Below, piece by piece: positions 1 to 64,000 of a stretch of 64,000 bases of DNA; within the stretch, counting starts at the first letter, position 1, and every line of letters begins with the position of its first letter. Position numbers and translations under genes: made by a program. The notes under the pieces were generated by a model that did no database searches, was not told where the DNA came from, and saw only the letters and a program-made list of their open reading frames with translations. Origin of the DNA: Vagococcus hydrophili (lineage in GTDB: Bacteria; Bacillota; Bacilli; Lactobacillales; Vagococcaceae); NCBI RefSeq assembly GCF_011304195.1, contig NZ_CP049887.1:2356001-2420000 (forward strand), read 5' to 3'.

Positions 1-471
1 TTAGTTTCTAATAGTCATCCTTTAGCTAGTGTAGAAAATGAAAAAAATGCAGTATTTATTGATAGTTTTGGAATGGGAGAGACGATGTATTACGGAGCTG
101 GTGCAGGTGGTAATCCTACAGCTAGCAGCATTCTAAATGATCTTATGGTTATAGGTGAGCAACTAAAAAATAAAGTGGAAGTTTCTTCCGTAACTAGATT
201 TGAGGAGTCTGTTGTTTTGGCTGCTGAATCAGATAGTTATTCAAAATACTTTGTAACCTTTGAGATGGAAACAAGTAATGAAACTTTTTTTAATATACTG
301 AAAGATAAACACATTAAGAAGGATCAGATTATTCAAAAAACTAGTGAAAAAGAGCAAGTGTTTACAGCGATACTAACTAGTAAAATGAACAATGAAGAGT
401 TAGTTTTATTGTTAGAGGAAATAAAAGCTGAATTTAAGCTAAGTAATCAAAAAAGTTATCACGTTATTTAA
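1..471 (+). CDS. hom: Homoserine dehydrogenase, C-terminal part (5' end outside window)
   Basis: The reading frame is open from base 1, so this is the 3' part of a gene that begins upstream. Homoserine dehydrogenase reduces aspartate semialdehyde to homoserine for threonine and methionine synthesis. The fragment begins in the catalytic domain: HPLASVENEKNAV and GAGAGGNPTASS are typical of the family end of that domain. A C-terminal ACT-like regulatory region of about 80 residues follows, which usually senses threonine. An ATG at base 73 lies inside the conserved domain and is not the true start. thrB follows after 13 bp, so the two are almost certainly co-transcribed. Confidence 0.92.
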   Translation, partial: LVSNSHPLASVENEKNAVFIDSFGMGETMYYGAGAGGNPTASSILNDLMVIGEQLKNKVEVSSVTRFEESVVLAAESDSYSKYFVTFEMETSNETFFNILKDKHIKKDQIIQKTSEKEQVFTAILTSKMNNEELVLLLEEIKAEFKLSNQKSYHVI

Positions 472-484
472 GAGGAGTGAGTCT

Positions 485-1345
485 ATGAAAATTATTGTCC
501 CTGCAACGACAGCCAATTTAGGTCCAGGTTTTGATTCTTTTGGTTTGGCTTTGTCGATGTATTTGGAGATAGAAGTTGTTGGTAAAAGTGAAGAATGGGT
601 CATCGAACATGACTTTAAAGGAATATCAGCTGATGAAACTAATTTAATTATTAAAACAGCCCTTGATTTATACCCTGAATTAGTTCCTCATCGGTTAAAA
701 ATGGTTTCTGAGATACCTTTAGCTCGCGGTTTAGGTAGTAGTTCATCTGCTATTGTCGCAGGGATTGAACTAGCCAACCAGTTAGGTGAGTTGAATTTAA
801 CAAGTGACGCTAAATTAAGAATTGCTGCCAGGATTGAAGGACATCCCGATAATGTGGCTCCTTCTATTTTAGGCAGTTTTGTGGCAGCTAGTCAATTGGA
901 AGAAGATGTTTTCTATACGAAGCATGATTTTCCTGAATGTGGCATTATCGCGGTGATTCCAAATTATCATTTACTAACGTCAGATAGTCGCAATGTCTTA
1001 CCAGAAAGACTAACCCATGAATACGCAGTAGAGGCTAGTAGTATTTCGAATGTTGTTTTAAGTTCTCTAATTACAGGGAATTTAGAGCAAGCTTGTTTAT
1101 TAATGGAACAAGACAAATGGCACGAACCGTTTAGAAATGCTTTAGTTCCAGAATTAAATAAGGTGCGAGCATTGAAGAAAAAGCTAAATTTATACACGGC
1201 TGTTTTAAGTGGGGCGGGTCCGACTATTTTGGCCTTATGTAAAAAGGATGAATCAGCTAAGATTACGTCAGTGCTACAAGAAAAACTGAATCGCTGTCTT
1301 GTCAAAAATCTAGAAGTTGATAAAATAGGAGTTCGAGTTTTATAA
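485..1345 (+). CDS. thrB: Homoserine kinase
   Basis: GHMP-family kinase that phosphorylates homoserine to O-phosphohomoserine in threonine synthesis. The 286-residue length is normal. The N-terminal PATTANLGPGFDSFGLAL motif and the ATP-binding glycine/serine loop PLARGLGSSSSAIVAG (near residue 80) are intact, as is the C-terminal LSGAGPTILAL motif. The ATG is preceded by AAGAGGAG. It sits directly behind hom; threonine synthase (thrC) is not between them and must lie elsewhere. A hairpin shared with the convergent yidC ends the transcript. Confidence 0.97.
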   Translation: MKIIVPATTANLGPGFDSFGLALSMYLEIEVVGKSEEWVIEHDFKGISADETNLIIKTALDLYPELVPHRLKMVSEIPLARGLGSSSSAIVAGIELANQLGELNLTSDAKLRIAARIEGHPDNVAPSILGSFVAASQLEEDVFYTKHDFPECGIIAVIPNYHLLTSDSRNVLPERLTHEYAVEASSISNVVLSSLITGNLEQACLLMEQDKWHEPFRNALVPELNKVRALKKKLNLYTAVLSGAGPTILALCKKDESAKITSVLQEKLNRCLVKNLEVDKIGVRVL

Positions 1346-1350
1346 AAAAG

Positions 1351-1387
1351 AAAGAGACTAACATTTTTTTGTCAGTCTCTTTTTTTA
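1351..1387. terminator. Bidirectional terminator between thrB and yidC
   Basis: The stem GAGACTAAC / GTCAGTCTC carries a T run on the thrB side and an A run on the other side, so it can serve both convergent genes. Confidence 0.85.
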
Positions 1388-1395
1388 ATAGATTA

Positions 1396-2325
1396 TTATT
1401 TATTTTGTTGTTTACCAGCATTGCGACCTTTAGCATTTTTATTATTGCCATTGTTTTTGTTGGCTGGTTTTTGTTTTCCTTGCGGCGTCACATCTTTAAT
1501 TTTAGGCTTCACTACTTTAATCGGATTTTTTTCCAATTGTTCAGCAAGTTCTGCTTTAATTTTTGGTTTATGGTAAAGGTTAGTAATTAAAGATTGAATA
1601 CAACTGAAAATACCACCGATTACCCAGTAAAGTGTTACACCAGCAGGAGCGCTGATTGAGAACATAATAATCATGATAGGTGACATGTAGCTCATCATCT
1701 TCATTTGTTTCTTCTGTTCTTCGTTCATACCAATCATGCTAATATAACTTTGAGCAAAGTAACTAATACCTGCTAAAGCGACTAAAAGCATACTTGGTTT
1801 TCCTAAGTTAATTCCCATAAAGACAGTTTCATTAATACCTGGCGTAAATTTAGCCGCAAAGAATAATGCGGTAAAGATAGGCATTTGAAGAAGTAATGGT
1901 AAACAACCCATACCACCCATTAGATTAATGTTGTTGTCTTTATAAAGTTGTTGTAACTCAGTTTGAGCCTGCATTTTTTCTTCGTTTGAAGTAGCAGCCT
2001 TCATTCTTTTGTTGATTTCATCAGTATATGGCTTAACTGAGGCCATTTTTTCCTGTTGAATCATTGATTTTTTCATTTGACTTAAACCAAGTGGCATAAT
2101 AATCAAACGAACGACAACTGTTAGTAGGATGATGGCTAAACCAAAACCAAGTCCCCAGTCCTCAGCTAAAAAGGTAATCATGTTACTCATAGGTTTCACA
2201 AGGAAATTGTAAACAAATCCGTCCCCTGTAGGATTTCCTGTTTTATCTGTCTTAACACAACCAGAAAGAAAAATCAGTAACCCGAATAAACTGGATGTCA
2301 TCATCCATCGTTTTAATCGCTTCAT
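1396..2325 (-). CDS. yidC: Membrane protein insertase YidC/OxaA (lipoprotein form)
   Basis: Inserts and folds membrane proteins, alone or with Sec. The 309-residue protein starts with a lipoprotein signal peptide ending in the lipobox LSGC (Cys near residue 23), as in Gram-positive YidC. The 60-kDa inner-membrane-protein core follows, with five transmembrane segments; the first carries the conserved hydrophilic-groove region with RLIIMPLGLSQMKKS. The long Lys/Asn-rich C-terminal tail of about 60 residues resembles the ribosome-binding tail of YidC2-type paralogues. A second paralogue is therefore expected elsewhere. acyP lies 83 bp upstream in the same direction, a common neighbour pair in related cocci. 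Confidence 0.95.
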   Translation of the reverse strand: MKRLKRWMMTSSLFGLLIFLSGCVKTDKTGNPTGDGFVYNFLVKPMSNMITFLAEDWGLGFGLAIILLTVVVRLIIMPLGLSQMKKSMIQQEKMASVKPYTDEINKRMKAATSNEEKMQAQTELQQLYKDNNINLMGGMGCLPLLLQMPIFTALFFAAKFTPGINETVFMGINLGKPSMLLVALAGISYFAQSYISMIGMNEEQKKQMKMMSYMSPIMIIMFSISAPAGVTLYWVIGGIFSCIQSLITNLYHKPKIKAELAEQLEKNPIKVVKPKIKDVTPQGKQKPANKNNGNNKNAKGRNAGKQQNK

Positions 2326-2408
2326 TCAATTCGTTCCTTTACTATAATCTACACAAAGAATACTATATCTAAAATCACGGGCTTTTTCAATCTAAAAGTA
2401 AAATATAT

Positions 2409-2681
2409 TTAGTACCTCACAGAAAAATCAGGATAATCTTCTAAATTTTCATGTGGCTGAATAGTGACGTGATCAACCCGACCAAAAGGTGCAGGTGACT
2501 TTTTTACAATGGCGATAAACTGTTGAATTAAATTTTCACTACCGAGCGCCTCAATATAAACATCTCCATTGTCTTCATTTCGCACCATACCTAAAATTCC
2601 TAATTCATCCGCTTTTATTTTGGTCATATATCTAAACCCAACACCTTGAACTCGACCTGATACTCGTAATGATACTTTCAT
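2409..2681 (-). CDS. acyP: Acylphosphatase
   Basis: Small cytoplasmic enzyme hydrolysing acyl phosphates. The 90-residue length fits the family. The phosphate-binding signature GRVQGVGFRY near the N-terminus contains the catalytic Arg. The conserved Asn of the active site is probably in MVRNEDNGDVYIEA. The reading frame ends with VRY, typical of the family. It lies upstream of yidC on the same strand and diverges from the SpoU-type methyltransferase gene. Confidence 0.95.
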   Translation of the reverse strand: MKVSLRVSGRVQGVGFRYMTKIKADELGILGMVRNEDNGDVYIEALGSENLIQQFIAIVKKSPAPFGRVDHVTIQPHENLEDYPDFSVRY

Positions 2682-2757
2682 AAAATGACCTCGCTTTTTA
2701 TTTATTTACACCATTATATCTCGTGAATCTTAAACTGTAAATTTAGCTAAAATTTGT

Positions 2758-2763
2758 TATAAT
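2758..2763 (+). promoter_or_regulatory. -10 element for the TrmH-family methyltransferase
   Basis: A perfect TATAAT lies 24 bp before the ATG at 2787. No good -35 is visible 17 bp upstream. Its position means transcription starts near 2770, which rules out the upstream in-frame TTG at 2766 as the translation start. Confidence 0.55.
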
Positions 2764-2786
2764 GATTGAGATTGAGAGGGAAAACA

Positions 2787-3548
2787 ATGAAAATAATAGA
2801 ATCGCTAAAAAATGATTGGGTTAAACAAATAAAAAAATTAGAACAAAAAAAACATAGAGATCAACAAAATAGGTATCTTATTGAAGGAGAGCACTTAGTA
2901 GAGGAAGCTATCGCATTTAACGCGCCTGTGGAAAGTTTCATTATTACTGAATCAGCTTTAACAACTCATATTAGTTTAGTTGAAAAAATGGACGTCGAAA
3001 AAATTATTCAAGTGACAGATGATATTATGAAACATATCTCAGGTTTACCAAGTCCACAACCAGTAGCAGCCATTGTAGAGAAAAATATAGCTGAAATTAA
3101 GTTAGCATCTGCAACAAGATTACTACTATTAGACAATGTTCAAGATCCAGGAAATGTGGGGACAATGATTAGAACAGCGGATGCAGCTGGATTTGATGCC
3201 GTTATCTTAGGTGAAGGAACAGCGGATATTTATAATTCAAAAGTGGTTCGTTCTATGCAAGGCAGTCAATTTCACATACAAATCGAAGAAGCTGATTTGT
3301 TAAAAAAAATAGATGAACTTAAGCAGTCTAGTGTGACTCTTTATGGAACTGAATTAAATGAGGAAGCTATTTCTTATCAAGAAATAAACAAGGACCACAA
3401 ATTAGGAATTATTTTAGGTAATGAGGGACAAGGTGTTTCAAGAGAGGTGCTAGAAAATACGGATTATAATGTATACATTCCAATGAAAGGTCAAGCAGAA
3501 TCCTTAAACGTAGCCATAGCCGCAGGAATTATTATGTTTTCCGTGTAA
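2787..3548 (+). CDS. TrmH/SpoU-family RNA 2'-O-methyltransferase
   Basis: SPOUT-class methyltransferase, about 253 residues, acting on rRNA or tRNA ribose. The N-terminal substrate-binding domain (residues ~1-95) begins with a phase typical of RlmB-like proteins (RYLIEGEHLVEEAI). The C-terminal SPOUT domain holds LDNVQDPGNVGTMIRTADAAG (motif 1; shortened here to its key residues N, P, G, N, R), IILGNEGQGVS (motif 2) and IPMKGQAESLNVAIAAGI (motif 3). The start is set at the ATG preceded by GAGAGGG at 7 bp. The exact RNA target cannot be told from sequence. Confidence 0.93.
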   Translation: MKIIESLKNDWVKQIKKLEQKKHRDQQNRYLIEGEHLVEEAIAFNAPVESFIITESALTTHISLVEKMDVEKIIQVTDDIMKHISGLPSPQPVAAIVEKNIAEIKLASATRLLLLDNVQDPGNVGTMIRTADAAGFDAVILGEGTADIYNSKVVRSMQGSQFHIQIEEADLLKKIDELKQSSVTLYGTELNEEAISYQEINKDHKLGIILGNEGQGVSREVLENTDYNVYIPMKGQAESLNVAIAAGIIMFSV

Positions 3549-3676
3549 TATATTACAATTTTATTAAGGACGTTTACTAAACTAGTAATTATGATTTCTT
3601 CATGATAGAATACTACTAATGTGAATGAAGTAATTAATTAAACTAACATATAACTAAAGGAAAGTGACTATAACTT

Positions 3677-4180
3677 ATGACATTAAACTGGCAAAATGAC
3701 ACTGAATATTTAGAATTAGTAGCAGATTTGATTGACACAAAAGACGTACAAAGCTTAGTCGAATTCAAGCAACATCACTATTCAAACCGTTTAGAACATT
3801 CGATTAGTGTGTCGTATAGAAGCTTTCTACTAGCAAAAAAATGGAACGGCAATACGAGAGCAACTGCAAGAGCAGGTCTGTTACATGATTTATTCTATTA
3901 TGATTGGAAAACAGAAGAAAAATCTCCAAATGGCTCACATGCTTATGTGCACCCAAGAATTGCTTTAGAAAACGCAAGAAAATTAACTGAAATTTCAGAT
4001 TTAGAAGAAGATATCATTGTAAAGCATATGTTTGGCGCAACGATCGCACCACCTAAGTACAAAGAAAGCTATATTGTTACATTAGTTGATAAGTATTGTG
4101 CGTGTGAAGAAGTATTTGTTCCCCTATATGAAAAGATGAAATTTAAAGCCTCAAATTATTTTGGCTTAGTAAATGTATAA
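3677..4180 (+). CDS. HD-domain phosphohydrolase
   Basis: 167-residue predicted metal-dependent phosphohydrolase. The metal ligands of an HD domain are in place: His41 in RLEHS, His70-Asp71 in GLLHDLFYYDW, further histidines at 88 and 92, and a late Asp138 in LVDKYC. Substrate is unknown; families of this size include nucleotidases. The gene stands alone, followed by a weak hairpin and the HxlR-type regulator. No catalytic residue is missing. Confidence 0.8.
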   Translation: MTLNWQNDTEYLELVADLIDTKDVQSLVEFKQHHYSNRLEHSISVSYRSFLLAKKWNGNTRATARAGLLHDLFYYDWKTEEKSPNGSHAYVHPRIALENARKLTEISDLEEDIIVKHMFGATIAPPKYKESYIVTLVDKYCACEEVFVPLYEKMKFKASNYFGLVNV

Positions 4181-4222
4181 AAAATGAGTCGACTTGCTAG
4201 AAAAGGTCGGCTTTTTCATTTA
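4181..4222 (+). terminator. Probable terminator after the HD gene
   Basis: CGACTT pairs with AGGTCG across an 8-9 base loop, extended by ATGA/TCAT, with a T run inside the 3' arm. It is moderate in strength. Confidence 0.5.
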
Positions 4223-4270
4223 TACTAAGGATATACTTTTTAAGATAAATGGTATGGATGAGGTGAAAGT

Positions 4271-4597
4271 ATGGAATCATGTAAAGAACGTCAATTTATG
4301 TTATGTCCTAAGTTTGAGAAAACATTCGAAATTTTAGGAAAAAAATGGAATGGTCTAATCATCGATGTCTTAATCGAGGATGGTTGTCAACGCTTTGTTG
4401 AACTTGCGACTAAAATCCCAGACGTTAGTGATCGTGTGTTAGTAGAACGTTTAAAAGAACTTGAAGAAAAAGGTATTTTAGAGAGAAAAGTTTTTTCAGA
4501 AGAAACCAATCGGATTGAGTATGGCTTAACCAAAAAAGGGTTAGAGCTAAAACCAGTCATGGATGAAATCAAAGTATGGGGCGAGAAATGGGTTTAA
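4271..4597 (+). CDS. HxlR-family winged-helix transcriptional regulator
   Basis: 108-residue MarR-like regulator of the HxlR family. Hallmarks are the N-terminal Cys-containing segment (LCPKFEKTFEILGKKW), the helix-turn-helix region with SDRVLVERLKELEEKG, and the wing ending in YGLTKKG. Members often sense electrophiles or oxidants through the N-terminal cysteine; here cysteines sit at positions 4 and 12. RBS is GAGGTGA. It ends just before the pheST promoter, so it does not share that transcript. Its target is not evident. Confidence 0.88.
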   Translation: MESCKERQFMLCPKFEKTFEILGKKWNGLIIDVLIEDGCQRFVELATKIPDVSDRVLVERLKELEEKGILERKVFSEETNRIEYGLTKKGLELKPVMDEIKVWGEKWV

Positions 4598-4605
4598 GTT
4601 TAGAC

Positions 4606-4634
4606 TTGACCTTTTGCCTTGTTTCTTGTAGTAT
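4606..4634 (+). promoter_or_regulatory. Promoter of pheST T-box leader
   Basis: TTGACC, a 17 bp spacer and TAGTAT form a strong sigma-70/SigA promoter. Transcription would start near 4641, just before the T-box stem I. Confidence 0.8.
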
Positions 4635-4640
4635 GAATGC

Positions 4641-4876
4641 AATATAACAATAACATTAAGAGAAAAGAGTAATTTAATTATTTTTTCAAAAGGGAGACTT
4701 GTCACTGACTGAAAGCAAGTTGTTAAAAGATTAAACGAAGTTCACTTCTCACGTTGTTTATCTCAGTAATAAACCGGTGGATTCATCGTTAACAAATAAA
4801 AGTGCACACATAGCGTGTGAATTAGGATGGTACCGCGAGACATCGTTCCTTTGTATAAGGAATGGTGTCTTTTTTT
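4641..4876 (+). promoter_or_regulatory. T-box riboswitch (Phe) controlling pheST
   Basis: The leader carries the conserved T-box AGGATGGTACCGCG at 4824-4837. A terminator follows at once, with arms at 4838-4851 and 4857-4870 and a T run. In stem I, the AGTA (4668-4671) opposite GAA (4737-4739) forms the usual S-turn, and TTC at 4741-4743 sits where the specifier is expected, followed by a purine and the closing helix. TTC is a Phe codon and fits the downstream pheST genes. Uncharged tRNA-Phe should stabilise the antiterminator and switch the operon on. Confidence 0.93.
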
Positions 4877-4905
4877 GTTGCTAAAAATAGGAAGGATGGA
4901 GAATA

Positions 4906-5952
4906 ATGTCTTTAAAAGAAACATTGGAACAATTAAAGAAAGAAACATTAACAAAAATTGAATCAACGCAAACGTTAGATCATTTGAATGACATCAGAGT
5001 TCAGATTTTAGGTAAAAAAGGCTCAATCACAGAAGTGTTAAGAGGAATGAAAGATTTAGATCCTGAAATGAGACCAATTGTTGGTGGATTTGCTAACGAG
5101 GTTCGTGATCATTTAACAGAAGAACTAGAACAAAAGAAAGTTGCTTTAGAAGCAGAAGCAATGAATGCTGCTCTTGAAAAAGAAACGATTGATATCACAT
5201 TACCTGGTCATGAATTCAAAACAGGAACACCTCACATTTTAACTCAAGTGATGGAAGAAATCGAAGACGTGTTCTTGGGATTAGGTTATGAAGTGATTGA
5301 AGGTTATGAAGTAGAGCAAGATCACTATAACTTTGAGCGTATGAATATTCCGCAAGATCACCCAGCTCGTGACATGCATGATACTTTCTATATTTCAGAG
5401 GATGTTTTACTTAGAACACACACGTCACCAGTTCAAGCAAGAACAATGGAAAAACATGATTTTTCAACTGGGCCACTTAGAATGATCAGTCCAGGAAAAG
5501 TGTTCCGCCGTGATAGTGATGATGCAACCCACAGTCACCAATTCCACCAAATTGAAGGTTTAGTGATTGATGAACATATTACAATGGGTGATTTAAAAGG
5601 CACGTTAGAAGTGTTACTTAAAAAATTATTTGGTGAAGAGCGTGAAATTCGTTTACGTCCAAGTTACTTCCCATTTACTGAGCCGTCAGTAGAGGTAGAT
5701 ATTAGCTGTTTCAAATGTGGCGGTAAAGGCTGTAACGTTTGTAAACAGACAGGTTGGATTGAAATCTTAGGTGCTGGTATCATCCATCCTAACGTACTAG
5801 AAATGTCAGGTATTGATTCAACTAAATTTAGTGGCTTTGCCTTTGGTTTAGGACCAGACCGTGTGGCAATGTTGAAATACGGCGTGAATGATATTCGTTA
5901 TTTCTATCAAAATGACTTACGATTCTTAGAACAATTCAAAGTAAAGGGGTAA
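4906..5952 (+). CDS. pheS: Phenylalanyl-tRNA synthetase alpha subunit
   Basis: Catalytic subunit of the alpha2-beta2 enzyme that charges tRNA-Phe. The 348-residue length is standard. An N-terminal coiled-coil (residues ~1-85) is followed by the class II aminoacylation core, with the motif 2 region [19 protein letters not shown] and the motif 3 region [13 protein letters not shown]. Start ATG has AGGATGGAG upstream. pheT follows after 4 bp, and expression is governed by the T-box leader. Confidence 0.98.
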
Positions 5953-5956
5953 AACA

Positions 5957-8374
5957 ATGTTAGTTTCTTATAAATGGTTAGAAAAATTAGTAGATTTAAA
6001 AGATATTACGCCAGAACAATTAGCAGATAAAATGTCTCGTTCTGGAATTGAAGTAGAAGATGTTGCCATTCCTCAAGAAGGACTTAAAAAAATCGTTGTA
6101 GGTGACGTGAAAGAATGTCGTCCTCATGGTGATAGCGATCATTTATCAGTGTGTCAAATCGATGTAGGTGAAGAAGAACTTTATCAAATCGTCTGCGGAG
6201 CTCCTAATATTCGTGCAGGTAAAAAAGTAATTGTTGCTTTACCAAATTCTCGTATTACTGGGAATGTTAAAATTAAAAAAGGTAAAATGCGTGGAGAAGT
6301 CTCTCTTGGAATGGTGTGTTCATTAGATGAGCTTGGTTATTCTAACAGTGTGGTACCAAAAGCGTATGCTGATGGAATTTATTTCTTACCAGATGATGCA
6401 ACACCAGGAGATGAAGTTTTCTCATACTTAGCAATGGATGATGCGATTGTTGAACTATCAATCACACCTAATAGAGCAGATGCTCTAAGTATGCGAGGGG
6501 TGGCTCATGAAGTGGCTGCTATTTACGATAGAAAAGTGACTTTCCCAACAAAAGAATTAGTTGAAGCAAGTGACGCTAATATCTCAGATTACGTATCAGT
6601 AGCGATTGAAAGCCAAGAAGATACACCAACTTATCGTATGCGTGTGATTAAAGATGTGGTGATTAAAGAAAGTCCAATGTGGTTACAAACATTATTAATG
6701 AATGAAGGTATTCGTCCAATTAATAATGTGGTCGATGTGACAAACTACGTGTTACTTTTATTCGGACAACCACAACATGCCTTTGACTATGACAAATTAG
6801 GAAGTAAAGAGATTAAAGTTCGCCGTGCTAATGATGGCGAAAAACTAGTAACTTTAGATGAAGAAGAAAGAGAATTAACTTCAGAAAACATCGTGATTAC
6901 AAATGGAAAAACCCCAATCGCTTTAGCTGGTGTTATGGGTGGTTTGGACTCTGAAATTACTGAAACAACGACAACTGTTGCTTTAGAAACAGCACTTTTT
7001 AACTCAACTTTAACACGTCGTACAGCTCGTGGATTTGGTTTAACAAGTGAGTCAAGCAAACGTTTTGAACGTGGCATCAATGTTTCAACGATGGAAGAAG
7101 CAAGTGCTTTTGCCGCTCAAATGATTGCTGAATTAAGCGGTGGTGTAGTAGTTACAGGTGAAGTTATTTCAAATGACTACACGAAAGAAGATGTGGTTGT
7201 TTCAATTACATTAGATAAAATTAACCGTTCATTAGGAACTGAGTTATCTCTAACTGATGTTCAAGGGATATTTGAAAGCTTAGGATTTGGTTCTGTTGAA
7301 GCAGCAGGAACATTTACAGTAAGTATTCCACCAAGACGTTGGGATATTTCAATCGAAGCAGATTTAGTAGAAGAAGTAGCACGTATTTTTGGTTATGATA
7401 ACTTACCTTCAACACTACCAAGTGGTTCATCTGTCGCTGGTAAATTATCAAGAAATCAAAAAGTTACAAGAGATGTTCGTCGTCAGTTAGAAGGAAATGG
7501 CTTAACTGAAGCGATTAGTTACATGTTAACAACACCTGAGTTGGCAACTAAATTTGTACTTGAACCAAAAAACGTGGTGGCATTAGACCTTCCGATGAGT
7601 GAAGAACGATCAACTGCTCGTCAAAGTTTAGTACCGGGATTATTGAAAAATGTGGCGTATAACCAAGCGCGTAAACATAACCAAGTTGCTTTTTATGAAA
7701 TCGGAAATATCTTTGAACAATTAGAAACAACAGGTTTACCAAAAGAAACAAAACACTTAAGCATGGCGTTATCTGGCACATGGTTTGGTAAAACTTGGGA
7801 CAGTCCAGCAACAACTGTTGATTTCTATACCTTAAAAGGAATCATAGAGAATTTATCTGAGTTACTTGGATTAGAGGCGGATCTTCTCTTTGTGGCATCT
7901 AAAGAGTATCAAGAAATGCATCCGGGACGTACTGCTGAAATCTTTGTGGGAGAAGATAAAGTTGGTTTCATGGGACAAGTTCATCCGGTATTTGCTAAAG
8001 AGATGGAAATCAATGAAACCTACGTTTGTGAGTTAGATTTAGAACATCTATGCGCGCTAGCAAAAGAAGAGCCAACATATAAAGAAGTAGGTAAATACCC
8101 TTCTATTAAACGTGACATCGCCCTTTTAGCTGATACAGCGGTAACGAGTCAACAAATTATCGATGTAATCCGTGGTAAAGGTGGTAAATTCTTAGTGGAT
8201 ATCCAATTATTTGATGTGTTTGAAAATGAAAAATTAGGACACAATAAAAAATCATTGGCTTATTCATTAATATTCAGAAATGACGAAGCAACCCTTGTTG
8301 ATGAAGACGTAACATCAGTGATGGAGAAAGTAAATACAGCTCTTTCTGAAGAATTAAGTATCGAAGTAAGATAG
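5957..8374 (+). CDS. pheT: Phenylalanyl-tRNA synthetase beta subunit
   Basis: Editing and tRNA-binding subunit, 805 residues, of standard length. In order: a tRNA-binding OB domain (residues ~40-150, VVGDVKECRPHGDSDHL), the B3/B4 editing domain (residues ~210-385, with TPNRADALSMRGVA just before it), B5 DNA-binding-like domain (~400-475), a degenerate class II core, and the ferredoxin-fold anticodon-binding domain at the C-terminus (YPSIKRDIALL). Translationally close to pheS, under the same T-box. Confidence 0.98.
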   Translation: MLVSYKWLEKLVDLKDITPEQLADKMSRSGIEVEDVAIPQEGLKKIVVGDVKECRPHGDSDHLSVCQIDVGEEELYQIVCGAPNIRAGKKVIVALPNSRITGNVKIKKGKMRGEVSLGMVCSLDELGYSNSVVPKAYADGIYFLPDDATPGDEVFSYLAMDDAIVELSITPNRADALSMRGVAHEVAAIYDRKVTFPTKELVEASDANISDYVSVAIESQEDTPTYRMRVIKDVVIKESPMWLQTLLMNEGIRPINNVVDVTNYVLLLFGQPQHAFDYDKLGSKEIKVRRANDGEKLVTLDEEERELTSENIVITNGKTPIALAGVMGGLDSEITETTTTVALETALFNSTLTRRTARGFGLTSESSKRFERGINVSTMEEASAFAAQMIAELSGGVVVTGEVISNDYTKEDVVVSITLDKINRSLGTELSLTDVQGIFESLGFGSVEAAGTFTVSIPPRRWDISIEADLVEEVARIFGYDNLPSTLPSGSSVAGKLSRNQKVTRDVRRQLEGNGLTEAISYMLTTPELATKFVLEPKNVVALDLPMSEERSTARQSLVPGLLKNVAYNQARKHNQVAFYEIGNIFEQLETTGLPKETKHLSMALSGTWFGKTWDSPATTVDFYTLKGIIENLSELLGLEADLLFVASKEYQEMHPGRTAEIFVGEDKVGFMGQVHPVFAKEMEINETYVCELDLEHLCALAKEEPTYKEVGKYPSIKRDIALLADTAVTSQQIIDVIRGKGGKFLVDIQLFDVFENEKLGHNKKSLAYSLIFRNDEATLVDEDVTSVMEKVNTALSEELSIEVR

Positions 8375-8408
8375 AAAATTAAAGGTTGTTACAGAAGTAG
8401 TAATGAAG

Positions 8409-8444
8409 TGAGGATGGCGACAAAAATGCCACCCTCTCTTTATT
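8409..8444 (+). terminator. Terminator after pheT
   Basis: GAGGATGGC / GCCACCCTC hairpin with one mismatch, followed by a T-rich tract. It lies 35 bp past the pheT stop and just upstream of the DAHP synthase RBS, so it could also act as an attenuator for that gene. Confidence 0.65.
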
Positions 8445-8467
8445 TACAAAAAAATGGAGGTTAAGTT

Positions 8468-9496
8468 ATGGGATTTGAATATATTAGTCAAGAAATTGAC
8501 AAAAAAGAGCTGTTAAAAAGTTATCGATTATCGGGAATTGATAAAAAAAGAAAAGCAGAACGAGATTTAGAATTAAAGAATATTTTATCAGGGAAAGACG
8601 ATCGATTGTTAGCTATTATTGGTCCCTGTTCTGCTCATGACGAAGAGGCAGTTTTGGAATACACTCATTTACTTAGCAAACTACAAGAAAAAATCGAGAA
8701 CGAAGTTTTTATTATTCCTCGAATCTATACGAACAAGCCAAGAACAAATGGGGATGGGTATAAAGGATTGTTACATCAACCGAGTGCCAATGGGAAAATA
8801 AATTTAGTGCAAGGGATTCAATCTGTTCGACAAATCCACCACCGTGTGTTAAGTGAAACAGGCTTAACAACAGCAGATGAGATGCTGTATCCTGAAAATT
8901 TAGAGTTTGTTGAAGATCTAATTAGTTATATTGCTGTAGGTGCACGATCTGTTGAAAACCAACAGCACCGTTTTGTGGCAAGTGGAAGTGATCAACCTGT
9001 GGGAATGAAAAATCCAACGAGTGGTCATTTAAGTGTGATGTTCAACTCGGTTTATGCAGCCCAACAATCACAAGAATTTATTTTTAACAATCAAGAAGTT
9101 AAAACAAGTTCTAATCCATATGCTCATGTTGTTTTAAGGGGTGGTTTGGATAGTTACGGGAAAAATATACCTAATTATCACTACGAAGATTTAGTAAAGG
9201 TTTCTGAGCAATACAAACAATCTGATTTAAAAAATCCTTTTGTAGTGATCGATACCAATCATGATAATTCAGGAAAACAGCATTTAGAACAAGTGAGAAT
9301 CGTCAATGAAGTGTTAGCTCACAGAGAGTGGAATCAAGAATTAAAACCACTTGTCAGAGGATTTATGATCGAGAGTTTCTTAGAAAATGGTCGAGCCGAA
9401 GTTGAGGAAGCATTGTTCGGACAATCCATCACAGATCCGTGCTTAGGTTGGCAAGAAACTGAAAAACTATTGTACAAATTAGCGAAGAATAAATAA
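8468..9496 (+). CDS. aroF: 3-deoxy-7-phosphoheptulonate (DAHP) synthase, class I
   Basis: First step of the shikimate pathway: condenses phosphoenolpyruvate and erythrose 4-phosphate. The 342-residue protein is the AroG/AroF/AroH type, with IIGPCSAHD (metal/PEP site), PRTNGDGYKGL, GARSVENQQHRFVASG, LRGG and DTNHDNSGKQ motifs all present. RBS is TGGAGG. The gene follows pheT after a hairpin; feedback sensitivity cannot be judged from the sequence. The later step gene aroD is also in this window, far away at 54.6 kb. Confidence 0.94.
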   Translation: MGFEYISQEIDKKELLKSYRLSGIDKKRKAERDLELKNILSGKDDRLLAIIGPCSAHDEEAVLEYTHLLSKLQEKIENEVFIIPRIYTNKPRTNGDGYKGLLHQPSANGKINLVQGIQSVRQIHHRVLSETGLTTADEMLYPENLEFVEDLISYIAVGARSVENQQHRFVASGSDQPVGMKNPTSGHLSVMFNSVYAAQQSQEFIFNNQEVKTSSNPYAHVVLRGGLDSYGKNIPNYHYEDLVKVSEQYKQSDLKNPFVVIDTNHDNSGKQHLEQVRIVNEVLAHREWNQELKPLVRGFMIESFLENGRAEVEEALFGQSITDPCLGWQETEKLLYKLAKNK

Positions 9497-9621
9497 CTAA
9501 CCTCTTTTTATTAAAAGTAACAGCTAATTTATTGATCATAATGATTTTAGTAATATGAAGTGAAAATTTAAGAAGATTAATAAAACCAGACTAAACATTA
9601 AACAATGTTAAGAAAAAAAGG

Positions 9622-9652
9622 AAAAAGAAGAAATTCTTCTTTCTTTTTTTGT
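9622..9652 (+). terminator. Terminator after DAHP synthase
   Basis: AAAGAAGAA pairs with TTCTTCTTT with a very tight loop, then a T7 run. The rest of the 9497-9700 gap shows no gene. Confidence 0.65.
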
Positions 9653-9700
9653 GTTTAATTGTTAATCTTATCAGGATAGATAGATTAAGGAGGATAAAAA

Positions 9701-10615
9701 ATGGGACATATTAAAAAAGCTTATCAAAAAAATGAGATGATTAAAAAGAGTATTATTGTTGTCTTTGCTGGTATTGTACTAGCAGTTGCTTTGAATTTGT
9801 TTTTAATACCAGCCAATGTTTTCTCAGCTGGTGTGAACGGGATTGCACAATTACTTTCGGGGATACTTGGAGAGTATAATATAAAGATGGATACTGGGAT
9901 TTTGATATTTATTATGAATGTGCCCATTGCAGTCTTAGGTTGGATCAAGCTTGGAAAATCAGCAACGATTTATAGTTTACTTACAGTGGTTTCTGTTACT
10001 GTGATGACGTTAATTATTCCTGTCACAGAAATTACAGATAACCAAATGATGAACGGGATTGTCGGTGGTGTTTTAACAGGGGTAGCCGTTGGAACGACAA
10101 TGAAATACGGTTTTAGTACAGGTGGAATGGATATCGTTTCTCTTGTGTTAGCAAAAACAACTGGACGTACAGTAGGCTCTCTAATGATGTTTATCAACGT
10201 CTTTATTATTGGAACAGCAGGTTTTGTTTTCGACTGGGAATCAGCACTCTTTACAATTATTTCGATTTTCTGTACCACACAAGTAGTGGATATGATTCAT
10301 ACAAGCCATCAAAAAGTGACCGCCTTTATTATGACCTCCAAACCAGAAGAAGCGATTAAATCGATTCAAGATGAAATTGTTCGTGGGATGACACTTTTAC
10401 CTGGAACAGGCGTTTATTCTCGAAAAGAGGTAACAGTGATTATGATGGTTGTTACCAAATATGAACTTTATGCATTAGAACAAGCTGTGCGCATGGTGGA
10501 TCAAAATGCTTTTATAAATATTCTTCCAACACAAACTGTTTTCGGAAGTTTCTGGAACGAAGATCAACAAAATGAAAAGAAAAAAATGATGAGAGAAGCG
10601 ATGAAAGAGCAATAA
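9701..10615 (+). CDS. YitT family membrane protein (DUF161/DUF2179)
   Basis: 304-residue integral membrane protein. About six hydrophobic segments occupy residues ~18-215, with the family's SAGVNGIAQL and GFSTGGMDI loops. A cytosolic DUF2179 domain of about 80 residues follows (HQKVTAFIMTSKPEEAI ... GTGVYSRKEVTVIMMVV). The molecular function of YitT proteins is not settled; transport is only suspected. RBS is AAGGAGG. Single gene between terminator-like sequence and fabT. Confidence 0.88.
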   Translation: MGHIKKAYQKNEMIKKSIIVVFAGIVLAVALNLFLIPANVFSAGVNGIAQLLSGILGEYNIKMDTGILIFIMNVPIAVLGWIKLGKSATIYSLLTVVSVTVMTLIIPVTEITDNQMMNGIVGGVLTGVAVGTTMKYGFSTGGMDIVSLVLAKTTGRTVGSLMMFINVFIIGTAGFVFDWESALFTIISIFCTTQVVDMIHTSHQKVTAFIMTSKPEEAIKSIQDEIVRGMTLLPGTGVYSRKEVTVIMMVVTKYELYALEQAVRMVDQNAFINILPTQTVFGSFWNEDQQNEKKKMMREAMKEQ

Positions 10616-10703
10616 TGCTCTTTGTCGCTTGTTTTTTTTTAGGTTTAAAATCCTTTGATATCAATGCTTCTAAATGAATTTCTAATTTTATAATAAAAAA
10701 AGC

Positions 10704-10732
10704 TTGCAATTTATTAACGCATTACATATACT
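10704..10732 (+). promoter_or_regulatory. fab operon promoter P1
   Basis: TTGCAA, 17 bp spacer, TATACT. The first FabT palindrome starts on the last base of the -10, so bound FabT should block RNA polymerase. Confidence 0.75.
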
Positions 10733-10744
10733 TTGATTATCAAA
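10732..10744 (+). promoter_or_regulatory. fabT: FabT operator 1
   Basis: TTTGATTATCAAA palindrome matching the known FabT motif of lactic acid bacteria, overlapping the P1 -10 box. Confidence 0.8.
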
Positions 10745-10747
10745 TCA

Positions 10748-10760
10748 TTTGATTATCAAA
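10748..10760 (+). promoter_or_regulatory. fabT: FabT operator 2
   Basis: Second TTTGATTATCAAA, centred 16 bp from operator 1, in the P1 initial transcribed region. Confidence 0.78.
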
Positions 10761-10771
10761 CTATTTTTTCG

Positions 10772-10800
10772 TTGCTTTTTCTTTTTTTTACCCATATACT
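10772..10800 (+). promoter_or_regulatory. fab operon promoter P2
   Basis: TTGCTT, 17 bp spacer, TATACT. It lies 68 bp after P1 with the same -10/operator sequence, so the promoter-operator unit appears duplicated. Transcription would start near 10807, ahead of the fabT ATG. Confidence 0.72.
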
Positions 10801-10812
10801 TTGATTATCAAA
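10800..10812 (+). promoter_or_regulatory. fabT: FabT operator 3
   Basis: Third TTTGATTATCAAA, starting on the last base of the P2 -10, in the same geometry as operator 1 on P1. Confidence 0.8.
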
Positions 10813-10836
10813 CTAATAGTGAAAGAGGCATTTGAA

Positions 10837-11277
10837 ATGGATGATAAGATGAATCTCGTCAATGCCCAGCTAGTAAGAGTCTTTAATGACATTTTGACGA
10901 TTGAAGAGTCGGAACTTAAAAAGAGCAGCTTTTCTGATTTATCAATCAAAGAGATGCATACAATTGAGGCAATTGGTATGGGTGAGAGTAAAACAACAGG
11001 AGAAGTAGCAAAGGAGTTATCTGTAACAGTCGGTACCTTAACGGTGGCTGTGAATAATTTGGTGAAAAAAGGATATGTTGATCGTGTGAGAAGTGATTCA
11101 GATAGACGAATTGTCCGCTTGAAGTTGACAAATCGAGGTCGTCTGTTTTACAGATCTCATCAGCTATTCCATAAAAAAATGGTTGAAGCTGCCTTAGAAG
11201 ATATGGCAGGAGAAGAGAAAGAAGCCCTTGTAAGAGGATTAAAAAGTCTTCACAATTTTCTAAAGAAATATTATTAG
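10837..11277 (+). CDS. fabT: MarR-family fatty acid synthesis repressor FabT
   Basis: 146-residue winged-helix repressor that, with long-chain acyl-ACP as corepressor, represses FAS-II genes in lactic acid bacteria. The MarR helix-turn-helix is clear (TTGEVAKELSVTVGTLTVAVNNLVKKG region, key residues spread over ~50-80) and the wing has RSDSDRRIVRLKLT. The start is the ATG with AGAGG at 9 bp; an upstream in-frame TTG at 10801 lies within the operator and before the P2 start site. As first gene of the fab cluster, with three matching palindromes in front, it is very probably autoregulated. Confidence 0.94.
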   Translation: MDDKMNLVNAQLVRVFNDILTIEESELKKSSFSDLSIKEMHTIEAIGMGESKTTGEVAKELSVTVGTLTVAVNNLVKKGYVDRVRSDSDRRIVRLKLTNRGRLFYRSHQLFHKKMVEAALEDMAGEEKEALVRGLKSLHNFLKKYY

Positions 11278-11299
11278 ACGAGTAAGGAGTTGTAATGTT

Positions 11300-12277
11300 A
11301 TGCAGTTGTATCCTCAAATCACGAGGGTGGCAAAGTACTTACCATCTAATAAAGTAACAAATGATGATTTATCAAAAATCATGGAGACAAGTGATGAATG
11401 GATTGCTTCAAGAACAGGTATCAGAGAACGTCGTATTTCTATAGAAGAAACAACGAGTGATCTTGCCACAGGAGTAGCCAAACAGCTCGTTAAAGAATTA
11501 GATGTATTAAGTTTAGATTTTATTATTATTGCGACAATGACTGCAGATTACGGCACACCATCGACTGCTTGTTTGGTTCAAAATAATATTGGAGCAAAAA
11601 ATGCTTTTTGTTTAGACATTAATGCAGCCTGTTCTGGTTTTATCTTTGCCCTTTCCACCGCTGAAAAATTTTTATCAAGTGGAAAATACCAAAGAGGATT
11701 AGTGATTGGTGCTGAAACAATGTCAACCATGCTTAATTGGGAAGACAGAAGTACAGCGGTACTATTTGGAGACGGAGCAGCGGGTGTGTTATTAGAAAAC
11801 ACATCAACCACTCAGAAGTTCTTTGAAGAAAAACTTCAATCAGATGGTACTCGGGGAATGGCTTTATTCGCTAAAGAAAATATCAATCAAAATCCATTTA
11901 AAAAGCCGACTGACAATAAGTCGGAAGGAATGAAAATGGAAGGAAAACAGATATTTGATTTCGCACTAAGAGACGTTTCCAAAAATATGCTTGAAACCTT
12001 AAGTCTAAACTTAGATTTTAAAGAGGGGCTAGATTATTGCTTAGCCCATCAGGCAAACATTCGAATTTTAGAAGCGATTGCTAAAAAAACTAAAATTCCA
12101 ATGTCTAAAATGTTACACAATGTGCAGTATTACGGCAATACGTCGGCTGCCTCTGTTCCCCTACTTCTCGTTGATGAACTTGAAAAGGGAACCTTAACTC
12201 TAGGGAGTCATCAGAAACTAATGCTAACTGGCTACGGTGCTGGGTTGACCTGGGGAAGTATCTTACTGAAATTATAA
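11300..12277 (+). CDS. fabH: Beta-ketoacyl-ACP synthase III
   Basis: Starts fatty acid chains by condensing acetyl-CoA (or branched primers) with malonyl-ACP. 325 residues. The catalytic triad is intact: Cys111 in NAACSGF, His in AHQANIRI, Asn in [11 protein letters not shown]. The N-terminal [16 protein letters not shown] motif is typical. RBS AAGGAG at 11284 fits the ATG at 11300 better than the out-of-frame ATG at 11294. It follows fabT after 22 bp and is transcribed from the FabT-controlled promoters. Confidence 0.98.
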
Positions 12278-12309
12278 AAAAATATAACCATTATTGGAGG
12301 AAAATTATT

Positions 12310-12555
12310 ATGTCAACATTTGCAAAAATTCAAGAAATCATCGTGGATCAATTAGGTAAAGAAGAAGAAGAAGTACAATTAACAACAAATTTCCGTGAAG
12401 AATTAGAAGCGGACAGTTTAGATTTATTCCAAATCATGAATGATATCGAAGACGCATTCGAAGATTCAGACGTTAAAATTGAAACTGACGAAGGTTTAAA
12501 CACTGTTGAAGACCTAGTGAAGTTCGTTGACAAACAAATAGCAGAAAATAACTAA
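12310..12555 (+). CDS. acpP: Acyl carrier protein
   Basis: Carries growing acyl chains on a 4'-phosphopantetheine arm. The 81-residue acidic protein has the attachment Ser36 in [11 protein letters not shown], the DSL motif. RBS is TTGGAGG. A strong hairpin terminator directly downstream suggests that acpP is made in excess of the rest of the operon. Confidence 0.97.
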
Positions 12556-12574
12556 TTTAAATAAAAATAGAGAA

Positions 12575-12614
12575 AATAGCTGTAAAGTCACTGACTTTAT
12601 GAGCTATTTTTTTA
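12575..12614 (+). terminator. Intra-operon terminator after acpP
   Basis: AAATAGCT-G-TAAAGTC / GACTTTA-TG-AGCTATTT forms a 15 bp stem with a 3-base loop, followed by TTTT. It stands between acpP and fabK, inside the fab cluster. Confidence 0.85.
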
Positions 12615-12637
12615 AAGGCAATTGAGAGGGTGAACTG

Positions 12638-13600
12638 ATGGAAAAATCAAGATTATGTGAGATGTTAGATATAGATTATCCAATTTTTCAAGGAGCAATG
12701 GCTTGGGTAGCAGAAGAAAAATTAGCGAGTGCTGTGGCAAACGCTGGTGGGTTAGGACTGATTGCATCAGGACATGCACCCAAAGAAATTATTAAAGAAA
12801 AAATTGATATTGCTAAGAAATTGACGGATAAAACATTTGGCGTAAATATCATGATGATGTCACCTTTTGTTGAAGATATTATTGATTTAGTAATAGAAGA
12901 AAAAGTAAAAGTGATTACAACAGGTGCTGGATCACCTGGAAATTACATGAAACGCTTTAAAGAAGCAGGAATTATTGTTATTCCAGTGGTTGCTTCAGTG
13001 GCGCAAGCTCGCCGTATGGAAAAAGTTGGGGCAGACGCAGTGGTTGTTGAAGGTATGGAAGGTGGGGGACATATCGGTAAGTCAACGACCATGACCTTAG
13101 TTCCACAAGTTGTCGATGCCGTTTCGATTCCAGTTATCGCAGCTGGCGGGATTGGAGACGGACGTGGTGTTGCCGCAGCTTTGATGCTAGGGGCAGAAGC
13201 TGTTCAACTTGGAACACGTTTCTTAGTTTCCACTGAATCGATTGCCCATGAAAACTTTAAAGAAAAAGTGGTTAAAGCGAAAGATATTGATACAGTGATT
13301 ACAGGGATGTTAACAGGGCATCCAGTTCGTGGTTTAAAAAATAAATTAACCAAAGAATTTGAAAAAGCAGAACGTTTTGAAGGTGGTCAAGAAACTCCTG
13401 ATTTTGATCGTTTAGAAGAATTAGGAAAAGGTGCTCTAAAACGTGCGGTAATCGATGGAGACACTAAAAACAGCTCCATGATGGCAGGTCAAATTGCTGG
13501 GATGATTAAAACCGACACTCAAAGTTGTGCTGAAATTATTCAAGAGTTAATGATAGAAACAAAACAAGTATTAAACGAACGCTCTAAAGTTTGGAGCTAA
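12638..13600 (+). CDS. fabK: Enoyl-ACP reductase II (FMN-dependent)
   Basis: Final reduction of each FAS-II cycle, NAD(P)H-dependent and FMN-containing; a TIM-barrel enzyme unrelated to FabI. 320 residues, with PIFQGAMAWVAEEKLASAV at the start, VVEGMEGGGHIGKSTTM (phosphate/FMN region) and AAGGIGDGRGVAAALMLGA motifs. FabK enzymes are known to resist triclosan. It is the only enoyl reductase in the cluster; a fabI elsewhere in the genome cannot be excluded. RBS GAGAGGGTG. Confidence 0.97.
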   Translation: MEKSRLCEMLDIDYPIFQGAMAWVAEEKLASAVANAGGLGLIASGHAPKEIIKEKIDIAKKLTDKTFGVNIMMMSPFVEDIIDLVIEEKVKVITTGAGSPGNYMKRFKEAGIIVIPVVASVAQARRMEKVGADAVVVEGMEGGGHIGKSTTMTLVPQVVDAVSIPVIAAGGIGDGRGVAAALMLGAEAVQLGTRFLVSTESIAHENFKEKVVKAKDIDTVITGMLTGHPVRGLKNKLTKEFEKAERFEGGQETPDFDRLEELGKGALKRAVIDGDTKNSSMMAGQIAGMIKTDTQSCAEIIQELMIETKQVLNERSKVWS

Positions 13601-13612
13601 AAGGAGTCAAAC

Positions 13613-14548
13613 ATGACAATCGGATTTGTATTTAGTGGTCAAGGTGCACAATACCTTGGCATGGGAAAGAATTTTTACGAAGAGTCAGAATATTTCAAAA
13701 ATAGAATAGATCAAGCCAGTGATATTTTAGGAGTCAACATTGCTGAAATTATGTTTGAGGATGAAGAAAAATTAAACCTCACTGAATACACACAACCCAT
13801 TATTTTAGCGATGAGTGTGGCAATTTCTGAGATAGTTAAAAGTGAACTTAAGATTAAACCAGCTGTTGTAGCGGGATTAAGTTTAGGTGAGTACACAGCA
13901 TTAGTTGAAAGTGGTGCCTTAACTTTTGAGGAAGCTATTACCTTGGTGAATAAACGAGGTAAGTTGATGCAAGAAGCGGTTCCTCAAGGTGTGGGTGCCA
14001 TGACAGCCGTGATGGGATTAGATCGTGAAACGATTCAATCAGCTTGTTTAGAAGCATCAAAAGTTAAAGGTGTCTATCCTGCTAACTTTAATATGCCAGG
14101 ACAAATTGTGATTGGTGGCTATAAAGAAGGTGTAGAAAAAGCAGAAGAACTCTTAAGGGAAGCTGGCACTAAACGTGTCATTCCTTTAAAAGTAAGTGGA
14201 CCTTTCCATACACCTTTATTAGAAACAGCAGCACAGCAATTAGAAGTAGTTTTAAAGAAAGTCTCATTTAAAGAGATGAAGATTCCAGTTGTTACTAATG
14301 TAACGGGAGCTGTTATTTCTGAAAGAGATGCTTTAGTAGAAACTTTAACAAAGCAAGTCATGTCACCAGTCTATTTTGAGGATTGTATTAACACCATGAT
14401 TGAATCAGGTGTGGATACGTTTATCGAAATTGGACCTGGAAAAACATTAAGTAGCTTCATTAAGAAAATCAATAAAAAAATGATCATCCAAAACGTGGAA
14501 GACATAAAAACATTAAACCGCTTATCAGAACGATTAGCTAAGGATTAA
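13613..14548 (+). CDS. fabD: Malonyl-CoA:ACP transacylase
   Basis: Transfers malonyl from CoA to ACP. 311 residues. The nucleophile is Ser90 in AGLSLGEY, the catalytic His is in SGPFHTPLL, and the N-terminal GQGAQYLGMG loop forms the oxyanion site. RBS AAGGAG; 12 bp gap to fabK and 12 bp to fabG, so the genes are tightly packed. Confidence 0.98.
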   Translation: MTIGFVFSGQGAQYLGMGKNFYEESEYFKNRIDQASDILGVNIAEIMFEDEEKLNLTEYTQPIILAMSVAISEIVKSELKIKPAVVAGLSLGEYTALVESGALTFEEAITLVNKRGKLMQEAVPQGVGAMTAVMGLDRETIQSACLEASKVKGVYPANFNMPGQIVIGGYKEGVEKAEELLREAGTKRVIPLKVSGPFHTPLLETAAQQLEVVLKKVSFKEMKIPVVTNVTGAVISERDALVETLTKQVMSPVYFEDCINTMIESGVDTFIEIGPGKTLSSFIKKINKKMIIQNVEDIKTLNRLSERLAKD

Positions 14549-14560
14549 GGAGATGACAAC

Positions 14561-15295
14561 TTGTTAAAAAATCAAACAGTAGTTATTACTGGAAGTTCAA
14601 GAGGAATCGGTCGTGGATTAGCGCTTGAATTTGCCAAACAAGGCGCCAATATTGTATTAAACGCAAGAAAAGAAATCGATCAAGAATTAATTTCTGAAAT
14701 TGAATCTTATGGAGTTAAAACACATGTGGTTTTAGGGGATATTCAATATTTTGAAGAAGCTAAAAAACTGATTACAGAAGCAAAAGAAGTCTTTGGATCG
14801 GTAGACGTGTTAATCAATAATGCGGGTATTACTCGTGATATGTTATTAATGCGAATGAAAGAAGAAGAGTTTGATTCAGTGATTAACGTGAACCTTAAAG
14901 GAACATTTAACACGATTCAACACGCTTCAAGTATTATGTTAAAACAAAAATCTGGCACGATTATTAATATGTCTAGTGTGGTTGGTTTAACGGGGAACGC
15001 AGGTCAAGCGAACTATGCAGCCAGTAAAGCAGGTGTCATTGGTTTAACAAAATCAGTTGCTCGTGAATTATCATCTCGCGGCATTACATGTAACGCGATT
15101 GCTCCAGGATTTATTGAAACAGACATGACAGATGTTTTAAGTGACAAAGTGAAAGAAGCAACGATTGCTCAAATTCCTTTGAAAAAATTAGGACAAGTGG
15201 AAGATATCGCAAGAGCCGCTGTCTTTTTAGCGACAAACAAATACATCACAGGTCAGGTCATCAACGTTGATGGTGGCATGGTTATGAATGGCTAG
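14561..15295 (+). CDS. fabG: 3-oxoacyl-ACP reductase
   Basis: NADPH-dependent SDR enzyme reducing beta-ketoacyl-ACP. 244 residues. The cofactor loop is GSSRGIGRG, NNAG is present, and the catalytic Tyr152-x3-Lys156 lies in NYAASKAG with the Ser in NMSSVVG. Translation starts at TTG, set by the AAGGAG 9 bp upstream; no ATG lies in a suitable place. Next is fabF after 10 bp. Confidence 0.97.
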   Translation: MLKNQTVVITGSSRGIGRGLALEFAKQGANIVLNARKEIDQELISEIESYGVKTHVVLGDIQYFEEAKKLITEAKEVFGSVDVLINNAGITRDMLLMRMKEEEFDSVINVNLKGTFNTIQHASSIMLKQKSGTIINMSSVVGLTGNAGQANYAASKAGVIGLTKSVARELSSRGITCNAIAPGFIETDMTDVLSDKVKEATIAQIPLKKLGQVEDIARAAVFLATNKYITGQVINVDGGMVMNG

Positions 15296-15305
15296 GAGGT
15301 AACTC

Positions 15306-16544
15306 ATGAGACGAGTTGTAGTAACAGGAATGGGTGCAGTGACACCTTTAGGAAATACAGCAGAAGAATTCAAAAAGAATGTTTTAGCTGGAAAAAATGG
15401 GATTGCCCCAATCAAACGCTTTGATGCCAGTCAAACAGGTATCACAGTTGCCGCTGAGGTGAAAGATTTCGATCCTACTTTATATATGGAGAAAAAAGAA
15501 GCCAAAAGAATGGATATGTTTTCTGTTTATGGTATTGCTGCAGCAACCCAAGCTATGGAAGATAGTGGCTTAAAAATAGATGAAATCGATGCAGATCGTT
15601 TAGGTGTTATTGTGAGTTCTGGAATTGGTGGAATGGAAACAATTCAAAACCAAGTAATCAGAATGCACGATAAAGGGCCAAAACGTGTGGCACCATTCTT
15701 TGTACCAATGGCTATTGGTAACATGGCTGCGGGAAATATTTCAATCAAAGTTGGCGCTAAAGGAATTTGTTCGTCAATTGTGACGGCATGTGCCTCAGCA
15801 ACTAATGCGATTGGTGAAGCCTTCCGCAACATTAAACATGGTTACTCAGATGCGATTTTAGCAGGTGGGGCAGAAGCTACTGTCTGTGAAATTGGTATTT
15901 CTGGATTTGCTTCATTGACTGCGTTAACACCCGCAACTGACCCAAATCGTGCCTCTATTCCTTTTGATAAAGACCGTAGTGGTTTTGTTATGGGTGAAGG
16001 GAGTGCCGTGATTGTTTTAGAAGAATTAGAGCATGCGTTAAAACGTGGGGCTAAGATTTACGGTGAAATCGTCGGTTATGGAACAAACGGAGACTCATAT
16101 CATATTACAAGTCCTAATCCAGATGGTTCTGGAGCGGGTAAATGTATGAAATTAGCGATGGACGAAGCAGGAATCACTCCAAGCCAAGTTAGCTATATCA
16201 ATGCTCACGGAACAAGTACACCAGCCAATGATAGTGGTGAAACGACGGCAATCAAATATGCTTTAGGTGAAGAAGCTAAAAATGTCCCTGTTTCAAGTAC
16301 GAAAAGTATGGTCGGACATTTATTAGGAGCAGCAGGAGCGGTTGAAGCGATCGCTTGTTTAGCAGCCCTTGAAGCAGACTTTATTCCACCAACAATTGGT
16401 TTAGAAAATCCGGGCGTTGGTTGCGATTTAGATTACGTGCCACAAGTTGGACGTAAACAAGAAGTGGAATACACTTTAAGTAACTCTTTAGGCTTTGGTG
16501 GTCACAACGCTGTGATCTGCATGAAGAAATGGCGAGGTGAGTAA
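15306..16544 (+). CDS. fabF: Beta-ketoacyl-ACP synthase II
   Basis: Elongating condensing enzyme. 412 residues. Catalytic Cys162 in TACASATNAIGEA, His in NAHGTSTPANDSGET and His in STKSMVGHLLGAAGA complete the Cys-His-His triad. RBS AGGAGG. accB starts 2 bp after its stop codon. Confidence 0.98.
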   Translation: MRRVVVTGMGAVTPLGNTAEEFKKNVLAGKNGIAPIKRFDASQTGITVAAEVKDFDPTLYMEKKEAKRMDMFSVYGIAAATQAMEDSGLKIDEIDADRLGVIVSSGIGGMETIQNQVIRMHDKGPKRVAPFFVPMAIGNMAAGNISIKVGAKGICSSIVTACASATNAIGEAFRNIKHGYSDAILAGGAEATVCEIGISGFASLTALTPATDPNRASIPFDKDRSGFVMGEGSAVIVLEELEHALKRGAKIYGEIVGYGTNGDSYHITSPNPDGSGAGKCMKLAMDEAGITPSQVSYINAHGTSTPANDSGETTAIKYALGEEAKNVPVSSTKSMVGHLLGAAGAVEAIACLAALEADFIPPTIGLENPGVGCDLDYVPQVGRKQEVEYTLSNSLGFGGHNAVICMKKWRGE

Positions 16545-16546
16545 TT

Positions 16547-17017
16547 TTGTCATTCTCAGATATTAAAGAATTACTAGAGCTTTTTGAAGCTGGTAATATT
16601 CGTGAATTAGATTTGAAACAAGACGAGTTAAGTCTTTACTTAAGCAAAAATGAAACAAGTCGTGAAAAAGTCCAAACTGTAAGTGTTCCAACGCCAACTG
16701 TTGAAGCGCCAGTTGTAACGCAAACAAAAGAAGTGGTCGAACAAGCTTCTCAAGTGTTATCTGAAACTACTGCAGTTGCTGAAGGTGAGCCAGTTACTTC
16801 CCCTATCGTGGGTGTTGTTTACACATCAAGTGATCCAAGTGCTCCGAGTTTTGTGAGTGTTGGTGATACAGTAGCCGTGGGAGATACCTTATGTATCGTT
16901 GAAGCCATGAAAATTATGAATGAAATAAAAAGCGATGTAGCCGGTGTGGTTACTGAAATACTAATAGAAAATGAAGATGTCGTTGAATTTGGTCAAACCT
17001 TATTCCGTATCGCCTAG
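16547..17017 (+). CDS. accB: Biotin carboxyl carrier protein of acetyl-CoA carboxylase
   Basis: Carries biotin between the carboxylase and carboxyltransferase of ACC. 156 residues: an N-terminal helical part (residues ~1-35), a Val/Thr/Pro-rich linker (~36-80), then the biotinyl domain with Lys122 in EAMKIMNEI. It starts at TTG two bases after fabF ends, with GAGGTGA as RBS inside fabF, so translation is probably coupled. Confidence 0.96.
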   Translation: MSFSDIKELLELFEAGNIRELDLKQDELSLYLSKNETSREKVQTVSVPTPTVEAPVVTQTKEVVEQASQVLSETTAVAEGEPVTSPIVGVVYTSSDPSAPSFVSVGDTVAVGDTLCIVEAMKIMNEIKSDVAGVVTEILIENEDVVEFGQTLFRIA

Positions 17018-17027
17018 GAGGATTACT

Positions 17028-17456
17028 ATGCAATTAAATGTACAAGAAATTATGGAAATTATCCCAAACCGCTACCCAATCATGATGGTAGATAAGGTAA
17101 CTGAATTAGAACCAGGAAAATATGTTAAAGCGATTAAAAACGTGACTTATAACGAAAGTTTCTTCCCAGGACATTTCCCAGGAGAACCCGTTATGCCTGG
17201 CGTTTTAATTTTAGAAGCCTTAGCTCAAACAGGTTCAATTCCTTTACTTAAGAGTGAAGAATTCCAAGGTCAAACTGGTTACTTAGGTGGTATTGATAAA
17301 GTGAAATTCCGTCAAAAAGTTGTTCCAGGTGATGTATTAGTGATGGAAATGGAAATCATTAAACAAAAAGGTAACATTGGTGTTGGTAAAGCAACGGCAT
17401 CTGTTGAAGGTAAAAAAGTTTGTACAGCTTTAATGACATTTATTATTGGAGCGTAA
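17028..17456 (+). CDS. fabZ: 3-hydroxyacyl-ACP dehydratase
   Basis: Dehydrates beta-hydroxyacyl-ACP. Hot-dog fold, 142 residues. The active-site His is in GHFPGEPVMPGVL and the partner Glu in LILEALAQ. The ATG at 17028 is preceded by AGGAGG; a longer frame reading back into accB is not used. Whether a FabN-type isomerase paralogue for unsaturated fatty acids exists elsewhere cannot be seen here. Confidence 0.96.
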   Translation: MQLNVQEIMEIIPNRYPIMMVDKVTELEPGKYVKAIKNVTYNESFFPGHFPGEPVMPGVLILEALAQTGSIPLLKSEEFQGQTGYLGGIDKVKFRQKVVPGDVLVMEMEIIKQKGNIGVGKATASVEGKKVCTALMTFIIGA

Positions 17457-17460
17457 GCCT

Positions 17461-18819
17461 ATGTTTAATAAAGTTTTAATTGCCAATCGAGGAGAAATCG
17501 CCGTTAGAATTATTCGCGGCTGTAAAGAATTAGGAATTAAAACAGTGGCGGTTTACTCTGAGGCAGATAAAGAAGCCTTGCATGTTGAGATGGCAGACGA
17601 AGCGATTTGTATCGGTCCAGCTAAGGCAACCGACTCTTATCTAAACATGCACAACGTTTTAAGTGCAGCGATTGTTAGTGGAGCTGAGGCGATTCATCCT
17701 GGCTTTGGATTTTTAGCTGAAAACAGTATGTTTGCTGAGATGTGTGAAGAATGCCAAATTAAGTTTATTGGTCCAAAGGCAGAAACAATTGATGCCATGG
17801 GGAATAAAATTAATGCGAGAAAATTGATGATTGAAGCGAAAGTTCCTGTTATTCCAGGAAGTGACGGTGAAGTCTCCACCATGAAAGAAGCAAAAGAAAT
17901 TGCTGATTCTATAGGTTATCCTGTCATGCTAAAAGCTGCGGCTGGTGGTGGTGGAAAAGGGATTCGTAAAGTATTGAAAGAAGATGAATTAGAAGCCCAG
18001 TTCCAATCAGCTCAACAAGAAGCATTGGCAGCTTTTGGTAACGGTCAAATGTACATTGAGAAAATAATTTATCCTGCTCGCCATATTGAAGTTCAAATCT
18101 TAGGAGATAGTTTTGGTCATGTGATTCATCTAGGAGAAAGAGATTGTTCCCTCCAAAGAAGTAATCAAAAAGTTCTAGAAGAAGCACCGGCCTATGGCTT
18201 ATCCGAAGAGTTGCGCCAAAAAATGGGAGCCGCAGCCTTAAAAGCAGCGAGTGCTGTGAGTTATGAGAATGCTGGAACGATCGAGTTTCTAGTTGATCAA
18301 GACAACCAGTTTTATTTCATGGAAATGAACACAAGAATCCAAGTGGAGCATCCAGTCACTGAAATGGTCACACGAGTTGATATCGTGAAGTGGCAATTAA
18401 AAATTGCTTCAGGTGAAGTTTTAACGTTATCACAAGAGGATATTAAGTTAAAAGGACATTCCATTGAATGCCGAATTAATGCAGAAAATCCCTCATTTAA
18501 TTTCGCGCCTTCTCCTGGAACCGTGTCTAATCTTTTATTACCAAGTGGTGGTTTAGGACTTCGAGTGGATAGTGCAGTTTATAATGGCTATACAATTCCA
18601 CCTTACTATGATTCGATGATTGCTAAGGTGATTGTTCATGGAGAAACTCGTGTGGAAGCTCTAGCCAAAATGCAACGTGCTTTGTCCGAACTTGTGACAG
18701 AAGGATTGTTAACGAATCAAGATTTTCAACTTGATTTGATTACACATCCTGACGTGTTAAAAGGTGTTTATGATACAAGCTTTTTACAAGAAACATTTTT
18801 ACCAAATTGGAATCATTAA
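17461..18819 (+). CDS. accC: Acetyl-CoA carboxylase, biotin carboxylase subunit
   Basis: ATP-dependent carboxylation of biotin on AccB. 452 residues, with the N-terminal NRGEIAVRIIRGCKELG, the ATP-grasp glycine loop AAAGGGGKGIR, EMNTRIQVEHPVTE (metal and catalytic residues) and HSIECRINAENP. The ATG follows fabZ by 4 bp; GGAGCG near the end of fabZ serves as RBS. The TTG at 17446 in the same frame is inside fabZ and gives a non-family N-terminus. Confidence 0.97.
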   Translation: MFNKVLIANRGEIAVRIIRGCKELGIKTVAVYSEADKEALHVEMADEAICIGPAKATDSYLNMHNVLSAAIVSGAEAIHPGFGFLAENSMFAEMCEECQIKFIGPKAETIDAMGNKINARKLMIEAKVPVIPGSDGEVSTMKEAKEIADSIGYPVMLKAAAGGGGKGIRKVLKEDELEAQFQSAQQEALAAFGNGQMYIEKIIYPARHIEVQILGDSFGHVIHLGERDCSLQRSNQKVLEEAPAYGLSEELRQKMGAAALKAASAVSYENAGTIEFLVDQDNQFYFMEMNTRIQVEHPVTEMVTRVDIVKWQLKIASGEVLTLSQEDIKLKGHSIECRINAENPSFNFAPSPGTVSNLLLPSGGLGLRVDSAVYNGYTIPPYYDSMIAKVIVHGETRVEALAKMQRALSELVTEGLLTNQDFQLDLITHPDVLKGVYDTSFLQETFLPNWNH

Positions 18820-18838
18820 ATGATGGAGGAGGAGAGAT

Positions 18839-19699
18839 ATGGGGCTATTTAAAAAAAGAGAATATATTCGTATCACTCCGTCCCAAACGCAAGAAGAAAC
18901 CAATCAACAAAAACCTTTTGTTCCAGATGGCTCTTGGGAGAAATGTCCTAGTTGTCATAAAGCCCTACATAAAAAAGAGTTAGGGGCAGAAAGAACTTGT
19001 CATCATTGTGGCTATGGTTTTAGAATTGGAGCAAAACAACGACTATCCTTGATTGTAGATGAGGATAGTTTTGAAGTTTGGGATACAGATATTGCTTTTA
19101 AAAACCCGATTAACTACCCAGATTATGAAAAAAAAGTGTCAATTGCTAAGGAAAAGATAGGACTTGATGAGGCTGTTCTGACAGGAAAAGCTAAAATCGG
19201 TGGTTTTGATGTGGTAATTGGTGTGATGGATAGTCAATTTATTATGGGAAGTATGAGCAGTGTGGTAGGCGAGAAAATTACTCGTGCTTTTGAAAAAGCG
19301 AGATTTTTGAACTTACCAGTGATTATGTTTACCGCTTCAGGTGGCGCCAGAATGCAGGAGGGTATTATGTCCTTAATGCAAATGGCCAAAATATCTGGCG
19401 CAGTGAAACGTCATAGTGAAGCTGGCTTACTTTATATTCCCGTCCTTACAGACCCAACAACAGGTGGTGTGACGGCTAGTTTTGCCATGCAAGGGGATAT
19501 TATTATTGCTGAACCACAAACAATGATTGGTTTTGCAGGTCGTCGAGTTATTGAGCAAACGATTAGACAAAAATTACCTGATGACTTTCAAAAAGCAGAG
19601 TTCTTATTAGAAAAAGGCTTTATTGATAGAATTGTCCCTCGATCTGAATTAAGAGAAACCTTAACACTTTTATTATCATTTCACCAAGGAAAGGAGTAG
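18839..19699 (+). CDS. accD: Acetyl-CoA carboxylase carboxyltransferase, beta subunit
   Basis: Half of the carboxyltransferase that moves CO2 from biotin to acetyl-CoA. 286 residues. An N-terminal four-Cys zinc ribbon (CPSC ... CHHC, residues ~38-60) precedes the crotonase-like domain with [18 protein letters not shown] and [24 protein letters not shown]. accA follows after 6 bp, the usual AccD-AccA pairing. Confidence 0.97.
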
Positions 19700-19705
19700 T
19701 GAGTC

Positions 19706-20497
19706 ATGGAAAGAACAAAAACAGCTAACGAGATTGTCAAAATAGCTCGTGATGCCAATCGAATCACATCTTTAGAGTTTTTCGAGTCAATCTTTGATTC
19801 ATTTACAGAATTTCATGGGGATCGATATTACGGAGATGACGGGGCAATTGTAGGTGGTGTCGCTTTTTTAGGCGAGTTACCTGTCACGGTTATTGGGATT
19901 CAAAAAGGTAAAAATTTGGAAGAAAACTTGGCTACTAATTTTGGTTCACCAAGTCCAGAAGGATACCGAAAGTCTTTGAGACTTATGAAGCAAGCAGAGA
20001 AATTTAATCGTCCAATCATTACTTTTGTGAATACCCCAGGAGCTTTTTGTGGGATTGAAGCAGAAGAACGTGGTGAAGGTGAAGCGATTGCTAATAATCT
20101 TTATGAGATGAGTCAATTAAAAGTGCCAATCATTTCGATTTTTACAGGTGAAGGTGGTAGTGGTGGTGCGATTGCCATTGCAGTTGCTAACGAGGTGTGG
20201 ATGCTAGAAAATAGTATTTACTCCATCCTCTCACCAGAAGGATTTGCTTCTATTTTGTGGAAAGACAGCTCTCGCGCAGAAGAAGCAGCGGAAGTGATGA
20301 AACTGACTTCTTTTGACTTGAAAGAACTAGAAGTCATCGAGAAAATCATTCCAGAAACAAGAGATGAAGAAAACTTAAGCACCGAAGAAATCTGTGATAA
20401 TTTGAAAGAAGAGCTATTAATTAAGATAAGTGAGTTAAGTAAAATGACTCCTGAAGAGTTAATAGAACAGAGATATGAACGATTTAGGAAGTTTTAA
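19706..20497 (+). CDS. accA: Acetyl-CoA carboxylase carboxyltransferase, alpha subunit
   Basis: Partner of AccD. 263 residues, crotonase fold. Family motifs [30 protein letters not shown] and [12 protein letters not shown] are present, and [12 protein letters not shown] closes the active site. It is somewhat shorter than the proteobacterial subunit, as normal in lactic acid bacteria. Last gene of the fab/acc cluster. A palindromic repeat and then a hairpin follow, so the repeat is probably in its 3' untranslated RNA. Confidence 0.97.
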
Positions 20498-20498
20498 T

Positions 20499-20624
20499 TA
20501 GAGTGGTGAAAATGGCGTTTAGCTCCAAGCAACTGGAGTGAATACTAAACAATCCACGTTTTTCGGATTGATTAGTATTTGCGAAGTTGCCGCAGGAGCT
20601 GCCTTTTGAACCCAGACTACATAG
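20499..20624 (+). repeat. Interspersed imperfect palindrome, copy A
   Basis: About 126 bp that aligns along its whole length with the reverse complement of 30648-30772. It folds on itself: AATACTAA and CAATCC pair with GGATTG and TTAGTATT around a short loop, and outer AGCTCC pairs with GGAGCT. Compared with copy B, several paired positions change on both sides so that pairing is kept. It holds no credible ORF. It starts 2 bp after the accA stop codon. Confidence 0.85.
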
Positions 20625-20680
20625 CGTGGATAAAAAAGCGTTTTTATCCATGACCAGTAAAAACTTCATCTAAACAAGGT

Positions 20681-20710
20681 AGGGGCTGACATTTTTGTTA
20701 GCCTCTTTTC
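20681..20710 (+). terminator. Terminator of the fab/acc operon
   Basis: GGGGCTGAC pairs fully (with G-U) with GTTAGCCTC around a 6-base loop, followed by a short T tract. It lies beyond repeat copy A. Confidence 0.65.
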
Positions 20711-20792
20711 TTGCCTGATTATCCGTCTTACTTTGTTTACAAATGAACTTAACTCAGTTATTATAGAGAAGAAATAGAGAGGAGCACTAAAC

Positions 20793-21125
20793 ATGAGCGA
20801 AAAATGGACAGACGAACAATTAGAAACAATCAAGGATGATATTTTAGCCTCTTTAGAAACAGTTATCGATCCAGAGTTAGGAATTGATATTGTTAATCTA
20901 GGCCTTATATATGAAGTAAATTTAGATGATAATGGCTACTGTGAAATCAAGATGACCTTAACAACAATGGGTTGTCCTTTAGCAGACGTTATCACAGAAC
21001 AAATCCACCTTGCTGTGAGCGAAGTGGAAGAAGTTAAAGAAGTTGAAGTGAAACTTGTATGGTATCCGGCGTGGACGACAGATAGAATGAGCAGATATGC
21101 GAGGATATCGTTGGGAATTAAGTAG
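20793..21125 (+). CDS. DUF59/MIP18-family metal-sulfur cluster assembly protein
   Basis: 110-residue protein of the MIP18/PaaD/SufT-like family, implicated in iron-sulfur cluster maturation. Typical motifs are TVIDPELGIDIVNLGLIY and TLTTMGCPLADVI with the conserved Cys61. RBS GAGAGGAG. It stands alone, with no suf genes in this window, so its partner is not shown. The final ~25 residues (YPAWTTDRMS region) match the usual C-terminus of the family. Confidence 0.9.
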   Translation: MSEKWTDEQLETIKDDILASLETVIDPELGIDIVNLGLIYEVNLDDNGYCEIKMTLTTMGCPLADVITEQIHLAVSEVEEVKEVEVKLVWYPAWTTDRMSRYARISLGIK

Positions 21126-21547
21126 CGGTATATCAACGTTTACAGGTGTTTTTGTTAGGGTTTGATGACATTTTTTGTCAGTAGTCCAAGCCAATTTTAT
21201 GAAACTTGGATACCAGACCAAATGAGTGGGTTTTGGGTTAAAAAGCAAACTAAAACACAAAATTATGGGAACTCTTTTATCAATTTTCAAAATTGATGAA
21301 GGAGTTTTTTTTATGCCAAAAAATGAGGAATATGTAGAGAATTAGGGTGCTCTTTAATATTGTGCAAATGAAAAAATATAGTCGATATTATTTAGATGAG
21401 GAAAAGTAGTAAAATTTTCTTAATTAGGTTATTTTTCACATCATCTTTCACTATACTTTAAATCGTTTAAAATTTTTTGTAATAATCAATTACTTTGTTT
21501 TAATAACATGTAGTATAATAAAGTTGTATTTCTAGGAGGAAAGATAA
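21126..21547. other. Gene-free stretch after the DUF59 gene
   Basis: About 420 bp with no credible gene. The first half (to 21312) contains short inverted repeats (TCCAAG at about 21182 with CTTGGA) and ends in a strong hairpin. The second half is very AT-rich and carries a TATAAT at 21514-21519 that is the probable -10 of the next gene; a -35 is weak. A ten-codon frame at 21313 ending in TAG looks like chance or a relic. Confidence 0.6.
21270..21312 (+). terminator. Strong terminator downstream of the DUF59 gene
   Basis: An 18 bp stem (AACTCTTTTATCAATTTT with AAAATTGATGAAGGAGTT, two G-U pairs) with a single-base apex and a T8 run. It is 145 bp after the DUF59 stop, so it may end a long 3' UTR or a separate small RNA. 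Confidence 0.8.
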
Positions 21548-22177
21548 ATGATTTTGAAAAAATTTTTTAAGATAAAAGTACCTCTCTGGCTAATAATGCT
21601 AATATTCTTAGTCGTCTTAGCAATAGGGGCGTCAGGAGTTTTTTTAGGAAAAATGAAACTATTTGAAAAAGAAGAATCTTCAGTTGAAACTCAAGTAGTT
21701 ACAGCTATGACTAAACAGAAACAAGTAGCAGTTTTAGGTTTGAGTATTACTGATATTTATGATAAAACGCAAGGGGGAACTATTTTCGGTTTAGATATTC
21801 CATTAAGTGAGAAAACAGCATACTTAAAAGGAACTTTCGAAGCGAAATTAGGTTTTGACGGAAAAAAAGTTGAAATTAAAAAGTCAAAAACAGAAGAAAA
21901 TACATATGATATTTTAATACCTGAATTTATTATTGTAGGTATTAGCAATCCAGATTTTAAAGTCTTAGATAATAAAGGTGAGTTTTTGAGTTTTACAACA
22001 GAAGATATAGACACACATGAATTAGCAAACAAAGCGATGAATAATAAAACTTTAAATAAGTACATTAAAATGAATGAAGAATGGTTGAAGGAGCAGTCAA
22101 AAGAATATTATGAAAGTATTTTAAAGAGTGTGGACTCAAAGGCTAAATTGAGAATTAATTTTGAAAAAGAGAAATGA
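21548..22177 (+). CDS. Membrane-anchored DUF4230-like protein
   Basis: 209 residues: short basic N-terminus, one transmembrane helix (residues ~14-35), then an extracytoplasmic domain. The segment KQKQVAVLGLSITDIYD, followed by EKTAYLKGTFEAKLGF, resembles DUF4230 proteins, whose function is not known. No catalytic motif is visible. RBS TAGGAGGA. Monocistronic, between a terminator and a bidirectional hairpin. The family call is from pattern memory and is moderate. Confidence 0.65.
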   Translation: MILKKFFKIKVPLWLIMLIFLVVLAIGASGVFLGKMKLFEKEESSVETQVVTAMTKQKQVAVLGLSITDIYDKTQGGTIFGLDIPLSEKTAYLKGTFEAKLGFDGKKVEIKKSKTEENTYDILIPEFIIVGISNPDFKVLDNKGEFLSFTTEDIDTHELANKAMNNKTLNKYIKMNEEWLKEQSKEYYESILKSVDSKAKLRINFEKEK

Positions 22178-22240
22178 AAGAAAGTGATAAATAGAAACTG
22201 AATTTTAAGTGTCGTCAATTAAAAATGGTAAAATTTATCA

Positions 22241-22294
22241 AAAAAGTATGAGATGTGTTTATCCTTGACAGGGCTATACATCTCATACTTTTTT
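22241..22294. terminator. Bidirectional terminator
   Basis: AAAAGTATGAGATGT pairs with ACATCTCATACTTTT, flanked by A and T runs, between convergent genes. Confidence 0.85.
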
Positions 22295-22312
22295 AATCGC
22301 TTAAAAATTATT

Positions 22313-23476
22313 CTACAAACTAAGTTCTAAAACTTGTGTTACTTTATCCAAAGTCAACGATCCTCTTTCCCCTAAAGTTATCCCTAAATCGGTTAGTGGT
22401 TCCAGTGATTGGATCACAGTAGGAATAATAGTATGATCTAATCCGTATGATGATAGTTTGGTAGAAACGCCCATAATTTCAAAAAATTCTTTTGTCTTAA
22501 AAATACTTAGCGCAATCATCTCTTCTTCTGATCCTTTTTCAATTTTCCAAACGCGTTTGGCGTATTGGAGTAATTTCTCACGTTTTTCCTCTTTTTGAAC
22601 CTCCATGATAGCTGGTAAAATAGCCCCCATGGTTTTGCCATGATCAATGTTGTGTGAAGCAGTAATCGCATGTCCGATAATATGAGTTGACCAATCTTGT
22701 GGCACGCCAGATCCAATTATTCCGTTAATTGCCATGGTAGATGCCCACATTAGATTGGCACGTAATGTATAATCTGTTGGTGTGTGGAGAACTTTTGGAC
22801 CTTCTTCAATAAGTGTTACTAAGAGACTTTCTGCAAACCGGTCCTGAACATAAGCATCGACTGGATAGGTTAAATATTGCTCCATAATATGAGTAAAGGT
22901 GTCAACAATCCCGTTACTTATCTGATTAAGAGGAGCACTATAAGTATAAGTTGGATCAAGTATTGAAAATTTAGGATAAATTACTGGACTACGAAATGGA
23001 ATTTTAGATCCTTCTGATTTAACAGAGATAACAGCCTCACCATTCATCTCAGTTCCTGTGCCAGATAGTGTTAGAACAGTGCCTAGTGGTAATGCTTTTG
23101 TCACGGGTATTTGCTTAATGAGAATATCTGAAGGAATTCCTTCTTCAAAACAAGAAGCAGCCGCAATGAATTTAACTCCGTCGATGACAGAACCACCACC
23201 AACAGCTAATAGGAAGTTAATTTGATTTTTTTTGACAAATAAGACCACTTCCATTAATTTTTCATATGTTGGATTAGGTTCAATTCCTCCATATTCATCA
23301 TAATCAAATTCAGATAGTTGTTTTTTTACATTGTCCAGTAAGCCGCTTTTTTCTGCACTAGAACTACCGTAAATGATTAGCACTTTTGCATTTTTAGGTA
23401 TTTCTTGATTTAGCTTTTCTAGTTGATTTTTACCAAATAAAATTTTTGTTGGGTTTTGAAATTCAAAATTTTCCAT
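22313..23476 (-). CDS. Iron-containing alcohol dehydrogenase (YqhD/butanol dehydrogenase-like)
   Basis: 387-residue group III alcohol dehydrogenase reducing aldehydes with NAD(P)H. N-terminal FQNPTKILFGKNQL, nucleotide loop AVGGGSVIDGVKF, LTLSGTGTEMN, and the metal ligands in IVDTFTHIMEQ (Asp, His), HIIGHAITASHNIDHGKTMG (two His) are all present. The Gly-Gly-Gly-Ser loop followed by DGVKF matches YqhD-type NADPH enzymes. It diverges from an MmyB-type regulator whose start is 110 bp away, a hint of local regulation. Confidence 0.93.
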   Translation of the reverse strand: MENFEFQNPTKILFGKNQLEKLNQEIPKNAKVLIIYGSSSAEKSGLLDNVKKQLSEFDYDEYGGIEPNPTYEKLMEVVLFVKKNQINFLLAVGGGSVIDGVKFIAAASCFEEGIPSDILIKQIPVTKALPLGTVLTLSGTGTEMNGEAVISVKSEGSKIPFRSPVIYPKFSILDPTYTYSAPLNQISNGIVDTFTHIMEQYLTYPVDAYVQDRFAESLLVTLIEEGPKVLHTPTDYTLRANLMWASTMAINGIIGSGVPQDWSTHIIGHAITASHNIDHGKTMGAILPAIMEVQKEEKREKLLQYAKRVWKIEKGSEEEMIALSIFKTKEFFEIMGVSTKLSSYGLDHTIIPTVIQSLEPLTDLGITLGERGSLTLDKVTQVLELSL

Positions 23477-23585
23477 AAAGATTCCTCTATTCGTATTTTT
23501 TCAAAAGAACTATCTAATTAAGTTTCTTCTGTGTGGTATCATTATGGCAAATCAATTTTTAGCTAACAAGGAGTGTAATTATCCT

Positions 23586-24485
23586 ATGACAAAATATCAT
23601 AGTGAATTAGAAAAATTAGAAACTGCTAGAAGACAAGCGTTGGGCGCTTTTTTACGACAACGAAGAGAAAAAGTTAAACCCGAAGATTTTGGGGTTTTAG
23701 TTACCGGAAGAAGAAGAACACCAGGATTAAGAAGAGAAGAGCTTGCTCAAATTGCCGGTGTGAGTGTATCTTGGTATACTTGGCTCGAACAAGGCCGTCC
23801 AATCAGTGTATCTGATGAGGTTTTAAACAGTATTGCCACTGTTTTAGTATTTGATAAAGCCGAAAAAGACTATTTATTTGAACTGGCTAAAAATCAACCT
23901 ATTCCAGAGCTTGGAAAGTTAAATCACCCTAAAAGAGAGGATGTTCAAGCTATATTAGACTCTTTTGGAGATAATCCAGCCTACATTATTGATAGTTGTT
24001 GGAACCTTGTGGCAGGAAATCAAAATGCTTACAAATTATTTGTCAGCCCAAATATAACTTCATATGATACGTTACCTTGGCAAGAAAAAAATCTTATCTG
24101 GACCATGTTTACAAATCCTTATCAAAAAGAATTGATGGTTGAATGGCAAGCAGAAGCAAGGCGCTCTGTTGCTTTGTTTAGGTATAGTAGTCGTTCTTAT
24201 GTAGGTGAGAATTGGTATAACGAATTCATTGAACAATTAAAAATAGTTTCTACCGACTTTGGTGAGTGGTGGCAAAATTATGATATTGAACCTCCTAAGA
24301 GTAAACATAAAAAGTTATATCACCCAATCGTTGGAAATCTAACATTAGATGTGACGACGTTACTACTTCCTGCATATCCTGATACACAACTTGTCGTTTA
24401 CTTAGGAATTGAAAAAGAAACGATCGTAAAACTAACAGAATTATCAAAAATACCAAACAACACTGAAACTATCACTAAAAGTTGA
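23586..24485 (+). CDS. XRE-family regulator with MmyB-like ligand domain
   Basis: About 299 residues. The N-terminal helix-turn-helix (residues ~15-75) has LGAFLRQRREKV and GLRREELAQIAGVSVSWYTWLEQG, the signature of MmyB-type regulators. The C-terminal PAS-like domain (~100-290) is predicted to bind a fatty-acid-like ligand in this family. The ATG at 23586 follows AAGGAG at 12 bp; an earlier in-frame ATG (23544) has no RBS. Divergent from the aldehyde/alcohol reductase, which is its likeliest target. The stop codon falls in the terminator hairpin. Confidence 0.88.
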   Translation: MTKYHSELEKLETARRQALGAFLRQRREKVKPEDFGVLVTGRRRTPGLRREELAQIAGVSVSWYTWLEQGRPISVSDEVLNSIATVLVFDKAEKDYLFELAKNQPIPELGKLNHPKREDVQAILDSFGDNPAYIIDSCWNLVAGNQNAYKLFVSPNITSYDTLPWQEKNLIWTMFTNPYQKELMVEWQAEARRSVALFRYSSRSYVGENWYNEFIEQLKIVSTDFGEWWQNYDIEPPKSKHKKLYHPIVGNLTLDVTTLLLPAYPDTQLVVYLGIEKETIVKLTELSKIPNNTETITKS

Positions 24486-24510
24486 TATAAACTTTTAGTG
24501 ATAGTTTTTT
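24466..24510. terminator. Bidirectional terminator overlapping gene ends
   Basis: AAACTATCACTAAAAGTT pairs with AACTTTTAGTGATAGTTT, with T run on the plus side. It covers the last codons of the MmyB-type gene and the end of the convergent traX-like gene. Confidence 0.85.
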
Positions 24511-25223
24511 AGAATGATTAAAATAACCAAATGCACTGGATATATAACATAAAAACTCCACTTGGTAAAGATTGTATTCTTCCCTCGTTCTCCTGTATAC
24601 CTTAGGAGTAGGGGGATCACAAGTAAAACGCCTAAAGTAGTCAATGGGATGTACCAATGGCTTGTTTCTGGAAAATAAATAAAATCAAAAGTGGTCATAA
24701 TAAATAGCCAAAAAGTTATAAAAATACAGGGTCCTTTGACTCTATCTTTCGATCCAGCGTTTTTTTGGAAACCGTAAATCATCAAAATGCCAATCATGTT
24801 CCAATCGGAATACAAAGTCAAACTAGAAAAAATCATGATAACTAAAAGATTTAACCACTCATTGTAAATCGTATCTGTGACTTTTAACATGATGAGACCT
24901 AACATCAATGTGAAGAAGATATTATTAGCAAATTCAATGGGCGAAAAAGAAACTTCTGAGTGAAACAATAGATAGAATGGATAAATCGATAGCAACCAAA
25001 ATAGTGCCATTCGTAAAAGGTATTTCTTAAAATTTTTTGTATAAAAGAAACCTTCAACTAAAAAATAGGCCATAATTGGAAAGGTTAATTTACCAATCGT
25101 TTCTGTTAAGAAATACAGAAAATTAGATATTTCGGCTAAATTAAAAGCTTTTCCAAAGTGGTTGATGATCATCGCGAGAATAGCGATAAGCTTAAGTTGA
25201 TAGGCATTAAAATTTTTTTGCAT
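24495..25223 (-). CDS. TraX family membrane protein
   Basis: 242-residue polytopic membrane protein with about eight hydrophobic segments. The opening LKLIAILAMIINHFGKAF and the PIMAYFLVEGFFYTKN stretch match the TraX family (in F plasmid TraX acetylates pilin; chromosomal Gram-positive members are of unknown role and related to acyltransferase-like membrane proteins). No conjugation genes are nearby. Upstream 260 bp to the aquaporin gene contain only promoter-like sequence. Confidence 0.85.
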   Translation of the reverse strand: MQKNFNAYQLKLIAILAMIINHFGKAFNLAEISNFLYFLTETIGKLTFPIMAYFLVEGFFYTKNFKKYLLRMALFWLLSIYPFYLLFHSEVSFSPIEFANNIFFTLMLGLIMLKVTDTIYNEWLNLLVIMIFSSLTLYSDWNMIGILMIYGFQKNAGSKDRVKGPCIFITFWLFIMTTFDFIYFPETSHWYIPLTTLGVLLVIPLLLRYTGERGKNTIFTKWSFYVIYPVHLVILIILKNYH

Positions 25224-25373
25224 AACAAGCTCCTAAATTCATTAATACTTTTAAAAGGATAAAACGTTTACTTAATAAGGATATCATTTTCTAAAGGATC
25301 ATAATAGTTATTCCTGTTAGTTTCTTTTAATATGTTAAAAAAACATTGAAGAAAAAGTAAACAAGCAATTAAA

Positions 25374-25402
25374 TTTACTCTGATTTTTCAGTTAGCTATA
25401 CT
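25374..25402 (+). promoter_or_regulatory. Promoter of the aquaporin gene
   Basis: TTTACT, 17 bp spacer, TATACT, giving an untranslated leader of about 75 bases. Confidence 0.6.
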
Positions 25403-25483
25403 CTAAAAGTGCTTAAGAAAAGTGCATAAAAATAGTGTTTTTTTAATCTTTTATTTAGATTAAAAAACGTAGGAGGATTTTTT

Positions 25484-26152
25484 TTGAAGAAGTATTTAGC
25501 AGAATTTATAGGGACATTTGTTCTTGTGTTTTTAGGAACTGGAACAGTAGCAATTGCTAACTCTGGAGAAACAGCGATTGGTTATCTTGGTATTGGTTTA
25601 GCATTCGGTATGGCTGTTATGGTTATGGCATGTGCCGTTGGTGGTGTTTCTGGTGGTAACTTTAACCCAGCCGTATCACTTGCAATGATGATGAACAAAC
25701 GTTTAGAAGTGAAAGATGGTATTTTCTACATTATTTCCCAATTTTTAGGTGCCGTTGCTGCATCAGGCGTTTTATCAATTTTCATCAAAGCCCTAGACTT
25801 ACCAAAAGATGGCTTTGGTCAAACAGATTTTCCAAATGTTACAGCAGGACAAGCGTTTCTTTTTGAAGCAATTATAACGTTCTTATTTGTTTTTGTGATT
25901 TTAATGGTAACAAGTGCTAAATTTGGTAATCAAACACTAGCACCAATTGCTATCGGTACAGTTTTAGCTTTCTTAATTATTGTGGCTTTAAATGTAACAG
26001 GTGGCTCATTAAACCCAGCACGTAGTTTTGGACCAGCTATTTTTGCAGGTGGTAGTGCTTTATCAAACTACTGGGTATACTTGTTAGCGCCATTAGTTGG
26101 ATCAGCAGTAGCAGCAATTGTTGCTAAATTTATGGGTAGTGAAGAGAAATAA
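25484..26152 (+). CDS. Aquaporin (MIP family channel)
   Basis: 222-residue six-helix channel with both half-helix signatures: NFNPAVS near residue 62 and SLNPARSFGPA near residue 178. The Arg of the selectivity filter follows the second NPA. The short loops and RSFGPA are closer to water-specific AqpZ types than to glycerol facilitators with NPARD, but substrate is an inference. It starts at TTG after AGGAGG. No glycerol kinase gene is adjacent. A hairpin terminator follows. Confidence 0.93.
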   Translation: MKKYLAEFIGTFVLVFLGTGTVAIANSGETAIGYLGIGLAFGMAVMVMACAVGGVSGGNFNPAVSLAMMMNKRLEVKDGIFYIISQFLGAVAASGVLSIFIKALDLPKDGFGQTDFPNVTAGQAFLFEAIITFLFVFVILMVTSAKFGNQTLAPIAIGTVLAFLIIVALNVTGGSLNPARSFGPAIFAGGSALSNYWVYLLAPLVGSAVAAIVAKFMGSEEK

Positions 26153-26162
26153 TTATTTAGGG

Positions 26163-26192
26163 GAAACTTCTATCGTTTTGGTAGAAGTTTTT
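26163..26192 (+). terminator. Terminator after aquaporin gene
   Basis: AAACTTCTA / TAGAAGTTT hairpin followed by a T run. Confidence 0.8.
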
Positions 26193-26255
26193 TTGTGTTT
26201 TTTTATTAGTTTCTTATGATAAAATAAACAAAAGACCACAAAAAGGAGTGTCACC

Positions 26256-26924
26256 ATGAAAGTAGGAATCATTTCAGCCATGCCTTCAGAGATGGCGTAT
26301 GTTTTTGAACATATCAAAATAAAAGAGACAATTAAGAAAAAGATGAATCAATTTACTATTGGAAGTTATCAGGGAATCGATATTGTCTGTGTTGTCTGTG
26401 GTGTTGGGAAAGTGAATGCGGCTGTTTATACGCAATTGTTAATTGATGATCAAAGTCCCGATTACATAATTAATATTGGGATTGCTGGAGGATTAGGTGA
26501 AGGTGTGAAAACTCTCGATTTAGTTGTGGGAAATTCATACAGTCACCATGATGTGAATGTTAAACAGGCAGAAAGCTTATTTCCTAATAAACGAGCGTTT
26601 CCAGCAAGTGACGTTCTGTTAAAACTAATCAAAGAGAAAATTCCAACGATTCATGAAGGAGTTATGACGTCGAGTGAATCTTTTATTGCAAATAACGAAG
26701 AAAAACAGCAAATAAAACAACAATTTAATCCGATTTCAGTTGATATGGAAACAAGTGCGATTGCACATTGTTGTTATTTGAATGAGGTACCGTTTATTTC
26801 TCTAAGGTGTATTTCTGATTTAGCGGACGATCAAGCAGACGATTCTTATGACAATTTTGAAATTGTAGCCAGTGATTTAGTGGGTGAACACCTTTTAAAA
26901 ATTCTGGAGGAGTTGAAAAAATGA
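26256..26924 (+). CDS. mtnN: 5'-methylthioadenosine/S-adenosylhomocysteine nucleosidase
   Basis: Cleaves MTA and SAH to adenine and the thioribose sugar; supports methionine salvage and, through ribosylhomocysteine, AI-2 production. 222 residues with MKVGIISAMPSEMAYV, INIGIAGGLGEGV, the SVDMETSAIAHCCY ribose site and RCISDLADDQADDSYDNF carrying the catalytic Asp. RBS AAAGGAGTG. Its TGA overlaps the ATG of the following HD gene, so the two are translationally coupled. Confidence 0.94.
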   Translation: MKVGIISAMPSEMAYVFEHIKIKETIKKKMNQFTIGSYQGIDIVCVVCGVGKVNAAVYTQLLIDDQSPDYIINIGIAGGLGEGVKTLDLVVGNSYSHHDVNVKQAESLFPNKRAFPASDVLLKLIKEKIPTIHEGVMTSSESFIANNEEKQQIKQQFNPISVDMETSAIAHCCYLNEVPFISLRCISDLADDQADDSYDNFEIVASDLVGEHLLKILEELKK

Positions 26925-27535
26925 AGTCGATTGAATCATATAAAATAGCTTTTAAATCTACGGATATTAAAGAACAAGTCACAGAATTTTATAAAGAACA
27001 CGAAGAAATTTTTATATTAGAACATTCTTTAGAGGTAGCAGAGGAATGTCAAAGATTGGCAGAAAAATACAACTTACCTGTAGAAAAAGCGTATATTGCA
27101 GGATTAATTCATGATATTGGTTGCGTGATACCAGATAATGAACGCATCGTTTTTTCTGAATACTACAATGTATCTGTCTGTGACGCGGAAAGCAAATTAC
27201 CTATGCTGCTACATCAAAAACATGGAGTTATTTTAGCAAAAGAAGTGTTCGGTATAGAAGTCTTAGAAATCCTATCAGCTATAGAATGTCACACGACCTA
27301 AAAAAAGAATGCCAGTGATTTAGATAAGTTGGTGTTTATTGCAGATAAAGTGAAGTGGGGTAGTAAAGACAGTGCGCCTTACTTAAAAGAGTTAAAACTA
27401 GCACTAAACTTGTCTTTAAATGAAGGTTGCAAGGTTTATTTACAGTGGGTTTTACCAGATTTAAACATTCTACATCCTTGGCTTAATGATGCAGTTAAGG
27501 ATTTAAAAATAAAAAATAACGAGGGGATTAAATGA
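26921..27535 (+). pseudogene. YqeK-like HD phosphohydrolase, interrupted by an in-frame TAA
   Basis: Two frames in the same phase (26921-27301 and 27329-27535) read as one HD protein of about 204 residues split by a TAA at 27299-27301. The first part has His35 and His64-Asp65 (GLIHDIG) and ends IECHTT; the second resumes with KKNASDLDKLVFIADK, which supplies the last Asp ligand. YqeK-type enzymes (diadenosine tetraphosphatase) normally have HTT followed by one residue and then this segment, so the TAA most simply stands for a Leu codon TTA. The truncated product lacks the final metal ligand and is probably inactive. Flanking genes overlap by ATGA on both sides. Confidence 0.85.
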
Positions 27536-28518
27536 AGTTAACCATTAGAGAAATAGCGAAACTAGCGGATGTTTCCATTACAACGGTTTCTTTAATTTTA
27601 AATGGCAAAGGAGATCGCTTCAGTGATGAAACGAAGCGGAAAGTATTTAAAGTTGTGGAAGAAAATCACTATACACCTAATTATTTTGCTTCAAATATTA
27701 TTAAAAAGAAATCCCAATTAATTGGTATTGTTGTGCCAACTATTAAGGAGCCTTTTGCCGCGACATTGATTAATTTAATTCAAAAAGAGTTAAGTCAAAA
27801 GAACTATCACTTAATAACCAGTGAATCTTTTGGTGAAATGGAAGAGGAAAAGAAAATTTTAGAACGATATGCTCAGTTTTCTGTGGAAGCTATTTTTTGT
27901 TTTACAGGTACAGTCTTTCCTAGTGAATGGTTCAAGGGAGGTTGTTTTCAAGAAATTCCTGTTGTTTTTATTGATAAAGGGATTAATCATAGTCCATATG
28001 GTAATGTTTATTTAAACGAGTATGAGACAGTTTTTAAGGCGATGGAGTGGTTGATTGAAAAAGGGCATCAAAAGATAGGTTTGATTAAAGATAATGGAAT
28101 TGAATTTTCATTTCCTGAAAGAGGGAAAGCTTATAAGGATGCCCTACAAAAACACGGTATTCCTATAAATGATAAGAGAATAACAAGTACTGATTTTTCA
28201 GTCGAAAGTGGCTATTTAGGTGCACAAAAAATTATGAAAAATAGCGAAGTAACAGCTATTTTTTGTAGTGATGATAACTTAGCATTAGGGTGTTATCAAG
28301 CAGTATTTGATTCTGGAAAACGAGTGAATGAAGAAATTGAAATTATCGGCTTTGATGGGATTGAGTTATTAAAAAATATTCGCCCGCAAATTAAGACTTT
28401 AGAGAATCCTTTTGAAGAGTTTGCCCATATACTGTCATACAAAGTACTACAAGCAATTAATCATCCAAAAGAAAAGCAAGAGGATTGCTATTTAGAAATG
28501 ACATTTAATCTGGATTAA
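27532..28518 (+). CDS. LacI-family transcriptional regulator
   Basis: 328 residues. N-terminal LacI helix-turn-helix (TIREIAKLADVSITTVSLIL) with a hinge helix region, then a periplasmic-binding-protein-like effector domain (from IGIVVPTIKEPF) containing AIFCSDDNLALGCYQA and IEIIGFDGIELL. Effector is unknown; no sugar transport or catabolic gene lies next to it. The ATG overlaps the stop of the broken HD gene, so its translation may depend on upstream ribosomes that now terminate early. Confidence 0.92.
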   Translation: MKLTIREIAKLADVSITTVSLILNGKGDRFSDETKRKVFKVVEENHYTPNYFASNIIKKKSQLIGIVVPTIKEPFAATLINLIQKELSQKNYHLITSESFGEMEEEKKILERYAQFSVEAIFCFTGTVFPSEWFKGGCFQEIPVVFIDKGINHSPYGNVYLNEYETVFKAMEWLIEKGHQKIGLIKDNGIEFSFPERGKAYKDALQKHGIPINDKRITSTDFSVESGYLGAQKIMKNSEVTAIFCSDDNLALGCYQAVFDSGKRVNEEIEIIGFDGIELLKNIRPQIKTLENPFEEFAHILSYKVLQAINHPKEKQEDCYLEMTFNLD

Positions 28519-28531
28519 ATAGGAGGGTAAT

Positions 28532-28963
28532 ATGAGTAATCAAACTATTCAGATTTTTAAACTAGACTCTAAAGAAAATGTAGAACAAATTATCCATATT
28601 TTAGAAAAACATCAGCATCAAAAATTTTCAGAAATTGAATTTTCAGAGATTACGTTTTCTTTTGCTGTGATGAAAGATGATATCTACCAAGGTGGTTTAA
28701 CAGCGAAGAAGACTGGAAATCGAGTTCATATTTCGTTACTAGCTATTAAAGAAGAAAATAGAGGTAGTGGTTTAGGTAGCTTGTTGCTTGAGAAAATAGA
28801 ACTCATAGCAAAAAATAAATCCGCTAAATATTTAACTGTTAACACACAAGATTACCAAGGATTAGGTTTCTATCAAAAATATGGATTCACAGTCTTTGGA
28901 GAACTTACAGATTGTCCGGTAGAAGGAACGACAAAATATTTTCTGAAAAAGGAGTTAAAATGA
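28532..28963 (+). CDS. GNAT-family N-acetyltransferase
   Basis: 143 residues. The acetyl-CoA loop is in LLAIKEENRGSGLGSLLLEKIE (key R-x2-G-x-G/A: RGSGLG), followed by LTVNTQDYQGLGFYQKYGFTVFGEL, typical of GNAT motif B. Substrate unknown. RBS AGGAGG. Its stop overlaps the start of a second GNAT gene. Confidence 0.9.
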   Translation: MSNQTIQIFKLDSKENVEQIIHILEKHQHQKFSEIEFSEITFSFAVMKDDIYQGGLTAKKTGNRVHISLLAIKEENRGSGLGSLLLEKIELIAKNKSAKYLTVNTQDYQGLGFYQKYGFTVFGELTDCPVEGTTKYFLKKELK

Positions 28964-29418
28964 AGTTAACTTATCGAAAAATGACAGAAAAAGATGAGCA
29001 AATGGTTACTAAGATTTTTACTGAGTCTTTTAATTATGATACAGCTTTACATTTTGGAAAAGGCGCAGAGGATGGACCACCAGGATATTCTGATGGTCGT
29101 CTATTTAAAAGATTACTGGCTAATCAAGAGGCAGACTCTTTATTGATTACTCGTGCTGATAAAATAATAGGGATAATCGCAATTAATCCAGAAATTAGAG
29201 AGGTTCTATATTTTTGTGTGTTACCAGAATGTATTAATCAAGGTGTTGGATCCGCTGTTTGGAAGGATATAGAAGATAAATACGGAAAAGATTACTGGCG
29301 ATTAGAAACACCTAGCTATTCACTTTCCAATCATCATTTTTATCAAAAAAACGGCTTCAAGAAAACAGGCGAAAAAGAATATCCAGAAGGCGGACGTTCA
29401 TATATTTTTCAAAAATAA
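28960..29418 (+). CDS. GNAT-family N-acetyltransferase
   Basis: 152 residues from the ATG that overlaps the preceding stop (ATGA). CoA-binding loop INQGVGSAVWKDIE and HHFYQKNGFKKTGEKEYPEGG are GNAT-like. The two tandem acetyltransferases share little sequence and are not recent duplicates. Substrate unknown. AAGGAG lies 7 bp upstream of the start. Confidence 0.88.
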   Translation: MKLTYRKMTEKDEQMVTKIFTESFNYDTALHFGKGAEDGPPGYSDGRLFKRLLANQEADSLLITRADKIIGIIAINPEIREVLYFCVLPECINQGVGSAVWKDIEDKYGKDYWRLETPSYSLSNHHFYQKNGFKKTGEKEYPEGGRSYIFQK

Positions 29419-29541
29419 CTACTTATATGACTTTTTTATGACTAATCTCAAAGAATTTCTAAAACCCAACTTAAGGATGAGGAAACTTCAACCGATACTT
29501 GTTATAATCAATGGCAGATACATAATTAATGGAGGTATTTA

Positions 29542-30567
29542 ATGAAGAATACAAAAAAATTATCACTGAGTGCGTTACTATTAACGACTTTAATAGCAGG
29601 GCCAACTGTTTTAGCAGCAAATGAAAAAACAAAAGACGAAGGTTGGAACGTGCCCAATATCGCTTTGGGAAATGGATTGACTGAAGCAGAAAAAACCAAA
29701 ACAACAGAAATTTTAACGAAAGATTTAGATAAGGTGAAGTCGTTAACTGGAACGGATGTGACAAAGAAAAATCAATTTGAAGTTGATGGAAATGATTTAG
29801 TCAAGTATGTAACGGATGTACCAGAATTTACATCTAACTCAAAAGCCTACTCAAGTGCACTAATTGCAAGAACCAAAGAAGGAACTGGTGTAGATGTTGA
29901 AATCGTGACCCCAGAAAACATCACAGCACGTACTGAAGCGATGTATCGTTCCGCAGCCATTACAAGTGGTGTTTATGACGCGTATATCAGAATTGGTAGC
30001 GTTCGAACAATGGATGGTAGTGGTGCATTAGCAGGTATTTACAAGATTTATGATGAAGTAGATCCAGCAAGTGACACCCAAGATCAAAAGAGTCGTGATG
30101 AAAAACGTGAAGTAGCTCAAGAACAAATGAAAGTTGTTTCTTCAATTGATGAAGCGAACAAAGACAAGAAAGATTATTCATCTGAAAACATGTTAGTTAT
30201 GTTAGCTGATATTCAATTAGAGCTTCAAAAAATGAATAAAAAATTACAAGAAATGTCTGAAGAGCAAAAAGTCAAAGAAGTTACCAATGTCGTAACGGAT
30301 CAAATCGACAAAAACGGGATGACCAATGCGATTTCAAATGATCAAAAAACACAAATTGTTAACAACATGGTGTCATTTAGTAGTACAGATGCGATTAACG
30401 ACAAGGAAATGACGAAACAATTAACAGGATTTAAAGATGATTTAGTTAAAAATGGGAAAGAATTCAAAGATAATTTATTGTCTGATGAAAACGTAGAAAA
30501 AGCCAAAAGCGGCATATCAGGTTTCTGGCAAGGAATAAAAGATTTCTTCTCTAATTTATTTAAATAA
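29542..30567 (+). CDS. Secreted DUF1002 protein
   Basis: 341 residues. A Sec signal peptide (residues 1-~26, ending VLAAN) leads to a DUF1002 domain (~50-200), recognised by GLTEAEKTKTTEIL, YSSALIARTKEGTGVDVEIV, and the Ala/Gly-rich DGSGALAGIYKIYDE region. The C-terminal third is helical and charged (coiled-coil-like, residues ~225-265) and ends in an amphipathic Trp/Phe-rich tail (GFWQGIKDFFSNLFK). Function unknown. No LPxTG or transmembrane anchor. RBS TGGAGG; own terminator. Confidence 0.85.
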   Translation: MKNTKKLSLSALLLTTLIAGPTVLAANEKTKDEGWNVPNIALGNGLTEAEKTKTTEILTKDLDKVKSLTGTDVTKKNQFEVDGNDLVKYVTDVPEFTSNSKAYSSALIARTKEGTGVDVEIVTPENITARTEAMYRSAAITSGVYDAYIRIGSVRTMDGSGALAGIYKIYDEVDPASDTQDQKSRDEKREVAQEQMKVVSSIDEANKDKKDYSSENMLVMLADIQLELQKMNKKLQEMSEEQKVKEVTNVVTDQIDKNGMTNAISNDQKTQIVNNMVSFSSTDAINDKEMTKQLTGFKDDLVKNGKEFKDNLLSDENVEKAKSGISGFWQGIKDFFSNLFK

Positions 30568-30568
30568 A

Positions 30569-30620
30569 ACAAACGAGTGAGAGGATGACCTAAGTGTCAG
30601 CCTCTTATTTGTTTGTTTTT
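30569..30620 (+). terminator. Terminator after the DUF1002 gene
   Basis: AAACAAA / TTTGTTT outer stem and GAGAGGATGAC / GTCAGCCTC inner stem, ending in a T run. Confidence 0.8.
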
Positions 30621-30647
30621 CTATAGTTGCTTTGAGTTAAACGTGTT

Positions 30648-30772
30648 CTATAGTCCAGGTTCAAAAGGCAACTCCTACGACAACTGGAGAAAAGCATAAT
30701 CAATCCCAAAATCGTGGATTGTTTACGCTTTTCTCCAGTTGCTTGGAGTTAAACGCCTTTTTCACCATTCTA
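30648..30772 (-). repeat. Interspersed imperfect palindrome, copy B
   Basis: The reverse complement aligns from end to end with 20499-20624. Its arms AACTCC ... CAACTGGAGAAAAGC and GCTTTTCTCCAGTTG ... GGAGTT pair around a loop at about 30708. It differs from copy A at paired sites on both arms. It lies between the DUF1002 terminator and the DUF1801 gene; an open frame running from it into that gene is not coding. Confidence 0.85.
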
Positions 30773-30841
30773 GTCTTTGAGCAAAAAGATACCTTTATAT
30801 TTCTTAAAAATGCTATATTAATTAAAAAAAGAAGGTGCTTT

Positions 30842-31303
30842 ATGTCTGAGATAGAAGAGTATTTAAGCAATGTCGATGAAAAAAGAAGTGAAGCTTTTCA
30901 TAAATTATATGATGTAGTGAAAGACAGCATACCAAGTGGTTTTGAAGAGATGATAACTTACGGGATGATTAGCTTCGTTGTTCCTTTAGAAAGTTACCCG
31001 AATGGATATTTAGGGAGAGTTGATGAGCCGTTACCTTTTGTATCACTTGCAGCACAAAAAAATCATATTGCTTTATATCATATGGGGATTATGGGAAATA
31101 AAGAAATATTAACATGGTTTGAAGAGGAGTATGCTAAACAAGTGCCAACAAAACTCAATATGGGGAAGAGCTGTATTCGGTTTACTAACGTTAAAAATAT
31201 TCCTTATGATCTTATTGGTGAGTTAATGACAAAAATTACCATGGAAGAATGGATTGCATCTTACGAAAAATATATGAATAGAAAAGAGAACGCAAAAAAA
31301 TGA
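30842..31303 (+). CDS. DUF1801 domain protein
   Basis: 153 residues of the DUF1801/YdhG-like fold. Typical segments are YLSNVDEKRSEAFHKLYDVV and a central GMISFVVP plus HIALYHMG. Function unproven; the family is often found beside DUF1905 proteins, as here. The ATG has AGAAGG upstream; a longer frame from 30719 reads into repeat copy B and is rejected. Overlaps the next gene by ATGA. Confidence 0.85.
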   Translation: MSEIEEYLSNVDEKRSEAFHKLYDVVKDSIPSGFEEMITYGMISFVVPLESYPNGYLGRVDEPLPFVSLAAQKNHIALYHMGIMGNKEILTWFEEEYAKQVPTKLNMGKSCIRFTNVKNIPYDLIGELMTKITMEEWIASYEKYMNRKENAKK

Positions 31304-31590
31304 CAGCTAAAGAGTATCAATTTGAAGCAGAAATTAAAGCTTCAGAAATAGGTAAAGGTGGAGCATATGTCATTTTTCCTTATGATATCAGAGAAGAATT
31401 TGGCAAAGGCCGAGTCAAAGTAACAGTCTATTTTGACAAGGTTGAATACATAGGCAGCATTGTTAATATGGGTGTTAAACATGAGGATGGGTCGGTTGCT
31501 TATATTATTGGTATCAAAAAAGAAATTAGAAAGAAATTGCAAAAAAATGTTGGCGATGTAGTCAAAGTAATAGTCAAGGAGGCAATTTAA
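31300..31590 (+). CDS. DUF1905 domain protein
   Basis: 96 residues, predicted small beta-barrel. The segments GGAYVIFPYDIREEFGKGRVKV and YIIGIKKEIRKKLQKNVGD fit DUF1905. No enzymatic motif. It overlaps the upstream DUF1801 gene and abuts the DUF2200 gene (stop and next ATG adjacent), so the three form a tight operon. Biochemical role unknown. Confidence 0.85.
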   Translation: MTAKEYQFEAEIKASEIGKGGAYVIFPYDIREEFGKGRVKVTVYFDKVEYIGSIVNMGVKHEDGSVAYIIGIKKEIRKKLQKNVGDVVKVIVKEAI

Positions 31591-31941
31591 ATGAACAATG
31601 AAAAAGTGTTTGAGATGACTTTTAGTAGCGTCTATCCATTGTATGTAAAGAAAATTGAGAAAAAAGGTCGAACAGAAGAAGAGTTGATTCAAGTAATTAC
31701 TTGGCTAACTGGCTACTCATCAGAAGGAATTCAACAACAAATTCAGCGAGACGTTTCTTTTAGAGTCTTTTTTGAAGAAGCGCCAGAAATGAATCTAAAT
31801 ACTCAACTAATAAAAGGTGTTATTTGTGGTTACCGCGTGGAAGAAATTGAAGATAAGCTCATGCAAAAAATCAGATACTTGGATAAATTAGTCGATGAAC
31901 TTGCTAAGGGAAAGAAGATGGAGAAAATCTTGCGTTCTTAG
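31591..31941 (+). CDS. DUF2200 family protein
   Basis: 116 residues with the family pattern [37 protein letters not shown] and [11 protein letters not shown], then the [13 protein letters not shown] segment. Soluble, function unknown. Starts at the ATG immediately after the DUF1905 stop; the RBS AAGGAGG is inside the previous gene. Confidence 0.87.
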
Positions 31942-31988
31942 AGTGACTTGCTTTTTGTTCGTAAAGTGTATAGAATAGAGTCATGACG

Positions 31989-32021
31989 AAAGTTTTCTTA
32001 TTTTTTAAGGGAACTTTTTTT
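31989..32021 (+). terminator. Terminator after the DUF1801-1905-2200 operon
   Basis: AAAGTT-TT-CTTA / TAAG-GG-AACTTT hairpin, then T run. Confidence 0.65.
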
Positions 32022-32056
32022 ACGCGCAGAAAAAAGAAAGAAGGATTGAAAAAAAG

Positions 32057-32547
32057 TTGAAAATTGGTATGAGGACAATCAAAACAGGTCTGAGTGTTTT
32101 TGTTTGTATATTAATTAGTTTTATTTTTAATCGTGATACGTACGTTGTGTCTTCGATTACAGCAGTCTTTACCTTAAGGGAAGACATGTATAATACCCTA
32201 AAATTTGGGAGACATCGTGTCGTAGGTAATATCATGGGGCGCTATTTTCAGTAGTGGCTATTTTTATTTTTCAACAATTTGGCGACGGTGATCTTGTTCA
32301 ATTAATCGCAATCCCACTTTTAGTAACGGGTATGATTTGGCTGCTTTCTACGGCTCATTGTTATGAAGGAACTGTTGGGGCTTGTGCTACGTTTCTAACG
32401 ATTCTATTTATGATTCCTGATAACCAGTCGTATACTTATGCTTTAGCTAGAGTCGTGGACAGCTTTATCGGTATGTTTGTTGCATTTGGAATGAATATTG
32501 CTTTGCCTTGTAAGTACAAAAAATTAGATGGGTTTAAGGATAAATAA
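32057..32547 (+). pseudogene. FUSC/aromatic acid exporter-type membrane protein, frameshifted
   Basis: Two overlapping frames together encode one membrane protein of about 163 residues (RTIKTGLSVFVCILISF, then four further hydrophobic segments). The first frame (TTG at 32057) stops at TAG 32252-32254; the second continues without a proper start. One extra G in the run at 32236-32239 joins them as NIMGALFSVVAIFIF, which fits the FUSC/ArAE family, so a single-base deletion is the simplest reading. A sequencing error or phase variation cannot be excluded. RBS AAGAAGGA. Confidence 0.8.
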
Positions 32548-32654
32548 ATTTAGGGCAATATGCTTTAAATTTATTTTTTTGCATAACAAAAAAGTATCCA
32601 TCCATATGAAATGATTGAATACCTTCGTCAATAGCTGGAATCGTCCACAGTTGA

Positions 32655-32810
32655 TTACTCCTTAACTAGTTGATTTAATTTGTTTTTTGCTTCTTCAATC
32701 GTAGAACCTTGTGCTGAGATGTTTTCATTGTTTGCATCAAATACAATAAAGATATTTTCCTCAGTGTTTAAAGTAATACGGTATGAAATTGCTTGGTTGT
32801 TAAATACCAT
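32655..32810 (-). CDS. Small HicB-like hypothetical protein, 51 residues
   Basis: Short gene with an excellent RBS: GAGGAG 8 bp before the ATG. The product begins MVFNNQAISYRITLN and ends KNKLNQLVKE. The second half ISAQGSTIEEAKNKL resembles the ...QGDTLEEAL... strand-helix of HicB-type antitoxin folds, but the protein is shorter and no HicA toxin is adjacent. Function unknown. It is antisense to its neighbours and stands alone in the gap after the FUSC pseudogene. Confidence 0.75.
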   Translation of the reverse strand: MVFNNQAISYRITLNTEENIFIVFDANNENISAQGSTIEEAKNKLNQLVKE

Positions 32811-33052
32811 AATAAATTCTCCTCTCGTGTGTAAATTTGCTTGAGAAAGGCATAAGATTTCATGGTAACAAAATTCCTATTTACAATTTATCATAGGTTT
32901 TTTTAAAAATCAAGTAATAAGACTATTATTTTCATGATTTTTTCATAAGTTTTTATTAAGATATAAAATGTGAAGCTTTCTGATAAAGTATGTTTAAGAA
33001 TTGTCAGAAACATAGTATACTAATAGATATTAAGCGAGGTTGGTGTGAGGAA

Positions 33053-33394
33053 ATGGTTTTTTATTTTGTCGGAATATTATTAACGGTAGTTGGGGTTATT
33101 TATTTGATTTTCCCTTCTAAAAACAGAATCAACAAATATGGGTATCGAACTCAAAGAGCAAAATTAAGTGAAGCAAGCTATACTTATGCTCAAAAAGTAG
33201 CAGGGAAAACTTTCTTTTTCATAGGAGCAATCACACTACTCATCGGATTAGTTCTGCGTTATTTCGGAATGATCCATTTATATATTATTGAAGTTCTATT
33301 AATCGGGGTTCCGATTATTGGTATTTTTTATAAAATTGAACTAGAGTTAGAAAAATTTCACGATAAACAAGAAGAGGACGTGGCGAGCAAATGA
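33053..33394 (+). CDS. SdpI-like membrane protein
   Basis: 113 residues with three hydrophobic segments (~2-20, ~52-70, ~76-94). Between the first two lies NKYGYRTQRAKLSEASYTYAQKVAGK, the hallmark of the SdpI C-terminal domain (B. subtilis SdpI gives immunity to the SdpC toxin and relays a signal to SdpR). A TATACT at 33016 is the likely -10, so an earlier in-frame start at 32990 is not used. It overlaps the response regulator gene by 4 bp. Confidence 0.85.
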   Translation: MVFYFVGILLTVVGVIYLIFPSKNRINKYGYRTQRAKLSEASYTYAQKVAGKTFFFIGAITLLIGLVLRYFGMIHLYIIEVLLIGVPIIGIFYKIELELEKFHDKQEEDVASK

Positions 33395-34113
33395 AATTAT
33401 TAATGGTAGAAGATAACGAATCCGTATCAGAAATGATGAAAATGTTTTTTTTAAATGAAGAATGGGATGTTAGTTTTAAATATGACGGTAAAGATGGTTT
33501 AGACGAATTTTTAACTGATCCTGAAGGTTGGGACATGATTACTTTAGATTTAAACTTACCAACAATGGATGGCGTAACGGTCTGTCGCGAAATTAGAAAA
33601 GTTTCATCAACTGTTCCGATTATCATGTTAACGGCGAGAGATTCAGAAAGTGATCAAGTTATTGGACTTGAGATGGGAGCAGATGACTATGTGACAAAAC
33701 CGTTTAGTCCTATTACATTAATTGCTCGTATTAAAGCTCTTCATCGTCGTGCAATTCTAACCGACGATTCAGAAAAAACAACGAATGATATTCAAGGTGA
33801 TTTTGATGTGGTTACTGATCATTTCAAAATGAATATCAAAACACGTGAAGCTTATTTAGATGATCAATTAGTTGATGGCTTAACACCAAAAGAATTTGAC
33901 TTATTATTAACATTAGCTAAAAAACCAAGACAAGTCTTTTCAAGAGAAAAATTATTAGAACTTGTTTGGGATTATCAATACTTTGGCGATGAGCGAACAG
34001 TGGATGCTCACATTAAAAAATTAAGACAAAAAATTGAAAAAGTTGGACCACAAGTGATTCAAACAGTTTGGGGCGTTGGCTACAAGTTTGATGATTCTGG
34101 GGTTGGTGAGTAA
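33391..34113 (+). CDS. OmpR-family response regulator
   Basis: 240 residues: receiver domain with the phosphoacceptor Asp53 in MITLDLNLP, Thr and Lys switch residues in IMLTARDSES and DDYVTKPFSP, then a C-terminal winged-helix DNA-binding domain (DGLTPKEFDLLLTLA ... VWGVGYKF). It overlaps the SdpI-like gene by ATGA and the kinase gene by one base, so the three proteins are co-produced. Target genes unknown. Confidence 0.95.
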   Translation: MKLLMVEDNESVSEMMKMFFLNEEWDVSFKYDGKDGLDEFLTDPEGWDMITLDLNLPTMDGVTVCREIRKVSSTVPIIMLTARDSESDQVIGLEMGADDYVTKPFSPITLIARIKALHRRAILTDDSEKTTNDIQGDFDVVTDHFKMNIKTREAYLDDQLVDGLTPKEFDLLLTLAKKPRQVFSREKLLELVWDYQYFGDERTVDAHIKKLRQKIEKVGPQVIQTVWGVGYKFDDSGVGE

Positions 34114-35561
34114 TGAGATACTTGCTACAACAAATGATTGCTTTTTTTGCGATTATTTTAACAGTTCTGATTATTTTTGGGGTGTCTTTTACCACGTTTA
34201 CTAAAAATACGGTGAAAGAAACAACCTATGATCAATTAGAAGGATATGCGACAACAGTTGTCCAAAATATGAGTAAGCAAGATTGGACGTTGCAACAATC
34301 ATTGAATACAGCCAGTGCGATTGTTGAAAATCAAAATATCGGCTTTTTTCTATTACAACCAAATCGAACAGCTGTTTATCCACCCTCCGCAAAAGGGCAT
34401 AGTGGGGATAATTTAATCTCAAATGATGAATTAAAGTTACTAAAAAAGGGTAAAAAAATTCAAAAAACAATTTCTAATGTGTCCCTAGGTACTGATGGGA
34501 AAAAAACAACAATGGCAGTTCATATTCAACCGTTGTTTAACAGTGATAATTTTGACTTTGAATACATTTTAATGGTTTGGCAACCAAGTAGTAATATAGA
34601 AGAAAGTGTTAGTTCTTTAACGCAAAACTTGTTTAAAGGCTTCATCATTTCAACGATTATTGCCTTGATTATTAGTTACATTTTAGCTAAATTCCAAGTG
34701 AATCGGATTAACCGAATGCGAAAAGCGACGAATCAGATTTCAGCTGGAAACTTTGATGTCCATTTAGAGGTGAAAAATAATGATGAACTCGATGATTTAG
34801 CGGAAGATTTTAATAAAATGGCTGGCGCTTTAAAGGATTCTCATACTGAAATTGAGCGACAAGAAGAACGCCGTCGAAACTTTATGGCAGATGTGGCTCA
34901 TGAAATGAGAACCCCGTTAACGACAATCAATGGGTTACTTGAAGGTTTAGCCTACAATGCCATACCAGCTAATCAACAAGATAAGTGTATTAACTTGATG
35001 CAAAATGAAACCAAACGTCTGATTCGTTTAGTTAATGAAAACTTAGATTATGAAAAAATATTAACGAATCAAATAAGCATTACGATTCAAAAATTAAATG
35101 CTACTGAGATTTTGGAGACATTATCCGAACAACTTAAAGGAAAAGCTGAGGATAAAAAGAATCAAATTATCCTTGAAACCTTAGAACCTGTGGAAGTCTA
35201 TGCTGATTACGACAGATTCGTTCAGATTATGGTCAATATAATCACCAATGCGATTCAGTTTACTGAAGAGGGCGAGATTAAAATTACCGTTTCAAGAGGT
35301 TATATGGAAACAACAGTCTCGATTGCTGATACAGGTATTGGTATGAGTGAGGAACAAGTTAAAAATGTTTGGGATAGATATTATAAAGCTGATCCATCTC
35401 GTAAAAATACAAAATACGGAGAATCGGGATTAGGGTTATCCATTGTGGATCAATTAGTGAAACTTCATGGTGGTTCAATTGATATTGAAAGTATTGTTGA
35501 CCAAGGAACAACCTTCCACATTAATTTTCCTGATAAAGTTGAGGAAGAAGTAGCAGAATAA
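34113..35561 (+). CDS. Sensor histidine kinase
   Basis: 482 residues. TM1 ~7-29, extracytoplasmic sensor domain ~30-170, TM2 ~177-197, HAMP ~198-250, HisKA with the phosphorylated His263 in DVAHEMRTPLTTI, then HATPase with the N box (IITNAIQF), G1 (ADTGIGM) and G2 (ESGLGLSI). All catalytic boxes are intact. Cognate regulator is directly upstream. The signal is unknown; the SdpI-like partner suggests a peptide or envelope cue. Confidence 0.95.
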   Translation: MRYLLQQMIAFFAIILTVLIIFGVSFTTFTKNTVKETTYDQLEGYATTVVQNMSKQDWTLQQSLNTASAIVENQNIGFFLLQPNRTAVYPPSAKGHSGDNLISNDELKLLKKGKKIQKTISNVSLGTDGKKTTMAVHIQPLFNSDNFDFEYILMVWQPSSNIEESVSSLTQNLFKGFIISTIIALIISYILAKFQVNRINRMRKATNQISAGNFDVHLEVKNNDELDDLAEDFNKMAGALKDSHTEIERQEERRRNFMADVAHEMRTPLTTINGLLEGLAYNAIPANQQDKCINLMQNETKRLIRLVNENLDYEKILTNQISITIQKLNATEILETLSEQLKGKAEDKKNQIILETLEPVEVYADYDRFVQIMVNIITNAIQFTEEGEIKITVSRGYMETTVSIADTGIGMSEEQVKNVWDRYYKADPSRKNTKYGESGLGLSIVDQLVKLHGGSIDIESIVDQGTTFHINFPDKVEEEVAE

Positions 35562-35571
35562 AGATTTCATT

Positions 35572-35604
35572 TGAGATTGACGCCTTTTGTCAGTCTCTTT
35601 TTTA
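35572..35604 (+). terminator. Terminator after the kinase gene
   Basis: GAGATTGAC / GTCAGTCTC stem (one G-U) around a 7-base loop, then a T7 run. Confidence 0.85.
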
Positions 35605-35696
35605 GGAGTTTTAGGCATAGACTATTATTTTTTGTTTCTTATGACTATCACAAATTCTATTTTTTTGATACACTGAATTTAAGAGGAAAAGGTGAA

Positions 35697-35987
35697 ATGA
35701 TGAAAGAAAACTACAATTATCCATTAAACCCTGAATGGACGACAGACGAATTGATATTAGTCGTGAATTTATGGGGAACTTTGGAAGAGACTTATGAAAA
35801 AAAAGTAACGGCTGAATCATTTTTAAAAGCCTATGCTGGATTTAAAACGGTTGTGAAGAGTATTGGAGAAGAACGAGAGCTTGGTCGAGATTTTGAAGAA
35901 GCGTCTGGTTATTCTTTATACCATGTAGCTAAACAAGCCAGAGCGCAGAAAACAGGTATCCTTAACAGAAAGGATTTTGCTAAATGA
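35697..35987 (+). CDS. UPF0223 family protein
   Basis: 95-96 residues, small helical cytoplasmic protein of unknown role (YktA of B. subtilis is in this family). YNYPLNPEWTTDELI and AYAGFKTVVKSIGEERELGRDFEEASGYS are typical. Two adjacent ATGs (35697, 35700) both fit AAGAGGAAAAGGTG; the choice is open. Overlaps the next gene by ATGA. Confidence 0.88.
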   Translation: MMKENYNYPLNPEWTTDELILVVNLWGTLEETYEKKVTAESFLKAYAGFKTVVKSIGEERELGRDFEEASGYSLYHVAKQARAQKTGILNRKDFAK

Positions 35988-36748
35988 CACAAGTTGCCTT
36001 AATGAACCAAGTGGTTGAATGGGTGAATGAAGCAGCAGATCAAATACGTGAAAAACTGAAGTCGCCGATTATGGTGGAAGAAAAAAGTAATCGCCATGAT
36101 TTAGTGACGAATGTGGACAAAGAAACGGAAGCCTTTTTAGTAGAAAAGATACGCACTAATTATCCTGATGACCATATCTTAGGTGAAGAAGGTCTAGGAG
36201 ATAATTTGTCTGATACAAAGGGAAGAATCTGGGTGATTGATCCGATTGATGGCACCTTAAATTTTGTGAAACAGCAAGAAAATTTTTGTATTATGATTGG
36301 AATTTTTGAGGACAATGTGCCGATACTTGGTTTTATTTATGATGTTGTTAAAGATGAATTTGCCTATGGTGGGGCTAAAACGGGTGTGTTTCTCAATTCT
36401 CAATCAGTGAACCAAGTTGAGAATGTGTGTTTAAGAGACGGATTAATCGGTGTCAACGGTGCGATGTTCTGCCATAATACGTTTAATGTCCGTGATATTG
36501 CTATAGAAGCTGTAGGTGTCAGAATGCTTGGCTGTGCGGGTCTGGATTTTCTAAATGTGATTCGTGGAAAACAAAATGGCTACATTTCTAACTTAGCACC
36601 TTGGGATTTTGCTGCAGGTGTTGCTTTAAGTGAACCCCTTGGCTTAAAGTGCTCTAAGTTTGATGGAAGTCCGTATGATATTTTGGGAGAACGACAATAT
36701 TTCCTTGTGGCTACCCAAAAAACATATGAAGAAATAGCTAATTATTAA
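35984..36748 (+). CDS. Inositol monophosphatase family protein
   Basis: 254 residues, Mg-dependent sugar/nucleotide phosphatase fold. Motifs: DLVTNVDKETE, LGEEGLGD (metal Glu), WVIDPIDGTLNFV (metal Asp pair) and the late LAPWDFAAGVAL with the Asp ligand. The true substrate could be inositol phosphate, fructose 1,6-bisphosphate or pAp. Coupled to the UPF0223 gene, a pairing common in Firmicutes next to typA. Confidence 0.93.
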   Translation: MTQVALMNQVVEWVNEAADQIREKLKSPIMVEEKSNRHDLVTNVDKETEAFLVEKIRTNYPDDHILGEEGLGDNLSDTKGRIWVIDPIDGTLNFVKQQENFCIMIGIFEDNVPILGFIYDVVKDEFAYGGAKTGVFLNSQSVNQVENVCLRDGLIGVNGAMFCHNTFNVRDIAIEAVGVRMLGCAGLDFLNVIRGKQNGYISNLAPWDFAAGVALSEPLGLKCSKFDGSPYDILGERQYFLVATQKTYEEIANY

Positions 36749-36884
36749 TTTTTTTGAAAAAAAGTGGTGAAATGAAAACTTTTCACTTTTTTTCAGCCGT
36801 TTTATTTGTTATAATAAGCAGTCGGAAAAATTAGGCAAGCAAGGTTTGTCTATTGTTTTAATAGAGTGAGGAGAGTCTATAATA

Positions 36885-38726
36885 GTGAAATTAAGAGAAG
36901 ATATTCGTAATGTGGCAATTATTGCCCACGTCGATCATGGTAAAACAACATTGGTTGATGAATTGTTGAAACAGTCAAATACATTTGATGATCATGAACA
37001 AATTCAAGAAAGAGCCATGGATTCTGGAGACATTGAAAAAGAACGTGGTATTACAATTTTGGCAAAAAATACTGCCATTAACTACAAAGACAAACATATC
37101 AACATTTTAGATACACCGGGACATGCGGACTTCGGTGGTGAAGTTGAACGTATCATGAAAATGGTAGATGGCGTTATCTTAGTAGTAGATGCTTACGAAG
37201 GAACAATGCCTCAAACACGTTTCGTACTTAAAAAAGCCTTAGAGCAAAAATTAACACCAATCGTCGTTGTTAATAAAATTGATAAAGCAACTGCTCGTCC
37301 TGCAGAAGTTGTAGACGAAGTATTAGAATTATTAATCGAATTAGGCGCTGATGATGATCAATTAGAATTCCCAGTAGTTTACGCTTCAGCTGTAAACGGA
37401 ACAACTAGTTTATCAGATGATCCAGCAAACCAAGAAGCAACTATGGATTATGTTTACGATGCTATTTTAGAGCACATCCCAGCACCAGTTGATAATAGCG
37501 AAGAGCCATTACAATTCCAAGTATCATTATTAGATTATAGTGACTATGTAGGACGTATTGGTATTGGTCGTGTGTTCCGTGGAACAATCAAAGTTGGGGA
37601 TCAAGTAGCCTTGATGAAACTTGACGGCGAAGTTAAGAAATTTAGAGTAACAAAACTTTTAGGTTTCTTCGGTTTAGACCGTGTTGAAATTCAAGAAGCT
37701 AAAGCTGGAGATTTAATTGCTGTATCTGGTATGGAAGATATCTTTGTTGGAGAAACAGTAACTCCTGTTGATCATCAAGATGCTTTACCAATCTTACACA
37801 TTGATGAGCCAACTCTACAAATGACTTTCTTAGTAAATAATTCACCATTTGCTGGTAAAGAAGGTAAATACGTTACTTCACGTAAAATTGAAGAACGTTT
37901 ATTAAACCAATTACAAACAGACGTTTCATTAAAAGTTGAAGAAACTGAATCTCCAGATAAATGGACTGTATCAGGCCGTGGAGAATTACATTTATCAATT
38001 TTAATTGAAAACATGCGTCGTGAAGGTTATGAGTTACAAGTATCTCGTCCAACCGTTATTTACCGTAACGTTGATGGAACTGTATGTGAGCCTTTTGAAC
38101 GTGTTCAAATAGACACACCTGAAGAATACATGGGTGGGGTTATTGAATCATTAGGTCAACGTAAAGCTGAAATGCAAGACATGATTAACTCAGGAAATGG
38201 TCAAGTAAGATTAGTCTTCTTAGCACCAGCTCGTGGATTAATTGGTTACTCAACTGAATTCATGTCATTAACACGTGGTTACGGAATCATGAACCACACA
38301 TTTGATTCTTACTTACCAGTAATTTCTGGTTTAGTAAGTGGACGTCGTAACGGAGCTCTTGTATCAATTGATCAAGGTAAAGCTACGACATACAGTATCA
38401 TGAGTATTGAAGAACGTGGAACTGTTTATGTTGAACCAGGTACTGACGTATACGAAGGTATGATCATTGGACAAAACAGCCGTGAAAACGACTTAGGTGT
38501 TAATATCACTAAAGCAAAACAAATGACTAACGTTCGTTCTGCTAACAAAGATCAAACTTCTGTTATCAAAAAACCAAAAATCTTAACATTAGAAGAATCA
38601 TTACAATTCTTAAATGATGATGAGTACTGTGAAGTAACGCCAGAAAGTATCCGTTTAAGAAAACAAATCTTAAACAAATCTGAACGTGAAAAAGCAGCTA
38701 AAAAGAAAAAAACAGCTGAGAACTAA
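36885..38726 (+). CDS. typA: Ribosome-associated GTPase TypA/BipA
   Basis: 613-residue translational GTPase of the EF-G class, involved in ribosome assembly and stress adaptation. G1 [10 protein letters not shown]2 RGITI, G3 [14 protein letters not shown] and G4 NKIDK are intact; domains II, III, V and the BipA-specific C-terminal domain follow. Starts at GTG after GTGAGGAG. A TATAAT at 36810-36815 lies upstream. Codon use is rich in frequent codons, as for highly expressed genes. Confidence 0.98.
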
Positions 38727-38730
38727 GAAG

Positions 38731-38757
38731 AATGAGGCGATATCGCCTCATTTTTTT
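38731..38757 (+). terminator. Terminator after typA
   Basis: Perfect palindrome AATGAGGCGAT / ATCGCCTCATT with a T7 run. Confidence 0.85.
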
Positions 38758-38892
38758 GTGTATTTGGCTACATTTTTTGGCTGATTAAAAAAGGATATTT
38801 TTTTTAATAGCTAAGAAAAAGCTACTAACTAAAAAAGCCTAGAATTAATGCAAAAATCTTCTCATTTTAAAGAAATTTGGTGGGATTTTTGC

Positions 38893-38898
38893 TATAAT
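38893..38898 (+). promoter_or_regulatory. -10 element upstream of pcrA
   Basis: TATAAT 35 bp before the pcrA ATG; no clear -35 at 17 bp spacing. Confidence 0.5.
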
Positions 38899-38933
38899 GG
38901 AAAAGATTTGATAAGAAAGGGTGTTCGTACATC

Positions 38934-41183
38934 ATGAGTAAAAAAGATAGCCTCATCCAAGGCTTAAATCAAAAACAAAAAGAAGCGGTTATGAATATTA
39001 ATGGACCACTTTTAATTATGGCTGGGGCAGGTAGTGGGAAAACACGTGTTTTAACTCATCGAATTGCGTACATTATCCATGAAAAAGATATTAATCCATG
39101 GAATATTTTAGCCATTACCTTTACGAATAAAGCAGCTCGAGAAATGAAAGAGCGTGTTGTTGGTATTTTAGGTTCTAGTGGAGAAGATGTTTGGGTTTCA
39201 ACATTTCACTCGATGTGTGTTCGCATGTTACGTCGTGATGTGGATGCTATTGGTTATAATCGGAACTTCACGATTTTAGATAGTAGTGATCAATTGACTT
39301 TAATGAAGCGAATTTTAAAGGAAGAAAACATTGATCCTAAAAAATATGATCCTCGCAGTATGATTGGTGCGATTAGTAATGCGAAAAATGAACTTTTAAC
39401 ACCTGAATTGTATGCAGAAAGATACACAGGTTTCTTTGAAAAGGTTGTTGGGACCTGCTATAAACGATATCAAAAAGAACTAAGACAAAACCAGTCAATG
39501 GATTTTGATGATTTGATTATGCTGACGATTCGTTTATTAAAAGAAAACCCTGAAATTTTAAAATTTTATCAAAATAAATTCCAGTATATTCATGTGGACG
39601 AGTATCAAGATACGAACCACGCGCAATATACGTTAGTTAATATGCTTGCTGAAAGATTCAAAAATTTATGTGTTGTTGGGGATGCAGACCAAAGTATTTA
39701 CGGTTGGCGCGGGGCTGACATGCAAAATATTTTAGACTTTGAAAAAGATTACCCAGATGCAACAACGATTCTCTTAGAACAAAATTATCGTTCTAGTAAA
39801 AATATCTTACAAGCAGCAAACAGTGTCATTGATAAAAATGACAATCGTAAGAAGAAAGCACTTTGGACGGATAATGATGAAGGAGAAAAGATCATTTATT
39901 TCCGCGGAGAAACAGAACGTGATGAAACCCAGTTTATCGTTTCTAATGTCCAAAAATTCATCAATGAACAAGGGAAAAAATATGGCGATTTCTGTGTCCT
40001 TTACCGAACAAATGCGATGAGTCGTGTGGTTGAGGAAACATTCTTAAAATCAAATATTCCTTATAAAATGGTTGGTGGACATAAATTCTACGACCGTAAG
40101 GAAATTCGTGATATTTTAGCTTACTTAAATGTCATTTCTAATGAAATGGATTCATTAAGTTTTGAGCGTGTGGTGAATGTGCCAAAACGTGGGATTGGGC
40201 CTGGTACAGTTCAGAAATTACGTGATTTTGCAGATATTCATGCTTGGTCACTTCTTCAAGCAGCCATTGACGTTGATTTAACTGGTATTACAGGTAAAGC
40301 TCGTAATGAATTAGCTGGCTTTGGTGCCATGATGGAAGATTTCAAAAACATGATTCCATTTTTAAGTGTGACTGAATTAGTGGAACAAGTTCTAGATAAA
40401 AGTGATTACCGTGAAGACTTACGCCGTCAAAATACATTAGAAGCTCATTCTCGATTAGAAAACTTAGAAGAATTTCTATCAGTAACGAAAGAATTTGACA
40501 AACGTTTTGAAGCTGGTGAGTATGATAATGGAGAAGATGAGGGTGAATTACCAAATAAACTCACACTTTTCTTAAATGACTTAGCTCTAGTTTCAGATTT
40601 AGATAATTTAGAAGAAGGCCAAACTCAAGTTACTTTCATGACCCTTCATGCGGCAAAAGGATTAGAATTCCCAGTGGTTTTCTTAATGGGAATGGAAGAA
40701 GGCGTCTTCCCACTTTCTAGAGCGCTACTTGAAAATGATGAGCTAGAAGAAGAACGTCGGTTAGCTTATGTGGGGATTACACGAGCGGAAGAGCAACTGT
40801 TTTTAACCAATGCATTTAGTCGAACACTTTACGGACGTACTCAATATAATCGTCCATCTCGTTTCTTAGGTGAAATTGATGATAAAGTCATGGAATCATT
40901 TGGACGTGAAAATAAAGTCGTTAGACAAACGCCAATTGGTGAAAGAAAAACACGTTCAAGTTATATTCAACCGGAAAATGCTAAAGTATCAAGTAAAGTT
41001 CAAACTGGTGGAGAGGCGAGCGCTTGGAAACCTGGCGACAAAGCTGAGCATAAAAAATGGGGCGTTGGAACAGTCGTTAAAGTGAGCGGATCAAGTAAAG
41101 ATTTAGAGTTAGATATTGCTTTTCCCCAACAAGGAATTAAACGCTTATTAGCAGCCTTCGCCCCAATAACAAAAGTAAACTAA
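38934..41183 (+). CDS. pcrA: ATP-dependent DNA helicase PcrA
   Basis: Superfamily 1A 3'-5' helicase for repair and removal of recombinase filaments. 749 residues. Walker A GAGSGKT (residues ~32-38), VSTFHSMC, motif [12 protein letters not shown], motif [16 protein letters not shown], motif IV EQNYRS, motif [14 protein letters not shown] and motif [13 protein letters not shown] are intact. A C-terminal Tudor-like segment ([15 protein letters not shown]) that binds RNA polymerase in PcrA is present. ligA follows after 14 bp, the classic pcrA-ligA pair. Confidence 0.98.
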
Positions 41184-41194
41184 GGAAGTGATGA

Positions 41195-43219
<2,025 letters not shown>

Positions 43220-43275
43220 AATAGTGTAATGTATAGGTATTATGATAATAAGTAATGTAAGGAGCGAAAATAAAT

Positions 43276-43581
43276 ATGGCAATAACAAAAGAAGAAGTCA
43301 AACGTGTCGCACATCTTTCTAAATTGAAGTTTGATGAAAGTGAATTAGAACTTTTCACGACACAACTGGGAAGTATCATTGAAATGGTCGAACAATTAGA
43401 AAGCGTGGATACTGAGGGCGTTCCTTTCACATCTAACGTATTCCCTGAAATCAGTGTGTTAAGAGAAGATGTCGTGGTTCAAGGTGAATCACGTGAAGAG
43501 TTATTAAAAAATGTTCCAGAAACAAAAGATGGCTTTATTAAAGTGCCAGCAATTATGGATAATGGGGAGGCAGGCGCATAA
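43276..43581 (+). CDS. gatC: Asp-tRNA(Asn)/Glu-tRNA(Gln) amidotransferase subunit C
   Basis: Stabilising belt subunit of the GatCAB amidotransferase. 101 residues with [17 protein letters not shown] and [12 protein letters not shown], both typical. RBS AAGGAG. Its stop overlaps the gatA start by one base (TAATG). Confidence 0.96.
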
Positions 43582-45050
43582 TGAGCGAGTTATATAAATT
43601 AGGAGTTAAAGAACTTTCAGATAAAATTCAATCAAAAGAAGTTTCTGTCACAGAAGTTGTGAAAGAAACGTTTTCAAGAATTGAAGCAACAGACGAGCAA
43701 TTAGAAGCATTTTTAACATTAAATGAAGAAAAATCTTTAGAAATGGCAAAAGAATTAGATGCTAAAGGGCCATCAAGTGATAAACCCTTAGCAGGTATTC
43801 CAATCGGAATTAAAGATAATATTGTGACGAAAGATTTATTAACAACAGCCGCAAGTAAAATGTTATATAACTTTAACCCGCCTTATGATGCGACTGTTAT
43901 GACAAATCTATACGGTGCTAACATGATTCCTGTTGGAAAATTGAACATGGATGAGTTTGCTATGGGTTCATCGACTGAAACTTCATATTTCAAGAAAACG
44001 AAAAATGCGTGGAGCGATAAAAAAGTTCCGGGTGGTTCTTCAGGTGGTTCAGCAGCCAGTGTGGCAGCCGGTCAAATTCCAGCTTCACTTGGAACTGATA
44101 CAGGGGGAAGTATTCGCCAGCCAGCTTCATACAACGGAATCGTTGGGATGAAACCAACTTATGGTCGTGTGTCACGTTTTGGTTTAATTGCTTTTGCGTC
44201 AAGTTTAGATCAAATTGGTCCAATGACTCGTAATGTGGAAGACAACGCTATGATTTTAAACGCTATTTCTGGTCACGATGTTCATGATGGAACAAGTGCT
44301 AAAAAAGAAGTTCCTGATTTTACTTCAATGATTGGTCAAAGCATGAAAGGTATGAAAATTGGTGTACCGAAAGAATTTATGACAGAAGGTGTGAATCCTG
44401 AAGTTAGAAAATCAATCGAAGAAGCCATTGAAACATACCGCGAATTAGGTGCGGCAGTTGAAGAAGTGAGTTTACCTCATTCACAATACGGTGTTCAAGT
44501 TTATTATATTATGGCCTCATCAGAAGCATCATCAAACTTACAACGTTTTGATGGGATTCGTTATGGTTACCGTACTGAAAATATTTCTAATTTAGAAGAT
44601 GTTTACGTAAATTCTCGTTCTGAAGGATTTGGAGAAGAAGTGAAACGCCGTATTATGTTAGGAACATTCTCATTAAGTGCAGGTTTCTATGATGCGTACT
44701 TTAAAAAAGCAGGACAAGTTAGAACCTTAATCGTTGAAGATTTCAAAAAAGTATTCAAAGACTACGATTTAATTCTAGGACCAGTTTCACCAACCATTGC
44801 GCATGACTTTGGAACAGATAAAGATAATCCAGTGACAGCTTATATGCGTGATATTTTAACAATCCCTGTCAATTTAGCAGGCCTTCCAGGCATTAGTTTA
44901 CCATGTGGTTTCTCAGAAGGAATGCCTGTTGGTTTACAATTAATTGGAAACTATTTTGAAGAAGAAAAAATCTACCAAGCAGCAAGTGCTTTTGAAGCAG
45001 CAACAGATTTCCATAAAAAGAAACCTGTGATTTTAGGAGGTAATGCTTAA
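43581..45050 (+). CDS. gatA: Asp-tRNA(Asn)/Glu-tRNA(Gln) amidotransferase subunit A
   Basis: Amidase-signature enzyme that releases ammonia from glutamine for transamidation. 489 residues. The Ser-cisSer-Lys triad is present: Lys in PIGIKDNI, Ser in [15 protein letters not shown], and Ser in [11 protein letters not shown]. It overlaps gatC and gatB by one base each, so the three subunits are made together. Confidence 0.98.
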
Positions 45051-46480
45051 TGAATTTTGAAACAATTATCGGACTTGAAGTGCATGTGGAGTTAAAAACA
45101 AACTCTAAAATCTTCTCATCTTCTGCAGCCCACTTTGGTGCAGATCCTAATACAAACACGAACGTGGTTGACTTTAGTATGCCAGGTGTTTTACCTGTCA
45201 TGAATAAAGGCGCTTTAGAATACGGAATGCGTGCTGCTTTAGCTTTAAACTGTACGATTTCTCAATCAACACATTTTGATCGCAAAAACTATTTCTACCC
45301 AGATAATCCAAAAGCTTACCAAATTTCTCAAGCAGATGAGCCGATTGGACATGATGGTTGGTTAGAAATTGAAGTTGAAGGCAAAAAGAAAATCATCCGT
45401 ATTGAACGTGTTCATTTAGAAGAGGATGCAGGTAAAAATATTCACGGAACAGATGGTTTCTCTTATGTGGATTTAAATCGTCAAGGAACACCATTAATCG
45501 AAATCGTATCAGAAGCTGATATGCGCTCACCAGAAGAAGCTGCAGCTTACCTTGAAGCAATCAGATCAATTATTCAATTCTCAGGCGTAAGTGACGTTAA
45601 AATGGAAGAAGGTTCAATGCGTTGTGATGCGAACATTTCATTACGTCCGTATGGTCAAGAAAAATTCGGTACAAAAGCAGAACTTAAAAACTTAAACTCA
45701 ATTAGTAACGTGAGATTAGGTTTAATTCACGAAGAAAAACGCCAAGCTAAAGTCTTATTATCAGGTGGCGAAATTCAACAAGAAACAAGAAAATACGATG
45801 AAGCAACCAAATCAACAATTTTAATGCGTGTTAAAGAAGGAGCAAGTGACTACCGTTACTTCCCAGAACCAGATGTGCCACGTATTGAAATTTCTGACGA
45901 GTGGGTCGAAGAAGTTCGCCAAAGCATTCCAGAACTTCCAGCAGCAAGAAGAGAACGTTACGTAAAAGAATTAGGTTTACCAGAGTATGATGCAATGGTT
46001 CTAACACTATCACGTGACATGTCAGACTTCTTTAATGCGACTCTTTTAGAAGGTGCGGATGCTAAACAGGCCTCTAACTGGTTAATGGGTGAAGTGTCAG
46101 CTTACTTAAATAGCGAACACTTAGAGCTGTTACAAACGAAATTAACGCCAAGTAACTTAGCAGGCATGATTAACTTAATCGCTGATGGAACAATTAGTTC
46201 TAAGATAGCGAAAACAGTTTTTAAAGAATTAATTGAAAATGGTGGAGATGCACGTGAAGTGGTTGAAGCTAAAGGACTAGTTCAATTGTCAGACCCAGCG
46301 CAATTATTACCAATTATCAATGACATTCTTGATAACAACGAGCAATCAGTTGAAGATTTCAAAAACGGTAAAGGAAGAGCAGTTGGCTTCTTAGTAGGAC
46401 AAATTATGAAAGCAACAAAAGGTAAAGCAAACCCAGGTGTTGTTAATAAACTATTGACGGAAGAATTATCAAAAAGATAG
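45050..46480 (+). CDS. gatB: Asp-tRNA(Asn)/Glu-tRNA(Gln) amidotransferase subunit B
   Basis: Kinase/tRNA-binding subunit that activates mischarged Glu-tRNA(Gln). 476 residues with [45 protein letters not shown] and a C-terminal YqeY-like tail ([17 protein letters not shown]). Presence of GatCAB implies that Gln-tRNA (and/or Asn-tRNA) is made indirectly. RBS TAGGAGG. Confidence 0.98.
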
Positions 46481-46504
46481 ATTCGTCAAAAAAGGAGTAA
46501 GGCC

Positions 46505-47527
46505 ATGAAGGCACGATTAATTTATAACCCAACATCTGGTAAGGAAATACTGAAAAAGAATTTAGCAGATATTTTAAATGTGATGGAAGAAGCAGGCTAC
46601 GAATCAAGTGCTTATGCGACAACACCAGAACCATTTTCAGCTAAAAATGAAGCCAACCGATGTGGTTTAGCAGGATTCGATTTAATCGTCGCAGCAGGAG
46701 GAGATGGTACCATTAATGAAGTTATTAATGGTATCGCTCCTCTTGATGTACGACCTAAATTAGCAATCATACCAGGAGGCACAACGAATGATTTCGCTCG
46801 TGCGCTCCATATTCCAAGAGATAATGTTGTTAAAGCTGCCGAAGTTATCTTGAAAAATCAAATGATTAAATCAGATATAGGTAAAGCAAACGATACTTAT
46901 TTTATGAATATTGGGGCGGGAGGCTACTTAACGGAATTAACCTATGAAGTGCCATCACAATTGAAAAGTGTGTTTGGTTATCTAGCTTATTTAGTTAAGG
47001 GAGCTGAAATGTTACCTCGTGTTAAACCAATTGACATGAAACTAGTGTATGATGAAGGAGTCTATGAAGGCGAAGCATCGATGTTTTTCTTAGGACTAAC
47101 TAACTCAATTGGTGGCTTTGAGCAGATAGCACCAGATGCCCAATTAGACGATGGTAAATTTTCATTAATTATTGTTAAAACGGCCAATGTTTTGGAAATC
47201 ATGCACCTTGTAACGATGATGATTAACGGTGGTAAACACGTGAACGATCCACGAGTTATTTATACAAAAACTTCTAAATTTTATGCAGAAGCAAAAGATG
47301 AAGATTTCCGTATGATGATTAATTTAGATGGAGAGTACGGTGGAGATGCGCCGATGACGTTTGAAAATCTAAAACAACATATTGAGATATATGCGAACTT
47401 AGATGAGATTCCAGAATCAGCTGTTTCAGGTGATATGGAAGAGGCAAGTGATCAGTTTGTTAAAGAAATGGAACAATTAACGAACGAAGATTTAAATGGA
47501 GATGGAACCATCTCAGGGAAACAATAA
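46505..47527 (+). CDS. dgkB: Diacylglycerol kinase (DgkB type)
   Basis: Soluble lipid kinase returning diacylglycerol, a by-product of lipoteichoic acid synthesis, to phosphatidate. 340 residues; the ATP loop AAGGDGTINEVINGI, PGGTTNDFAR and GAGGYLTEL are conserved. A C-terminal acidic tail (~300-340) is less conserved. Its link to LTA metabolism is notable because ltaS lies 4 kb away. RBS AAAGGAG; rlmD-like gene follows in 18 bp. Confidence 0.93.
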   Translation: MKARLIYNPTSGKEILKKNLADILNVMEEAGYESSAYATTPEPFSAKNEANRCGLAGFDLIVAAGGDGTINEVINGIAPLDVRPKLAIIPGGTTNDFARALHIPRDNVVKAAEVILKNQMIKSDIGKANDTYFMNIGAGGYLTELTYEVPSQLKSVFGYLAYLVKGAEMLPRVKPIDMKLVYDEGVYEGEASMFFLGLTNSIGGFEQIAPDAQLDDGKFSLIIVKTANVLEIMHLVTMMINGGKHVNDPRVIYTKTSKFYAEAKDEDFRMMINLDGEYGGDAPMTFENLKQHIEIYANLDEIPESAVSGDMEEASDQFVKEMEQLTNEDLNGDGTISGKQ

Positions 47528-47545
47528 AGAAAAAGGGCGGACTAT

Positions 47546-48925
47546 ATGACGAAAGAAAAAAGAGAAATACCTGTAAAAAAGAATGACAAAGTATGGCTTA
47601 AAATTGAAGATTTAACACATGATGGACGCGGTGTCGGCAAACTTGATTATTACCCAGTGTTTGTTGAAAATGCCATTCCTGGTGAAGAAATTGAAGTAAG
47701 AATTATGAAGACAACGAAAAAATTTGCTTATGGTAAAGTCTTACAATGGAAAACTAAAAGTGAAAACCGTGTGGAAGATGTTGTTTCTGATTGGATCAGA
47801 ACAGGTATTGCCCCACTTCACCATATGACTTACGAAGCACAATTAGATTTCAAAAAAAATCAAGTTGAAAAAGTAATTAAACGTATCGGTGGCTTTGAAG
47901 ATGTTGAAGTAAAAGCTGTTAAAGGAATGGAAAATCCATCTAAATACCGTAATAAAGCACAAATTCCAGTTCGTAAGGTTGAAGATCGTCTTCAAACAGG
48001 ATTCTTCAGAAGAAATAGTCATGATTTAGTACCGATTGACGATTTTTATATTCAAGAACCAGAAATTGATGCAGCTTTAATCGCGATTAAACCAATTTTA
48101 GAACAATACAATGTGAAACCTTATGATGAAGAAAAACAAGGTGGAAACTTAAAAAATATCGTGATTAGAAAAGGTCATTACACAAATGAATTAATGATCG
48201 TTCTTGTGACGAAAAAGAAAAAAATCTTCAAAATCGGTGAAATCTGTAAAGAAATCGTGTCAGCTGTTCCTAATGTGACATCAATTATCCAAAGTATTCA
48301 TACTGAAAATAATAATGTGATTTTAGGTAAAGAATTTGTCCGTTTATACGGTGAAGAGTACATTGAAGATCAATTATTAGGGAACACCTACCAAATTTCA
48401 GCTAAATCATTCTACCAAGTGAATACAAAACAAGCAGAAGTATTGTATCAAGAAGCAATCGATCGTGCGGAGCTTAAGAAAACAGACGTTGTAATCGATG
48501 CTTATTGTGGTATTGGAACAATTGGGTTGTCTTTAGCCAAACAAGTTCAACATGTTTACGGCGTTGAGATGGTTCAGGATGCAATTGATGATGCACAGAC
48601 AAATGCCGAAATTAATGGGATTGAAAACGTTGAATTCAAAGTAGGAAAAGCTGAATTTGTCTTTGAAAAATGGTTGGAAGACGGCATTAAACCGAACGTT
48701 ATTATTGTGGATCCTCCTAGAAAAGGATTAGCTGAAACATTTATTGAAGCAAGTTCTAAAATGAACCCTGAAAAAATCGTTTATGTTTCATGTGATCCAG
48801 CAACATTTGCTCGTGATTTGAAACTATATGCAGAACGTGGCTATGCACCTGATTATGTTCAACCAATCGATATGTTCCCACAAACATCTCATATTGAGTG
48901 TGTCACAGTCTTAAAGAAAAAATAG
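47546..48925 (+). CDS. rlmD: RlmD/TrmA-family RNA 5-methyluridine methyltransferase
   Basis: 459 residues: N-terminal TRAM domain (~12-70), then the class I methyltransferase with DAYCGIGTIGLSLA (SAM site), VDPPRKGL and the catalytic Cys in VSCDPATFARDL plus HIECV. The segment where E. coli-type enzymes carry the iron-sulfur cysteines (CGxC before LxHxxYExQL) reads WIRTGIAPLHHMTYEAQL here and has no cysteines, so no cluster is expected. Whether it acts on U747, U1939 or both cannot be told. Confidence 0.92.
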   Translation: MTKEKREIPVKKNDKVWLKIEDLTHDGRGVGKLDYYPVFVENAIPGEEIEVRIMKTTKKFAYGKVLQWKTKSENRVEDVVSDWIRTGIAPLHHMTYEAQLDFKKNQVEKVIKRIGGFEDVEVKAVKGMENPSKYRNKAQIPVRKVEDRLQTGFFRRNSHDLVPIDDFYIQEPEIDAALIAIKPILEQYNVKPYDEEKQGGNLKNIVIRKGHYTNELMIVLVTKKKKIFKIGEICKEIVSAVPNVTSIIQSIHTENNNVILGKEFVRLYGEEYIEDQLLGNTYQISAKSFYQVNTKQAEVLYQEAIDRAELKKTDVVIDAYCGIGTIGLSLAKQVQHVYGVEMVQDAIDDAQTNAEINGIENVEFKVGKAEFVFEKWLEDGIKPNVIIVDPPRKGLAETFIEASSKMNPEKIVYVSCDPATFARDLKLYAERGYAPDYVQPIDMFPQTSHIECVTVLKKK

Positions 48926-48942
48926 TTGGGTAGGATGTTAAA

Positions 48943-49575
48943 ATGGAAAAGAAAGTTAATAGTGGTATCAGTACAGGCTGGATTGTTTTCTTTTGTATTA
49001 TCTTTTGGCCGGTAGGGATTTTTCTAGTTTACCGGAAGATAGTAGGAAATAAAGAAGCTTTATATTATGATGGAAAAGGAATTTTTATCTCATCAATCAT
49101 CTTGATTTTATGCGCCATTGCAGGAATCTACGGAGCGTTTAATGAGGAAGAAACCATTGCCATTATTTTTACCGCTATTTTATGTTTTTTAGCACCTGGC
49201 GTACTGTTATTCTTAAAAGCCAGAACAATGAAGAAAAATAGTGAGAAATTTAAAAAGTACTCAGCGATGATTATTTATCAAAATGTAACGAAGATTTCTG
49301 ACATTTCAAGTGCTGTTGATTTACCAATGGATACTGTCAAAAGTGATATAGAGATGATGATCAAAAACAATTACTTCCCAAATTCTTACATGGATGAAAG
49401 TCGAATGGAGATTATTTTACCAAATCGACAAGTCAAAGAAGATGAAGCCTTTGCTAGAGAAAAAGCTCGTCATGCTCGCGTTGTTAAGTGTGAAGGTTGT
49501 GGAGCCGAACAAGAGATAGCAGAAGGTAATATAATGAAATGTGAGTATTGTGGCTCGCTTTTAGAAAATAATTAA
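48943..49575 (+). CDS. Membrane protein with winged-helix-like region and C-terminal zinc ribbon
   Basis: 210 residues. Three hydrophobic segments (~14-30, ~47-63, ~70-91) are followed by a soluble part with KYSAMIIYQNVTKISDIS and DLPMDTVKSDIEMMIKN, which looks like a PCI/winged-helix fold, and a C-terminal CEGC ... CEYC zinc ribbon (~183-206). Similar three-part proteins occur in lactic acid bacteria without assigned function. It follows the methyltransferase gene by 17 bp and ends at a bidirectional terminator. Confidence 0.7.
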   Translation: MEKKVNSGISTGWIVFFCIIFWPVGIFLVYRKIVGNKEALYYDGKGIFISSIILILCAIAGIYGAFNEEETIAIIFTAILCFLAPGVLLFLKARTMKKNSEKFKKYSAMIIYQNVTKISDISSAVDLPMDTVKSDIEMMIKNNYFPNSYMDESRMEIILPNRQVKEDEAFAREKARHARVVKCEGCGAEQEIAEGNIMKCEYCGSLLENN

Positions 49576-49624
49576 TAAAAAAAGCAATTGACATTTCAAA
49601 GGATGTCAATTGCTTTTTTTATTT
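49576..49624. terminator. Bidirectional terminator
   Basis: AAGCAATTGACAT pairs with ATGTCAATTGCTT, with A and T runs outside, between convergent genes. Confidence 0.88.
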
Positions 49625-50167
49625 AAAGAAGTGATCAATCATTAAGCATTGATCGTAGTAATTAGATTCTGCGACTTCTTTTGTGGGTGTAACAATCACT
49701 ACAGCGACTTTAGAAAGACGAGTAAACTTTTTTAAAAGTGGCATAAGATTCGTTAGAAAGACTGTGGATTCGTTAGCAGAGTCAAAAATAATAATATTCT
49801 GTTTTAGAGCAAGTGAACGAATAATCTGGTAAATCATTTGTTCTGTGTCATTTAATGAGTTTGCAGGTGACAAAAGGGTTTCTTTATCTAATTTAAAACT
49901 AACTAATATGGAATCAACTGTTTCCAAAAAGGCTTGTTTATTTTTCTTAGAAACACCTAACATGAGATTATCTTGTACAGAAAGAAAAGGAATCATATTA
50001 TTTTCCCGTCCCATTAAAGCATAATAATTATCTTGATTGCTTGTTTTGAAAAAGGTAGAAATATCATTTCGATGATTAGTATCAGTTGATTCAAGGATAA
50101 GCGATAATTTCTCTGAAAAATAATTAATAAAGATTTCTTCATTTTTTATTTTAGCTTCATGCATCAT
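49619..50167 (-). CDS. Degenerate ABC ATPase-like protein (no Walker A)
   Basis: 182 residues that keep the order and spacing of an ABC ATPase but not its catalytic residues. [17 protein letters not shown] (55-71) matches the segment after the Q-loop, with Arg54 in place of Gln. LNDTEQ (105-110) stands where LSGGQ is expected, and IIIFDS (125-130) keeps the Walker B Asp but has Ser for the catalytic Glu. VVIVTP puts Pro161 where the switch His should be. No GxxGxGKS/T exists. It overlaps the FtsX-like permease gene by ATGA, so the two are a pair. A regulatory or structural role, rather than transport, is inferred. Confidence 0.72.
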   Translation of the reverse strand: MMHEAKIKNEEIFINYFSEKLSLILESTDTNHRNDISTFFKTSNQDNYYALMGRENNMIPFLSVQDNLMLGVSKKNKQAFLETVDSILVSFKLDKETLLSPANSLNDTEQMIYQIIRSLALKQNIIIFDSANESTVFLTNLMPLLKKFTRLSKVAVVIVTPTKEVAESNYYDQCLMIDHFFK

Positions 50168-50970
50168 ACAGTTTGTGGCCTCCTATTAAGAAAGAGTGAA
50201 GTATAAGTGTAAAATCCTAGTAAGCAACCTAAGAGGCTTGTCAAACAGAGTTTAGCAAAGTTTGATAGGATTATTGAAAATGTTTTTCTAAATGAATTAC
50301 TACTAACGTGGAACTCGAAAAGGGTGGTCTCATTGTAAGGTGATAAACCACTTTTGACTGGTGTCGCAGGTCCGATAAAATCTTTTTTTGTTTTAGTCAC
50401 AGTTTTTTTTGAGGCTGAAACATCATTTGTCTCATGAATTGAAAGAAGTTCCTCCTCAAAGTAATTATTAACAACTTCTCGGTTAATATTAACTGAGCGA
50501 TTAATTAACTGATTTTGAAAAATTAAAAATAAGAGCATGACAAAAGATAGACTAACAATCATCGGTAACAAAAGATCCATTAAGAAATGCTTTAAAATAG
50601 TTCCTTGCTTAATACCAATATTTTGCATAGTATAAATCTCTTCTTTTCGGTGTTTAGCAATATAAATGCTGAGTAGGAAAAAGCCAATAACTGAGATTAA
50701 AAGTGTTGCAAGATAAAAGTTATTATAAACTGATGTAATGTATTGATGGCTATTTGTTAATTGCTCATTGAAATGTGTATTTGCTTGAGGAAGTATCGTT
50801 TTAAGATAGTCCCATTTTTTTAATATAAAAGTCATCATGGCTTCTTGTGAGTAGAGAAGCTGAGATATAAAAGTGAGTAAAAAAAGCAGTAGAGAAAATA
50901 CTAAGAAAAAGATAATAGATAGTTTCTTATGATATTTAGCTGCTTTATACGATTGTGTCAATGTTGTCAT
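50164..50970 (-). CDS. FtsX-like ABC permease
   Basis: About 268 residues with the four-helix FtsX layout: TM1 ~19-41, outer loop ~42-83, TM2 ~85-104, TM3 ~129-155, a large outer domain ~156-235, TM4 ~238-262. The cytosolic loop KHRKEEIYTMQNIGIKQGTI matches FtsX/MacB-type permeases. The ATG at 50970 has GGAGG at 8 bp; an ATG five codons earlier has none. Its only partner is the degenerate ATPase just downstream. Substrate or target unknown; it lies next to ltaS, behind a terminator. Confidence 0.78.
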   Translation of the reverse strand: MTTLTQSYKAAKYHKKLSIIFFLVFSLLLFLLTFISQLLYSQEAMMTFILKKWDYLKTILPQANTHFNEQLTNSHQYITSVYNNFYLATLLISVIGFFLLSIYIAKHRKEEIYTMQNIGIKQGTILKHFLMDLLLPMIVSLSFVMLLFLIFQNQLINRSVNINREVVNNYFEEELLSIHETNDVSASKKTVTKTKKDFIGPATPVKSGLSPYNETTLFEFHVSSNSFRKTFSIILSNFAKLCLTSLLGCLLGFYTYTSLFLNRRPQTV

Positions 50971-51033
50971 TCTCTCAACCTCCATAATAAAAATTATAGC
51001 TATTAGTTGTGAAAAATATATGAATAATCGAAA

Positions 51034-51070
51034 ATAAAAAAAAGACTTTAGTATAAAACTAAAGTCTTTT
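51034..51070 (-). terminator. Terminator after ltaS
   Basis: Stem AAAGACTTTAGT / ACTAAAGTCTTT; read on the minus strand it ends in a T run and separates ltaS from the permease gene. Confidence 0.8.
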
Positions 51071-51074
51071 CATC

Positions 51075-53222
51075 TTATTTCTTAGTTTCTGATGAAGAAC
51101 TACTACTTGTATCTGTTTTTGGTGCCCCATTGTATTCTTGGTAGGTCTTTGTCTCATATAAATTTTCTGTTGATTTATTACCATTTTTAGAATAAACACT
51201 GGTTGATTTCTTGCCTTTTTTCTCTTCAATCGCTTTTAACTTATCTAAACCATTTTTGTAATCATAATCTTCAGGTTTAACAGGTTCTAAGCCACTTTCA
51301 GTATAGAAACGAAGGAGATCTCCATTGGTTAACGCATCAGACATATTAAGCTGTGTACTTGCTTTATCTCTAATGACATCAATCTCACTTATTTGGTCAT
51401 CAGTCAGGTTACTTAATAATTCACCAGTTTCATTTAAGTAAACAGATTGGCCAATGATTGTGTACTTAGGTGTCACGATTGTTCCATTTCTAAAGGCGAC
51501 GATTTGATCTTTGTCTTTAGAGAACATATCTTGACCTAATTGAATGTATTTCGATGAATCAATTCCTAGTAAGTGAAGTAGGGTAGGTAGGATATCAATT
51601 TGTCCACCGTACGTTTCCATGACTTTACCATTGTTTTGTCCAGGAATATGATACATAACTGGAACACGTTGCATTTGAGCATCATCAAAGTCGTTCCAAT
51701 CATCTTTTGATTTACCGACTAATTCTGCTAAATATTTGTTTCTTGAATTTGAAATACCATAGTGATCTCCGTAAAGAACGATGATTGAGTTATCGTATAA
51801 ACCACTTTTCTTCAAGTAATTAAAGAACTCTTCAACGGCTGTATCTAAGTAGTTGGCTGTTGCAAAGTAACCATTAATTGTTGTATCAGGTGTTTTTGCA
51901 ATAGGGAAGCCAGCATTTTCATCTTTAAATTGAGAATATGGATAATGATTTGTTACCGCAATAAATTTAGAGTAGAACGGTTGTTGTAAGTGCTCTAAAT
52001 ATTTAACGGATTGTTCCATAAACGGTTTATCGTGTAAGCCGTATTGGAATGAATTCTTTTCATTAACGTCATAGTAACTAGCGTCAAAGAAGTAATCATA
52101 ACCTAAATGTTTATAGGTTTCGTTTCTGTTCCAGAAGGCACCACCATTACCGTGGAAGACAGCACTTGTATAGCCGGCTTCTTGGTTAAGAATAGCAGGA
52201 GCTGCTTGGAATGTGTTTTTATCACCTAACTGAGTGAATAAAGGACCTTGCCCTAAACCAAAGAATGAATTTTCTAACATTGTTTCAGCATCACTTGTTT
52301 TACCAGAACCAACTTGATGGAAGGCATTGTTAAAACTGTACGTTTCATTTGAGTGATAAATGCTATTTAAGAATGGTGTTACTTCATGCTCCACACCATT
52401 TTCATCTTTCAATTTATAATCAATTAAAAATTGTTGGAAACTTTCTAAATGGATATAAATGACGTTACGGTCTTTAGCAATCCCAAATGTTTCTTTGTTT
52501 GGTTTTGATTGATGCTCTTTAACATAGTTTTGAACATCAACTAAATCATTTTCACTAGCTTGAGCGCGTCTTTGATTGGCGTGATAGGTTTGAACGCCAT
52601 CATACACAGTAAAGACATTCATACCTAAATACTTAACAATATGATCACGTGAGAATGTTCTTTTTAGTAATTCTGGACGATCCATTTCAGCTAAAGTTAA
52701 GTTAGCCGCAAATAGAAAGACTGAGAAACTTGTAACAGCAAGTGCTGTTCTGGCTTTAATTGGACGATCATCTAACTTGATCACTTTAAAAGCAAGTAAA
52801 CCAATTAATACGACAATATCAATCCAATACAAGAAGTCATAAGGTCTGAACATGCGTAGAGCACTTTCTCCTAAACCAGATGATACTTTTCCTGCACCTA
52901 ACATCGTATTTACTGTAATGAAATCAGTAAACTCACGGTAATAGATGACGTTTGAGAATAATAACAGTGTCGTTAATGCTGATATGACAATTAACGCTGT
53001 ATAGGCTCTTTTTGAATTCTTAACATATAATGATGCCGAGAATAAAAAGATGGTTGTGGCAATTGGACTTAGGAAAAGAATGAAGTATTGAAAAGGACTT
53101 TCAATTCCTAAGTTAAAATCTACTAGGTATGCCATGATTGTTTTCGCCCATGTTAAAAATGCTAAGAGCGTGAAAAAACCTAACCTCGTATTCAGTAGAT
53201 TTTTATAGTAATTATGTTTCAC
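51075..53222 (-). CDS. ltaS: Lipoteichoic acid synthase family protein
   Basis: Polymerises glycerol phosphate from phosphatidylglycerol on the outer membrane face. About 715 residues: five transmembrane helices in the first ~200 residues, a helical linker, then an alkaline-phosphatase-like extracellular domain. The nucleophile Thr309 sits in GSGKTSDAETM; metal and substrate sites include HLESFQQF, FHGNGGAFWNRN and LYGDHYG. A Ser/Thr/Lys-rich tail ends the protein. The GTG start at 53222 has AAGGAAG at 7 bp; a TTG nine codons earlier is unlikely. Whether it is the main LtaS or a paralogue is open. Confidence 0.93.
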   Translation of the reverse strand: MKHNYYKNLLNTRLGFFTLLAFLTWAKTIMAYLVDFNLGIESPFQYFILFLSPIATTIFLFSASLYVKNSKRAYTALIVISALTTLLLFSNVIYYREFTDFITVNTMLGAGKVSSGLGESALRMFRPYDFLYWIDIVVLIGLLAFKVIKLDDRPIKARTALAVTSFSVFLFAANLTLAEMDRPELLKRTFSRDHIVKYLGMNVFTVYDGVQTYHANQRRAQASENDLVDVQNYVKEHQSKPNKETFGIAKDRNVIYIHLESFQQFLIDYKLKDENGVEHEVTPFLNSIYHSNETYSFNNAFHQVGSGKTSDAETMLENSFFGLGQGPLFTQLGDKNTFQAAPAILNQEAGYTSAVFHGNGGAFWNRNETYKHLGYDYFFDASYYDVNEKNSFQYGLHDKPFMEQSVKYLEHLQQPFYSKFIAVTNHYPYSQFKDENAGFPIAKTPDTTINGYFATANYLDTAVEEFFNYLKKSGLYDNSIIVLYGDHYGISNSRNKYLAELVGKSKDDWNDFDDAQMQRVPVMYHIPGQNNGKVMETYGGQIDILPTLLHLLGIDSSKYIQLGQDMFSKDKDQIVAFRNGTIVTPKYTIIGQSVYLNETGELLSNLTDDQISEIDVIRDKASTQLNMSDALTNGDLLRFYTESGLEPVKPEDYDYKNGLDKLKAIEEKKGKKSTSVYSKNGNKSTENLYETKTYQEYNGAPKTDTSSSSSSETKK

Positions 53223-53442
53223 ATTTAAACTTCCTTTCTTACATTCCAACCCTTAATTATTAAACTTGTAGTTATACTAAACATACTAACACATTTTACC
53301 TTTATCAAGAAAGGGTGTCAATTACAATAGGTGTCATTTAAAAAAAATTAAGACTTAAGTTGTAGTGAAAAAAGTGTGGAACGTAAGTGTTTAAACTGAT
53401 ATAGTAATAGATAGTAAAGAAAAATCAGAAAAGGGTATTTTT

Positions 53443-54621
53443 ATGAGAAGAATAATTTTAAAAAATAAAGCACTAACTAAATTTAATAAGAAGTACCCGT
53501 TAATACATAAAGAGGATTTAAAAAACATAGAGGATGAGACAAATCCTGAGTGGGTTTCCTTTTATAGTGAAGGGAATCAGTTTATTGGTTATGGTTATTT
53601 AGGAATTCAAAATAAAGGCTACGGTTGGATATTAAGTTTTGACAAAGAACAACCGATTAATTCTAAGTTATTTAAAAAACTATTAAAAGAAGCCATTAAC
53701 GAAAGAAAGAACTATTTTGATGACGCACAAACAACAGCTTTTCGCCTGCTTAACGGTGAAGGAGACGGCTTAGGTGGTTTAACCATTGATTGGTACGATC
53801 ATTACTTAGTTTTATCTTGGTACAATGAAACTATTTACTATTATAAGAGCATGATTTTAGAAGCCATCAAAGAAGTGTTACCAGAAGCAAAAGGAATCTA
53901 TGAAAAAATCAGATTCAAAAGAGATGATTTAGAGGATTCATACTTTGTTGAAGGTGAGCTTGCTGAGGAGCCTTTAATTGTTAAAGAGAACGGGGTTAAT
54001 TACGCTACCTATTTAAATGAAGGATTAATGACAGGCATCTTTTTAGATCAAAAAGAAGTTAGAAATTATTTGGTTGATGGTTTTGCTGCTGGGAAATCAT
54101 TACTCAATACATTTAGTTATACAGGGGCTTTCTCCGTTGCAGCGACAGTTGGCGGAAGTTACGAGACAACCAGTGTTGATTTGGCTAAACGAAGTACTGA
54201 AAAAACAGAAGAACAATTTCAGGTAAATGGGATTGATCCGAGCAGTCAAAAAATCATCGTCATGGATGTTTTCAACTACTTTAAGTATGCTAAGAAAAAA
54301 GAGCTATCCTTTGATATAGTAGTAATGGACCCGCCGAGTTTTGCGAGAAACAAAAAGAAAACTTTCTCAGTGAGTAAGGATTACGGGAAATTAACCACTG
54401 AAGCGGTGGAGTTAGTTAATAGAAATGGTCACCTGATTGCCTCAACGAATGCCGCAAATGTGACCATGGATAAATTTAAATCTATGATAGAAAAAGGGAT
54501 TCAAGAAACAGGGCGTAAATTCAAAAAGCAAGAACAATTTAGATTACCTAGCGATTTTAAAGTCGCTAGTAATTTTCAAGAAGGTAACTATTTAAAAGTA
54601 TTAATATATGAAATTATATAA
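53443..54621 (+). CDS. Class I SAM-dependent rRNA methyltransferase (RlmI-like)
   Basis: 392 residues: PUA-like N-terminal domain (~1-75), EEHD-like connector, then a Rossmann methyltransferase (~190-390). FLDQKEVRNYL, LNTFSYTGAFSVAA (SAM site) and VMDPPSFARNKKK match the RlmI/YwbD family, which makes 5-methylcytosine in 23S rRNA. Target not proven here. Weak RBS (AAAAGGG). The 53223-53442 gap upstream holds no gene. Confidence 0.9.
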   Translation: MRRIILKNKALTKFNKKYPLIHKEDLKNIEDETNPEWVSFYSEGNQFIGYGYLGIQNKGYGWILSFDKEQPINSKLFKKLLKEAINERKNYFDDAQTTAFRLLNGEGDGLGGLTIDWYDHYLVLSWYNETIYYYKSMILEAIKEVLPEAKGIYEKIRFKRDDLEDSYFVEGELAEEPLIVKENGVNYATYLNEGLMTGIFLDQKEVRNYLVDGFAAGKSLLNTFSYTGAFSVAATVGGSYETTSVDLAKRSTEKTEEQFQVNGIDPSSQKIIVMDVFNYFKYAKKKELSFDIVVMDPPSFARNKKKTFSVSKDYGKLTTEAVELVNRNGHLIASTNAANVTMDKFKSMIEKGIQETGRKFKKQEQFRLPSDFKVASNFQEGNYLKVLIYEII

Positions 54622-54655
54622 AATCATTTAAGAATGATAGATGGGATAGATGAGT

Positions 54656-55453
54656 ATGTCTAAATTAAAGGTTAGAAACGTGACATTAGGTAATAAACAG
54701 CCTAAGGTTTGTGTTTCTTTAATAGCAAGTAATTTTGAGGAATTATTTGCAGAAGCAATGAGAATAAGTCGTTTGGATTGTGATGTGATTGAATGGCGTG
54801 CAGACTATTTTATGTATGTTAATGATATTTCTTTCATGAGAAAAGCTGCTTATTTTATCAGATACGCCATTGAAGACAAACCTTTAATCTTTACCTTTAG
54901 AACGTTAGATGAAGGTGGCGGACAATACATAGAGCCGGAGTATTATTTTGAGTTAAATCGCTACATGGTTCATACAGGGTTAGTTGATGTGATTGATTTA
55001 GAGCTTGCTTTACTAACAGAAGTTCAAACAGATGTGGTTCGTTTTGCGAAACAGAATAATGTGAAAGTTTTGATTTCAAGTCATGATTATGCAAAAACAC
55101 CAACAGAAAATGAATTAACAGAAATGATTTATGATATGAGACACTTAGGTGCGGATATTTCAAAAATTGCAGTCACACCAAATGATATGCAAGATGTCTT
55201 AACAATTTTACAAAGTTCTAATACGATTCAAACAGAACGAGAAGACATTCCTTTTGTTTTAATTGGAATGGGTGAGACTGGACGATTAACTCGAATGACA
55301 GGTGAATTATTTGGCTCAGTCATGACATTTGCTTCTTCTGGTAAGCATACTTCTGCACCAGGACAGATGGTGATTCCTGAATTGCGTAAAGGTTTGGACG
55401 TTATTGGTAAAAAGGATGAAGGTGTTTATTTTGGTCAAAAAGAAAAAGCATAA
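54656..55453 (+). CDS. aroD: 3-dehydroquinate dehydratase, type I
   Basis: Third step of the shikimate pathway, Schiff-base mechanism. About 265 residues. CDVIEWRADYF, FTFRTLDEGGG, the His in ISSHDYAKTP, the Schiff-base Lys in ISKIAVTP and MGETGRLTRM are all present. Two ATGs (54650, 54656) compete; neither has a strong RBS. Other shikimate genes except the DAHP synthase are not in the window. It overlaps the following ybaK gene. Confidence 0.95.
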   Translation: MSKLKVRNVTLGNKQPKVCVSLIASNFEELFAEAMRISRLDCDVIEWRADYFMYVNDISFMRKAAYFIRYAIEDKPLIFTFRTLDEGGGQYIEPEYYFELNRYMVHTGLVDVIDLELALLTEVQTDVVRFAKQNNVKVLISSHDYAKTPTENELTEMIYDMRHLGADISKIAVTPNDMQDVLTILQSSNTIQTEREDIPFVLIGMGETGRLTRMTGELFGSVMTFASSGKHTSAPGQMVIPELRKGLDVIGKKDEGVYFGQKEKA

Positions 55454-55916
55454 AACCAATGCGATTCGATTTTTGGAACAGAAGAAAATAGATTTTAGTG
55501 TTTCTGAATATCATTTCTCAGAAGGACATACTAGTGCCAAAGAAACAGCTAAGGAATTAGGTTTAGATGAAGCTAATATCTTTAAAACCTTAGTCGCAGT
55601 AGGCAATAAAACAGGTCCTATTGTAGGTGTTGTTCCTGGAAACAAAGAGTTAGACTTAAAAAAAATAGCAAAAGTTAGTGGCAATAAAAAAGTGGATATG
55701 CTTCCTATGAAAGAATTAGAACCTTTAACAGGTTACATTCATGGAGGCTGCTCTCTTATTGGAATGAAGAAACAATTCCCGACATTTGTGGCAATTGAAG
55801 CTGAAGAGTTAGACGTTTTTCATTGCTCAGGTGGTATGCGAGGATTACAGTTAGAAATCAATCCTAAAATAGTAGTAGAACTTCTACGAGGTGAATTTGC
55901 GGATATAACCATGTAA
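55431..55916 (+). CDS. ybaK: Cys-tRNA(Pro)/Cys-tRNA(Cys) deacylase YbaK
   Basis: Trans-editing enzyme that hydrolyses mischarged Cys-tRNA(Pro). About 161 residues with TSAKETAKELG, the catalytic-Lys region NIFKTLVAVG, VVPGNKELDLKKIAKVSG and GYIHGGCSLIGMKKQFP. The TTG at 55431, inside aroD, has GAAGGTG at 6 bp and gives the family N-terminus (VKKKKHKTNAI). An ATG at 55416 is also in frame but has no room for an RBS. Confidence 0.93.
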   Translation: MVKKKKHKTNAIRFLEQKKIDFSVSEYHFSEGHTSAKETAKELGLDEANIFKTLVAVGNKTGPIVGVVPGNKELDLKKIAKVSGNKKVDMLPMKELEPLTGYIHGGCSLIGMKKQFPTFVAIEAEELDVFHCSGGMRGLQLEINPKIVVELLRGEFADITM

Positions 55917-55921
55917 AAAAA

Positions 55922-55960
55922 TAAAAATCGGAGGACTGGTTAAGGTCCTTCGATTTTTTT
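55922..55960. terminator. Terminator between ybaK and flavoprotein gene
   Basis: AAAATCGGAGGAC pairs with GTCCTTCGATTTT (G-U included), T run on the plus side, A run on the other; probably bidirectional. Confidence 0.85.
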
Positions 55961-55964
55961 GATA

Positions 55965-57239
55965 TTAATAGTTAAAATAACTTGCGATTTCAGCCGCGTG
56001 TTTACCAGCGACATGACCAGTGACAAAAGCAGCCGTAATGTTGTAGCCGCCTGTATAGCCGTTAACATCTAACAACTCACCAGCAAAGAACAAACCATTA
56101 ACTAATTTACTTTCCATCGTTTTAGGGCTAATTTCTTTTAATTCAACGCCGCCACCAGTAACAAAGGATTTGTCTAGGGGGTAAGTATCATAACCGGTAA
56201 ATTTGAAATCTTTGACGTTACTAATAAAAGCTTCTTTTTCACCTTCAGTTAATTGTTTTAAACTGTTACTTGAATCAATTTCAGCCTCAGATAACATAAA
56301 CTCTAAATATCGCTCAGGTAATAAGTTTTTTAAGCCGTTTTTAACAGATTTACTGCCTTGGTCAATGATTCTTTGATTAATCTCTTTTAATAAATCTGCT
56401 TCTTCCATCTCTGGTAATGCATCAAGTGAAAGAGGAACCTCGCTGATACCTTTATCTAACTCCTGATTAACAAACATGCTACAACGTAATGCTGCAGGTC
56501 CAGAAACACCAAAGTGAGTAAATAGTAAATCCATTTCATGCGCGACAATCACTTTATTTTTATTATTTAGAACAGATAATTTGATGTCTCTAAGTGATAG
56601 TCCTTGCAATGTTTTATCCACTACAAATTGATTTTTGGATTTAATAGGTGATTCGGTTGCAAATAGTGGGGTAATAGTATGCCCAAACTTTTTGGCAAAT
56701 TTGTAACCGTCTCCCGTAGAACCTGTATATTGGAAAGTCTTACCACCGGTTGTCAGAACAACACAAGGAGCAAAGTATTCTTCGTTTAAATCAGTCACAA
56801 CAGAAGAAATTTGTCCGTTTTCTTCTTTAATACTACGAACAATTGTTTTAGTAATAATTTCTACGTTTAGCTCTTTTAATTTTTTAGCAAGTCCTTCAAC
56901 AATTGCCTTTGAAGTATTTTCTACAGGGAATAAACGCCCGTGATCTTCTTCTTTTAAAGGAACTCCATTTGTTTCAAAAAATTCCATAATGTCATAATTA
57001 GTGAATTGGGAAAAGGCACTGTATAAGAATTTTCCGTTTCCTGGAATAAAATTGATGATTTCTTCAGGCGGACGGTTGTTTGTAACATTACAGCGACCAC
57101 CACCAGTTAATCTGAGTTTTTTACCTAACATTCTATTTTTGTCGATAATAGCGACTTTTGCGCCATTTTCAGCGGCAGAAATAGCGGCCATCATGCCACT
57201 TGTTCCACCACCAATAATAATTACATCAAAGTGATTCAT
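55965..57239 (-). CDS. HI0933-family NAD(P)/FAD-dependent oxidoreductase
   Basis: About 424 residues. FAD loop VIIIGGGTSGMMAAISAAENG, then MLGKKLRLTGGGRCNVTN and a C-terminal FAD motif FFAGELLDVNGYTGGYNI, typical of the HI0933/YhiN/BaiN family. Physiological substrate is unknown; some members reduce flavin-dependent bile acid or similar enones. The ATG at 57239 has AGGAGG at 6 bp; a start eight codons earlier is not supported. Confidence 0.92.
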   Translation of the reverse strand: MNHFDVIIIGGGTSGMMAAISAAENGAKVAIIDKNRMLGKKLRLTGGGRCNVTNNRPPEEIINFIPGNGKFLYSAFSQFTNYDIMEFFETNGVPLKEEDHGRLFPVENTSKAIVEGLAKKLKELNVEIITKTIVRSIKEENGQISSVVTDLNEEYFAPCVVLTTGGKTFQYTGSTGDGYKFAKKFGHTITPLFATESPIKSKNQFVVDKTLQGLSLRDIKLSVLNNKNKVIVAHEMDLLFTHFGVSGPAALRCSMFVNQELDKGISEVPLSLDALPEMEEADLLKEINQRIIDQGSKSVKNGLKNLLPERYLEFMLSEAEIDSSNSLKQLTEGEKEAFISNVKDFKFTGYDTYPLDKSFVTGGGVELKEISPKTMESKLVNGLFFAGELLDVNGYTGGYNITAAFVTGHVAGKHAAEIASYFNY

Positions 57240-57288
57240 GCTTAGCCTCCTAAATAGTTTCAATTATTATCTTACCACAAAAAAATAA

Positions 57289-58716
<1,428 letters not shown>

Positions 58717-58838
58717 ATGTTTGTTACAAGTAACAAGTTTTGAAATATTTGTTGAAAATAACTACCAAAATTTCAAAAAAATGGTAAAATGTAGTGGTAA
58801 TCGTGTCTAAAGGCACAACAAAATATAGGAGGATGATT

Positions 58839-60185
58839 ATGTCTCATATTAGTTTAGATTATTCTAAAATGGATAAATTTATTGGTGAACATGAACTTGG
58901 TTACATGCAATCAAGCGTTACTGCGGCTCATACTGCGTTAAGAGAAGGTACAGGTGCTGGTAATGACTTTTTAGGATGGATCGATTTACCAGAAAACTAC
59001 GATAAAGATGAATTCGCAAGAATCAAAAAAGCAGCAGAAAAAATCAAATCAGATTCAGAAGTATTGGTAGTAATCGGAATTGGTGGTTCTTATTTAGGAG
59101 CTAAAGCAGCGATTGATTTCTTGAATCACTCATTCTATAACTTATTAGATAACGAAGAAAGAAAAGCTCCACAAGTTTTCTTTGCTGGAAATAGCATTAG
59201 TTCTTCATACTTAGCTGATCTAATCCATGTGATTGGTGATCGTGATTTCTCTGTTAACGTGATTTCAAAATCTGGAACAACAACTGAACCAGCTATCGCG
59301 TTTAGAGTATTCAAAGATTTACTAGTTAAAAAATATGGTAAAGAAGAAGCCAACAAACGTATTTATGCAACAACTGATAGAGCTCGTGGAGCTGTTAAAG
59401 TTGAAGCTGACGCTGAAGGTTGGGAAACTTTCGTTATTCCTGATGATGTGGGTGGACGTTTTACTGTCTTAACACCAGTTGGTTTATTGCCAATCGCTGT
59501 AACAGGTGCTGACATTGATAGCATGATGAAAGGTGCTGCTGACGCTCGCATTGCTTACAGCAACGACGACTTAGCAACTAACGAAGCTTACCAATATGCG
59601 GCATTACGTAATGTTTTATACCGTAAAGGTAAAGTAACTGAGTTATTAATCAATTACGAACCAAACTTACAATACTTCTCTGAATGGTGGAAACAATTAT
59701 TCGGCGAATCAGAAGGTAAAGATCAAAAAGGAATTTATCCTTCAAGTGCTAACTTCTCAACTGACTTACATTCATTAGGTCAATACATTCAAGAAGGCCG
59801 TCGTAATATCTTTGAAACAGTTATCAAAGTAGACAAAGCACGTCACGAATTAACAATTCCAGAAATGGAACAAGATTTAGATGGCTTAGGTTATATTCAA
59901 GGGAATACAATTGATTTTGTTAACACAAAAGCTTTCCAGGGAACTTTATTAGCTCATACTGATGGGGACGTTCCTAACTTTGTATTAACTATTCCTGAAA
60001 CAGATGCTTACACGTTAGGTTACATGATGTACTTCTTCGAAATCGCAGTAGGTATCTCAGGTTACTTAAATGGCGTAAATCCATTTGACCAACCAGGTGT
60101 GGAAGCTTATAAAGCTAACATGTTTGCACTTCTAGGTAAACCAGGATTTGAAGATTTAGCTAAAGAGTTGAATGAACGTCTGTAA
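58839..60185 (+). CDS. pgi: Glucose-6-phosphate isomerase
   Basis: Interconverts glucose 6-phosphate and fructose 6-phosphate in glycolysis. 448 residues. [48 protein letters not shown] and the late VEAYKANMF region with the catalytic Lys are present. RBS AGGAGG at 7 bp defines the ATG; longer frames lack support. Codon use is strongly biased to frequent codons, as expected for high expression. Confidence 0.98.
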
Positions 60186-60213
60186 ATCAACGTTTTTAAG
60201 ATTTAAAATTTAT

Positions 60214-60270
60214 TGTAGTACCAAAAACATGTATGTATCGAATTGATTGCGGTACTACATTTGGTACTAT
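60214..60270. repeat. Nested inverted repeats in the pgi 3' region
   Basis: TGTAGTACC (60214-60222) matches GGTACTACA (60251-60259) in inverse, and TAGTACCAAA (60216-60225) also matches TTTGGTACTA (60260-60269). The two right arms compete for one left arm, in front of the terminator. Meaning unknown. Confidence 0.6.
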
Positions 60271-60278
60271 AAACCTAA

Positions 60279-60315
60279 AAACACCTAAACGTTTAATTGT
60301 TTAGGTGTTTTTTTA
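60279..60315. terminator. Terminator after pgi, probably bidirectional
   Basis: AACACCTAAAC pairs with GTTTAGGTGTT around 8 bases, followed by a T run; A run on the left. Confidence 0.88.
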
Positions 60316-60319
60316 GGAG

Positions 60320-60469
60320 TTATTTTCCAGCGTAAGTAAAAAAATAATAAAAACAGTACAACCATCCTAAAAAGCCGTGGAAAAGTGCCCAACCAAGACT
60401 GTTCCACTTTTTGTAGGAAATAATAAAAGCTAATATATTACCAATACCAACTCCAGAACCTGTTTTCAT
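60320..60469 (-). CDS. Small conserved membrane protein, 49 residues
   Basis: Begins at an ATG with a perfect GAGGAGG 7-8 bp upstream. The product has two hydrophobic stretches (~8-20 and ~24-44); the second, GWALFHGFLGWLYCFYYFF, resembles the short membrane proteins often seen as single genes in Firmicutes. Function unknown. An earlier in-frame start (60508) lies before the RBS and is not used. Confidence 0.75.
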   Translation of the reverse strand: MKTGSGVGIGNILAFIISYKKWNSLGWALFHGFLGWLYCFYYFFTYAGK

Positions 60470-60627
60470 ACAGCGCCTCCTCGTACCTATTCTATCAATA
60501 AAAATCAACGGAATAAACCGTTTTCTAATATACTGCGGTTAATTGTAATTTATTTCACAAAAGATAGAACTAAATAAAAACTCGTGTTATCTTAAGGTTG
60601 TTAAAAGAAATTTAGGGGGAATTTTAA

Positions 60628-61065
60628 ATGGCAATTGAAAAATTTGAAGCGGTTGTAGAAAGTATTGAAGGTTTACAAGTCTCATGTAAATCAAGAAATT
60701 TTGAGTTTGTGTTAGATGAACCTAAAAATTTAGGTGGAACTGATACAGGGATGAATCCAGTAGAAGCATTATTAAATTCTTTAGGTGCCTGTAAGGTGAT
60801 TGTGGCTAAGAGTTTTGCTAGAATGCACAAAATCAAATTGAACAGCATCCGAATTGAAGTTGAAGGTGAATTAGATCCAGATGGGTTTATGGGCAAAAAT
60901 AAAGAGGCAAAAATCGGTTTTTCTAAAATCACTACTAATTTTTATATTGAAGCTGATAACACAGATGAAGAAATCGAAAAATTTGTGACGTTTATCAACC
61001 GAACTTGTCCAGTGGCTGATACTTTAGAGAATTCACCAGTTATGGTCTCAAATATAATTAAATAG
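60628..61065 (+). CDS. OsmC/Ohr family protein
   Basis: 145 residues, predicted thiol-dependent peroxidase. The two active-site cysteines are in LLNSLGACKVIVAK and NRTCPVADTL. GTDTGMNPVEALL is the usual family segment. RBS AGGGGG. Standing alone with its own terminator. Of the subfamilies it looks closer to OsmC/YhfA than to Ohr. Confidence 0.92.
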   Translation: MAIEKFEAVVESIEGLQVSCKSRNFEFVLDEPKNLGGTDTGMNPVEALLNSLGACKVIVAKSFARMHKIKLNSIRIEVEGELDPDGFMGKNKEAKIGFSKITTNFYIEADNTDEEIEKFVTFINRTCPVADTLENSPVMVSNIIK

Positions 61066-61072
61066 AATGGCA

Positions 61073-61106
61073 GAAGAGGCTTAAAACAAAAGAGCCTCTT
61101 TTTTTA
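61073..61106 (+). terminator. Terminator after OsmC gene
   Basis: AGAGGCT / AGCCTCT hairpin with T7 run. Confidence 0.85.
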
Positions 61107-61268
61107 GTTTTAATAAATAGTGTAATATTAATGAACAAGGTATAAATAACGTTCTAAATTTAGTTAGTGGTAAATATTTTTAAAATTTGTTCAAGATTTC
61201 ATTTAACAAAGTAGAAAAATTTTGTTATAATTCATTTCGTAAACAATGAATAGGGAGGTGGAATTCAC

Positions 61269-61601
61269 GTGGCTAACAAAAGTACACAAGGTAAATCAAA
61301 ATTAGTACTGAGATTTGTATTATTAATTTATATTGTTGAACTTATTTGGTTCTTTTATTCTCAAATTATTGCTAAATTAATGAATGGTCAGAAAATTGAT
61401 TTTGAATCGAAAGAACTTGCTGTTATTCTTATAATAGGATTATTGGCCATCATCGCCTTTTTTGTCTTAAAAAAATCAAGAAAAGTCGGCGGAATCATAT
61501 TAGGTGGGCTTATTATTAGTGTGCTACTATTTTGTATTATCGCACCATTATTGGATGTCTACATTCCGATGATTTGGCAACTTTTTCACAATTTAAAATA
61601 A
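61269..61601 (+). CDS. Small membrane protein, unknown function
   Basis: 110 residues, three transmembrane segments (~12-30, ~48-66, ~73-95), positively charged N-terminus. No recognised domain. Starts at GTG after AGGGAGGTGG. Monocistronic: promoter-like AT-rich sequence upstream and a strong hairpin downstream. Confidence 0.75.
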   Translation: MANKSTQGKSKLVLRFVLLIYIVELIWFFYSQIIAKLMNGQKIDFESKELAVILIIGLLAIIAFFVLKKSRKVGGIILGGLIISVLLFCIIAPLLDVYIPMIWQLFHNLK

Positions 61602-61634
61602 AATGTTGGTTTATTTAAACCAACATTTTTTTAT
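61599..61634 (+). terminator. Terminator after the small membrane protein gene
   Basis: AAATGTTGGTTTA pairs with TAAACCAACATTT, then a T run. Confidence 0.88.
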
Positions 61635-61711
61635 TTTATTAGGGAATAATGGTTTTTTTCTGAAAGCGAGTATGATAGACTGTAGACAGTGAAATTAAAG
61701 GAATGATAGCG

Positions 61712-62521
61712 ATGTTAAATCTTTCAGATAATAGAGAACATTTTCGTTTTCCTGCCTATGATGATGAAATAGGGGTAAAACTTGAAAAGAAGAGAAGTAG
61801 AGAATTTTTAAAAGATATTTTAGACGATGGGTTTGTTTATAATGAACCTGTATCTTTTCCAAAGAACTCTGCAAGAAAAAGTAAAAAAAATAATATAGCC
61901 ATTGATCCTGTTGAGATAATAGATGCACCAGATTATTTTGGGAAAGAGGCTGTGCTTGAAACTGAAAAAATTTCAGCAGAACCAAAGGCGTCAAAAACAG
62001 CATTTCATGAGAAAAAAGTTAAGCTAGATAAAAAAACTGTTTCCATTGAGAACAAGAATACCTATATGGCTTCTAGTGGGCAAGACTACAAATCGCCACA
62101 GTCTAGTTTTTCAAATAATTTATTTGAAACTGACAATTATGGCAATGCCAAGCATAAAAAAACAGATAAGGGACGTTCTCAGTTCGAGTCAACTTATGAT
62201 TTGCCAGGTGAAAAAAATAAAACAATTTTTAAACCAAAACATATCCCAGCATCATTAATTGAAGATAAAAATATTGAGGATAGACCAGCACATAATCGTG
62301 AGTTAATTGTGGATGAATTAAGAAAAGTTTCAACCAACAATTTAATGCTGATGGAGGAACAAGTGGTTCTTGATCCAGTTTACGGAGAAAATTTCGATGC
62401 TGATTCAGTAGAAGAGATTGAAACGATGGATAAAAAGAAAAACCAACGCCTTGAAAAAACACTATCTGGCATTATTGAAGAAGAGGGCAGCATGAAGTTA
62501 GACAGTTATTATTTTGATTAG
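61712..62521 (+). CDS. Charged, mostly disordered protein of unknown function
   Basis: 269 residues, rich in Lys, Glu, Asp, Ser and Asn, with no transmembrane helix or known domain. Two parts look conserved in character: the N-terminal REHFRFPAYDDE with SREFLKDILDDGFV, and the C-terminal RLEKTLSGIIEEEGSMK ending in LDSYYFD. The middle (~50-200) is low-complexity linker. The ATG at 61712 is preceded by AAAGGA at 9 bp. It lies just upstream of murC but with its own terminator. Role unknown; a scaffold in envelope synthesis is only a guess from position. Confidence 0.7.
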   Translation: MLNLSDNREHFRFPAYDDEIGVKLEKKRSREFLKDILDDGFVYNEPVSFPKNSARKSKKNNIAIDPVEIIDAPDYFGKEAVLETEKISAEPKASKTAFHEKKVKLDKKTVSIENKNTYMASSGQDYKSPQSSFSNNLFETDNYGNAKHKKTDKGRSQFESTYDLPGEKNKTIFKPKHIPASLIEDKNIEDRPAHNRELIVDELRKVSTNNLMLMEEQVVLDPVYGENFDADSVEEIETMDKKKNQRLEKTLSGIIEEEGSMKLDSYYFD

Positions 62522-62524
62522 TTG

Positions 62525-62563
62525 AATACTTACGCGGTCTAATTACCCGTGTAAGTATTTTTT
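62525..62563 (+). terminator. Terminator upstream of murC
   Basis: AATACTTACGCGG pairs with CCCGTGTAAGTATT, followed by a T run. Confidence 0.85.
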
Positions 62564-62651
62564 ATTGATTATTTAAATAAATTATACGATAATAAATAAG
62601 ACATTTATGTAATAGAATTAAAAGTGCATAAGAGAAAAGGGGAATTTTTTT

Positions 62652-63989
62652 ATGGAAATTCATAAAAATAAGATATATCATTTTGTAGGCATTAAAGGTT
62701 CAGGTATGAGTTCTTTAGCTTTATTACTACACCAAAAAGGTTTTAAAGTTCAAGGGTCAGATGTTGATAAATATTTCTTCACACAACGAGATTTAGAGAG
62801 AGAAAATATCAAAATAATGCCATTTAGTGAACTAAATATTACGGATGATTTAATTGTTATTGCTGGAAATGCTTTTCCAGATTCACATGAAGAAATTCGT
62901 GCAGCCTTGAAAAAAGGATTAAAAGTAATTAGATATCACCGTTTCTTAGGTGAGTTTATCGGACTTTACACAAGTATTGCAGTGACTGGCTCACATGGTA
63001 AAACAAGTACAACAGGTCTTTTAGCGCATGTTTTATCGGGTGTGGAACCAACAAGTTACTTAATTGGAGATGGAACTGGTCACGGGGAATTAGATGCTAA
63101 ATTCTTTGCCTTTGAAGCTTGTGAGTACCGACGTCATTTCTTGTCATACCAACCAGATTATGCAATCATCACCAATGTTGATTTTGATCATCCAGACTAC
63201 TATGAAAGTATTGATGATGTATTTAGTGCATTCCAATCATTTGGTGAGGGTGTTAAAAAAGGTATTGTTGCCTTTGGAGATGATGCTTATTTAAGAAAAT
63301 TAGAATCTAGTGTTCCTGTTTATTATTACGGAGTGAATGATAATGATGATTTCCAAGCAATCAATATCGAGAGGACAACAATTGGTTCTCATTTTGAAGT
63401 AAAACATAAAGGAGAAGTTATTGGTAAATTTACTGTTCCTGCCTATGGTTTACACAATGTGATGAACGCTCTAAGTGTCATTTCAATTAGTTATCTTGAA
63501 GGATTGAATATGGAAAAAGTGGCAGATGAAATGGTCACTTTTAGCGGTGTGAAACGTCGTTTTAGCGAAAAGAAAGTTGCTGATATGGTATTAGTAGATG
63601 ACTACGCTCACCATCCAGCCGAAATTTCAGCAACGATTGATGCTGCTAGACAAAAATACCCTGAAAAAGAAATTATTGCGGTGTTCCAACCACATACTTT
63701 TTCTCGTACGATTGCCTTGTTAGATGAATTTGCTACATCTCTTGATTTAGCAGACCAAGTTTATTTATGTGATATTTTCGCCTCAGCAAGAGAAAATGCC
63801 GGTGACGTGAAGATTGAAGATTTAGGATCTAAAATCTCTAAAGGTGGCTCAGTAGTTAACATTGATGATATGTCACCTCTTTTAAATCATGAAAATGCGG
63901 TAATGATTTTCATGGGAGCAGGAGATGTTCAAAAATTTGAAGTTGCATATGAATCACTTTTAGGTAATACTATAAGAAATAACATGTAA
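62652..63989 (+). CDS. murC: UDP-N-acetylmuramate--L-alanine ligase
   Basis: Adds L-Ala to UDP-MurNAc, the first amino acid of the peptidoglycan stem. 445 residues. N-terminal UDP-binding loop [23 protein letters not shown] loop [49 protein letters not shown] and the C-terminal [14 protein letters not shown] are all intact. RBS AAAGGGGAA. The gene is complete; only 11 bases of the window follow it. Confidence 0.98.
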
Positions 63990-64000
63990 TGGTTATTTGA

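Follow-up and report, generated by a model that had tools for sequence, protein, structure and literature searches.

An ABC-fold protein without an ATP site is encoded together with an FtsX-domain membrane protein, often beside ltaS, in Lactobacillales

We describe a pair of genes in which an ABC-fold protein devoid of its ATP site (the pseudo-ATPase) is encoded together with an FtsX-domain membrane protein (the permease), usually behind the lipoteichoic acid synthase gene ltaS. Its components are of the MacB/FtsX type of ABC system; the novelty lies in a conserved family that has no ATP site. ABC systems are defined by ATP, and the lack of a P-loop in 100 of the 100 pairs that we read raises the question of the purpose of an ABC fold unable to burn ATP. 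The explanation that we prefer, and consider rather likely, is that the two proteins form a pseudo-ABC complex independent of ATP, with the dead ATPase as a docking or stabilising subunit. In this view, a former transporter would have become a scaffold or regulator in the membrane that no longer transports. Nothing was found on this gene pair in an open-access library without most subscription papers, where the literature was judged by title and start of the abstract.

The window that we analyzed is a stretch of 64,000 nucleotides of the genome of Vagococcus hydrophili (contig NZ_CP049887.1, positions 2,356,001 to 2,420,000). It carries ltaS at 51075..53249, identified by its open reading frame and a Sulfatase domain match, followed directly downstream by the genes of the permease (50164..50985, 273 aa) and of the pseudo-ATPase (49619..50167, 182 aa), all three on the minus strand. 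At E<=1e-20, the ltaS product matches only itself in this genome. The original prediction had described two frames overlapping by 4 bp, one of them coding for a four-helix FtsX-type permease. Both frames are present and share positions 50164-50167, and the permease scores above the gathering cut-off of the Pfam FtsX domain (PF02687; 34.6 bits for a cut-off of 25.5, E 2.3e-8). Its start may be ATG 50985 or ATG 50970, where the prediction had ended it, and the evidence is compatible with both. A promoter-like site lies 5' of the pair (TTCACA-18-TATTAT, 50984..51013, minus strand, 10/12 consensus matches); this is a consensus match only, and the region has 13 such sites for 8.3 expected. Two terminator-like hairpins, also on the minus strand and consensus matches only, separate ltaS from the pair (51039..51071) and follow the pseudo-ATPase gene on its 3' side (49575..49622). 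Convergent with the pair, positions 48943-49575 of the plus strand encode a 210-aa protein with hydrophobic N-terminal stretches and a C-terminal zinc-ribbon-like motif of four cysteines, which has no Pfam or NCBIfam family above the cut-off. A Pfam Tetraspanin match of a neighbouring frame scored under the cut-off and was set aside.

Taken alone, the 182-aa protein remains below the cut-off of the ABC_tran family (PF00005; 16 bits for a cut-off of 25, E 0.02). A profile of 19 relatives, searched against the PDB, matches MJ0796 (1.8e-10) and BceA (5e-10), as well as PsdA, YtrE, FtsE, LolD, and MacB; the top 18 matches begin only at profile positions 31-48, i.e., approximately from the Q-loop onward. 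Structure prediction, which had been proposed as a check on the ABC fold, does return one: the AF2 model of the pseudo-ATPase (29 sequences) has a pLDDT of 83.9 and a pTM of 0.82. Foldseek matched this model to 390 PDB chains at E<=0.001, and the best 50 of the 390 are ABC ATPases or complexes containing them (TMq 0.52-0.69 over these 50), with BceA on top. With the profile of 19 relatives and the predicted fold, the assignment of the protein to the ABC ATPases becomes firm.

The ATP site is a different matter. In the AF2 model, the N-terminus is too short to form the ABC beta subdomain. The strand preceding Walker A is retained (predicted at residues 21-25) and leads into ESTDTNHR, which replaces GxxxxGK[ST]. 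The former P-loop of the model thus has no glycine and no lysine, and the helix that follows it (33-42) is retained. Further along, the alignment to canonical ATPases places R54 at the Q-loop glutamine, LNDTE (105-109) at the LSGGQ signature, whose glycines are gone, S130 at the catalytic glutamate behind Walker B (IIIFD, 125-129), and P161 at the switch histidine of the H-loop. The original prediction had named the same losses (Walker A, Q-loop glutamine, signature, catalytic glutamate, and switch histidine), and the alignment agrees with it on each of them. Judging from the sequence, it is close to certain that the pseudo-ATPase would be unable to use ATP in the ABC manner.

The 100 pairs come each from a different species-level genome and represent four families of one order. 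They comprise all 92 pairs returned by a search with the permease profile and 8 from a profile search of family f3; genomes G409 and G428 were left out. A first search, using the window's own permease and ATPase as queries, had already turned up this two-gene unit in relatives. Of 395 genomes sampled across the order, 92 have a full-length relative in the permease-profile search (f1 16, f3 58, f2 9, f9 9), a count that includes the rows at E<=7.1e-25, the next row being at 9e-17. From named records, f1 includes Vagococcus, and f3 includes Enterococcus and Tetragenococcus; we take these families to be Vagococcaceae and Enterococcaceae, respectively. The profile searches per family matched 16/29 genomes of f1, the family of the window, and 65/105 of f3, with no match in 13/29 and 40/105 genomes, respectively. 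Hence, the pair is dispensable, as it is absent from part of the genomes of both families. A class-wide sample gave matches in 5 of 398 genomes, all in f1 and f3 and none beyond the order; this sample is thin and missed f2 and f9 too.

Neither Walker A nor any GK[ST] motif is found in the 100 pseudo-ATPases, and the whole open frames of the ATPase-like genes have no Walker A either (0/100). The original prediction had called for a homologue search on this point, and with an intact Walker A in none of the 100 relatives the loss is not local. The absence is no artefact of querying with a dead ATPase, since the search was based on the permease and all 92 pairs that it returned were read: had an equally high-scoring permease stood beside a live ATPase, it would have shown up. 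The permeases of three Walker-A-positive pairs (L287, L288, and L292) score weaker, at 9.8e-15 at best. We also considered a Walker A hidden upstream of the frame; this is excluded by the overlap with the permease frame (53/100 loci) or a gap of at most 148 bp, together with the whole frames without Walker A. A small tree was built from 45 pseudo-ATPases, out of a set of 94 members, and from the 9 canonical ATPases that remained from 26 once near-copies had been removed; in it, the pseudo-ATPases split from the canonical ones without exception (support 0.988).

The genes of the pair lie on one strand in 100/100 loci, with a median gap of -4 bp and a largest gap of 148 bp, and the two frames overlap in 53/100. 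Hence, pseudo-ATPase and FtsX-domain genes have an operon-like arrangement in all 100 pairs. ltaS is within the fetched stretch in 94/100 loci, and in 88/100 it is upstream of the pair, on the same strand and at most 1 kb away. In the other 6 of the 94, it overlaps the pair by 146 bp (L142, a matter of start choice), is 1.7-2.1 kb off (L143, L282, and L303), or lies on the opposite strand (L279 and L280). The original prediction had asked whether all relatives stay next to ltaS; most, not all, of them do. Of 80 ltaS loci from named records, 28 carry both genes, 10 carry just the permease, and 42 carry neither; in 4 of the latter, the sequence stops at most 410 bp past ltaS. In Vagococcus proximus (L177, 8178-10740), ltaS is followed directly by rlmD- and dgkB-like genes (by eye), i.e., the locus resembles that of the window without the pair. 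The pair of E. faecalis would be EF1262 and EF1263, judging from the gene numbering between EF1260 and EF1264, two names that appear in excerpts of PMC6522849, PMC10952268, and PMC5740357.

The permease profile also matches MacB (E 6.5e-4) and FtsX (E 2.8e-3). The AF2 model of the permease (34 sequences, pLDDT 81.3) has helices at residues 3-64, 70-112, 114-122, 127-155, 157-176, and 231-266. They correspond to a long TM1 and TM2, a coupling helix (114-122), TM3, and, beyond a loop at 179-214 (pLDDT mostly under 50), TM4. Among the PDB matches of this model, FtsX chains rank first (8tzj_C, E 0.051, prob 0.98) and third (8idb_D), but every match has an E of 0.001 or above, and the scores of designed helix bundles are close to those of the FtsX chains.

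The coupling segment is the cytosolic site where an ABC ATPase would dock. From the AF2 model and the alignment, codons 100-140 of the window's permease (50566..50688, minus strand) cover the end of TM2, the predicted coupling helix, and the start of TM3. This span has 41 residues in 99 of the 100 paired permeases and 40 in the other one, in three MAFFT modes, and the glycine at position 124 is retained in 96/100. For comparison, it has 30-34 residues in 10 of 11 unpaired permeases, i.e., it is 7-11 residues shorter. The exception is L309, where the segment has its full length.

These unpaired permeases come from 11 loci without an ATPase-like frame. In the E. avium group, the E. sulfureus-type genomes, and E. 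nangangensis, the permease is still behind ltaS, and examination of the locus revealed no ATPase-like frame after it. The 10 shortened segments come from these three (7, 2, and 1, respectively) and represent few independent events; a p-value calculated without regard to this is given no weight here. The homology of the permease is good in the E. avium group (hhalign 96%, E 3e-9) and weaker in the E. sulfureus type (40%, E 3e-4, 136 columns), and the assignments in E. malodoratus (E 1e-3) and E. nangangensis (9e-5) rely on position as well. As for L309 (genome G279, permease-profile E 3.8e-15), its full-length segment looks like the result of a recent loss of the pseudo-ATPase. This locus has the permease only, at 6105-6800, and the full pair is found in a genus-mate (L291, 288-1459). 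The persistence of the permease after the loss of the ATPase in several enterococci suggests that it is probably the functional core of the pair and needs no power stroke. These enterococci provide a natural test, where the docking segment tends to vanish with the partner.

In the ATP-independent complex that we favor, the pseudo-ATPase would dock on the cytosolic coupling helix of the permease, a proposal made because this segment is shortened in loci that have lost the ATPase-like gene. Once docked, it might steady or gate the four-helix protein from the inside, without a power stroke, as a structural or regulatory subunit. The permease, in turn, may assist lipoteichoic acid (LTA) synthesis or the response to envelope stress at the locus; judging from its position, it might work with LtaS, or else with the envelope-stress two-component system often found nearby. 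The original prediction had imagined a scaffold or a nucleotide-free regulator, possibly of teichoic acid synthesis. The scaffold gains support from the shortening of the docking site in 10 of the 11 loci that have just the permease. The link with teichoic acids is one of position only (88/100). If the link with LtaS is true, the pair is an unstudied factor at the locus that builds a main Gram-positive surface polymer. One can tentatively go further, to a scenario that we hold as possible but doubtful, in which an entire lineage of ABC systems dispensed with ATP. In the ancestor of several Lactobacillales families, the nucleotide site of an FtsX/MacB-type pair beside ltaS would have been lost, and the dead ATPase would long have been kept as the docking subunit of a membrane protein governing LTA synthesis. 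Some enterococci would then have shed the ATPase and the docking helix, resulting in a stand-alone LtaS regulator. If so, we are dealing with a family of ABC pseudo-transporters whose stages of conversion are preserved in living species.

Alternatively, though we regard this as unlikely, the pair might be the sensor module of the neighbouring BsrXRS/ChtRS-like two-component system, in which the dead ATPase would signal what state the membrane protein is in. BceAB works with BceRS and is found together with a two-component system, and the rank of BceA as the top fold match of the pseudo-ATPase fits this idea. So does the neighbourhood: a response regulator with 60% identity or more to the one in the window, together with a kinase, occurs in the fetched stretch of 74/93 pair loci and 9/10 permease-only loci, against 2/42 named ltaS loci without permease (including the 4 that stop within 410 bp of ltaS), and 5 of the 6 loci added later have two-component genes by a looser test. 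The BsrXRS-like genes are thus associated with the pair by neighbourhood. However, the loci are related by descent, so this neighbourhood may simply be inherited. In the window, the genes of a small membrane protein, a response regulator, and a histidine kinase of BsrXRS/ChtRS-like type (32990..35561, plus strand) are 14 kb from the pair, and in the gene maps where two-component genes adjoin the pair, they are oriented towards it, not alongside. The exact BsrR box, as given in an excerpt of PMC6522849, lies upstream of 37/74 two-component operons (0.1 expected from shuffles), yet upstream of 0/100 permeases and 0/77 ltaS genes. Allowing one mismatch, the counts are 48/74, 1/100, and 2/77, for 2.6, 2.0, and 1.6 expected, and the window has 17 boxes with up to 2 mismatches for 21 expected, none of them exact. 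These counts lend no support to a control of the pair by BsrR through the published box.

The small protein might also form an asymmetric dimer with a separate, active ABC ATPase whose gene is located elsewhere, so that ATP hydrolysis still drives the permease. There is ample precedent for asymmetric ABC dimers in which one site is degenerate, and some residues of the signature and around the H-loop are often kept in the family alignment: the signature leucine and S/T in 70 and 72 of 79 members, and, around the lost histidine, the threonine (T160) in 60/79 and the aspartate (D162) in 54/78, with a histidine at column 161 in just 10/79. Nevertheless, we consider this improbable, since the signature glycines and the Q-loop glutamine are gone, the short N-terminal part leaves no room for the ABC beta subdomain, and none of the 100 loci has a canonical ABC ATPase frame within 3 kb of the pair. 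The kept polar positions at 160 and 162, with D or E at 129 in 56/79 members, could instead belong to a pocket that now takes another ligand (a nucleotide, a lipid, or a phosphate compound), which would make the protein a ligand-gated regulator and not a plain scaffold. The odds of this are very small in our view, as the former P-loop region is highly variable in sequence across the family, unlike a binding site.

Local decay, i.e., a dying ABC transporter without its motor, is scarcely credible: the L156 copy, whose ATPase-like frame has just 116 aa, may be decaying, the pair is absent from some Vagococcus, and the ATPase-like gene is absent from some enterococci, but the same loss in 100/100 pairs of four families, with open frames and dN/dS well below 1, rules out a local pseudogene. 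Over 25 close pairs, the ATPase-like gene has a median dN/dS (NG86) of 0.075 and the permease one of 0.127; these pairs were drawn from 94 members, are 75-99.5% identical with dS under 1.2, and are not independent as members recur. Hence, within these close pairs, purifying selection seems to act on both genes, and the initial impression that simple decay was not the obvious reading was sound. Between the window and L040, identity is 73% for the ATPase (with saturated dS), 78% for the permease, and 96% for LtaS, so the pair evolves far faster than LtaS. The LtaS of the window is 95-96% identical to that of Vagococcus fluvialis bH819. A mirror-tree comparison of ATPase and permease distances beyond those of LtaS gave a weak signal (partial 0.14, 94 loci), and we dropped it as evidence.

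How does the proposed ATP-independent complex compare with known ABC systems? The original prediction had likened the pair to FtsEX, and this holds for the FtsX domain, the four TM helices, and the operon with an ABC-fold protein. In contrast to FtsEX, TM1 and TM2 of the permease model are not linked by a large extracellular domain, since helices 3-64 and 70-112 are joined at 65-69; the pseudo-ATPase has no ATP-binding motifs, which are intact in FtsE; and the adjacent gene is ltaS. The pair is thus similar to true FtsEX only to a limited extent. Among the MacB-like ABC systems are BceAB/PsdAB, YtrEF, MacB, and LolCDE. The pseudo-ATPase profile matches BceA, PsdA, YtrE, LolD, and MacB, and the permease profile matches MacB and FtsX. 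Unlike these systems, the permease has about 220-290 aa and four helices, and the pseudo-ATPase about 150-210 aa and no P-loop. CFTR, TAP, and heterodimeric exporters are ABC transporters with one degenerate nucleotide site and another that is active. They share with the pseudo-ATPase an ABC domain with lost catalytic residues, but the latter is the sole ATPase-like gene at its ltaS locus and lacks any P-loop.

The nearest canonical ATPases, chosen among the 26 found in the fetched stretches, are those of L287, L288, L292, and L058 (E 7e-22 to 1e-18), which belong to FtsX-permease/ABC pairs from the same taxonomic order. Unlike the pseudo-ATPases, they have an intact Walker A and [LI]SGG[QE], there is no ltaS in the fetched stretch, and they fall outside the pseudo-ATPase clade (split support 0.988). 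Three of these Walker-A-positive pairs are at 6947-8684 (L287), 5449-7196 (L288), and 5780-7994 (L292), and those of L287 and L288 have beside them a gene resembling, by eye, a TetR-type regulator.
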